Shown here: piece after piece, positions 1 to 32,504 of the stretch | How positions within the stretch are numbered: position 1 is the stretch's first letter | How the letters are laid out: each line of letters begins with the position of its first letter | NCBI GenBank assembly: GCA_030532905.1 | Contig: JAUNKE010000025.1 | Coordinates: 1-32,504 of the forward strand | Source of the DNA: Peptostreptococcaceae bacterium | GTDB taxonomy: Bacteria > Bacillota > Clostridia > Peptostreptococcales > Filifactoraceae | DNA: 32,504 bases | Direction: 5' to 3' | Notes under the pieces: generated by a model | Told to the model about the DNA's origin: nothing | What the model saw: the letters and a program-made list of their open reading frames with translations, nothing else | Database searches by the model: none | Position numbers and translations under genes: made by a program

Positions 1-62
1 GGCTTGCTCTTATGAGTTTGCCATTTTTTTTAGGGGCTATTTTGCAACAGCCCCCTTCACAG
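1..62. other. Two adjacent hairpins at the left edge
   Basis: An imperfect hairpin (arms GGCTTGCTC and GAGTTTGCC, 1-22) is followed by eight T, so on the plus strand it could end a gene lying left of the window. A second perfect hairpin (GGGGCT at 33-38, AGCCCC at 49-54) has TTTTGCAAC in its loop. No gene is seen at 1-150. The GGGGCTGTTGCAAAAT string on the minus strand recalls insertion-sequence ends, but no transposase is in view. Confidence 0.35.
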
Positions 63-128
63 CCAAAATATAATTCTCGGAATCTCATTTTCAAATTCTT
101 AGAGAAATATGGTTCTGCCAAAAATAAT

Positions 129-155
129 TGTAAAAATTTCTTCCAACATTTTACA
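129..155 (-). terminator. Weak hairpin at the end of the DUF1643 gene
   Basis: TGTAAAA (129-135) and TTTTACA (149-155) can pair around a 13-base loop. The hairpin includes the stop codon of the minus-strand gene. Downstream on the minus strand is an AT-rich run without a clean T tract, so termination is only possible, not shown. Confidence 0.3.
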
Positions 156-756
156 GTTTCCGTAAATAGTCGTCGATGTCAAAGGGAACTAATTTCGAAT
201 CTTTTTTCAAGTACAGCGGATGATGGGGATGTCCTTTTTTCGATAAATTGCCCGTTCGACACCATCGGGCGTCGTATTCATTTGCCAATTTCACCATCTC
301 AAGCAAACAATCTTTGAGATAGCTTCGCTTTTCAATCAGAGTGCCCCAAGCCGCCCATATCATCGCTCTCTCCTCGGATTGCTCGAGCAAGTACCGAAAC
401 GCCTTCATATTTTCAATATGCAATCGGGAATCCAGTTCCTTGTGCATATCGCTCGGGTCGGTCGCTCGTTGTGCATAGACATTGAACATGATATAGGAAT
501 CAAAATCATTGCCGAATGCGATTCGTTCGACCGATTTCAAGGTATTGTCCAAATTATTCGGAGAAGCGGTTGACGGATTGATTCCGATTGTAATCAAAGA
601 CCTGTTTCCCACGGTTCCGAGAATATATCGGCATGACGAATAAAAGGACGGAATATAAATCCATCGTTTCGAATCAAAATCCGAATTTTGCACACAGGCC
701 TTTGGATTTTGAAAAGGAATGACGGATTCGTCGATTAGTTTTTCTGAAATATGCAC
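151..756 (-). CDS. DUF1643 domain-containing protein
   Basis: A 201-residue soluble protein that matches the DUF1643 family pattern: a core with ITIGINPSTA near residue 56, NVYAQRATDP near 90, and a C-terminal GNLSKKGHPHHPLYL stretch near 170. The biochemical role of this family is not established, so none is assigned. No signal peptide or membrane segment is visible. The start at 756 is supported by GGAGGT about 5 bases upstream. The gene lies 86 bp downstream of a MATE exporter on the same strand with no clear terminator between, so the two may be co-transcribed. The family call is from remembered motifs; a profile search would settle it. Confidence 0.8.
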   Translation of the reverse strand: MHISEKLIDESVIPFQNPKACVQNSDFDSKRWIYIPSFYSSCRYILGTVGNRSLITIGINPSTASPNNLDNTLKSVERIAFGNDFDSYIMFNVYAQRATDPSDMHKELDSRLHIENMKAFRYLLEQSEERAMIWAAWGTLIEKRSYLKDCLLEMVKLANEYDARWCRTGNLSKKGHPHHPLYLKKDSKLVPFDIDDYLRKL

Positions 757-842
757 ATATACCTCCGATTTTTTGTTATAGCATTGCGAATTTGAATTTT
801 GTTTCTTGAATTCTCTTTTTGATTTTCAATTTCGCCCATCCG

Positions 843-2312
843 TTAAGCGACCGGAATGGGTTCTTCTTTGCTCTCCTGCAAAATTGTGTGGTTGATATGC
901 CGAATCTCATTGACCAGGAACACGATGGCAACGACCGCAGCCGCCGCATCGGCAATCGGTCCCGAATATACGACACCTTCGATTCCGAATTGTGTCGGTA
1001 AAAACAAAATGAGCGGTATCAAAAAAATCACCTGTCTCGTCAAGGACATCAACAATCCCTTACCCGCTTTGCCAATCGATGTGAAGAAAGTCGCCACAAT
1101 CGGCTGAATGCTGTTGATAAAGGTCATGAACAAAAAGATTCTGAGCGCGCGCGTAGCAAAATAAAAATATTCTTCGCTTCCTTTTCCGAAAATGCTCAAT
1201 ATCTGTCTTGGGAAAAATTGAAAACACAAAAATCCCGTCGTCGAAATAATCGTCGCATAGAGAATTGCCAAGCGAATCGCCTGCTTGACTCTGTCGTAAT
1301 TTTTTGCACCGTAATTAAAACCGATGATTGGCTGGCTTCCCTGCGCAATTCCGATGGATGTTGCAAAAATCAGCATATTGATTTTGGTGATGATACCGAT
1401 ACTTGCCAACGGAATTTCCGCGCCGTATGGTGAAAGCGCGCCGTAATGTCTCAGCGTATTGTTCATCACGATTTGCACAAAGGTCAAGGCAACCTGATTG
1501 AAAAAAGCGGCGCCGCCGAGCTTACAAATATTTTTGAAATACGAAAAATCCGGTACGAAACATTCCTTATGCAGCACAACGGATTTATAGTTGCGCAGAT
1601 AGGACACGACCAATACAAAGGATATAAATTGTCCGATGACCGTTGCCCAAGCCGCACCGGCGATTCCCCATATCGAGATGAATATCGGATCCAATACCAT
1701 ATTGGTGATGGCGCCGGTCAACATTATCAGCATGGATTGCTTCGGCGAGCCGTCCGCACGAATCAGATTGCAACCGGCGGTGATGAAGATTGCAAACAAC
1801 AATCCGAATACCGTAATGCCTAAATAGGTTTTGGCATAAGGCATCACCTGCTCGGTCGTTCCGAAAAGCAGAAGCAAAGGCTCTAAAAAAGTGAGTACGA
1901 TGGCAACCAGCGTCACGCCGAAAATCGCCATATACACGATGGCATTGCCGACATATTTCGCCGCCGTTTTTTTGTCTCCGCGTCCCATCGCCAAGTTGAA
2001 ATTGGACGCGCTGCCTATTCCTATAAGCAGAGATATTGCAATCGTAACCGTTACGACGGGAAAGGCGACATTTGTTGCCGCATTGCCGAGTACCCCGACT
2101 CCCTGACCGATAAAAATTTGGTCAACGACATTGTAAAGCGCCGTAACCAACATCGCAATAACGCTCGGAATTGCGAATCGCTTAAGTAATCTGCTTATAT
2201 CCTGAGTTGCCAGCGGATTTTCATCTCGGCTTTTCAAATCCTTTTCAGCGGCTTTGGATAAATTTTTTTCTGAATTCATTTCATTCCTTTTTAATAAATT
2301 ATTTTCTTCCAT
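843..2312 (-). CDS. MATE family multidrug/cation exporter
   Basis: A 489-residue multi-pass membrane protein of the MATE (MatE) family, which uses a proton or sodium gradient to export cationic drugs or metabolites. A hydrophilic N-terminal tail of about 50 residues precedes the first helix (FAIPSVIAMLVTALYNVVDQIFIGQGVG), then about twelve hydrophobic segments follow in two repeats. The PLASIGIITKINMLIFATSIGIAQGSQPIIGFNYGA region is typical of the MepA/DinF-like bacterial branch. The start is supported by AGGAGAG just upstream. The protein is longer than the usual 440-460 residues because of the charged tail. Substrate cannot be read from sequence. It is not closely similar by eye to the second MATE gene at 8031-9401. 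Confidence 0.92.
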   Translation of the reverse strand: MEENNLLKRNEMNSEKNLSKAAEKDLKSRDENPLATQDISRLLKRFAIPSVIAMLVTALYNVVDQIFIGQGVGVLGNAATNVAFPVVTVTIAISLLIGIGSASNFNLAMGRGDKKTAAKYVGNAIVYMAIFGVTLVAIVLTFLEPLLLLFGTTEQVMPYAKTYLGITVFGLLFAIFITAGCNLIRADGSPKQSMLIMLTGAITNMVLDPIFISIWGIAGAAWATVIGQFISFVLVVSYLRNYKSVVLHKECFVPDFSYFKNICKLGGAAFFNQVALTFVQIVMNNTLRHYGALSPYGAEIPLASIGIITKINMLIFATSIGIAQGSQPIIGFNYGAKNYDRVKQAIRLAILYATIISTTGFLCFQFFPRQILSIFGKGSEEYFYFATRALRIFLFMTFINSIQPIVATFFTSIGKAGKGLLMSLTRQVIFLIPLILFLPTQFGIEGVVYSGPIADAAAAVVAIVFLVNEIRHINHTILQESKEEPIPVA

Positions 2313-2332
2313 AACACTCTCCTAATTTCATT

Positions 2333-2341
2333 ATTATACCA
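2333..2341 (-). promoter_or_regulatory. Extended -10 promoter for the MATE gene
   Basis: On the minus strand TATAAT is preceded by TGG (extended -10), about 20 bases upstream of the start at 2312. The matching -35, 17 bases further up, is TTGCTG, a weak match. 2313-2485 otherwise holds only the mreB terminator. Confidence 0.45.
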
Positions 2342-2440
2342 CCAATAAAAATCCCCAGCAATTTTTTTATCAATCTAACTTTTGTAAAATTCGTATCGGA
2401 ATGATTTTACTCTATGTCGGCAAATTCTTTGTAGAAAAAA

Positions 2441-2473
2441 GAAAAGCCGGCGATTGAGATTTCTCAATGCCGG
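2441..2473 (-). terminator. Terminator of the murA-mreB operon
   Basis: CCGG (2447-2450) pairs with CCGG (2470-2473), and the inner ATTGAGA/TCTCAAT arms extend the stem. On the minus strand it is followed by CTTTTCTTTTTT. It lies 13 bp past the mreB stop. T-runs on both sides suggest it can also work in the other direction. Confidence 0.75.
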
Positions 2474-2485
2474 ATTTTTTAGCTT

Positions 2486-3502
2486 TTAGTATTTTTTTCG
2501 GTAAGAGCTTTTGCTCATCAATTTGATGGAGTTGAGCGCTTCGCCCGTTCCTCTTGCGACACAGGAAATTGCATCCTCCGCAACGAATGCGTCGATGCCG
2601 GTTCTTTTCTGAATCAGCTTGTCCAATCCCCAAAGCAATGAGCCGCCGCCCGTCATCAGAATTCCTTTGTCCGAAATATCGGCTGACAGCTCCGGTGGTG
2701 TTTTTTCAAGCACCGAGTGCACCGCATCCGCAATCTGCACAACGGAATCTTTGAGCGCGCTGAGCATATCGGTGGATGTTATCTCTCTCGTTTCCGGCAA
2801 ACCGGATACCAGATTTCGTCCACGAATCGCCATGATGACTTCTTCTTCTCTCGGATAAGCGGAACCGATATTTTTCTTGATTTCTTCCGCCGTTCTTTCT
2901 CCGATCAGCATCGAATGATTTTTTCTCATATATCGAATGATGGCATCGTCAAATGTATCACCCGCCACCTTGATGGATGCGCTTTCAACAATTCCGCCGA
3001 GCGAAATGACCGCGATGTCGGTTGTTCCTCCGCCGATATCTACCACCATGGAGCCGTTCGGTCTGGAAATATCAATTCCCGCTCCGATTGCCGCCGCAAT
3101 CGGCTCTTCGATGATATACACTTCTCTTGCTCCGGCTTCCATCGTTGCATCGACAACCGCTCTCTTCTCAACTTCGGTAACGCCGGATGGAACGCAAACC
3201 ATGATTTTCGGCTTGAACATTTTGAACATGCTCACGCCGCCGGTGATTTTTTCGATAAAGTATTTGAGCATTTTTTCAGTCACTTCGTAATCTGAAATAA
3301 CACCTTCCCGAAGCGGTCTTATCGCGACGATGCTTCCCGGTGTACGACCAAGCATCAATCTCGCTTCTTCTCCAACTTCAAGCACATTACCATTGGTTAC
3401 ATCAATCGCAACAACAGCCGGCTCATTGAGCACGATTCCCTTGTTTTTCACATAAATAAGAACCGATGCAGTTCCTAAATCAATTCCAATATCTGGTGTC
3501 AT
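2486..3502 (-). CDS. mreB: Rod shape-determining protein MreB/Mbl
   Basis: A 338-residue bacterial actin homologue that forms filaments under the membrane and guides the cell-wall elongation machinery. Visible actin-fold motifs: phosphate-1 DIGIDLGTASVLIYVKNKGIVLNEP (residues 4-28), the IAIRPLREGVISDY segment, phosphate-2 VVDIGGGTTDIAV near 160, and the adenosine motif ILMTGGGSLLWGLD near 290. Length is normal. The N-terminus (no long tail, KNKGIVLNEP, ARLMLGRTPG) looks closer to the Mbl paralogue of Bacillus than to classical MreB, so mbl is an alternative name. The gene starts 12 bp after murA and clearly shares its transcript. It implies a rod-like cell or at least lateral wall synthesis. 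No mreC or mreD is in the window. Confidence 0.95.
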   Translation of the reverse strand: MTPDIGIDLGTASVLIYVKNKGIVLNEPAVVAIDVTNGNVLEVGEEARLMLGRTPGSIVAIRPLREGVISDYEVTEKMLKYFIEKITGGVSMFKMFKPKIMVCVPSGVTEVEKRAVVDATMEAGAREVYIIEEPIAAAIGAGIDISRPNGSMVVDIGGGTTDIAVISLGGIVESASIKVAGDTFDDAIIRYMRKNHSMLIGERTAEEIKKNIGSAYPREEEVIMAIRGRNLVSGLPETREITSTDMLSALKDSVVQIADAVHSVLEKTPPELSADISDKGILMTGGGSLLWGLDKLIQKRTGIDAFVAEDAISCVARGTGEALNSIKLMSKSSYRKKY

Positions 3503-3514
3503 AGTTCCTCCTAC

Positions 3515-4768
3515 TTAATCTTCCACGCGATATACATTCGCTCCCAACATCGAGAGCTTGCCTACCAAGTCAACATATCCTCTTTCGATATGATAAATAT
3601 TTTTTACGATGGTTTCTCCTTCTGATACCAGTCCTGCGATAACCAATGCGGCACCGGCGCGCAAATCGGTCGCCATGACTTCGGAACCCGTCAGCTGTTC
3701 TCTTCCTTCCACAATGGCTGATTTTCCATTGATTTCTATATTCGCTCCCATTCGGATAAGCTCGGGTACATTCATAAATCGATTTTCAAAAACCGTTTCC
3801 GTAATCGTCGATTTTCCATCCGCCATGCAAAGCATCGACATAAACGGCGATTGCATATCGGTTGGGAATCCCGGATGCGGCAAAGTTTTAATATTGGTCG
3901 GCAAAATTACTTCCGGCCCAATCACTCGTACGGTGTTTTCCATTTCTTCTACAATGCAGCCCACTTCGCGCAGCTTCGCAATAACCGGCTTGATGTGGTC
4001 AACGATGACATTCTCAACCGTCACATCGCCCTTGGTCATCGCCGCCGCCACCATGTAGGTTCCGGCTTCGATTCTATCCGGAATAACCGTATGCTCCACC
4101 GAAGTAAGCTCGGTGACGCCTGTAATTTTTATTGTATTGGTTCCCGCTCCCCGCACTTTTGCTCCCATCTTGTTGAGGAAGTTTGCAAGGTCGACGATTT
4201 CCGGTTCTTCCGCGACATTTTCAATAACCGTCGTGCCTTCCGCAAAGACCGCGGCCATCATAATATTTTCGGTCGCGCCGACGGATGGGAAGTCCAAATA
4301 GATTTTGCTTCCTTCCAATTTGTCCGTTGTCGCTTCGACATAGCCATGCTCGGTTTCAACCTGAACTCCGAGCTGACGAAAACCTTTGATATGCAAATCA
4401 ATCGGTCTTGTTCCGATTGCACATCCGCCCGGCAAAGAAATTTTCGCTTTATGAAATCTGCCGAGCAACGAGCCCATCACGAGAAAAGATGCTCGCATCT
4501 TGTTGACTAAATGATATGGTGCTTCGGTTTCTTTAATTTCGGTCGTATCGACGGTCAATGTTTCACCGTCGTACTGCACCTTCGCGCCGAGATAACGAAG
4601 TAAATCACTCATGACATTGACATCCCGAAGATTCGGAACGCTTCGGATAACGCTCACGCCATCCACCAATAGAGTTGCGGCGATAATTGGAAGCACCGCA
4701 TTTTTTGCACCATTTATTTTAACATTGCCCTTGAGGGCGCCACTTTCTTTTACTACAATATATGCCAA
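3515..4768 (-). CDS. murA: UDP-N-acetylglucosamine 1-carboxyvinyltransferase
   Basis: A 417-residue cytoplasmic enzyme for the first committed step of peptidoglycan synthesis: enolpyruvyl transfer from PEP to UDP-GlcNAc. Seen: the N-terminal [25 protein letters not shown] (uridine-nucleotide/lysine motif) and the active-site loop [15 protein letters not shown] with catalytic Cys116, the residue attacked by fosfomycin. The C-terminal [19 protein letters not shown] is typical of the family. Because Cys is present rather than Asp, fosfomycin sensitivity at the target is expected (inference). Length matches the family. It is followed after 12 bp by mreB. AGAGG lies about 12 bases upstream of the start and an extended -10 promoter lies further up, so the pair probably forms its own transcription unit. 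Confidence 0.97.
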
Positions 4769-4807
4769 AATTTATTCCTCTCCCCAAAAACTATTTCTCA
4801 AAAATTT

Positions 4808-4816
4808 ATTATATCA
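4808..4816 (-). promoter_or_regulatory. Extended -10 promoter for murA-mreB
   Basis: TGATATAAT on the minus strand, about 40 bases upstream of the murA start, is a perfect extended -10. No good -35 is seen at 17 bases, which is tolerated with TGn. It sits in the only gap (60 bp) between murA and the upstream transporter gene. Confidence 0.45.
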
Positions 4817-4828
4817 CAAAACTTAATT

Positions 4829-5941
4829 TTACAAAACCTTTTGCTCTGATTTCCTCGAAACAATTTTTTTGTGCATCCAGCGATTGATAAGGATTGAAAT
4901 CAATTTGTAAATCGGAACGGAAACGAGCATTCCGACCATGCCGAAAAAGCCTCCGCCGATTGCAATCGCGAGCACAACACCGAATGGCGAAACACCGACC
5001 TTGTCGCTGAGCACCTTCGGCCCGATAATATTTCCATCGACCTGCTGCAATACAAAAATGAACAGAACGACCCACAATGCTTTTTTCGGGTCAAGAAGCA
5101 AGGTCAGCACCACCGCCGGCAAAGCGCCGATGACCGGACCAATATAGGGAATCATATTAAAAATTCCTACGATCAAGCTCATCAACATCGCATAAGGTGC
5201 ACCGATGACGCTCAGTCCGACATAGCAAAGCACCGCGACAATCGCCGAGTCGATTACTTTACCGACAAAATAATCTTTGAAAATCTGGTCGCTCAGCTCC
5301 ATAAATTTCATAATGCCCGACGATTTGCTTTCACCGAAAAGAACCAGAATAAATCGCTCAGCGGAGCGCTGAAAACTTTCGACATCAAATAAAATATACA
5401 TTGAAATGATGATGCCGAACAGCAATTTGAACAGCCAGGATGTAACGCCGATCAAACCGGTGATGACCGAGTTGAGCGCGGTATTCAAAAAGCTCAGAGA
5501 CCATTTTGAAAAGTTTGAACTCATCGACTCGATATAGCCTTTGACCTGCACATTCTCAATCAGCTTTAACTCATTGGTCAGCTTGTTGATGAGAAGCTGG
5601 ATTTTGGCAATATAAATCGGACTTGCCTGAACGATATCCGTCACATTCTCCACGATGACCGGCACGACCATCAATCCGAAAAGCCCCATCACACCGAAAA
5701 ACACCAAATAGGTCAGCGCAAATGCCCATTTTCTTTTGAGCTTCAATTTATTTTCCAAAAACCGCATCAGTCCCAACAGAAAATAGGTGATGATAAATGC
5801 CCAAATGAATGGAGTCATAATCACCTTCAATTTATTAAATGCGCCCAGAAACACTTCATAGTTCTCAACCAATTTGTGCGCGATAATCAACACCACGCCC
5901 GCAATAATCAAACCCGAATATTTTTTCAAACTCTCTATCAT
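4829..5941 (-). CDS. AI-2E family transporter (PerM-like)
   Basis: A 370-residue integral membrane protein of the AI-2E exporter (PF01594/PerM) family. Hydrophobic helices are clear at the N-terminus (LIIAGVVLIIAH, VIMTPFIWAFIITYFLLGLM, WAFALTYLVFFGVMGLFGLMVVPVI). A soluble amphipathic middle of about 80 residues is followed by further helices and the family signature IPYIGPVIGALPAVVLTLL near residue 265. The family includes the E. coli autoinducer-2 exporter TqsA and sodium/proton antiporters, so the true substrate is open. It starts 14 bp after the SCIFF maturase stop and is probably the last gene of a ybaK-scfB-transporter operon. There is no luxS nearby to support an AI-2 role. Confidence 0.88.
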   Translation of the reverse strand: MIESLKKYSGLIIAGVVLIIAHKLVENYEVFLGAFNKLKVIMTPFIWAFIITYFLLGLMRFLENKLKLKRKWAFALTYLVFFGVMGLFGLMVVPVIVENVTDIVQASPIYIAKIQLLINKLTNELKLIENVQVKGYIESMSSNFSKWSLSFLNTALNSVITGLIGVTSWLFKLLFGIIISMYILFDVESFQRSAERFILVLFGESKSSGIMKFMELSDQIFKDYFVGKVIDSAIVAVLCYVGLSVIGAPYAMLMSLIVGIFNMIPYIGPVIGALPAVVLTLLLDPKKALWVVLFIFVLQQVDGNIIGPKVLSDKVGVSPFGVVLAIAIGGGFFGMVGMLVSVPIYKLISILINRWMHKKIVSRKSEQKVL

Positions 5942-5955
5942 ACCCGCTCCTCGTC

Positions 5956-7332
5956 TTACACATTCTCCAGCTCATCCATTTTGAGCATCGCTTCGACCAT
6001 AATCGCACATTCGATTCGTTTTTTCTGCATTTCACAACCGTCTTTGTACGGCTTTTTTATATCATTGTTAAAATTGTAAGCGTTGGCATGGCAGCCGCCC
6101 GAGCAATAAAACTTCGCCCAACAGCTTTGACAATCTTCCTTCGTCGTCACATCCGTCGCCAAAAAATCATCGACGATTTGTTTCGGAAACTCAATTTTTT
6201 CATCGAACAGATTGCCCAATTTGAATTCGTCCTTCCCGACGAACTGATGACATGGGAAAATATCCCCATCCGGTGTAATCGCCAAATATTCGATGCCCGC
6301 ACCGCAGCCGGAAATTCTTTTTATCGCGCATGGCCCTCCGCTCAAATCAATCATATAGTGGAAGAATTTGAATCGAGGATCCTGCTTTCGTATATCCAAA
6401 TACTCCAGGGCAAATTTTTCATATTCCGCATTGACCTTCTCAATATCCTCCGAGCGCAGCGCATATTCATTTTGCTCATGATCGACGACCGGCTCCATCG
6501 AAGTGAGCTCAAAGCCCAAATCGCGATAGTGAAGAACATCCTTGCCGAAGTCGATATTATTTCGCGTAAAAGTCCCGCGAATATAATAATATTTGTCTCC
6601 GCGTCCCTGCACGAGCTTTTGGAACTTCGGAACGATGATGTCATAGCTTCCCCGTCCGCTTATGGTCGGTCGCATCGCATCGTTGACCTCTTTGCGTCCG
6701 TCCAAACTCAGCACGACATTGTGCATGTGCTTGTTGATGTATTCGATTTTTTCATCGTCGAGCAAAATGCCGTTGGTCGTGATGGTGAAACGAAAAATCT
6801 TGTTGTGCTTCTTCGCTTCTTCATTCCCGTATTCAACCAACTGTTTGACGACGCCGAAATTCATCAGCGGTTCGCCGCCGAAAAAGTCGATTTCGAGATT
6901 TCGACGATTTTTGGAATTGGCAATCAGATAATCAATCGCTTTTTTTCCGACTTCAAAACTCATCAGACCTTTTGGCCCGTTGAATTCGCCCTGACCCGCA
7001 AAACAATATTTACAGCTCAAATTGCAATCATGCGCCATGTGCAGACACATCGCTTTGACAATCGGATTGCGCCCTTTGAAAGTTTGAGACGCCGGAAAAA
7101 TATCGTCGCTGAAAAGCAGCTCCATCTTTTCCAACTCCTGCAATTCTTCATAGGCGGTGCGAATATCTTCTTCGCTGTGTTGCGGCAGTTGATGAATAAT
7201 CTCATCCAATGCCTTCTCTTTATAAAAATCCAGCACATCATAGGCGACATCATCGACTACATGCACCGAGCCGGAATTGACATCCAGCAAAAAATTATTG
7301 TTATTCTGTCTAAATTTATGAATCAACCTCAT
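5956..7332 (-). CDS. scfB: SCIFF peptide radical SAM maturase
   Basis: A 458-residue radical SAM/SPASM enzyme of the type that installs thioether (sactionine-like) crosslinks in the six-cysteine SCIFF peptide of Clostridia. The N-terminal MRLIHKF...NNNFLLDVNSGSVHVVDDVAYDVL is the peptide-recognition (RRE-like) region of this family. The radical SAM cluster site is CNLSCKYC (Cys103, 107, 110). The SPASM region has CGAGIEYLAITPDGDIFPCHQF and then CQSCWAKFYCSGGCHANAY plus a late GCEMQ for auxiliary clusters. I chose the start at 7332 because AAGGAG lies 5-6 bases upstream and the family begins at this point; an in-frame ATG at 7389 would overlap ybaK and add an atypical tail. Unusually, no SCIFF precursor gene lies next to it. 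Neighbours are ybaK (53 bp upstream) and an AI-2E-family transporter (14 bp downstream). Confidence 0.9.
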   Translation of the reverse strand: MRLIHKFRQNNNNFLLDVNSGSVHVVDDVAYDVLDFYKEKALDEIIHQLPQHSEEDIRTAYEELQELEKMELLFSDDIFPASQTFKGRNPIVKAMCLHMAHDCNLSCKYCFAGQGEFNGPKGLMSFEVGKKAIDYLIANSKNRRNLEIDFFGGEPLMNFGVVKQLVEYGNEEAKKHNKIFRFTITTNGILLDDEKIEYINKHMHNVVLSLDGRKEVNDAMRPTISGRGSYDIIVPKFQKLVQGRGDKYYYIRGTFTRNNIDFGKDVLHYRDLGFELTSMEPVVDHEQNEYALRSEDIEKVNAEYEKFALEYLDIRKQDPRFKFFHYMIDLSGGPCAIKRISGCGAGIEYLAITPDGDIFPCHQFVGKDEFKLGNLFDEKIEFPKQIVDDFLATDVTTKEDCQSCWAKFYCSGGCHANAYNFNNDIKKPYKDGCEMQKKRIECAIMVEAMLKMDELENV

Positions 7333-7385
7333 ACATTCTCCTTCGTTCTCATTATATCCAATTTCGGAATTTTTTTCCATTCTTT

Positions 7386-7865
7386 TCAATGGACTTCATT
7401 CCACGCTTTGCAAATATCCACCCATTCCACCGCCTTGCCGTAAAAATACAACTCATCCGGAGTCAGTTCAATCGCCGAGCGCTCGCTGCCGCATGCCGGA
7501 AAAACCGTCTTGAATCGCTTGAGTGAAATATCGGTATAGACTCGTACATTTTGAGGATTGGCAAAAGGACAGACGCCACCGATTTCGTGACCTGTCAAAT
7601 GCTCGATTTCTTCAAGCTTTACCATTTTCGCCTTCTGTCTGAAAAATCGTTTATATTTTTTGCTGTCAATTTTGGCATCGCCTGCCGTCACAATTAAAAT
7701 GCAGCCGTCCTCAAGCATAAAGGACAGCGTCTTGGCGATTCGCTGCGGCAATACGCCCAAACGCTCCGCAGCAAGCTCGACTGTCGCACTCGAATCATCG
7801 AATTCGAGCACCTTGTTTTCCATATTGAATTGAGCAAAATATTTTTTTACATTCTCTAAAGACAT
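7386..7865 (-). CDS. YbaK/EbsC family aminoacyl-tRNA editing protein
   Basis: A 159-residue cytoplasmic protein of the YbaK/ProX/EbsC editing-domain family, which hydrolyses mischarged Cys-tRNA(Pro) or Ala-tRNA(Pro) in trans. Seen: VELAAERLGVLPQRIAKTLSF near residue 28, LIVTAGDAKIDSKKYKR with the conserved lysine area near 60, and the GHEIGGVCPFANPQNVRVYTDISLKRFKTVFPACG block near 90-125, which is diagnostic. Length is normal. It is the first gene of the minus-strand operon that continues into scfB. The link to SCIFF maturation is only positional. Confidence 0.9.
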   Translation of the reverse strand: MSLENVKKYFAQFNMENKVLEFDDSSATVELAAERLGVLPQRIAKTLSFMLEDGCILIVTAGDAKIDSKKYKRFFRQKAKMVKLEEIEHLTGHEIGGVCPFANPQNVRVYTDISLKRFKTVFPACGSERSAIELTPDELYFYGKAVEWVDICKAWNEVH

Positions 7866-8030
7866 CGCAGCACCTCATCCGTCTTCGGATTAAAAATGAT
7901 TTTCATCATTTTCATTCTAATGATAGCAAGCAATCGCAAAGTATGTTACAATTGGCTAGTAACTTCAATTATTATACCATTCATTGATTTGTTCGTCTAC
8001 AAACAGAAATCCGAAAGAAAGAGGCACATT
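7866..8030. promoter_or_regulatory. Divergent promoter region ybaK / MATE
   Basis: A 165-bp gap between divergent genes. On the minus strand TTGAAG (7963-7968) and CATACT (7940-7945) are spaced by 17 bases and could drive ybaK-scfB. A perfect hairpin/palindrome, AAAATGAT-TTTC-ATCATTTT (7893-7912), lies between that promoter and the ybaK start and might be an operator. On the plus strand TATTAT (7970-7975) is the best -10 for the MATE gene, with a poor -35. Confidence 0.35.
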
Positions 8031-9401
8031 ATGTCCAAAAATATAGATTTGACAATGGGAAGTATTTCGCAGAAAATATTTCGATTCACGATGCCGATTT
8101 TGGCAACTTCCTTCATCCACATGACTTACAGCTTCATCGATATGATTTGTATCGGAAGACTCGGCAGCCCGTCGGTCGCCGCAGTGGGAACCGCAGGATT
8201 TTTTCTATGGTTCGCCAATGCGTCCTCCGCGATGGCAAGAATCGGAACACAGGTTCATGTTTCGCAGTCCTACGGCAAAAAAGATTTTTCCGCCGTTCAA
8301 TCCTATTCCGAAGCGGCATTTTGGGTAAACTTCCTATTCGGACTGCTCATCGCCGCGATTTTGAGCTTGGGCAATCAGCCGATTATAGCATTCTTTAATC
8401 TCGGAAGCGAATTCGTCATTCGGCAAGCGCGCGAATATTTGATAATCGTCGCGCTGTCGATGCCTTTTATGTATGTCAATCCGGTCTTATCCGCGATGCT
8501 CAACTCGATTGGCAACTCGCGTTCGCCTTTTATCGCAAACTCGGTGGGATTGATTTTCAATATCGTATTCGACATATTGCTCATCTTCGGGGTCGGACCT
8601 TTTCCGGCATTGGGCGTTCACGGCGCCGCCATCGCTACGGCATCCGCGCAGGTGGTCGTCTTTCTGATGCTCTTGGCGAACAATCTCAAGCTGGATGATT
8701 CGCTGCGAATCAGCATTCGAAAATTACCTCAGCTTTCTTTTATGAAAACCATTTGTAAAACCGGATTTCCTTCCGCATTGCAAATGACACTCTACTGCTG
8801 CTATTCGATTGTGCTTGCCCGAATCATCGCTCAGTTCGGTGAAGTGTCGATCGCGGTACAGAAAGTCGGCGGTCAGGTCGAGTCGATATCTTGGATGACG
8901 GCAGACGGACTGGCGATTGCCGTTACCGCATTCATCGGTCAAAATTTCGGCATCGGCAATTTCAAACGAATCAAAAAAGGCATTATCGTCATTGCATCCT
9001 ACGCCTTTTTATTCGGAGCGATGGCAACCGTCTTGCTCATATTCTTCGGCGAGAATATCTTTTCCATCTTTTTGGAAGACCGTCCGTCCATCGAAGGCGG
9101 TATCAGCTATCTGCGCATACTGGGCTTTTCACAAATCTTTATGTGCTTTGAAATTCTTTTCGTCGGTGTATTCAACGGGCATGGCGAAACTCGAATTCCC
9201 GCTCTGATGAGCATTTTGATGACGGGCTCGCGAATTCCGATTGCACTGTTGCTTTCACAAACTCCGCTGGGCGTGGACGGTGTTTGGTGGGCAATTTCCG
9301 GAACGAGTATTGTAAAAGGAATCAGCATTCCGCTGGTATTTGTTCTCTATCGAAAGCACAAGATGAAAAGTTTGATGAACAATGCGAATATCTCCGCATA
9401 A
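8031..9401 (+). CDS. MATE family exporter (second copy)
   Basis: A 456-residue multi-pass MATE exporter. It begins MSKNIDLTMGSISQKIFRFTMPILATSFIHMTYSFIDMICIGRLGSPSVAAVGTAGFFLW, the usual N-terminal MatE repeat, and the second repeat starts near FMKTICKTGFPSALQMTLYC. Length is exactly typical. An upstream in-frame ATG at 7896 was rejected because the extra 45 residues are not family-like and because an AAAGAGG ribosome site lies just before 8031. This protein resembles the NorM/YeeO-type branch, different from the 489-residue MATE on the opposite strand. Substrate unknown. It converges on a minus-strand gene across a shared terminator. Confidence 0.92.
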   Translation: MSKNIDLTMGSISQKIFRFTMPILATSFIHMTYSFIDMICIGRLGSPSVAAVGTAGFFLWFANASSAMARIGTQVHVSQSYGKKDFSAVQSYSEAAFWVNFLFGLLIAAILSLGNQPIIAFFNLGSEFVIRQAREYLIIVALSMPFMYVNPVLSAMLNSIGNSRSPFIANSVGLIFNIVFDILLIFGVGPFPALGVHGAAIATASAQVVVFLMLLANNLKLDDSLRISIRKLPQLSFMKTICKTGFPSALQMTLYCCYSIVLARIIAQFGEVSIAVQKVGGQVESISWMTADGLAIAVTAFIGQNFGIGNFKRIKKGIIVIASYAFLFGAMATVLLIFFGENIFSIFLEDRPSIEGGISYLRILGFSQIFMCFEILFVGVFNGHGETRIPALMSILMTGSRIPIALLLSQTPLGVDGVWWAISGTSIVKGISIPLVFVLYRKHKMKSLMNNANISA

Positions 9402-9472
9402 AAACCAAGGATTTGAGTTCGACTCTTCGGAGTATATAGTAGTATATATAAGGAAGAAAAATTTTGACTTTC

Positions 9473-9536
9473 AGATAAAAAACCGACCGAGAAAATCGGA
9501 TACTTCGTTTGGATATCCTTTTTGCCGGTCGGTTTT
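9473..9536. terminator. Bidirectional terminator between convergent genes
   Basis: AAAACCGACCG (9479-9489) and CGGTCGGTTTT (9526-9536) form a perfect 11-bp stem. An inner GGATA/TATCC hairpin sits within the 36-base loop. On the minus strand it is followed by six T, on the plus strand by four, so it can end both the MATE gene (plus) and the unknown gene (minus). The rest of 9402-9563 shows nothing else. Confidence 0.85.
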
Positions 9537-9563
9537 CCATTTCAAAATTAAAAAATTATAAAT

Positions 9564-10475
9564 CTAGTTAATCTGAATGGATGGATTTTTCGTATGCAAC
9601 ATCGCAGACAATTTGCCCATTCGTTCTTCTAAGTTGTTAGCTTTCTTGAATTTGAACTTCAAAATTTCTTTTGAGCCGTCGTTTTTAGTCATTTTGAAAG
9701 AAAAATGTTTACCACTGACCGCTCCATAACTAATCGTGTTCAAGATATATTCGATTCTCTTTAGCTCACGTATATCAACCGCATCAAAACCATAAGAGAA
9801 TACAATCAGATGATTCTTGTATATCGCCAGCTTTAACAGGTCATCATAGTATTCGGATTGTGTCGCCAGCAAGTCCGGATTCTTCTCAAGCTCGGGATAT
9901 AGAGAATATAATTTGTCGTATGATTTTTTCGTTTTACCGATTCGAGTAATTGCCAATACCAACATAAATGCCGGAAGTATCAAGAACGCCAATACCAACA
10001 TCAACATTGTCTGACGCGATTTTTGGTTTTCGTAAGAAGAAATGTATGCATTTCTTTCAAGACTTCCCACAATCTGCGGATCCAATTCAGATAAATTCAA
10101 AGCTTCATCAACATCATCATTTACTTGTTTGACCACAATCTGTATCGGTTGCTCTTTCAATGACTCGGGATTTTCAATCATCCTTGCAACATCCTTATTG
10201 TTTTTTTCCGCTTCAAAGAGTACAACCCTTCCATTCGTTTCAACAAGGAAAAATTCAGACTTGCCATCTGCGGATTCGCCCATAGAAGCGACCAAGCCTT
10301 CAATATTCACTACCGAAACAGGAGCATTCGTTTCCCCATAAACGCGTCCATCCTTCAAATAAAAATCTTTACTTCCTGAAAGAACCAGCATTCCCGCAAC
10401 TAAAATCGGCAACACTGAAAATACGGCCGCCAGAAGAAACATCGGCCAGACTCCTTTTAATAAATTTTTCTTCAT
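9564..10475 (-). CDS. Membrane protein of unknown function, two helices
   Basis: Not recognised. The 303-residue protein has one helix at residues 10-32 (VWPMFLLAAVFSVLPILVAGMLVLSG) and a second at about 152-176 (TMLMLVLAFLILPAFMLVLAI). Between them is a 115-residue, probably extracytoplasmic, domain of beta-strand character (VVNIEGLVASMGE, FFLVETNGRVVLFEAE, PIQIVVKQV). A 125-residue, probably cytoplasmic, C-terminal domain contains LYSLYPELEKNPDLL, IVFSYGFDAVDIRELKRIEYIL and FKMTKNDGSKEILKFKFKKA, which reads like a PH-like or bPH-type fold. That fold guess is by eye only. A GGAGG ribosome site precedes the start, and an extended -10 lies 40 bases up. It has its own promoter and terminator, so it is a single-gene unit. 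Confidence 0.75.
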   Translation of the reverse strand: MKKNLLKGVWPMFLLAAVFSVLPILVAGMLVLSGSKDFYLKDGRVYGETNAPVSVVNIEGLVASMGESADGKSEFFLVETNGRVVLFEAEKNNKDVARMIENPESLKEQPIQIVVKQVNDDVDEALNLSELDPQIVGSLERNAYISSYENQKSRQTMLMLVLAFLILPAFMLVLAITRIGKTKKSYDKLYSLYPELEKNPDLLATQSEYYDDLLKLAIYKNHLIVFSYGFDAVDIRELKRIEYILNTISYGAVSGKHFSFKMTKNDGSKEILKFKFKKANNLEERMGKLSAMLHTKNPSIQIN

Positions 10476-10513
10476 AAACCCTCCTTATTAAGATTTAATT
10501 TTTTTGCTTTCTA

Positions 10514-10522
10514 ATTATATCA
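10514..10522 (-). promoter_or_regulatory. Extended -10 promoter for the 303-residue membrane protein
   Basis: TGATATAAT on the minus strand about 40 bases upstream of the start at 10475. No convincing -35 is seen. Confidence 0.45.
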
Positions 10523-10552
10523 CATTATGTAACTAATGACATTAAAAATCTC

Positions 10553-10634
10553 AAAAAAATACAGCAATTTTTCATCAATTTACGCAAACAGTACGAGCAA
10601 AGTTGAGCGCAAACCTATAAACTGCTGTGTTTTT
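10553..10634. terminator. Candidate long-loop terminator after the pyr operon
   Basis: ACAGCA (10561-10566) and TGCTGT (10623-10628) can pair across 56 bases. Each arm is flanked on its outside by a T-run on the strand it would terminate (seven on the minus, six on the plus). The symmetry is suggestive but the short stem and long loop make it weak. It is the only terminator-like structure found after the pyr operon. Confidence 0.3.
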
Positions 10635-10636
10635 TA

Positions 10637-11917
10637 TCAGATAACAAATATATGGTCTTCCAAAACGAGTACATCATGTCCGGCAATCATCATCTCATCG
10701 CTCTTGGCATCGACAATCATATAGCTCGCGATGCGCGGGTCGTCGGAATCCAGATGCACAATCAAATATTCATCATCGACGATGTCCGCCACCTCTTCAT
10801 ATACGCGGCCGACAAATCGTTTTTTGTAATCATAGACGAGTTCGCCGGTGTCAAAATCCTCAATTTTGGAATGAAATCTCGAATCGTTGATGATGTAGGC
10901 TCTTTTGGAATTGGTTTTGATTTCCGAATCGTCATGAACATCACGAACAAAGGATTTTTCAAGACTTTCTTTATGAATTTTATAGACTTCGTAGCTGCCG
11001 ATTTTTCGAAGCGACATGAAATCGCCTTTTTTCTTAAGCACGAAATCGTAGAACAATTTTTTGTAATAGACAAAATCATTCGTTTCGCCGATAAGACGAA
11101 TCGCGCCTTCCATAAATTGCTCGTCCAACACTTCCATAGTGATTTCATCCGCACCGGCTTTGATTTGTGTTATGAAATTTTCCAAAGTCGTCGTCTTTAT
11201 CGTGTTCTTAAAGATATGATTCGGGTCGATGGAGTCGTGCAATTCGTATGCGAGCTCCACCTCTTCCGATGTAATCAAATCGTATTGCTCCTGCTCGTCC
11301 AAATAATATTCTTCCAAAAATATGCGTGCATTTTCTCCACTGCCCGACACGATGATGCTCCCCGCGTTGATTTTGAAGGTTTCATCGTTGACGCTGTAAT
11401 ATTTCTTTTCTTTGACATCCAACAAATACACATCGTCGTAGAAATCGACATCGATAAACTCGACATTGTAGCTCAAACGGAACAAAAGATATCCCGGCGC
11501 CAACAAATCCATGCTTTTATACACGAAGCTGTCCTTTGCAAATCTAAAACCTAAAATATTTCTTTGTACGCCGGAAAGCAAATCGATTTCGTAAAACTCG
11601 ATGAATTCCTCCTCGTCCAATTCGGTTATCGTTGCAAAATACATAGCGTCGGGGTCAACGCGCGATGTCCCGTTCCAAAAAATTTGGGGCGTGTCAAAAT
11701 CGTACAATTCCTTGTACGAAACATGCTGACCTTGGTCGACTCTATTCATTTCATGACTGTTGATATCATATCCCCAGATTCCTTCGCTCCATGTATCATC
11801 CAATCCCGTCAACAGCTTTTCGAAAAAAATATATTTGCTGTTCATATTGATGGGTTTGAACAAGACGCGCGGCACTTCCTGAGATATGTTTAGACTTGTG
11901 AGATTAAATACCTGCAT
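10637..11917 (-). CDS. Unknown 426-residue protein at the end of the pyr operon
   Basis: Not recognised. It has no signal peptide or membrane segment, so it should be cytoplasmic. The sequence is acidic and rich in aromatic residues, with many short strand-like units that end in turns (IWGYDINSHEMNRVDQG, YEIDLLSGVQRNILGFRF, VYLLDVKEKKYYSVNDE, YKIHKESLEKSFVRDVHDD), which suggests a beta-propeller or similar repeated-strand fold. The C-terminal half contains a helical part (EVLDEQFMEGAIRLIGE). It starts only 9 bp after the pyrE stop on the same strand with no terminator between, so it should be transcribed with the pyrimidine genes. No known pyrimidine enzyme or regulator is similar by eye. Confidence 0.7.
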   Translation of the reverse strand: MQVFNLTSLNISQEVPRVLFKPINMNSKYIFFEKLLTGLDDTWSEGIWGYDINSHEMNRVDQGQHVSYKELYDFDTPQIFWNGTSRVDPDAMYFATITELDEEEFIEFYEIDLLSGVQRNILGFRFAKDSFVYKSMDLLAPGYLLFRLSYNVEFIDVDFYDDVYLLDVKEKKYYSVNDETFKINAGSIIVSGSGENARIFLEEYYLDEQEQYDLITSEEVELAYELHDSIDPNHIFKNTIKTTTLENFITQIKAGADEITMEVLDEQFMEGAIRLIGETNDFVYYKKLFYDFVLKKKGDFMSLRKIGSYEVYKIHKESLEKSFVRDVHDDSEIKTNSKRAYIINDSRFHSKIEDFDTGELVYDYKKRFVGRVYEEVADIVDDEYLIVHLDSDDPRIASYMIVDAKSDEMMIAGHDVLVLEDHIFVI

Positions 11918-11926
11918 ACTTCCTCT

Positions 11927-12481
11927 TTATTTTATGTTTCTACTCCCCGGTTTGATATAAGGAATATTTTGCTTGCACAATGGGCAGTCCTCCGAGTCAT
12001 AAGCGTCGATTTCCAACTGAATCGCGCTGATGATATCGATATTGACATTCCCTTTGGTTCTATCGATAATCGAAGCGAGTGCAACCACTTCACCGCCCAT
12101 GCTCTCGAGAAGCTCTTTGACTTCAAAAGAAGATTTGGCGGTCGTAATCACATCTTCGCAGATGGCGATGCGCTGACCTTCTTTCACTTCAAAACCGCGG
12201 CGCAATTCCATCTTGCCGTCCACTCTCTCAGTAAAAATCGCTTCGACACCGAGCTGTCTGCCGAGCTCATACGCCACGATGATGCCGCCCATCGCCGGTC
12301 CGACAAGCAGGTCGATATCCAGTTCTCTGAGCTTATCCGCGACCGGTTTTAGAATCTTCGCCGCCTTGTCGGGATAGCGAAGCACTTTTGCACATTGCAC
12401 ATATCGATTGGAATGTTTGCCCGATGTCAGCAAAAAATGTCCTTCGAGCAAAGCATCGCTCTCTTTCAAAATTTCTATCAT
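11927..12481 (-). CDS. pyrE: Orotate phosphoribosyltransferase
   Basis: A 184-residue type I phosphoribosyltransferase that joins orotate to PRPP to give OMP, step 5 of UMP synthesis. Seen: the substrate loop LLTSGKHSNRYVQCAKVLRYP (17-37), LVGPAMGGIIVAYELGRQL (59-77) and the PRPP-binding motif IAICEDVITTAKSS (106-119). The last 20 residues carry CPLCKQNIPYIKPGSR, found in the short OPRT branch common in Clostridia. The start overlaps the end of pyrD by 4 bp, indicating translational coupling. A weak AAGGGG serves as ribosome site. Confidence 0.96.
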   Translation of the reverse strand: MIEILKESDALLEGHFLLTSGKHSNRYVQCAKVLRYPDKAAKILKPVADKLRELDIDLLVGPAMGGIIVAYELGRQLGVEAIFTERVDGKMELRRGFEVKEGQRIAICEDVITTAKSSFEVKELLESMGGEVVALASIIDRTKGNVNIDIISAIQLEIDAYDSEDCPLCKQNIPYIKPGSRNIK

Positions 12482-13383
12482 ATAATTCCCCTTATCTCCG
12501 CCGGAGTAATATTTTCTTTTGAAAAATATTCTTCCAGTCCTTTTATTATATCATAACATGCCATCGGATTCATAAAATTTCCTGTTCCGACTTGAACTAA
12601 AGTTGCGCCCGCCATCACAAATTTGATGACATCAATCGCTGAAGTGACTCCGCCCATCGCCATGACGGGTACTTTTACATTTTTACAAACATCTCTCGTC
12701 ATGCGAAGTGCAATCGGCATAATCGCCGGGCCGGAAAGTCCCGCGTAAATATTGTCAAAAAGTGCTTTTTTGTTCACTACATCGATTTCAAGCGCCGTAA
12801 AAGTATTTACGAGCGACAGACCGTCCGCGCCTTCACTCTCAATCGCCTTTGCCACTTCCACCAAATTGTGTGCATTGGGCGAGAGCTTGACCACGAGCGG
12901 CAAAGTCGTCACCTTGCGAATCTCTTTGGTGATAAAAGCGGCATCGCAGGCATGAATTCCGAAAGCCATCCCGCCCTGCTTGACATTGGGGCAGGAAATA
13001 TTGAGCTCGATAATGTCCACGCCTTCATTTTGTTTGGCATGCTCGTCGATGAGGCGCACCGCTTCGACATAGCTGTCCAAATCCGAGCCGCCGACATTGG
13101 CGATGACCACATTGTTTTTGCTTTTCATAAAGGGCAGCTCATTTTCCAAGAACGCTCGCACGCCGGGATTTTCAAGTCCGATGGAATTCATAATTCCCGA
13201 CGGCGTTTCGGTGATACGAATACCCGAATTCCCCTGACGCGGCTCCAAGGTCAGCCCTTTGGATGAAATGCCGCCGAGTATCGACACATCGTAGAATTTG
13301 TCAAATTCCCTTCCGAAACCGAAAGTGCCCGATGCGCCGACGACGATATTTTTGAATTCTTTTCCAAATACTACTTCGCGCAT
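12478..13383 (-). CDS. pyrD: Dihydroorotate dehydrogenase, class 1B catalytic subunit
   Basis: A 301-residue FMN-binding barrel enzyme that oxidises dihydroorotate to orotate. The catalytic base is Cys131 in ELNISCPNVKQGG, and Cys at this place marks class 1 rather than the membrane-bound class 2 enzyme. FGFGREFDKFYDVSILGGISSKGLTLEPRQGN (21-52) and VPVMAMGGVTSAIDVIKFVMAGATLVQVGT near 235 are the FMN-site regions. It needs the PyrK subunit encoded just upstream to pass electrons to NAD+, which fits an anaerobe. The start overlaps pyrK by 13 bp and has GGAGGTG upstream. Confidence 0.97.
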   Translation of the reverse strand: MREVVFGKEFKNIVVGASGTFGFGREFDKFYDVSILGGISSKGLTLEPRQGNSGIRITETPSGIMNSIGLENPGVRAFLENELPFMKSKNNVVIANVGGSDLDSYVEAVRLIDEHAKQNEGVDIIELNISCPNVKQGGMAFGIHACDAAFITKEIRKVTTLPLVVKLSPNAHNLVEVAKAIESEGADGLSLVNTFTALEIDVVNKKALFDNIYAGLSGPAIMPIALRMTRDVCKNVKVPVMAMGGVTSAIDVIKFVMAGATLVQVGTGNFMNPMACYDIIKGLEEYFSKENITPAEIRGII

Positions 13384-14081
13384 TCAAACACCTCCCGTCC
13401 TAAAAACACCGGCCCGTCCTGACATACTTTTTTCATCTTGCCGTCCACTTTGCAGCTGCATGAAAGACAGGCGCCGACGCCACAGCCCATGTGTTTTTCC
13501 ATCGACACATAGGTATTGGCATGTTTTTTACTCACCGCCTCCATCATGATTTCCGGCCCGCAGGTGAAAATCACATCGTAGTTGTCGAAAGGTACGGCGT
13601 CGGTGATGATGCCGCCGACCTTTAATTTCATATTCACTTCGGAAAACAGATTTTGAATTGCCGAAATTTCTTCATCATTGTATAAATCATCGCGCACACC
13701 GATATAGACTTCGGCATTCGGATTGCGTTTGGCGACGAGCAGAAGCGGTGCCATGCCGATTCCTCCGCCGACCAATGCGAGTTTCCCGTTCGCTTTCGGA
13801 AATCCGTTCCCATACGCGCCATGCAGCAAAATTTCATCTCCCGCACGAAGCCTTGAAAAAATCGCCGTTCCTTTTCCTCTGACGGAATACAGAAAGCTCA
13901 CCGATTCTTCATTCGCGTCGAAAATACTCAGCGGACGATACAGCGTCATATCCGCATCGAGCGCTTTGAGCATAAAAATCTGTCCTTCCCTGACATCATA
14001 ACTGCCGGCAACCTTCATCACAAACAGGTCGAATGTGATTTGACGATTCTCTATAATCTTTGCTCTTTTTATTTGAAACAT
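13371..14081 (-). CDS. pyrK: Dihydroorotate dehydrogenase electron-transfer subunit
   Basis: A 236-residue flavin and 2Fe-2S protein that carries electrons from PyrD to NAD+. Seen: the FAD-binding LYRPLSI motif (47-53), the GKGTAIFSRLRAGDEILLHGAYGNGF region (69-94), the nucleotide-binding LALVGGGIGMAPLL (101-114), and the cluster cysteines C200, C205, C208 and C220 in CGVGACLSCSCKVDGKMKKVCQDGP. Length is slightly short of the 250-260 of other PyrK proteins but all parts are there. It overlaps pyrF by 13 bp and pyrD by 13 bp, so the three are tightly coupled. Confidence 0.96.
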   Translation of the reverse strand: MFQIKRAKIIENRQITFDLFVMKVAGSYDVREGQIFMLKALDADMTLYRPLSIFDANEESVSFLYSVRGKGTAIFSRLRAGDEILLHGAYGNGFPKANGKLALVGGGIGMAPLLLVAKRNPNAEVYIGVRDDLYNDEEISAIQNLFSEVNMKLKVGGIITDAVPFDNYDVIFTCGPEIMMEAVSKKHANTYVSMEKHMGCGVGACLSCSCKVDGKMKKVCQDGPVFLGREVFECAK

Positions 14082-14902
14082 TGTCTTAATTCTCCCGCCA
14101 AAGTAACTGCCCGCTCTCTCAACACCTTACGAAAATCTCCCGAAATATTTGCCGTATATCCGCGCGAAACATTGATAACGCCGTTTTTGTTTTCACGCAC
14201 GAGCGCCGAAATATCCTCAATCTTCGCGCCCTGCGCCCCATAACCCGGAATCAGCAGGAACAGGTCGGATGTGATTTCCTTCAGCAATTTGATATCGTCG
14301 GCATTGTTCACACCGACCACCGCGCCGAATCCGCCGAAGCCTTCGTAATTTTCGAGCGCCTTGTTCCAGCCGCCGATTTTTTCGATGACGCGCTCATACA
14401 AAAATTTCTCGCCCACTTTCAAATCTTGAAAATCCCGTGAGCCTGTATTGGATGTTTTTCCTAAAATAAATGCGCCCTTGTTTTCTTTCACATAGTCGGC
14501 ATACGGACTGATGGCATCTTCGCCCATATAAGCGTTGAGCGTCACGATATCCGCTTCAAAATCTCCGGCAAAATGTCCTTTCGCATACATCTCCGCCGTC
14601 GAGCCGATGTCGCCGCGCTTGATGTCCGCGATGGCGATATGTCCGGACTTACGAATCATCTGCAAAATATTTTTGTAAGCGAGCAGGCCCTCGATGCCGT
14701 AACATTCGTAGCAAGCAATCTGCACCTTGTAGCAAGCCGCGTAATCCTTGGACGACTCGATGATTTCTCGAGCATATTGTGTAAATTGCTCACCAATCGG
14801 CAAATCCGAAAGCTCTTTGGGTATATGACTCTCGCGCAAATCGATGCCCACACAGAGCGGGCTCATCTGCATCGCGCGATGTCTCAATTCATTCATTATC
14901 AT
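14069..14902 (-). CDS. pyrF: Orotidine 5'-phosphate decarboxylase (long type)
   Basis: A 277-residue OMP decarboxylase, the last step to UMP. The catalytic DIKRGDIGST (93-102, Lys95) is present, and the length and CVGIDLRESHIP / ACYECYGIEGL segments mark the longer type 2 subfamily (PyrF type 2) rather than the 230-residue form. GGAG about 5 bases upstream supports the start at 14902. The second Met (14896) is possible. A 57-bp gap separates it from pyrC. Confidence 0.95.
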   Translation of the reverse strand: MIMNELRHRAMQMSPLCVGIDLRESHIPKELSDLPIGEQFTQYAREIIESSKDYAACYKVQIACYECYGIEGLLAYKNILQMIRKSGHIAIADIKRGDIGSTAEMYAKGHFAGDFEADIVTLNAYMGEDAISPYADYVKENKGAFILGKTSNTGSRDFQDLKVGEKFLYERVIEKIGGWNKALENYEGFGGFGAVVGVNNADDIKLLKEITSDLFLLIPGYGAQGAKIEDISALVRENKNGVINVSRGYTANISGDFRKVLRERAVTLAGELRQCFK

Positions 14903-14922
14903 ATTTACTCCATTTCGTTTGA

Positions 14923-14940
14923 CAAAGAATCCGCTCTTTG
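14923..14940 (-). other. Intercistronic hairpin pyrC-pyrF
   Basis: CAAAGA (14923-14928) and TCTTTG (14935-14940) pair around ATCCGC in the 57-bp gap between pyrC and pyrF. There is no T-run on either side, so it is more likely an mRNA-processing or stability hairpin than a terminator. Confidence 0.35.
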
Positions 14941-14959
14941 CCTACTTCAACATCTTCAA

Positions 14960-16111
14960 CTAGAAATTTTTGTACGGCACGCCGCCCACAAAAGTATATT
15001 CCACCTTGCCTCGCGCCATCCAATCGTCAAATGGCGTATTTTTGCTTCTGGTGACAAATCGGCTGCTGTCAATCGGATAGATTTCATCGTTGAAGATGAC
15101 CAAATCCGCTCTTGCCCCTTCTCGAATTCGATTGTCAACGCGAAGCATCTCCGACGGATTGTTGCTCATCAAAGTGATTTGCGTTTGAAGCGAAATATTT
15201 TCGTCCGCAAAAATTTTACGCACCATCCCGAATGCCGTTTCGATATTTGCAATCCCCGGCGCACCCTTTTGTTTGTCCTCCGCCGTATGCGGTGCATGGT
15301 CGGTTGCGATTGCATCCACCTTGCCGTCCTTTATCGCCTGCAGAATCGCCGCATTGTCTTCTTCATTTCCAATCGGCGGATTGACCCGATAGTCAAGATT
15401 CTTGCTGAAGATATGATGCGGTGAAAATTCAAAGCTGACATTGAGTCCGTCTTCCTTCGCTTTGACTATCGCTTCAATCGATTCTTTTTTACTGATATGA
15501 CAAAAATGAAGTCTGCCGCCGGTTTTGCGCGCCAACTCGATATTTCGAATCACCATCTCACTCTCCGGCTCGTCGTGGTCAAGTATCATAAAGTCCAGCT
15601 CCTTGGATTTCAAAAGCGCCTGCTCCATCACATCTTCCCTATCGACATTGCGACCGTCGTCGGAAAATACGAAGGTCTTTTTTCGCAAGTTTTCAAAATC
15701 CACGACCTGCTGTCCGCGTAAATCCACCGATACCGCGGAAGTTTGTACGACCTCAAGCGGCAAATTTTGCATACCGCGCTCCACCATTTCGATGCGCTCG
15801 ATACTGTCCACAATCGGCACCGTATTCGCCATCGCAACGACCTTGGTATATCCGCCGCGAATGCAGGCATCGGATGCCTCTTCAAAAGTTTGCTTGTGCT
15901 CCTGACCCGGATTGCGCAGATGAAAATGCAAATCCACAAAGCTCGGCGACAGATATTTTCCTTCTCCATCGATAATTTCGACTTCCGAGCCCTGCAATCT
16001 CGCATCGATTTTTTCTTTTCCAATCAACTCGATTTTTTCGCCCGCAATCAGCACATCGTCCACGATGTCCGTATATTTATCAATAATATGGATATTTTTA
16101 ATTCGTATCAT
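14960..16111 (-). CDS. pyrC: Dihydroorotase
   Basis: A 383-residue zinc amidohydrolase that closes carbamoyl-aspartate to dihydroorotate. The metal-binding DLHFHLRNPGQEHKQTFEEAS (60-80) contains the HxH pair and the substrate Arg of the type I branch, and AIATDHAPHT near residue 270 supplies the late Asp and substrate His. The length is a little short of the 420-430 residues typical of type I enzymes but no motif is missing. It follows pyrB by 3 bp. Confidence 0.95.
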   Translation of the reverse strand: MIRIKNIHIIDKYTDIVDDVLIAGEKIELIGKEKIDARLQGSEVEIIDGEGKYLSPSFVDLHFHLRNPGQEHKQTFEEASDACIRGGYTKVVAMANTVPIVDSIERIEMVERGMQNLPLEVVQTSAVSVDLRGQQVVDFENLRKKTFVFSDDGRNVDREDVMEQALLKSKELDFMILDHDEPESEMVIRNIELARKTGGRLHFCHISKKESIEAIVKAKEDGLNVSFEFSPHHIFSKNLDYRVNPPIGNEEDNAAILQAIKDGKVDAIATDHAPHTAEDKQKGAPGIANIETAFGMVRKIFADENISLQTQITLMSNNPSEMLRVDNRIREGARADLVIFNDEIYPIDSSRFVTRSKNTPFDDWMARGKVEYTFVGGVPYKNF

Positions 16112-16114
16112 CTC

Positions 16115-17041
16115 TTATCCTTTCACTTGCTCATTCTCTTGAACGAGTTTCAAAATCAATGCCATGCGAATAAACATGCCGTATCTCGCCTGCTGAAAAT
16201 ATTTCGCTCGGGAATCCGCATCCACTTCTTCCGTAATCTCATTCACTCGCGGCAACGGATGCATGACAATCATATCCTGTTTTGCCAAATCCAATTTAGC
16301 CTTGTCCAAAATAAAAGAATCTTTGAGTCGCAGGTATTCCGCTTCGCTGTCAAAACGCTCTTTTTGAATTCGCGTCATATACAGCACATCCGCTTGTCCA
16401 ATCGCCTGCTCGAAATGCTCCGTTTCTTCAAAAGTTATGCCTTCGTTCTGCAGCATCTCTTTGATATAGTCGGGCATCGCCAGCTCCTTCGGCGAAACAA
16501 ATACGAAATGATTGTTCTTATATCGCTTCATCGCCTTGGTCAACGAATGAACGGTGCGGCCGTATTTCAAATCGCCCACCATCACGATTCGAAGATTGTC
16601 CAATCGTCCGAGCTCCGATGAAATCGTCAGTAAATCCGTCAATGTCTGAGTCGGATGCTGATTGCCGCCGTCGCCCGCATTGATGAGCGGAACGCTCGCC
16701 ACACTCGCCGCCTCCATCGGTGCGCCGACCTGATAATGACGCATCGCGATGATATCCGAATAGCCCGATACGATGCGAGCCGTATCCTTCACCGTTTCGC
16801 CTTTGGAAACCGAAGTGTTGCCCTCATCGGAAAAACCGATTACACTTCCGCCGAGTCGAAGCATCGCCGCTTCAAAACTCAATCTCGTTCTCGTGCTCGG
16901 CTCATAAAAAAGCGTTGCCAAGATACGACCCTTCAAAGCATCTGCATACTTGCTTCGATTCGCCATCATATCTTTAGCAACGCTAATAAGTGAAGAAATT
17001 TCCTCCACGCTAAAATCACTTATCTCTGTTAAGTGTCTCAT
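16115..17041 (-). CDS. pyrB: Aspartate carbamoyltransferase catalytic subunit
   Basis: A 308-residue transcarbamoylase that joins carbamoyl phosphate and aspartate. The carbamoyl-phosphate motif [10 protein letters not shown] (48-57), the HPTQTLTDL segment near 130 and the HPLPRVNEI motif near 256 are all seen. No pyrI regulatory-chain gene is near, so the enzyme is likely the unregulated trimer type. It is the first gene of the pyr operon. AAGGAGG lies 6-7 bases upstream of the ATG and is part of a hairpin described separately. carA and carB are not in the operon. Confidence 0.97.
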
Positions 17042-17042
17042 A

Positions 17043-17083
17043 TTGCCTCCTTGTCAGTCTCTCAGTACCAAATTAAAAGAGTT
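17043..17083 (-). promoter_or_regulatory. Candidate PyrR-binding loop over the pyrB ribosome site
   Basis: The pyrB leader reads, on the minus strand, CTCTT, an A/T-rich stretch, GGTACTGAGAGACT and then GACAAGGAGG. The central part resembles the PyrR-binding loop consensus (about 10 of 14 positions, with the CNGNGA hexaloop intact as CTGAGA). GGT pairs with ACT below the loop, and CTCTT can pair with AGGAG, which is the Shine-Dalgarno sequence. With a leader of only about 50 bases there is no room for an attenuator, so UMP-PyrR would block translation. No pyrR gene is in the window. Confidence 0.5.
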
Positions 17084-17098
17084 ATCTTAATCTAGTTT

Positions 17099-17127
17099 AT
17101 GATACAGCAAAACAATTTGATTGTCAA
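17099..17127 (-). promoter_or_regulatory. Promoter of the pyr operon
   Basis: TTGACA (17122-17127), a 17-base spacer and TATCAT (17099-17104) on the minus strand give a near-consensus promoter. Transcription should start near 17092, about 50 bases before pyrB. Upstream, 17128-17246 shows only AT-rich sequence. Confidence 0.75.
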
Positions 17128-17248
17128 TGAAAGGGAATGATTTTTTCAGAATGAATTTTCGAAATTAGACGCTATATAAATTTTGTTTTTTTCAATTTCA
17201 AATTGCGATTCCATTTGCGCGTCAACTTATCTTGAAATTTGATAAATC

Positions 17249-17275
17249 TTGCGTAAAACGCTTGCAGTATATAAT
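17249..17275 (+). promoter_or_regulatory. Probable promoter upstream of the riboswitch
   Basis: TATAAT (17270-17275) lies about 50 bases before the aptamer. The best -35 is TTGCGT (17249-17254) at a short 15-base spacing, so only the -10 is convincing. Confidence 0.4.
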
Positions 17276-17320
17276 TTTATAAGATATACTGTAATTGTGT
17301 TTTAATCACTAATTCAATAT

Positions 17321-17467
17321 GTCCTTCAAGGTTCAGCATGCTGATGAAAAGGGAAATAGGTGAAATTCCTATGCGGTCCCGCCGCTGTAAATGAGGAGTC
17401 CGTTTTATATGCCACTGTCATGGGAAGGCGAAGCGGATGTTGATTCTAAGCCAGAAGACCTGCCTTG
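17321..17467 (+). promoter_or_regulatory. Cobalamin (B12) riboswitch aptamer
   Basis: The conserved core is clear: GGGAA, GGTGAAATTCC, CGGTCCCGCCGCTGTAA (about 17351-17390) and a perfect B12 box AGCCAGAAGACCTGCC (17449-17464). The closing P1 stem is CAAGG (17327-17331) with CCTTG (17463-17467). These riboswitches bind adenosylcobalamin or related forms and repress B12 synthesis or uptake genes. Here it precedes an Opp-type ABC importer. Confidence 0.95.
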
Positions 17468-17471
17468 TCGT

Positions 17472-17553
17472 TATACTTGATTTCTACGAGCGATGGAAAG
17501 CAATTTTTTTGTGTTGTCTTTTTGCGCTCTCTATCAAGTATAGAGAGTTTTTT
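17472..17553 (+). terminator. Riboswitch expression platform: terminator and antiterminator
   Basis: CTCTCTAT (17527-17534) and ATAGAGAG (17540-17547) form an 8-bp stem followed by six T. TATACTTGAT (17472-17481) is a perfect 10-base complement of ATCAAGTATA (17533-17542), which overlaps the terminator. The two pairings exclude each other, as expected for transcriptional control. How ligand binding favours the terminator is not resolved. Confidence 0.75.
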
Positions 17554-17593
17554 ATTTCAAAGAACGATGACATACTTATTTCAAGGAGGGTTT

Positions 17594-19270
17594 ATGAAGA
17601 AAAAAAGCTTTAAACTGTTCACGATTTTTTTAGCCTTGGTGCTCGTTTTGGGAGCTTGCAGCCCAAGCAAGCCGGCTGAATCTGGAGGAGAAGCTCCGGC
17701 GGAAAAAACTTCTGCAAAGCATGTTGAGCATCTAATCATCGGAACGACCGGTGAAAACAATGTGTTTAATATGCAAACACAAAAAGATGCTTTCGGTAAA
17801 ATGAACTACAACGGTTTTACACAGGGAAATTTCGTCTACATTGATGAAAACAAACAGTTGAAACCATATTTCTTCAAATCATTTGAAGTGTCCGAAGACG
17901 GAAAACAACTCGTATTTACATTCCCGAAAACTGCGGTTTGGCATGACGGCAAACCGGTGACGGACGAAGATATTCTTTTTACATTCGACTATATGAAAAA
18001 TGTTAAAAAGGTAGGTTCTCTAAACAATTTGGAGAAATGGGAAATCACCGGCGACGGAGAATGTACCCTTACTTTCAGCGAGCCGGATGCGTATTATTGG
18101 CTCAACACCAGCGCACTGAATACAGCTTGCGTCTATCCGAAACATATTTGGGAAGGCGTTGAAAACTACGAAGAGTATGCGGAAGAAAATGCATCCGTCG
18201 GTTGCGGACCTTACAAATTAGTTTCCGTTGACAAGGATGCACAAAGTGCAGTCTATGAAGCGGTTCCTGAAAACAACTTCTTGGGGGATATTACGGTTGA
18301 TAAAGTAACGGTTCAATGCTATTCGGGCGAAGATACATTGATGTTGGCGATGATGAACGGCGAAATCGATGCGATGTACGCCTATGCCAATCCGATTGAC
18401 GCCACCATTATGGAGACCGTTTTCGATGTTGAGGGAATCGATCCGGGTGAAAGCGATTATGCAGGCCATTTCCAAATCACATACGGAATGGAAAGAAAGC
18501 CGGCGGAGGATATCAATTTCAGAAAAGCGGTTCGTTTGGCTTTGGACTATGACAAACTTTCAACCGTAATCAACGGCGGATACGGTACCGCACCGGGCGC
18601 AGGTATTATCGCTCCTTCATGCAACGGATTTGACAGCTCGATTCCGAAACTCGCAACGGATTTGGAAGCGGCGAAAAAGATTTTGGACGATGCGGGCTAT
18701 GTGGATAAAGACGGCGACGGATTCCGTGAATATCCGGACGGCAGCCCGATGGATGTCATGGTCACTCCGCAATTCTCAAAAAAACCGGAGCTCTTGAATC
18801 GTATCGCCGACACCGTTATGGCGTCGCTCAAAGAAATCGGAATCAAAAATCATATCGACGAGGACAGCATGCGTAATGCGGAAGTATGGGAGAAAAATAT
18901 CATGGACGGAAAATATGATATTTTCATCGGCTATACGACTTCCGGAATGGCGAATTACACGAGTGCGTTCCGCTACTTCTTGGCAGATCCGAGATTTGAA
19001 GGCGAGCAGACTTGGATTTGGGGAACTTATCATAATGACGAATTCAAGGACACTTTCTTCAAAATGCAACAGGCTACAAACAATGAAGTCTATGTTGAAA
19101 ATGTGAAGAAGCTTCAAAAAATGGCGGAGGAAGTCGCCTTTGCTCAATCGCTTTGCTGGGAAAAATCTTTCTTCCCATATCGTACCGACAAATACGAGGG
19201 TTGGAAAAATATCGCTTCTTGGGGAGTGATTCATCCGGAAACTTGGTTTAACCTAAAGCCGATAGCTTAA
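17594..19270 (+). CDS. ABC importer substrate-binding lipoprotein (Opp/Dpp/Nik type)
   Basis: A 558-residue extracellular solute-binding protein of family 5 (SBP_bac_5). It has a lipoprotein signal peptide ending VLVLGAC (lipid Cys22) and a short S/P/E-rich linker. The mature domain has KSFEVSEDGKQLVFTFPKTAVWHDGKPVTDEDILFTFDY and FRKAVRLALDYDKL, both diagnostic of peptide/nickel binders. The start at 17594 has AAGGAGGG at 17583-17590; an upstream in-frame ATG at 17465 lies inside the riboswitch and was rejected. Family members bind peptides, nickel chelates, haem or opines. The B12 riboswitch in front makes cobalt, a corrinoid or a B12-related ligand the best inference. First gene of a five-gene operon, 4 bp before the permease. 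Confidence 0.92.
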   Translation: MKKKSFKLFTIFLALVLVLGACSPSKPAESGGEAPAEKTSAKHVEHLIIGTTGENNVFNMQTQKDAFGKMNYNGFTQGNFVYIDENKQLKPYFFKSFEVSEDGKQLVFTFPKTAVWHDGKPVTDEDILFTFDYMKNVKKVGSLNNLEKWEITGDGECTLTFSEPDAYYWLNTSALNTACVYPKHIWEGVENYEEYAEENASVGCGPYKLVSVDKDAQSAVYEAVPENNFLGDITVDKVTVQCYSGEDTLMLAMMNGEIDAMYAYANPIDATIMETVFDVEGIDPGESDYAGHFQITYGMERKPAEDINFRKAVRLALDYDKLSTVINGGYGTAPGAGIIAPSCNGFDSSIPKLATDLEAAKKILDDAGYVDKDGDGFREYPDGSPMDVMVTPQFSKKPELLNRIADTVMASLKEIGIKNHIDEDSMRNAEVWEKNIMDGKYDIFIGYTTSGMANYTSAFRYFLADPRFEGEQTWIWGTYHNDEFKDTFFKMQQATNNEVYVENVKKLQKMAEEVAFAQSLCWEKSFFPYRTDKYEGWKNIASWGVIHPETWFNLKPIA

Positions 19271-19274
19271 AACT

Positions 19275-20258
19275 ATGAATATTGTACTAAAGAAATTAAT
19301 GTATGCGATAATCACCATATTCATCATTATTTCGATTTGTTTTTTATTGATTCATCTGATGCCGGGAGAGCCTATTATCAACTTGGTCGGTCAAGAAGAG
19401 TATTACCATCTTCTTGAGCACGACCCGGCTCAACTGGAGCAGATGAAAATCAAATACGGATTGAATGATAATATGTTGGTTCAATACATGAGATATTTGA
19501 AAAGTATTGCTAAATTCGACTTCGGATTAGCTTATTCGAATCGGCAGCCCGTCGTTCAAAATGTGATGAAAGCGATGAAAAACACCTTGATACTCTCAAT
19601 TCCCACTTGGATTTTGGGAGGACTTCTCGGTTGTCTGCTCGGCACATTGGCGGGTTGGAAGCCGAACAAATTGTTTGACAGAATTGCAACGCCTTTGTTC
19701 TTATTTATCAATACGATTCCGTCAAACTGTATCGGACTGATATTGTTGATTATCTTTGCATACCGATTAAAAATATTCCCGATAAACGGGATGGTGTCGC
19801 CCGGTCTGAGCGGCGGCGCAAAATTTTTCAGCTACTTGCGACATATGACCCTGCCGTTAATCATCTTGGTATTGGGTCGAACTTCGGGCAACTTTATGCT
19901 GATGAAAAGTTCCGTTTCGCAGGTGCGCAAAGAAGATTATCTGCTGACAGCGGTTTCAAAAGGTATGAAAGACCGCGCCGTCTTATTCGTCCATGCGATG
20001 AAAAATGCGCTGGTTCCCTACTCCACTTCCGTCGTGATGCAACTCGGCTGGATTTTGTCCGGCTCGGTTATCGTCGAAGTAATCTTCGGTTGGAAAGGGA
20101 TGGGACAGTTGATGTTTGAAGCGGTCAACCGACGCGACTTTCCGACGGCACAATTTTGCTTTCTACTCAGCGCGGTCGCCGTCGTGTTCGCCAACTGGCT
20201 CAGCGATGTGGTAAATATTTGGATAGACCCGAGAATCGAGGAGCATGGCTATGAATAA
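19275..20258 (+). CDS. ABC importer permease (DppB/NikB type)
   Basis: A 327-residue membrane protein of the oligopeptide/nickel permease B family. The N-terminal helix is followed by the periplasmic-side domain typical of the B subunit (MPGEPIINLVGQEEYYHLL..., QYMRYLKSIAKFDFGLAYSNRQPV), then five further helices and the inner-membrane coupling motif EDYLLTAVSKGMKDRAVLFVHAMKNALVP near residue 215. It forms the pore with the next gene product. It lies between the lipoprotein and permease C genes, overlapping the latter. Confidence 0.92.
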   Translation: MNIVLKKLMYAIITIFIIISICFLLIHLMPGEPIINLVGQEEYYHLLEHDPAQLEQMKIKYGLNDNMLVQYMRYLKSIAKFDFGLAYSNRQPVVQNVMKAMKNTLILSIPTWILGGLLGCLLGTLAGWKPNKLFDRIATPLFLFINTIPSNCIGLILLIIFAYRLKIFPINGMVSPGLSGGAKFFSYLRHMTLPLIILVLGRTSGNFMLMKSSVSQVRKEDYLLTAVSKGMKDRAVLFVHAMKNALVPYSTSVVMQLGWILSGSVIVEVIFGWKGMGQLMFEAVNRRDFPTAQFCFLLSAVAVVFANWLSDVVNIWIDPRIEEHGYE

Positions 20259-21054
20259 AATAAAATTTTCGCGCGCTACCAAAATCGGAATCTTCATCGT
20301 CTCCATTGCGACATTGGTTGCTGTTTTCGCACCCTACATCGCACCGCATGACCCGCATATTATGGGTGCCGAATATCTCAAACCGAGCAGAGAGCATTTG
20401 CTCGGCACAAACGATGTCGGTCAGGACATTCTGAGCGAAATCATCTACGGAACGAGAGTATCGCTGCTCGTCGGATTTTTTGCAGCACTCATCACGACCA
20501 TCGTCGGCACCGTCTTGGGATTGTGCGCCGGATATTTCGGCAAAACGGTTGACCGATTGATTACCGCATTGACGAATATCGCAATGTCGATTCCCGGATT
20601 GCCGCTGACCATACTGCTCGTGGCTTTTATGAAACCGAGCAAATGGAATCTGATTATTGCGCTCAGCATTACGGCTTGGACGGGAACTGCACGAATTTTG
20701 CGTGCAAAAACAAAGGAAATTATCACGCAACCCTATATTAAAATCGAAAAAACTCTGGGCGTCTCCAGCATCGTGATTATGTTCAAACATATATTGCCGA
20801 ATCTTCGCGACATCATCTTGGTGCGCGGGGCGATGTCGATTGCCGGCGCGATGGTCACCGAAGCCGGTCTGAGTTTTCTCGGACTGGGAACCTACGGTGA
20901 AAAATCATGGGGAAGCATCTTGCGTTATGCTTTTTTCAGAAACAGTATTTTGCGTGGTCAAGTCTGGTGGTATCTGCCACCCATCATTTGCATTTCTATC
21001 ACCGTACTCGGTTTTATGATGATAGGATATTATACGGTACAGGATGAAAAATAA
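20251..21054 (+). CDS. ABC importer permease (DppC/NikC type)
   Basis: A 267-residue permease of the C-subunit family. Seen: an N-terminal helix, the APHDPHIMGAEYLKPSREHLLGTNDVGQDILSEIIYGTRVSLLVG block diagnostic of DppC/OppC/NikC, and the coupling-loop motif QPYIKIEKTLGVSSIVIMFKHILPNL. Of two adjacent ATG codons (20245 and 20251), the second fits GAGGAG at 20238-20243; the first would leave only 1 base of spacing. The start overlaps the permease B gene, and the stop overlaps the following ATPase gene by 11 bp. Confidence 0.92.
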   Translation: MNKIKFSRATKIGIFIVSIATLVAVFAPYIAPHDPHIMGAEYLKPSREHLLGTNDVGQDILSEIIYGTRVSLLVGFFAALITTIVGTVLGLCAGYFGKTVDRLITALTNIAMSIPGLPLTILLVAFMKPSKWNLIIALSITAWTGTARILRAKTKEIITQPYIKIEKTLGVSSIVIMFKHILPNLRDIILVRGAMSIAGAMVTEAGLSFLGLGTYGEKSWGSILRYAFFRNSILRGQVWWYLPPIICISITVLGFMMIGYYTVQDEK

Positions 21055-21979
21055 TTTGATAAAAATAGAAAATCTCAGCGTAAATTTCGGAACGGACGGT
21101 CCGCAAGCGCTCAAAAACTTTTCACTTTGCGTTCATCCGATGGACAAAATCGCCATCATCGGTGAAACCGGCTCCGGAAAAAGCGTCATGCTCCAAGCCA
21201 TTCTCGGATTGTTGCCGCACAGTGCCAATATCAGCGGCGAAATTTTTTACGACAAAGAAAATCTTTTGCATATTGAGCGCAATCGCTGGAACGAAATTCG
21301 CGGTAACGAAATTTCTTATGTTCCGCAAGGGAGCGGCAACAGTATGAATCCTCTTTTAAGTGTCGGATATCAAGTCGGCGAGCCGCTGCTGATACACAAG
21401 AAGGAAAACAAAAAAAATATTCTTCATAAAGCCGTCGAGCTCCTGAAACTGTTCAACATCGGCGATGAAGAAAGCAGAGCCAAGCATTATCCGCACACTT
21501 TCAGCGGCGGAATGAAACAGCGCGCTCTGATTGCGATGGGGATTTCCGCGGGCGCACAAATCATTTTGGCGGACGAGCCGACCAAAGGTTTGGACAGCAA
21601 ACGCATTGAAATGGTCAAAAACTGTTTTACACTGTTGGAGGACAAAACTTATATCTGCGTCACACATGATTTGAATTTTGCAAAAGATATCAGCAATATA
21701 TTGTGCATCATGTATTCTTCCGAACTCATCGAAGTCGGAAACACGCAGGAGGTTTTTGAAAATCCGTATCATCCCTACACACAGGACATCATCAACGCGA
21801 TGCCTGAAAAAGGATTGAAACATCACGGCGACAGTATGTTCAAAGAATTGGTGACGGCCGGTTGCGGTTATATCGGCAAGTGTCAGTATGCGAGCGAGCA
21901 ATGCAAAAATACGCCGCCGATGGTCGAACTCGAAAACAACAGAAAGGTAAGGTGCTGGAAATATGCTGCAAGTAAATAA
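21044..21979 (+). CDS. ABC importer ATPase (DppD/OppD type)
   Basis: A 311-residue ATP-binding subunit. Walker A GETGSGKS (near 40), ABC signature FSGGMKQRALIAMG, Walker B IILADEPTKGLD and the switch His in VTHDLNF are intact. The C-terminal extension holds a CGYIGKCQYASEQC...VRCW set of four cysteines, as in DppD/OppD where they bind an iron-sulfur cluster. It overlaps both neighbours (11 and 17 bp). Confidence 0.93.
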   Translation: MKNNLIKIENLSVNFGTDGPQALKNFSLCVHPMDKIAIIGETGSGKSVMLQAILGLLPHSANISGEIFYDKENLLHIERNRWNEIRGNEISYVPQGSGNSMNPLLSVGYQVGEPLLIHKKENKKNILHKAVELLKLFNIGDEESRAKHYPHTFSGGMKQRALIAMGISAGAQIILADEPTKGLDSKRIEMVKNCFTLLEDKTYICVTHDLNFAKDISNILCIMYSSELIEVGNTQEVFENPYHPYTQDIINAMPEKGLKHHGDSMFKELVTAGCGYIGKCQYASEQCKNTPPMVELENNRKVRCWKYAASK

Positions 21980-22640
21980 TATTACCATGACCTACCGAAA
22001 AACCCGGAAAGAAAATTTCACGGCGGTCAAAAATGTCGATTTTGAAATTCATGCAGGGGAAACCTTAGGTTTAATCGGCGACAGCGGAAGCGGAAAATCG
22101 ACGATTGGGCAAATCATTTGCGGTCTGCTCAAACAAACCGAGGGCACGATTTCCTTTCATAATGAAAAACTTCAATATCCGATGCAAAAAAACTTTCGGC
22201 GCTCGATTCAAATCCTCTTTCAACATCCGGAAGTCTCTTTCAATCCGAGATTGAAAATATATGACAGCATCAAAGAGCCCTATATGCTCTATCAAAAGAA
22301 TTGGAAGAAGGAAGATATCGTATCGGATATCAATCGCTTCGGACTTCGCGCCGAGCATCTCGAGCGATATCCCAACGAATTGAGCGGCGGCGAGCTGCAA
22401 CGCTTGGCATTGACACGAGTGCTTGCAACAAAGCCCGAGCTTATCGTACTTGACGAGCCGACAAGCATGCTCGATGTTGTCAGTCAGGCGCAAATCATTT
22501 CAATGCTCAAAGCTTATCAAAAAGAGCACAATACCGCCTATCTTTTTATATCGCATCATATTTCACTTGCCGAACAATTTTGCACTCGAATGCTTCAAAT
22601 TGAAAACGGAATCGTAAGACCTTTCGGAAGCGAAAACTAA
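21963..22640 (+). CDS. ABC importer ATPase (DppF/NikE type, short)
   Basis: A 225-residue ATP-binding subunit and partner of the preceding ATPase. Walker A GDSGSGKST (near 39), signature LSGGELQRLALTRVL, Walker B LIVLDEPTSMLD and the switch His in ISHHIS are present. It is about 90 residues shorter than OppF and lacks the C-terminal cysteine-containing oligopeptide extension, which is more like the NikE metal-importer subunit. That is mild support for a metal-type substrate. Last gene of the riboswitch operon, followed by a terminator. Confidence 0.92.
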   Translation: MLQVNNITMTYRKTRKENFTAVKNVDFEIHAGETLGLIGDSGSGKSTIGQIICGLLKQTEGTISFHNEKLQYPMQKNFRRSIQILFQHPEVSFNPRLKIYDSIKEPYMLYQKNWKKEDIVSDINRFGLRAEHLERYPNELSGGELQRLALTRVLATKPELIVLDEPTSMLDVVSQAQIISMLKAYQKEHNTAYLFISHHISLAEQFCTRMLQIENGIVRPFGSEN

Positions 22641-22649
22641 AACAACTGA

Positions 22650-22713
22650 AAACGGACTTGTTTCCAAAGCGCCGCATAAGTCGGGCAGGAAGCCAAGTCC
22701 GTTTATATCTTTT
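22650..22713. terminator. Terminator of the B12-controlled importer operon
   Basis: AAACGGACTTG (22650-22660) and CAAGTCCGTTT (22694-22704) form a perfect 11-bp stem around a 33-base loop, followed by an AT-rich ATATCTTTT. On the minus strand the stem is followed by TTTTC, so it can also stop the convergent lipoprotein gene. Confidence 0.75.
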
Positions 22714-22783
22714 TCCGATTAAAACCTTATCCGTTTTTCAAACTTCTTTATAATAAAATGTGAAAGCTGCTTACAAATCGACA

Positions 22784-24718
22784 TTATCCCGCCAAATCAT
22801 TTTCGCTCAAATTCGGATCCATAATCTTAAATACGCCTTCATCAATCTTGATGTCCTCTCCGTCTTTGACAAACAGATACAAATCTCCTTTTTGGGAATC
22901 CTGATCGTAATCTTTGAGATAGAGGACATCGCCGGATTGTGTCAACAATATATTTTCACTGAGCTTTTCCCCGACCTCGTGCAACTTCCCTTCGCTATAC
23001 AAGAACACATCTTGGATTCTCGTGTCATAGTCCACATTTTTAACGACCAAAAAGTCAATCTTGCCGTTCCGATGATTATAATGATATGCAAAACCGTCCT
23101 CAATCAACTTCTCCTGATTTCGATAAAGCACCGATTCTTTCTCGCTGAGATATTTGGAATAAGTGACGCTACCGTCTTCCAATATGTTGTGACTGTATGC
23201 GCTGATTCCTTCGGCATAAAGTTTCGGCTCACCGATTTCTTTTCCGTTGATATCGATGGAATACAAATTTTGCACTCTTCCATCATCTCTCGTTTCATCG
23301 GTGAAGAACACTTTATCCGTTTTTTTCGTGAAAACAAAGGATGGCGAAAGCTCTTCCATCTCAAGTCCGTCTTTGAGTACAATCGGATTGCTGACGGTAT
23401 CTCCGATTGCTATATAATGTTTGGTCGCTTTTGCATGAATGAAATCGATTAAGCCTTCCAACTCATAATAATCAATAACGATATCCGACAATTTTATTTT
23501 ATTTTCGCCCGGCTCGCTGAAACTTCCGAATGCAAATGCCGTTTTATCCTGCTCGAACAGCGGATAATATGCGTATCGAACACTCCATTTCATAATATTT
23601 TTGCTGATGAGCTTGCTCTCTTTTCCGTCAAAATAATGAAGTGTATAATTCGGCACCGTAATTTTTTCTTTATTTTCCACCTTGTGACGAAGCTCATCAC
23701 GAATCGTCCGCATCGAAAAAGCTCTTTCCAGCTTCATCAAACGCTCATATTCCTCATAAGCCTTTTCATATTCCGCGTCACTCTTGAAATGTTCGCGATT
23801 CGGGAACTCCGGCGCTTTTACATATTCCAGTTTTTTGTCGCTTTCGACCATATCATCTTCGATATAGTCGGATGCGTTGAATTCCATCGTCTCTTCGGTC
23901 GTATAGTAAATTTCACCGGAAGGAAAAACTTTCAGAATCTGCTCGAATCCTTCCAGCACCAATTCTTTTTCTTTGCCGATTTCCTTCTTGAACAATCTAT
24001 CTCCGACGATGTAGTAGAATGTTGAGAGGTCGTCGGTATTGTATGCGACGAAAATATAATCATCCGCCAGTTTTTCTCTCTCCTTGCCGACTTCCTTGAA
24101 ATATGCGCGCTGATTCTCCATCTGATAAATGATTCGTTTTCCGTCATCCGACGCCATAAACTCAAATACATTTTTGGAAATATTTTCCGTTTTTTTGTCC
24201 GCCATCGTCAAATGAGACAATCGATCCGAATCCTGCTCGATGAAATAAATGTCGTTGAAATCTTTTCCGCCTTTGTAGGAATAAAGATTCTCTCCGATTT
24301 CCACCGGCTCGCTCAAACCCTTTTCTCCGATTTCACGATAGTACAGCGTGTATTCCAAAAAATCCTTTTTAACAAAATCGTCCGGATAAATGATTTTCTT
24401 GCCGTCCGCCGAAACCTTCGTCAGTACACTGTCCAGCGGATGATACTCGTATTCTTCGGAAGTCAAACCCAATACCGCATTGGAAGTAATCTCCTTCGGC
24501 TCGATTTTATCCAATTCGGTAAAATGCATTTCCCCGTCTTTTACATAGATTGCAAAGCGTGGCTCTTTTTTTGCCTCCTGCGATTTTTCGCATCCGACGG
24601 CAAAAATCATCAGCGAGCAAAGCATCGCTGCCGATATTTTTTTGAAATGAGAAAAAAGTCCGCGTCGATTTTCAAAATTCCTCAATTGCGCCTCCTTACA
24701 AGTCATTTTATTTCGCAT
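22784..24718 (-). CDS. Large lipoprotein of unknown function, beta-propeller-like
   Basis: Not recognised by family. The product has a signal sequence FKKISAAMLCSLMIFAVGC with a lipobox Cys and no other membrane segment. The 600-residue mature part has many repeated short units with the rhythm of WD/TolB-like propellers (DGKKIIYPDDF, FNDIYFIEQDSDRLSHLTM, DDGKRIIYQM, DKVFFTDETRDDGRVQNLYSIDING, GDVLYLKDYDQDSQKGDLYLFV). A charged, probably coiled-coil, insert lies near residues 320-365 (EKAYEEYERLMKLERAFSMRTIRDEL). I give ATG 24718, which has AAGGGAG upstream. A TTG at 24685 has a stronger AAGGAGG and would give a more usual signal peptide length, so it is a serious alternative. It probably stands on the outer face of the membrane. 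Confidence 0.8.
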   Translation of the reverse strand: MRNKMTCKEAQLRNFENRRGLFSHFKKISAAMLCSLMIFAVGCEKSQEAKKEPRFAIYVKDGEMHFTELDKIEPKEITSNAVLGLTSEEYEYHPLDSVLTKVSADGKKIIYPDDFVKKDFLEYTLYYREIGEKGLSEPVEIGENLYSYKGGKDFNDIYFIEQDSDRLSHLTMADKKTENISKNVFEFMASDDGKRIIYQMENQRAYFKEVGKEREKLADDYIFVAYNTDDLSTFYYIVGDRLFKKEIGKEKELVLEGFEQILKVFPSGEIYYTTEETMEFNASDYIEDDMVESDKKLEYVKAPEFPNREHFKSDAEYEKAYEEYERLMKLERAFSMRTIRDELRHKVENKEKITVPNYTLHYFDGKESKLISKNIMKWSVRYAYYPLFEQDKTAFAFGSFSEPGENKIKLSDIVIDYYELEGLIDFIHAKATKHYIAIGDTVSNPIVLKDGLEMEELSPSFVFTKKTDKVFFTDETRDDGRVQNLYSIDINGKEIGEPKLYAEGISAYSHNILEDGSVTYSKYLSEKESVLYRNQEKLIEDGFAYHYNHRNGKIDFLVVKNVDYDTRIQDVFLYSEGKLHEVGEKLSENILLTQSGDVLYLKDYDQDSQKGDLYLFVKDGEDIKIDEGVFKIMDPNLSENDLAG

Positions 24719-24781
24719 AAAATTCTCCCTTCCGTTACGATTTGATTTTCCTGCCATTGAGATTGCAACTTCGTTTTTATT

Positions 24782-24809
24782 ATTGTACCATCTTTTTGTA
24801 AAATTCCAA
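24782..24809 (-). promoter_or_regulatory. Promoter of the large lipoprotein gene
   Basis: TTGGAA (24804-24809), 16 bases, then TACAAT (24782-24787) preceded by TGG on the minus strand. A hairpin AAATGG/CCATTT (24808-24829) touches the -35. Confidence 0.5.
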
Positions 24810-24847
24810 ATGGTTCCTTCGGGCCATTTTGTAAAAGCTTTTGCGGA

Positions 24848-24883
24848 TAAAAAAATGGCAAATTCCGATTCAAATTTACCATT
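24848..24883 (-). terminator. Terminator of the 70-residue membrane protein gene
   Basis: AATGG-C-AAATT (24854-24864) pairs with AATTT-A-CCATT (24873-24883) with one mismatch. On the minus strand it is followed by seven T. It lies 11 bp after the stop at 24895. Confidence 0.75.
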
Positions 24884-24894
24884 GCGCTCCTCTA

Positions 24895-25107
24895 TTAAAA
24901 ACCGTCCATCAGAATTCCATACACGCGAACAAAAATGGTAATCACTGCGAATACCACCGCCGTATAGTTCAAAAAAATATCAAAATCAAAATTTCGTTCT
25001 TCCTGCTTATACTTCATAATATCGCGCATGCTCAAAATCACCGCAACGATACAGAGAATGACAATGAGATAATTGTTGCGCCACAAATTCCTTAGCAAAC
25101 CGGACAT
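24895..25107 (-). CDS. Small two-helix membrane protein, unknown function
   Basis: Not recognised. The 70-residue protein has two hydrophobic segments, NNYLIVILCIVAVILSM (11-27) and FLNYTAVVFAVITIFVRVYGILM (45-67), joined by a charged loop RDIMKYKQEERNFDFD. It is likely a small helical hairpin in the membrane. Though short, it has a consensus promoter (TTGACA, 17 bases, TACAAT), a GGTGGGGG ribosome site and a strong own terminator, so I regard it as a genuine single-gene unit. Its neighbours are a large lipoprotein gene and a BlaI-controlled anchored protein gene on the same strand. Confidence 0.7.
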   Translation of the reverse strand: MSGLLRNLWRNNYLIVILCIVAVILSMRDIMKYKQEERNFDFDIFLNYTAVVFAVITIFVRVYGILMDGF

Positions 25108-25127
25108 AGTACCCCCACCTTTTCTTT

Positions 25128-25156
25128 ATTGTAAATCTTGTTTCTTCTATTGTCAA
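25128..25156 (-). promoter_or_regulatory. Consensus promoter for the 70-residue protein
   Basis: TTGACA (25151-25156), 17-base spacer, TACAAT (25128-25133) on the minus strand, about 20 bases before the start codon. Confidence 0.7.
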
Positions 25157-25195
25157 TCAATTTTTTGAAAAAATTGGATACTTATCAAATACAAT

Positions 25196-25217
25196 AAAAA
25201 AGGAGGAAAGTCCTCCT
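25196..25217 (-). terminator. Terminator of the 150-residue anchored protein gene
   Basis: A perfect 7-bp stem AGGAGGA/TCCTCCT (25201-25217) with a 3-base loop, followed on the minus strand by TTTTT. Confidence 0.85.
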
Positions 25218-25274
25218 AATTTCCGATATCTGTTTTCGGTTATGCACAACAAGTTCAAAACCGATCGCTTTCGA

Positions 25275-25727
25275 TTATTTTCCGGTATGCATCACATTGT
25301 CAATTTGAGTTTCAATCGTAAACACATTGCCTTTATATTCCACTTGATTGTTGCCGATAAATTTGATACTTTCCTGTAATTCGTCCGCCGTAATTTCTTT
25401 GGTAATCGGATTATATTTCGGATTTTTATAATTTGCGACCGGTGCATCGTATTTCATCCCTTGTGGAAAAATATCCGCTCCGCCCTTTTGCTTCGCTTCT
25501 TGACGCATCGCTTCGACATCCCTCACTTCAACAATGGAAATCTCATCCATGCCGAATGTAATCAAATCGCCGAACATTTTCGTGTCCAAAAAAGCATCTT
25601 CCGTTTTTTCGAATCGTTTGTGGAAATACATGCTTTTCGAAAACTTCCCCTGATAAGTATTTTTGTAGCCGATAAAGCAGACCGCCAAAACCAAAATTGC
25701 CAACAATATAAATTTTGACCTTTTCAT
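25275..25727 (-). CDS. Small membrane-anchored protein, probable BlaI-regulated target
   Basis: Not recognised. The 150-residue protein begins MKRSKFILLAILVLAVCFIGY, an uncleaved anchor or signal sequence (a Cys at 17 is not in a good lipobox). A mainly hydrophilic, lysine-rich outer domain of about 125 residues follows (FGDLITFGMDEISIVEVRDVEAMRQEAKQ, then strands VEYKGNVFTIETQIDNV). AAGGAGG is placed well before the ATG. The gene is divergent to a BlaI-like repressor gene, and its likely promoter carries the same type of palindrome between -35 and -10 as the repressor gene, so it is probably the effector controlled by that repressor. The long leader, about 140 bases, shows no recognised motif. 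Confidence 0.75.
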   Translation of the reverse strand: MKRSKFILLAILVLAVCFIGYKNTYQGKFSKSMYFHKRFEKTEDAFLDTKMFGDLITFGMDEISIVEVRDVEAMRQEAKQKGGADIFPQGMKYDAPVANYKNPKYNPITKEITADELQESIKFIGNNQVEYKGNVFTIETQIDNVMHTGK

Positions 25728-25873
25728 AAAATCCTCCTTAATTCGAAGTTAAATTTTCATACGATGATACGAATTCCTTTCTGAATTTGAAAATAGAAAT
25801 TCATCGCTCAATACCTGATGCGGAAAAATCCACATTTGTTACTCCAAAGCAAAAAACATTTTCTATCTTTGAT

Positions 25874-25901
25874 TGCATATCGTAATATATTACAATATCA
25901 A
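25874..25901 (-). promoter_or_regulatory. BlaI-type operator and promoter, anchored-protein side
   Basis: The palindrome GTAATATATTAC (25882-25893) lies 2 bases after TTGATA (25896-25901, minus strand) and overlaps the spacer to TATGCA (25874-25879, 16 bases). The placement copies that of the operator in the repressor gene promoter. The -10 is weak. Confidence 0.6.
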
Positions 25902-25958
25902 TTTATCATAACAAACAATATCCGTCAATACATTTTCTTATCAAAATTCATTTTGTTG

Positions 25959-25987
25959 TTGACATCGTAATCGATTACAATTATTAT
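25959..25987 (+). promoter_or_regulatory. Promoter with BlaI-type operator for the repressor-protease genes
   Basis: TTGACA (25959-25964), 17 bases, TATTAT (25982-25987). The perfect palindrome GTAATCGATTAC (25967-25978) fills the spacer, so a bound repressor would block RNA polymerase. The 309-bp gap 25728-26036 holds this, the sister operator and AT-rich sequence only. Confidence 0.75.
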
Positions 25988-26036
25988 ATTCTTATAGAAC
26001 AATGGATATCAGGAAAAAAGATATCGGGAGAATAAT

Positions 26037-26417
26037 ATGAAATCGAAATTACCGAAAATCAGTGACCGCGAAAAAGATGTGATGTCGATTTTGTGGCACA
26101 AAAACGAGCCGATGGTTGCGTCGGCGATTGCAAAAGAAAAAGAAGGGCTCAGCATTCACACGGTACAGAATGTTATTAAAAAGCTGCTTGAAAAAGAATA
26201 TGTCGTCGTAAACGATATCGTCTATAGCGGGACGGTCTTTTCGCGTCAATATCGCTATGTCGTCACCGCCGAAGAATATGCCGCCGAGCAATTACGAAAT
26301 GTAAGCAGTAATGCATACCAATTTTCCACGCTCAATTTCGTGGATCTTTATGCCGGCGATGATGAAGAGATTTGGAAAGAGCTCGAGCAGCTCATTCGAG
26401 AGAGAAAGAAAAAATAA
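26037..26417 (+). CDS. BlaI/MecI/CopY family repressor
   Basis: A 126-residue winged-helix repressor of the Penicillinase_R family. The start KLPKISDREKDVMSILWHKNEPMVASAIA (4-32), then GLSIHTVQNVIKKLLEKEYVV (recognition helix, 38-58) and SRQYRYVVTAEEYAAEQL (69-86) follow the family pattern; the C-terminal dimerisation part is present. These repressors bind palindromes as dimers and are cleaved when a partner M56 protease is activated. It probably controls its own operon and the divergent anchored-protein gene through the two GTAATNNATTAC sites. It is followed by the M56 gene after 44 bp. Confidence 0.9.
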   Translation: MKSKLPKISDREKDVMSILWHKNEPMVASAIAKEKEGLSIHTVQNVIKKLLEKEYVVVNDIVYSGTVFSRQYRYVVTAEEYAAEQLRNVSSNAYQFSTLNFVDLYAGDDEEIWKELEQLIRERKKK

Positions 26418-26461
26418 AGCAAGGCACCCGTTTTGAATCGGATGCACAGTCGAGGTGAAGT

Positions 26462-27622
26462 ATGGATTTTGCATTGATACTCAGCAACAGCTTTTTTTGC
26501 GGCATCGCCATTATTTTGTTGTTCCCCTTATTTCGACATCCCAAATTTTTAACCTGTTGGAAAGGGATTCCCTTTTTTACGATTTTGCTCGCTTGTTTGG
26601 CAAAACTCGTCATTCCCGTCGAATTTGAATTCACAAAAGTGTTGCCGTCCGAGAAAATCCTGACGACGATTCGAACTTTGGAATACACCGAAATCACAAA
26701 TGGATTGACGGTGCAAACCGCGCTGTTCTTCACCACTTTTGTGTTGACGATATGTTTCATTCTCTGCTCCGTCTATGACTATCGCAAATTCAAAAAAGAA
26801 CTGGACGCTATCCCGCCTGCGAAGGATGGCATGCTGGACGAAATTCTTTTGACCCTCTGCGAAGAAAAAAATATAGCCGAAATTCCGAAGCTCATCAAGA
26901 CGAGCGAAAATATTCCTCCATTTATCATCGGTCTGCGACATCCTGTTATCGTATTGCCGGATGATTTGTCGTATGAGGAAATTCGATTTGTCCTACTGCA
27001 CGAATTAGAGCATTTGCGAAATCAACATTTTATTCTCAAGCATCTGGTCGAAGTGCTCAGCATTATCTTTTGGTGGAATCCGGTGATGTGGTCATTGCGC
27101 GGCGAAATCTCTCGAGCCATCGAGGTGCAAGCGGATACATACGCTTTACAAAATTGCTCCGATGATGAGCGAATTGAATATGTTACCACTTTGCTCAATA
27201 TTTCGCAGAGAACAAAAAGTCCGAAACGCCCGATTCTATCATCTTCGTTTTTCAGCGATAAATCGGACGGCATTCGCTATCGAATGGCATCCATTTTGCG
27301 ATTTGACGAGGGCGGCGAAAACGGAATTCGAACTTTAATCGTTCCCCTTCTGCTCTCCGTTTTGTTTTTCGGACTGTCTTTTTGCTATACCTTTAATGCC
27401 TATTACACCAACAGTCCTGAAACTGCCGGAACTTTTGCCATCTCAAGAAACAATGCGTATTTTCTAAACATCGACAATCAATACCATTTATATGTCGATG
27501 GGAAAAAATTATCCACGATGGAAAAGATTCCGGATGACTTTTCATATCTTGCGGTCTATGATGCGCATCCGTCCGGAAAAAATGTTTTTTTTGAAACGAT
27601 TGAGTCGCTTTTGAATCCATGA
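26462..27622 (+). CDS. M56 family membrane metalloprotease (BlaR1-like), short sensor
   Basis: A 386-residue BlaR1/MecR1-type integral membrane zinc protease. Helices lie near residues 5-24, 36-53, 86-106 and 291-311. The cytoplasmic zinc site is HELEH (180-184) with the third ligand Glu221 in EVQADTYAL, and WWNPVMW lies between them. It would cleave or inactivate the BlaI-like repressor upon a signal. Unlike BlaR1 (about 600 residues), the outer part after the last helix is only about 75 residues and has no penicillin-binding SxxK/KTG domain, so the signal is not a beta-lactam by the known route. GAGGTGAAG precedes the start. No frameshift remnant of a sensor domain was recognised behind the stop; that DNA is low-complexity repeat. 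Confidence 0.88.
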   Translation: MDFALILSNSFFCGIAIILLFPLFRHPKFLTCWKGIPFFTILLACLAKLVIPVEFEFTKVLPSEKILTTIRTLEYTEITNGLTVQTALFFTTFVLTICFILCSVYDYRKFKKELDAIPPAKDGMLDEILLTLCEEKNIAEIPKLIKTSENIPPFIIGLRHPVIVLPDDLSYEEIRFVLLHELEHLRNQHFILKHLVEVLSIIFWWNPVMWSLRGEISRAIEVQADTYALQNCSDDERIEYVTTLLNISQRTKSPKRPILSSSFFSDKSDGIRYRMASILRFDEGGENGIRTLIVPLLLSVLFFGLSFCYTFNAYYTNSPETAGTFAISRNNAYFLNIDNQYHLYVDGKKLSTMEKIPDDFSYLAVYDAHPSGKNVFFETIESLLNP

Positions 27623-27704
27623 CGGATTTTTGGAAAGGAAAACAACGAGCGGATATAATCATGAAATAGATTCCGAGTTTGGAGTTTTGAGGTTGAGATT
27701 CTGT

Positions 27705-28029
27705 GCTTGTAGTTCCGATTATGGTATGAGATCGATTCTGTGCTTGTAGTTTTATTTGTTGCTGTGCGATTGTTCATGTGCTTGGCTTGCGGTTTTGAAA
27801 TTGATTGTGTGGTTGTAACTTCGTTTTGTTTGTAGCTGTGAGATTTATTGTGTAGTTGTAGTTTTGTTTATGGCTGTGCGATTGTTCATGTGCTTGTGGT
27901 TGTAGTTCCGGTTACGGTATGAGATTGATTCTGTGATTGTAGTTTTGTTTATGGCTGTGCAATTGTTCATGTACTTGGGTTGTGTGTGAGATTGATTGTG
28001 TGGTTGTAACTTCGTTTTGTTTGCAGTTG
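27705..28029. repeat. G/T-rich mosaic tandem repeat region
   Basis: About 325 bp in which two copies of a roughly 192-bp block lie in tandem (for example AGTTCCG at 27711 and 27904; TTGATTGTGTGGTTGTAACT at 27801 and 27992). A sub-unit with GCTGTGCGATTGTTCATGTG occurs three times (27761, 27873, 27953), at steps of 112 and 80 bp. The plus strand is strongly rich in G and T. No gene with a ribosome site reads through it. 27623-27704 has nothing recognisable. Confidence 0.75.
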
Positions 28030-28114
28030 ATACACAAAGAGAAGAAACGGCATCGAAAAACAAATCCTTCTGCAATCGAAAGCCTTTTACAATATAGAGT
28101 TTGGAGAATTGACT

Positions 28115-28321
28115 ATGAAAAAGCTTCTTATTATATTGCTGCTCGCCGTCAGCATTCTTTACTTCGGTTTTGACAAAGGACAAAATAAAGCAATGATGGA
28201 CGCATCCAGCTCCGGCGATGTTTACGAGTGGTATTACAAAGAAATCGACGGCACATTGTATAAAAGAAAATTCAACACGACTACAAAACAATGGGCAAAT
28301 TATTGGATAAAGATACAGTAG
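28115..28321 (+). CDS. Small secreted or anchored peptide, 68 residues
   Basis: Not recognised. It begins MKKLLIILLLAVSILYFGFDKG, a clear signal or anchor sequence, followed by about 45 hydrophilic residues (SSGDVYEWYYKEIDGTLYKRKFNTTTKQWANYWIKIQ) rich in Tyr, Trp and Lys, with net positive charge at the end. GGAGAA at 28103-28108 is correctly placed for ATG 28115; the earlier in-frame TTG at 28109 was not chosen. It sits between two repeat clusters, downstream of the BlaI/M56 genes. A role as secreted peptide, toxin or signal is possible but unsupported. Confidence 0.6.
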   Translation: MKKLLIILLLAVSILYFGFDKGQNKAMMDASSSGDVYEWYYKEIDGTLYKRKFNTTTKQWANYWIKIQ

Positions 28322-28497
28322 GAGAATCCATGAAAGTTTTTCTGCAAAGAGATAGTCTATGAAAGGTTTTCTGTAAACAGAATTTTAGTCTATGAAGGTT
28401 TTCTGTAATAGGAGTTTATGGTCTTCTATGATAAAAGAGTCTATGAAGGTTTTTCTGTAAATAGAATTTTAAGGTCTTTTATGACAAAATATTAAAT
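28321..28497 (+). repeat. Short direct repeats containing micro-ORFs
   Basis: Four copies of ATGAAGGTTTTTCTGTAA-like sequence start at 28330, 28359, 28392 and 28443, usually preceded by GTCT and followed by a variant of ATAGAATTTTAAG; two more degenerate copies are near 28428 and 28481. Several copies are complete mini-frames (for example MKVFLQRDSL at 28330-28362, which has GGAG 5 bases upstream, and MKGFL at 28359-28376). The stop of the first overlaps the start of the second as ATGA. Confidence 0.65.
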
Positions 28498-28520
28498 CAT
28501 AGAACACCTTATTTTACACA

Positions 28521-28572
28521 AAAAAGCAGGTTTTGAAATCCGATTTCGGAGTTCCTCGCCTGCTCATTTTTA
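28521..28572. terminator. Bidirectional terminator before hpt
   Basis: AGCAGG (28525-28530) and CCTGCT (28559-28564) with an inner GAAATC/GATTTC stem. T-runs lie on both sides (CATTTTTATTTT on plus, six T on minus). 28573-28676 holds only a CTTGCG/CGCAAG hairpin and no gene. Confidence 0.7.
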
Positions 28573-28676
28573 TTTTATGCAATATTTCAGATTCAAAGCG
28601 TTCCTTGCGATTTTTCCCGCTCGCAAGTAGTAATTACAAATGCATTCTCTGAATCAAATGTTCATTCTGCCGTTTT

Positions 28677-29216
28677 TTATCTGTCTTCATTTGTTACTGC
28701 GAAAACATAAGGGATATTTCGGTAGTATTCGCCATAGTTCAGTCCGTAGCCCACCACGAATTTGTCTTCAATTTCAAATCCGATATAATCCGCTTCAATT
28801 TCAACCTGTCGTCTGTCCGGTTTGTCCAGCAACACGCAGCTTCTCAGACTCTTCGGATTTTTGGCCGCCAGATGCTCCATCACTTTTTTCATCGTGATTC
28901 CGGAATCGGTGATATCGTCCACGACCAAAATATGCTCTCCTTCGATGCTTCCTTTGATAAATTCTTCAATATTCACATCGCCCGACGAATGCTCGGCATG
29001 ACCATAGCTGGAGGTCACCATAAAAGATATTTTGAGCGGAACGGAAATTTCGCGCACCAAATCCGCCGCGAAAACAAAGCTTCCTTTCAGAAGGGCGATT
29101 ACATGAATTTTCTCGCCGGCATAGTCCTCGCTGATTTTTGCACCGAGCTCCGCGACTCTTTCCTGAATTTCTTCTTTTGAACAAAGGACTTCCCAGACCT
29201 TACTATCAATATCCAT
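28677..29216 (-). CDS. hpt: Hypoxanthine phosphoribosyltransferase
   Basis: A 179-residue purine salvage enzyme that converts hypoxanthine (and usually guanine) with PRPP to IMP/GMP. Seen: HVIALLKGSFVFAADLVREI (38-57), FMVTSSYGH near 67, the PRPP motif HILVVDDITDSGITMKKVMEHL (94-115) and the VLLDKPDRRQVEIEADYIGFEIEDKFVVGYGLNYGEYYRNIPYV C-terminal block. Length is normal. A consensus promoter precedes it. In many Firmicutes hpt lies between tilS and ftsH; here it stands alone. Confidence 0.96.
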   Translation of the reverse strand: MDIDSKVWEVLCSKEEIQERVAELGAKISEDYAGEKIHVIALLKGSFVFAADLVREISVPLKISFMVTSSYGHAEHSSGDVNIEEFIKGSIEGEHILVVDDITDSGITMKKVMEHLAAKNPKSLRSCVLLDKPDRRQVEIEADYIGFEIEDKFVVGYGLNYGEYYRNIPYVFAVTNEDR

Positions 29217-29247
29217 ATCTTCTCACTTTCTATTGTTATTTGTTCCT

Positions 29248-29276
29248 ATTTTAATGAAAATTCCCCTTGGTGTCAA
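29248..29276 (-). promoter_or_regulatory. Promoter of hpt
   Basis: TTGACA (29271-29276), 17 bases, TAAAAT (29248-29253) on the minus strand, about 32 bases before the start codon. Confidence 0.7.
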
Positions 29277-29294
29277 CGATTTATTTGAAATCCG

Positions 29295-30914
29295 TTATTC
29301 ATACATCGCTTCTATTTTTTCTTGCAACTCATCGTTTTCGAGATATTCATCAAAACTCATCAATCGGTCGACCACTCCCTTCGGTGTCAGTTCAATCACG
29401 CGATTCGCGATGGTGCTGATGAACTGGTGGTCATGCGACGAGAACAGCATTGCGCCCGAGAATTTGATAAGCCCCTCGTTGAGCGCCGTAATCGATTCCA
29501 AATCCAAATGGTTGGTCGGGTCATCCATCACAAGCACATTCGAATTGTTAATCATCATTCGGGAAAGCATGCAGCGAACCTTTTCACCCCCGGAAAGAAC
29601 CGATGCCGATTTGAGCACCTCATCTCCCGAAAACAACATTCTTCCCAAGAAACCGCGAATAAAAGTTTCCGCCTGCTCGGTCGAATACTGTCTGAGCCAG
29701 TCAATCAAATTTAGATTGACGCCGTCAAAATACTTGCTGTTGTCCTTCGGCAAGTACGAAACCGCCGTCGTCACACCCCATTTGTATGTTCCGGAATCCG
29801 CTTCTTCTTCGCCGGCAATAATCTTGAGCAGCATGGTCACCGCCTGCTCATTTTTGCTCAAAAATACAACCTTGTCCTCGCGTCCCAATCGGAAGCTCAC
29901 ATTGTCCAAAATCTTAACGCCGTTCACGGTCTTGGTCAAGTTTTCAACCTCGAGCAATTCATTTCCGATTTCGCGCTCCGGATTGAATCCGACGAATGGA
30001 TATCGTCTCGAGCTTGGGCGAATTTCCTCAATCGACAATTTATCCAACTGCTTCTTTCTGGAAGTCGCCTGTTTCGCCTTGGATGCATTGGAGCTGAATC
30101 GTGCGATAAAGTCCTGCAATTCTTTGATTTTTTCCTGCGTCTTCTTGTTCTGATCTTTCATCAGTTTAAGCGCAAGCTGGCTGGACTCATACCAAAAGTC
30201 ATAGTTTCCGGTAAAGAGCTGAATTTTTCCAAAATCCACATCCGCCATGTGCGTACACACTTGGTTGAGGAAGTGACGGTCATGCGAAACGATGATGATG
30301 GTCGAATCATCCAAATTCATCAAGAAGTTTTCAAGCCATCGAATCGATTTAAAATCCAAGTGGTTGGTCGGCTCGTCCAAGAGCAAAATGTCCGGCTTGC
30401 CGAACAATGCCTGCGCGAGCAAAACTTTTACTTTGTCACCGGCTTTGAGGTCTTTAACCTGCAAATCATGATATTTTTTTGCAACGCCGAGTCCCATCAA
30501 AAGCGATGCCGCATTGGACTCCGCTTCCCATCCGTCCATTTCGGCAAATTCCGCTTCGAGCTCCGCCGCTTTCATTCCATCTTCGTCATTAAAATCTTCC
30601 TTCATATAGATGGCGTCTTTTTCCTGCATAACATCATACAATCTTTTGTAGCCCATGATGACCGCAGTGATGACATTGACATCATCGTATTCAAAGTGAT
30701 TTTGTTTGAGCACCGCCATTCGCTTGCCGGGCTCAATGCTTACCGTTCCTTCATTCGCCTCTTTCTCTCCCGATAAAATTTTGAGAAAGGTGGTTTTCCC
30801 TGCACCATTCGCACCGATGACGCCGTAGCAATTGCCCTCGGTAAATTTCAGATCCACATCTTTGAACAATACTTTGTCCCCGTATCGCAGACCCAGTCCG
30901 TTAACACTTATCAT
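29295..30914 (-). CDS. ABC-F family ATPase (YkpA/YbiT-like), degenerate second site
   Basis: A 539-residue soluble protein with two ABC ATPase domains and no membrane helices, as in ABC-F translation factors that bind the ribosomal E site. Domain 1 has Walker A GANGAGKT (34-41), a variant signature LKAGDKVKVLLAQAL (157-171) and Walker B ILLLDEPTNHLD (177-188). A helical linker rich in Lys (about 243-300) follows. In domain 2 the Walker A position reads FLSKNEQAVTML (352-363), lacking the Gly-rich loop and Lys, while signature LSGGEK (441-446) is normal and Walker B is VMDDPTNHLD with Asp in place of the catalytic Glu. Overall it fits the YbiT/YkpA branch. It is a single-gene unit with its own promoter. 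Confidence 0.9.
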   Translation of the reverse strand: MISVNGLGLRYGDKVLFKDVDLKFTEGNCYGVIGANGAGKTTFLKILSGEKEANEGTVSIEPGKRMAVLKQNHFEYDDVNVITAVIMGYKRLYDVMQEKDAIYMKEDFNDEDGMKAAELEAEFAEMDGWEAESNAASLLMGLGVAKKYHDLQVKDLKAGDKVKVLLAQALFGKPDILLLDEPTNHLDFKSIRWLENFLMNLDDSTIIIVSHDRHFLNQVCTHMADVDFGKIQLFTGNYDFWYESSQLALKLMKDQNKKTQEKIKELQDFIARFSSNASKAKQATSRKKQLDKLSIEEIRPSSRRYPFVGFNPEREIGNELLEVENLTKTVNGVKILDNVSFRLGREDKVVFLSKNEQAVTMLLKIIAGEEEADSGTYKWGVTTAVSYLPKDNSKYFDGVNLNLIDWLRQYSTEQAETFIRGFLGRMLFSGDEVLKSASVLSGGEKVRCMLSRMMINNSNVLVMDDPTNHLDLESITALNEGLIKFSGAMLFSSHDHQFISTIANRVIELTPKGVVDRLMSFDEYLENDELQEKIEAMYE

Positions 30915-30984
30915 AACTCCTCCTATTTCAAATCCCGACGCAACTTATTCACACGCGCCCGATTTATTTTCACACAATAGTATC

Positions 30985-31013
30985 ATTCTATCAAATAACG
31001 ACGCTTTAATCAA
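30985..31013 (-). promoter_or_regulatory. Promoter of the ABC-F gene
   Basis: TTGATT (31008-31013), 17 bases, TAGAAT (30985-30990) preceded by TGA, minus strand. The leader is about 65 bases; no attenuator was recognised, and AGGAGGAG precedes the ATG. Confidence 0.65.
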
Positions 31014-31030
31014 GGAGAAAGCATAAAAAG

Positions 31031-31055
31031 ACAAAACAAAAGCACCCTCGGTGCT
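31031..31055 (-). terminator. Terminator of the toxin-antitoxin operon
   Basis: A perfect 6-bp stem AGCACC/GGTGCT (31041-31055) with a 3-base loop, followed on the minus strand by TTTGTTTTGT. Confidence 0.75.
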
Positions 31056-31103
31056 ATGTATGAAAGAATCGAATTTTCATTATAACTTTTTACATATCCA
31101 CAA

Positions 31104-31406
31104 TTATTCTGATTTATAAATATCTCCCCTTGCTCCTATTTCAATTACCAAAATAACAAGCTTTTGATTTATAACACGAAAAATGGCACGATAATCTCCA
31201 ATTCGTAAACGATAAATGTCATTATACTCACTATCATGATACTTTTTAATATCATATTTATGAATTATCTGTGCTCTGTTATGAGATGACAAATTTTCAC
31301 TAAGCTCATCAAATGCCTTTCTAAATTTTATTGCAATCAAGCGATTCTTCTTCGTAAACTTGATAGCTTTTTTTGAATACTGAACTTCATATCTATTCAT
31401 TTTCAT
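31104..31406 (-). CDS. RelE/ParE-superfamily toxin
   Basis: A 100-residue small basic protein with the RelE/ParE pattern: YEVQYSKKAIKFTKKN (6-21), KFRKAFDEL, then YRLRIGDYRAIFRVINQKLVILVIEIGARGDIYK (65-98), which is the strand-rich core. RelE-type members cleave mRNA on the ribosome; ParE-type members target gyrase; the IGDYRAIFRV segment favours the RelE/YoeB-like side. The start overlaps the antitoxin end by 14 bp (or 8 bp if the third residue, Met, is used), typical coupling. The region is more AT-rich than its neighbours, suggesting acquisition. Confidence 0.88.
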   Translation of the reverse strand: MKMNRYEVQYSKKAIKFTKKNRLIAIKFRKAFDELSENLSSHNRAQIIHKYDIKKYHDSEYNDIYRLRIGDYRAIFRVINQKLVILVIEIGARGDIYKSE

Positions 31407-31686
31407 CTTTAGCTAAGCTCAAAACTTCTTCAAGAGAAATCGTGACAGCATCCTTTCCCGATTTGTCCAAATTCATAACTTCATATTCCGCCTGTTCTTT
31501 TTCACTCACATAGTCACAGTATTTGTTCAGATACTCCGACAAATCCAAACTTTCATCTTCATCAATTTGAGATAAAACAATCTCTCGTACATATTGAGAA
31601 AAAGTTTTGTTCAGTGAATGAGCATGTTTACTGATTCGCTCCGCTTCGCTTTCAGACAAATGAATCATCTTTTTTACTGTATTCAT
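31393..31686 (-). CDS. Antitoxin of the RelE-type pair (ribbon-helix-helix)
   Basis: A 97-residue acidic protein. MNTVKKMIHLSESEAERISKHAHSLNKTFSQYVREIVLSQIDEDES (1-46) reads as a ribbon-helix-helix DNA-binding domain, with an acidic C-terminal tail (EYLNKYCDYVSEKEQAEYEVMNLDKSGKDAVTISLEEVLSL) that would wrap the toxin. It is longer than many RHH antitoxins (70-85). A GGGAGGAG ribosome site precedes the ATG. It probably represses its own promoter. Confidence 0.8.
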   Translation of the reverse strand: MNTVKKMIHLSESEAERISKHAHSLNKTFSQYVREIVLSQIDEDESLDLSEYLNKYCDYVSEKEQAEYEVMNLDKSGKDAVTISLEEVLSLAKDENE

Positions 31687-31722
31687 GTAAGCTCCTCCCG
31701 TTCTTTCATCTTTCTTAAGTCC

Positions 31723-31751
31723 ATTATACCGAGTATTGTTTTATTTGAAAA
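31723..31751 (-). promoter_or_regulatory. Promoter of the toxin-antitoxin operon
   Basis: TTTTCA (31746-31751), 17 bases, TATAAT (31723-31728) on the minus strand, about 37 bases before the antitoxin start. No clear operator repeat was found. Confidence 0.6.
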
Positions 31752-31795
31752 GTGATTTTTGCAAAACTTGGGTGGCTTTATTCCACGCGCAAAGG

Positions 31796-31801
31796 TATAA
31801 T
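31796..31801 (+). promoter_or_regulatory. -10 element for the NhaC-like gene
   Basis: TATAAT 18 bases before the start codon; no good -35 at the expected place (TGGCTT at 17 bases). Confidence 0.35.
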
Positions 31802-31818
31802 AAATGTGGAGGTGCATT

Positions 31819-32481
31819 ATGAAATTGACCAAATATCTTGCGCATCATCTCGTCATTGTCAGCGTGCTGGCGATTGTCGGCATGATTTTGCTTCATCAAT
31901 CTTTGCTTTTCGGTTTTCTTTTTGCGATTTTGTATTCGATTGTTGCTCTCAATTATTACGGATACGATGTGCGCTTGCTGATTCGCAGTGCTTTTTCCGA
32001 AACGATTGAATACCGCCGGCTTTATGTAACGATTATACTTATCGGAGCAACCGTTGCCATCTGGCTGTCGTCGGGTACGATTGCAACGATGGTTTTCTAC
32101 GGTTTTAATTATATCGAAGGAATCAATTTCGTTTTGTTCACCTTTTGGATTGTATCGATTTGCTCTTTTTTTATGGGAACGGCGGTCGGCACTTTCAGCA
32201 CCATCGGCATTATTCTGTTCAGCATCGGCAGCATCATTGGGATTCCGCCCGCGCTTTTAATCGGCTCGATTGTTTCGGGCGCTTTTGTCGCGGACAAATT
32301 ATCGGCTATCTCCGGATTGGTCAACATCAATCTCAAACTCTGCGAAGTCAACTATCGGGATGTGCTTTTGCCATCGCTTGCCACCTTACTCCCGACAATG
32401 CTGATAACTTCACTCATCTATTATTTTTTAGGAAATGAATTCGTAATTGATACTAATATCCTATTAAAAATTCACATATAA
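31819..32481 (+). CDS. NhaC-like Na+/H+ antiporter family protein, half length
   Basis: A 220-residue multi-helix membrane protein. AVGTFSTIGIILFSIGSIIGIPPALLIGSIVSGAFVADKLSAISG (near 120-165) is the central signature of the NhaC antiporter family, followed by normal C-terminal helices (LLPSLATLLPTMLITSLIYYFLG). NhaC proteins usually have about 450-480 residues, so this is one of the two pseudo-symmetric halves. GGAGGTG at 31808-31814 supports ATG 31819; an earlier in-frame ATG at 31804 overlaps that site. It ends with a proper stop 23 bp before the window edge, and a small hairpin with a T-run follows at once, so it looks like a complete short gene, not one cut by the window. It could be a split antiporter half or a remnant. 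Confidence 0.7.
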   Translation: MKLTKYLAHHLVIVSVLAIVGMILLHQSLLFGFLFAILYSIVALNYYGYDVRLLIRSAFSETIEYRRLYVTIILIGATVAIWLSSGTIATMVFYGFNYIEGINFVLFTFWIVSICSFFMGTAVGTFSTIGIILFSIGSIIGIPPALLIGSIVSGAFVADKLSAISGLVNINLKLCEVNYRDVLLPSLATLLPTMLITSLIYYFLGNEFVIDTNILLKIHI

Positions 32482-32483
32482 CC

Positions 32484-32504
32484 AACTTCTATAAGTTATT
32501 TTTT
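32484..32504 (+). terminator. Weak terminator after the NhaC-like gene
   Basis: AACTT (32484-32488) and AAGTT (32493-32497) form a 5-bp stem with a 4-base loop, followed by ATTTTTT up to the window edge. The stem is short and may extend outside. Confidence 0.45.

Follow-up and report, generated by a model that had tools for sequence, protein, structure and literature searches.

In the window, the 32,504-nucleotide stretch of Peptostreptococcaceae DNA that was analysed, genes for a BlaI-type repressor, an M56 membrane protease with a short outer tail and a 68-residue peptide follow one another on the forward strand (Table 1). The conserved pair is the protease and the peptide, mostly with blaI in front, as seen from their linkage on both the protease side and the peptide side. 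The unit is tentatively read as a BlaR1-like switch whose sensor may be split into an M56 stub and a separate exported-type peptide acting as its outer part, which we hold to be a serious possibility.

On the protease side the linkage was counted in 110 rows of M56 proteases (30 loci plus the best 80 of 167, with some duplicate records). The peptide gene lay downstream in all 13 rows with a short tail (13/13), a count that is partly circular because the profiles include the same positive loci, and in none of the other rows (0/97), a count free of this circularity in which some rows carry little or no downstream DNA. On the peptide side, all 12 strong hits outside the seed loci (E of 3.9e-9 or better) had an M56 gene directly upstream (12/12); one locus stands in both counts (G124 on the peptide side, L068 on the protease side). 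The hit in G372 (E 5.9e-5), with no M56 in the stretch of the locus inspected, was judged false, and the weak hits (seven at E 0.001–0.008 and five at 3e-4 to 9e-4) mostly fell in long frames, had stops or were partial matches. In 23 examined places an M56 gene with the stub was followed by the peptide gene, and in 20 of these the gene immediately before the pair encoded an intact BlaI-type repressor; in G961 blaI lies about 2.6 kb away and in L047 it is truncated. Genomes with two or three peptides (Desulfosporosinus SRJS8, Clostridium Marseille-P2415, G912 and G930) have a separate M56 for each. Such units are uncommon, strong peptide hits having come from seven of 297 genomes of the order, five of 391 of the class and two of 398 of the phylum, the genome of the window being included each time. 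The peptide, which an earlier note on this DNA had mentioned in passing as a possible additional output, is conserved behind short-tail M56 in the units examined.

Such linkage (13/13 and 12/12) is hard to fit with the peptide as a passenger in an ordinary BlaI/M56 unit, in which the protease would sense through its own loops and the 150-residue protein encoded divergently from blaI would be the output. Within the same genus, moreover, the 150-residue family occurs apart from the unit, and we consider such an ordinary unit very unlikely, even though M56 proteases with many differing outer domains are common (long, different tails in 85 of the 110 rows) and the operator pair would couple the 150-residue gene to blaI in this strain. 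Co-variation was also considered as evidence of contact. The peptide and the outer loop of M56 co-vary (partial r 0.43), and peptide distances track M56 segments around 31–89 and 281–339 beyond the rest of the protease; BlaI gave the same profile, so that the control failed and the co-variation carries no weight for contact. These two segments probably do no more than record descent better.

Table 1. Features of the BlaI/M56/peptide region (positions in the window).
Feature	Position	Strand	Basis
150-residue protein gene, divergent from blaI	25275..25727	-	ORF
Palindrome GTAATATATTAC, operator-like, promoter region of 150-residue gene	25882..25893		sequence pattern
Promoter-like TTGACG-17-TAAATT with TG, facing 150-residue gene	25900..25928	-	consensus match only, 9/12
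blaI promoter-like TTGACA-17-TATTAT, overlapped by palindrome	25959..25987	+	consensus match only, 11/12
Palindrome GTAATCGATTAC, operator-like, spacer of blaI promoter	25967..25978		sequence pattern
BlaI/MecI-type repressor, 126 residues	26037..26417	+	PF03965; family profile against MecI
Codons Asn100-Phe101, register of known BlaI cleavage site	26334..26339	+	alignment
M56 membrane metalloprotease, 386 residues, BlaR1-type without penicillin-binding domain	26462..27622	+	PF05569, BlaR1 profile, fold match
Zinc motif HELEH, residues 180–184 of M56	26999..27013	+	alignment
Short outer tail of M56, residues 315–386	27404..27619	+	predicted structure, hydropathy
492-bp gap from M56 to peptide, degenerate direct repeats	27623..28114	+	sequence scan
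68-residue peptide gene, N-terminal hydrophobic segment, W..Y..G..R..W..W family	28115..28321	+	family alignment, hydropathy

The identities of the repressor and the protease, proposed in the earlier note, are established by profile matches. The repressor is of BlaI/MecI type (PF03965, 36.7 bits, cut-off 22.6); its four-sequence family profile aligned with whole-length MecI (E 4.5e-6), and the single sequence found no PDB chain at E 0.01. Its Asn100-Phe101 pair aligned with LNF of MecI and would be the cleavage site, that of BlaI being Asn101-Phe102 (part text of PMC9834060). The pair occurs in seven of 20 BlaI proteins, and Leu stands at P1' in 11 of the remaining 13. The protease matched PF05569 (99 bits, cut-off 31) and carries the HELEH...E of M56; its family profile matched BlaR1 8exs (E 1.2e-19) and it gave a fold match to 8exq (E 2.4e-6). 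Residues H180, E181, H184, E221, D225 and Y240 are invariant across 22 M56 sequences, R274 is kept in at least 90% of them, and all are in register with H201, E202, H205, E242, D246, Y261 and R294 of BlaR1 (reference residues and cryo-EM structure from the part text of PMC9834060).

Four hydrophobic segments in the protease are followed by about 72 residues, predicted to form a small β-meander with strands between 332 and 367, in agreement with the short outer part without penicillin-binding domain described earlier. The blaR1 NCBIfam model scored 81.9 against a cut-off of 400, and a C-terminal penicillin-binding sensor is lacking. Beyond the surroundings, for which the absence of a β-lactamase was reported previously, a profile search for β-lactamases of family PF13354 gave no match in the genome (132 contigs, 2 475 478 bases or 2.48 Mb, about 96% complete).

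The peptide belongs to an unclassified family of 244 proteins, of which the 120 listed showed no Pfam domain. Its members share a hydrophobic stretch at the N terminus and a conserved W..Y..G..R..W..W core, which stays similar across distant genomes. The peptide is small, rich in Trp and Arg, and has a predicted β core (mean pLDDT above 90 over residues 41–68). A fold search with this model, which is too small to be informative, gave nothing at E 0.001 or better, and the family profile gave three weak matches to PDB sequences (best E 0.39). No match to PF09683 (lactococcin 972) was obtained in the 15 family members scanned, and no match of one peptide (P0006) among 72 556 plasmid records. The window unit is an untypical member: its peptide gene starts 492 bp after M56, compared with a gap of at most 65 bp in 21 of 23 units, and the peptide has no A-x-A-like signal peptidase site, so that it may stay anchored; by the same loose motif the site is present in the other 21 peptides. 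The gap contains no terminator-like site on the + strand and has a promoter-like TTGGAA-18-TATAAT at 27630–27659. An operator-like site ahead of the peptide gene was set aside (best match with three mismatches of 12).

Under the split-sensor reading, BlaI dimers on the two palindromes would keep down the operon of blaI and M56 and, in this strain, also the 150-residue gene that diverges from it. The peptide, once exported, would dock on M56 from outside, at the short tail and at the loop that joins membrane passes 2 and 3. An external change that alters this docking would activate the zinc protease, which faces inward and would cleave BlaI between Asn100 and Phe101, so releasing both promoters. 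From the sequences we infer that the repressor binds, that the peptide is exported and docks in contact with the protease, and that BlaI is cut. A displaced sensor domain behind M56 in related strains had been named earlier as a finding that would count against the reading proposed there; the downstream peptide is the best candidate for the missing sensor part.

The same linkage, and the place of the peptide behind blaI and M56 in an apparent single operon, as suits a feedback part, would also agree with a feedback inhibitor of the CpxP kind, which the circuit would make and which, bound to the outer side of the protease, would hold it inactive until drawn off by titration. This explanation is considered improbable. 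Equally doubtful is the wider proposal that such M56 proteases act as receptors for peptides, the same-operon peptides signalling between or within cells and triggering inward BlaI cleavage. If it were true, peptides would signal by a route that needs neither kinase nor importer and is scattered across Clostridia, and which would time the release of exported proteins, a lactococcin-972-type bacteriocin included. In the peptide-pheromone three-component systems of Gram-positive bacteria a small exported peptide is likewise encoded with a membrane receptor and a regulator; there the receptor is a histidine kinase and the pheromones are strain-specific, whereas here it would be a protease, the regulator is likely to be a cleaved repressor and the peptide core is conserved.

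To return to the split sensor, its nearest counterparts are BlaI-BlaR1 and MecI-MecR1 of Staphylococcus aureus, which share the repressor family, the protease fold with four hydrophobic segments, the HExxH...E and accessory residues, the Asn-Phe pair and the divergent arrangement (part text of PMC9834060); the unit described here differs in its missing penicillin-binding sensor and PF13354 protein, its short tail and its added peptide gene. A unit of BlaI, M56 and a small secreted peptide was not found in the literature covered (titles and abstract openings, with most subscription journals outside the coverage). Many M56 proteases are without a β-lactam sensor, and having a strict partner gene in one structural class makes the question of what they respond to simply testable. 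A likely workplace is also gained for a family of small, so far unclassified proteins whose N-terminus is of export type.

The two near-identical 12-bp palindromes of the earlier note were confirmed, and the genome search it proposed gave two exact sites of GTAATNNATTAC in the 132 contigs, both in the 309-bp interval between blaI and the 150-residue gene; the reversed control pattern had none. The palindromes are identical over 16 bases save the central two (TCGTAATNNATTACAA). This 16-bp form has two exact sites genome-wide, one site with one mismatch (C37:331, within an open frame) and, with two or three mismatches, many sites among the matches listed. Counted in the window only, sites with up to one mismatch are within chance (three against 1.08 expected; 11 of 100 shuffles reach three), while two equally alike dyads inside the 309-bp interval were attained by two of 100 shuffles. 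Each palindrome had been placed two bases after a −35 and in the spacer, which holds for the blaI promoter-like site (−35 TTGACA); on the opposite side the proposed −35 (TTGATA) is present, and the promoter scan gave no −10 for it. With TTGACG-17-TAAATT as the opposite promoter, the palindrome there would lie about at the transcription start, outside the spacer.

The half-sites point outward (GTAAT..ATTAC), unlike the inward TACA..TGTA of BlaI/MecI operators. Small local BlaI regulons likewise have paired inverted repeats, and operons in which hypothetical proteins are encoded beside BlaI and BlaR1, but their motifs (GTCTAT, GACTAT) are unlike that of the window. CopR-CopY repressors, of a related family, also bind palindromes, but are controlled by copper, by metal rather than a protease, at an inward TACANNTGTA operator (part text of PMC7253601). 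For conservation, upstream sequence was inspected at 15 other loci, the P. canis locus and 14 units, and the motif was scored in 14 of them (L047 left out, eight later-added units outside the scoring). The palindrome type was absent from most of these 14 loci; the exceptions were L061, which has a perfect TGTAATtttATTACA, and L039, which has a site with one mismatch. Pairs of similar dyads reached by at most five of 100 shuffles were found in the window, L137, L050 and L039 (14 intervals). The dyad pair of L039 resembles a single long inverted repeat.

The 150-residue protein has a single, N-terminal hydrophobic segment (residues 1–26), and no Pfam or NCBIfam model reached its cut-off with it. 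Homologs were found in two of 58 other genomes searched, both of the same genus, and in two further database proteins. As blaI does not adjoin the gene in these two genomes, it is only a local partner, likely to be regulated in this strain, and its earlier casting as the defining output of the system was not upheld; only one metagenome contig likely carries both the 150-residue and the M56 homologs, at 84% identity each, as judged from the equal length (45 553 bases) of the contigs concerned. The two matched operator-like sites do face both transcription units, without making the 150-residue output a general rule.

Divergent genes vary between units, and a steady peptide core across distant genomes speaks against the peptide being itself an output effector, made once BlaI is cut and acting on the wall or on neighbours. 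The peptide is also tied to one M56 tail type, and no exporter or immunity gene accompanies it as a rule in the neighbourhoods inspected. Its size and its Trp and Arg content would suit an effector, as would the exported nature of the divergent neighbours and the gene divergent to L061; on balance we regard an effector as rather unlikely. The L061 neighbour scored as a Lactococcin_972-type bacteriocin with 24.6 bits (cut-off 22), and next to it lies a membrane protein that resembles DUF1430 but falls just short of the cut-off; lactococcin 972 is likewise a small exported protein, of a family (PF09683) that the M56-linked peptide does not match. The neighbour test covered 15 of 23 units; L046, L062, L048, G082, G103, G853, G961 and G540 were left out for want of a divergent first gene or of sequence upstream. 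By a simple rule nine of the 15 neighbours were exported, against 11 of 76 background frames (Fisher p 0.0005), or 8/14 when L047 was omitted (p 0.0013); with any signal-like start counted the figures were 11/15 and 20/76 (p 0.0008).

A conserved blaI–M56–peptide unit was identified, which is a more interesting object than the circuit proposed in an earlier note, namely a BlaI repressor and an M56 protease lacking a beta-lactam sensor, with a divergent 150-residue protein as output. The observation behind that note was right and the circuit partly so, in its repressor–protease pair and paired palindromes more than in its output. No description of the unit was found in the literature searched, which covers few subscription journals.

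Coordinates of features in the window and in two comparison loci
Sequence	Position	Strand	Feature
Window	5956–7389	−	Radical SAM protein, presumably resembling a SCIFF-type peptide maturase
Window	22784–24757	−	657-residue protein, no Pfam or NCBIfam match at E 0.1
Window	25275–25727	−	150-residue protein
Window	25882–25893		Palindrome, side of the 150-residue protein gene
Window	25967–25978		Palindrome, blaI side
Window	26037–26417	+	blaI
Window	26462–27622	+	M56 protease
Window	27702–28029		Degenerate direct repeats
Window	28115–28321	+	68-residue peptide
Window	28325–28471		Degenerate direct repeats
Window	31104–31686	−	Two small overlapping genes, taken by us to resemble a toxin–antitoxin pair
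L045 (Peptostreptococcus canis)	3546–4990		BlaI and M56 closely related to those of the window; tail without hairpin, no peptide gene after
L061 (Clostridium sp. Marseille-P2415)	531–3205	−	Genes for a bacteriocin of the lactococcin-972 type and a DUF1430-like membrane protein, divergent from a blaI–M56–peptide unit

A census was made of 110 M56 rows (30 loci plus the best 80 of 167 from a second search, a few loci being duplicated). The short outer tail after the fourth hydrophobic segment, a predicted small beta-meander (hairpin), was recognized by its tail profile in 13 rows, corresponding to 12 distinct loci including the window, and the peptide was encoded behind M56 in all 13. It was found in none of the other 97 rows within the locus DNA read; these comprised 85 long tails, three tails that were short and complete but lacked the hairpin (two being a single P. 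canis locus, L009/L045), one tail ended by a contig edge and eight proteins without a placeable fourth membrane segment. The P. canis genome G013 had neither hairpin nor peptide. Beyond the seed loci, searching with the peptide profile gave 12 strong matches (G124, G266, G082 and G103 from 297 genomes, G540 from 398, and two in G912, one in G853, three in G930 and one in G961 from 391), with an M56 gene just upstream in 12 of 12; the G124 match had already entered the census as L068.

In total 23 distinct units were obtained, window included. An intact blaI adjoined M56 in 20; in the remaining three blaI was truncated (L047), the contig ended (G540) or blaI lay ∼2.6 kb away (G961). M56 and peptide genes overlapped or were separated by at most 65 bp in 21 of the 23, the exceptions being the window (492 bp) and L044 (298 bp). 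Degenerate direct repeats flank the window peptide gene on both sides, and those behind M56 occupy much of the 492 bp gap. The distribution is scattered, not common: strong peptide matches occurred in 7/297 genomes of the order, 5/391 of the class and 2/398 of the phylum (own genome counted each time). Three complete units (L162, L163 and L164) lie within the single genome G930, with what we take to be a relaxase gene near L163.

The gene surroundings of the closest relatives of the window's M56 were read. In G005 (a MAG of the window's own family labelled Filifactor alocis; L044) and G051, a small protein similar to the window peptide and hydrophobic near its N-terminus is encoded behind M56. 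A profile of 15 peptides matched 244 of 911 candidate proteins at E 0.01, with names, where shown, of hypothetical or uncharacterized protein (120 of the 244 matches listed); for the 15 themselves, Pfam gave no match at E ≤ 0.02. The shared core near the C-terminus reads roughly W-x-[YF]-[RK]-x(3)-G-x(3)-[KR]-R-[LQ]-[WY]-[SN]-x-[ST]-x(3)-W-x(2,4)-W. Among 54 aligned members Arg51, Trp60 and Trp64 (window numbering) were invariant and Trp39, Gly46 and Leu52 nearly so, the window peptide having Lys at 52. In its predicted structure, a helix at the N-terminus is joined through a loose linker to a confidently modelled beta core. An A-x-A-like release site was present in the other 21 peptides checked and absent from the window peptide, which may therefore remain tethered.

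The 386-residue protease was assigned to M56 by profile scan (99 bits, cut-off 31), and an M56 family profile found Staphylococcus aureus BlaR1 (E 1.2e-19). Fold comparison of the protease's predicted model gave six matches at E ≤ 0.001, each of them a BlaR1 entry (8exq, E 2.4e-6). H180, E181, H184, E221, D225 and Y240 were invariant across 22 M56 sequences and R274 nearly so; their in-register counterparts in BlaR1 are H201, E202, H205, E242, D246, Y261 and R294 (PMC9834060, consulted in part). The loop preceding R274, ILSSSFF, recalls the BlaR1 autocleavage site Ser283-Phe284. Of the four hydrophobic segments located (1–25, 28–47, 81–107 and 285–314), the second and third are separated by a loop of 33 residues, and ∼72 residues follow the fourth.

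In BlaR1, according to the part of PMC9834060 consulted, the outside sensor moves the inside protease, and an extracellular loop occupies the sensor pocket until displaced by beta-lactam. Compared with BlaR1, only a stub of the sensor is left in the window-type M56, and a small protein with a gene of its own is constantly encoded behind it; in the simplest reading, the peptide would furnish the missing outer part. We infer docking of the peptide on M56 from gene linkage alone, since the promising co-variation signal of the M56 outer loop was rejected as contact evidence: the profile was reproduced in the control with BlaI, for which no contact with that loop is expected.

The 126-residue repressor scored 36.7 bits against the penicillinase-repressor profile (cut-off 22.6), and its Asn100-Phe101 lines up with the two residues between which BlaI is cleaved. 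Asn-Phe was present in 7/20 BlaI proteins from these units, with Leu at P1′ in 11 of the remaining 13. The window's genome contains three further blaI genes, each near one of its three other M56 matches, which sit in longer frames; no PF13354 beta-lactamase was found in this genome by profile search.

Both palindromes were confirmed at the positions reported earlier. GTAATNNATTAC occurs at exactly two places genome-wide, both within the 309 bp separating blaI from the 150-residue protein gene, and its reversed control pattern at none. Because the number of sites with at most one mismatch in the window alone was within chance expectation, weight is placed on genome-wide uniqueness and pairing; two equally similar dyads in the interval were attained in 2/100 shuffles. 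A promoter scan bore out the proposed location of one palindrome in the blaI promoter and gave a different −35/−10 pair for the opposite promoter, which would place the other palindrome about at the transcription start. Under either placement, a repressor sitting on these putative operators would presumably block transcription from both promoters.

The 150-residue protein was assigned to no known family by Pfam and NCBIfam scans. Homologs were found in two of 58 other genomes searched, both of the same genus (G001, once; G002, twice), and the loci read there showed no BlaI match, no palindrome and no M56 gene beside them. These relatives (L040, L041 and L042) sit amid varied small anchored or exported proteins of roughly 80–190 residues, and such neighbourhoods occur at two places in one of the genomes. 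Homologs (84%) of the 150-residue protein and of M56 were each found on a contig of 45,553 bases, in the first case a metagenome contig, which makes it probable that one sister species has the pair.

Divergent genes differ in other units; among 15 they include a subtilase, a C39-like peptidase, orphan proteins and a lactococcin-972-type bacteriocin. By a simple hydropathy rule 9/15 were exported, compared with 11/76 other frames of the same loci (Fisher p 0.0005), or 8/14 without L047, where blaI is truncated (p 0.0013); no export-type start was scored for the ABC transporter of L044 or for three further frames. Shared control of the units and their divergent genes is a lead, not a finding, because distances reach up to 1,065 bp. 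A perfect TGTAATtttATTACA lies upstream of the L061 bacteriocin gene.
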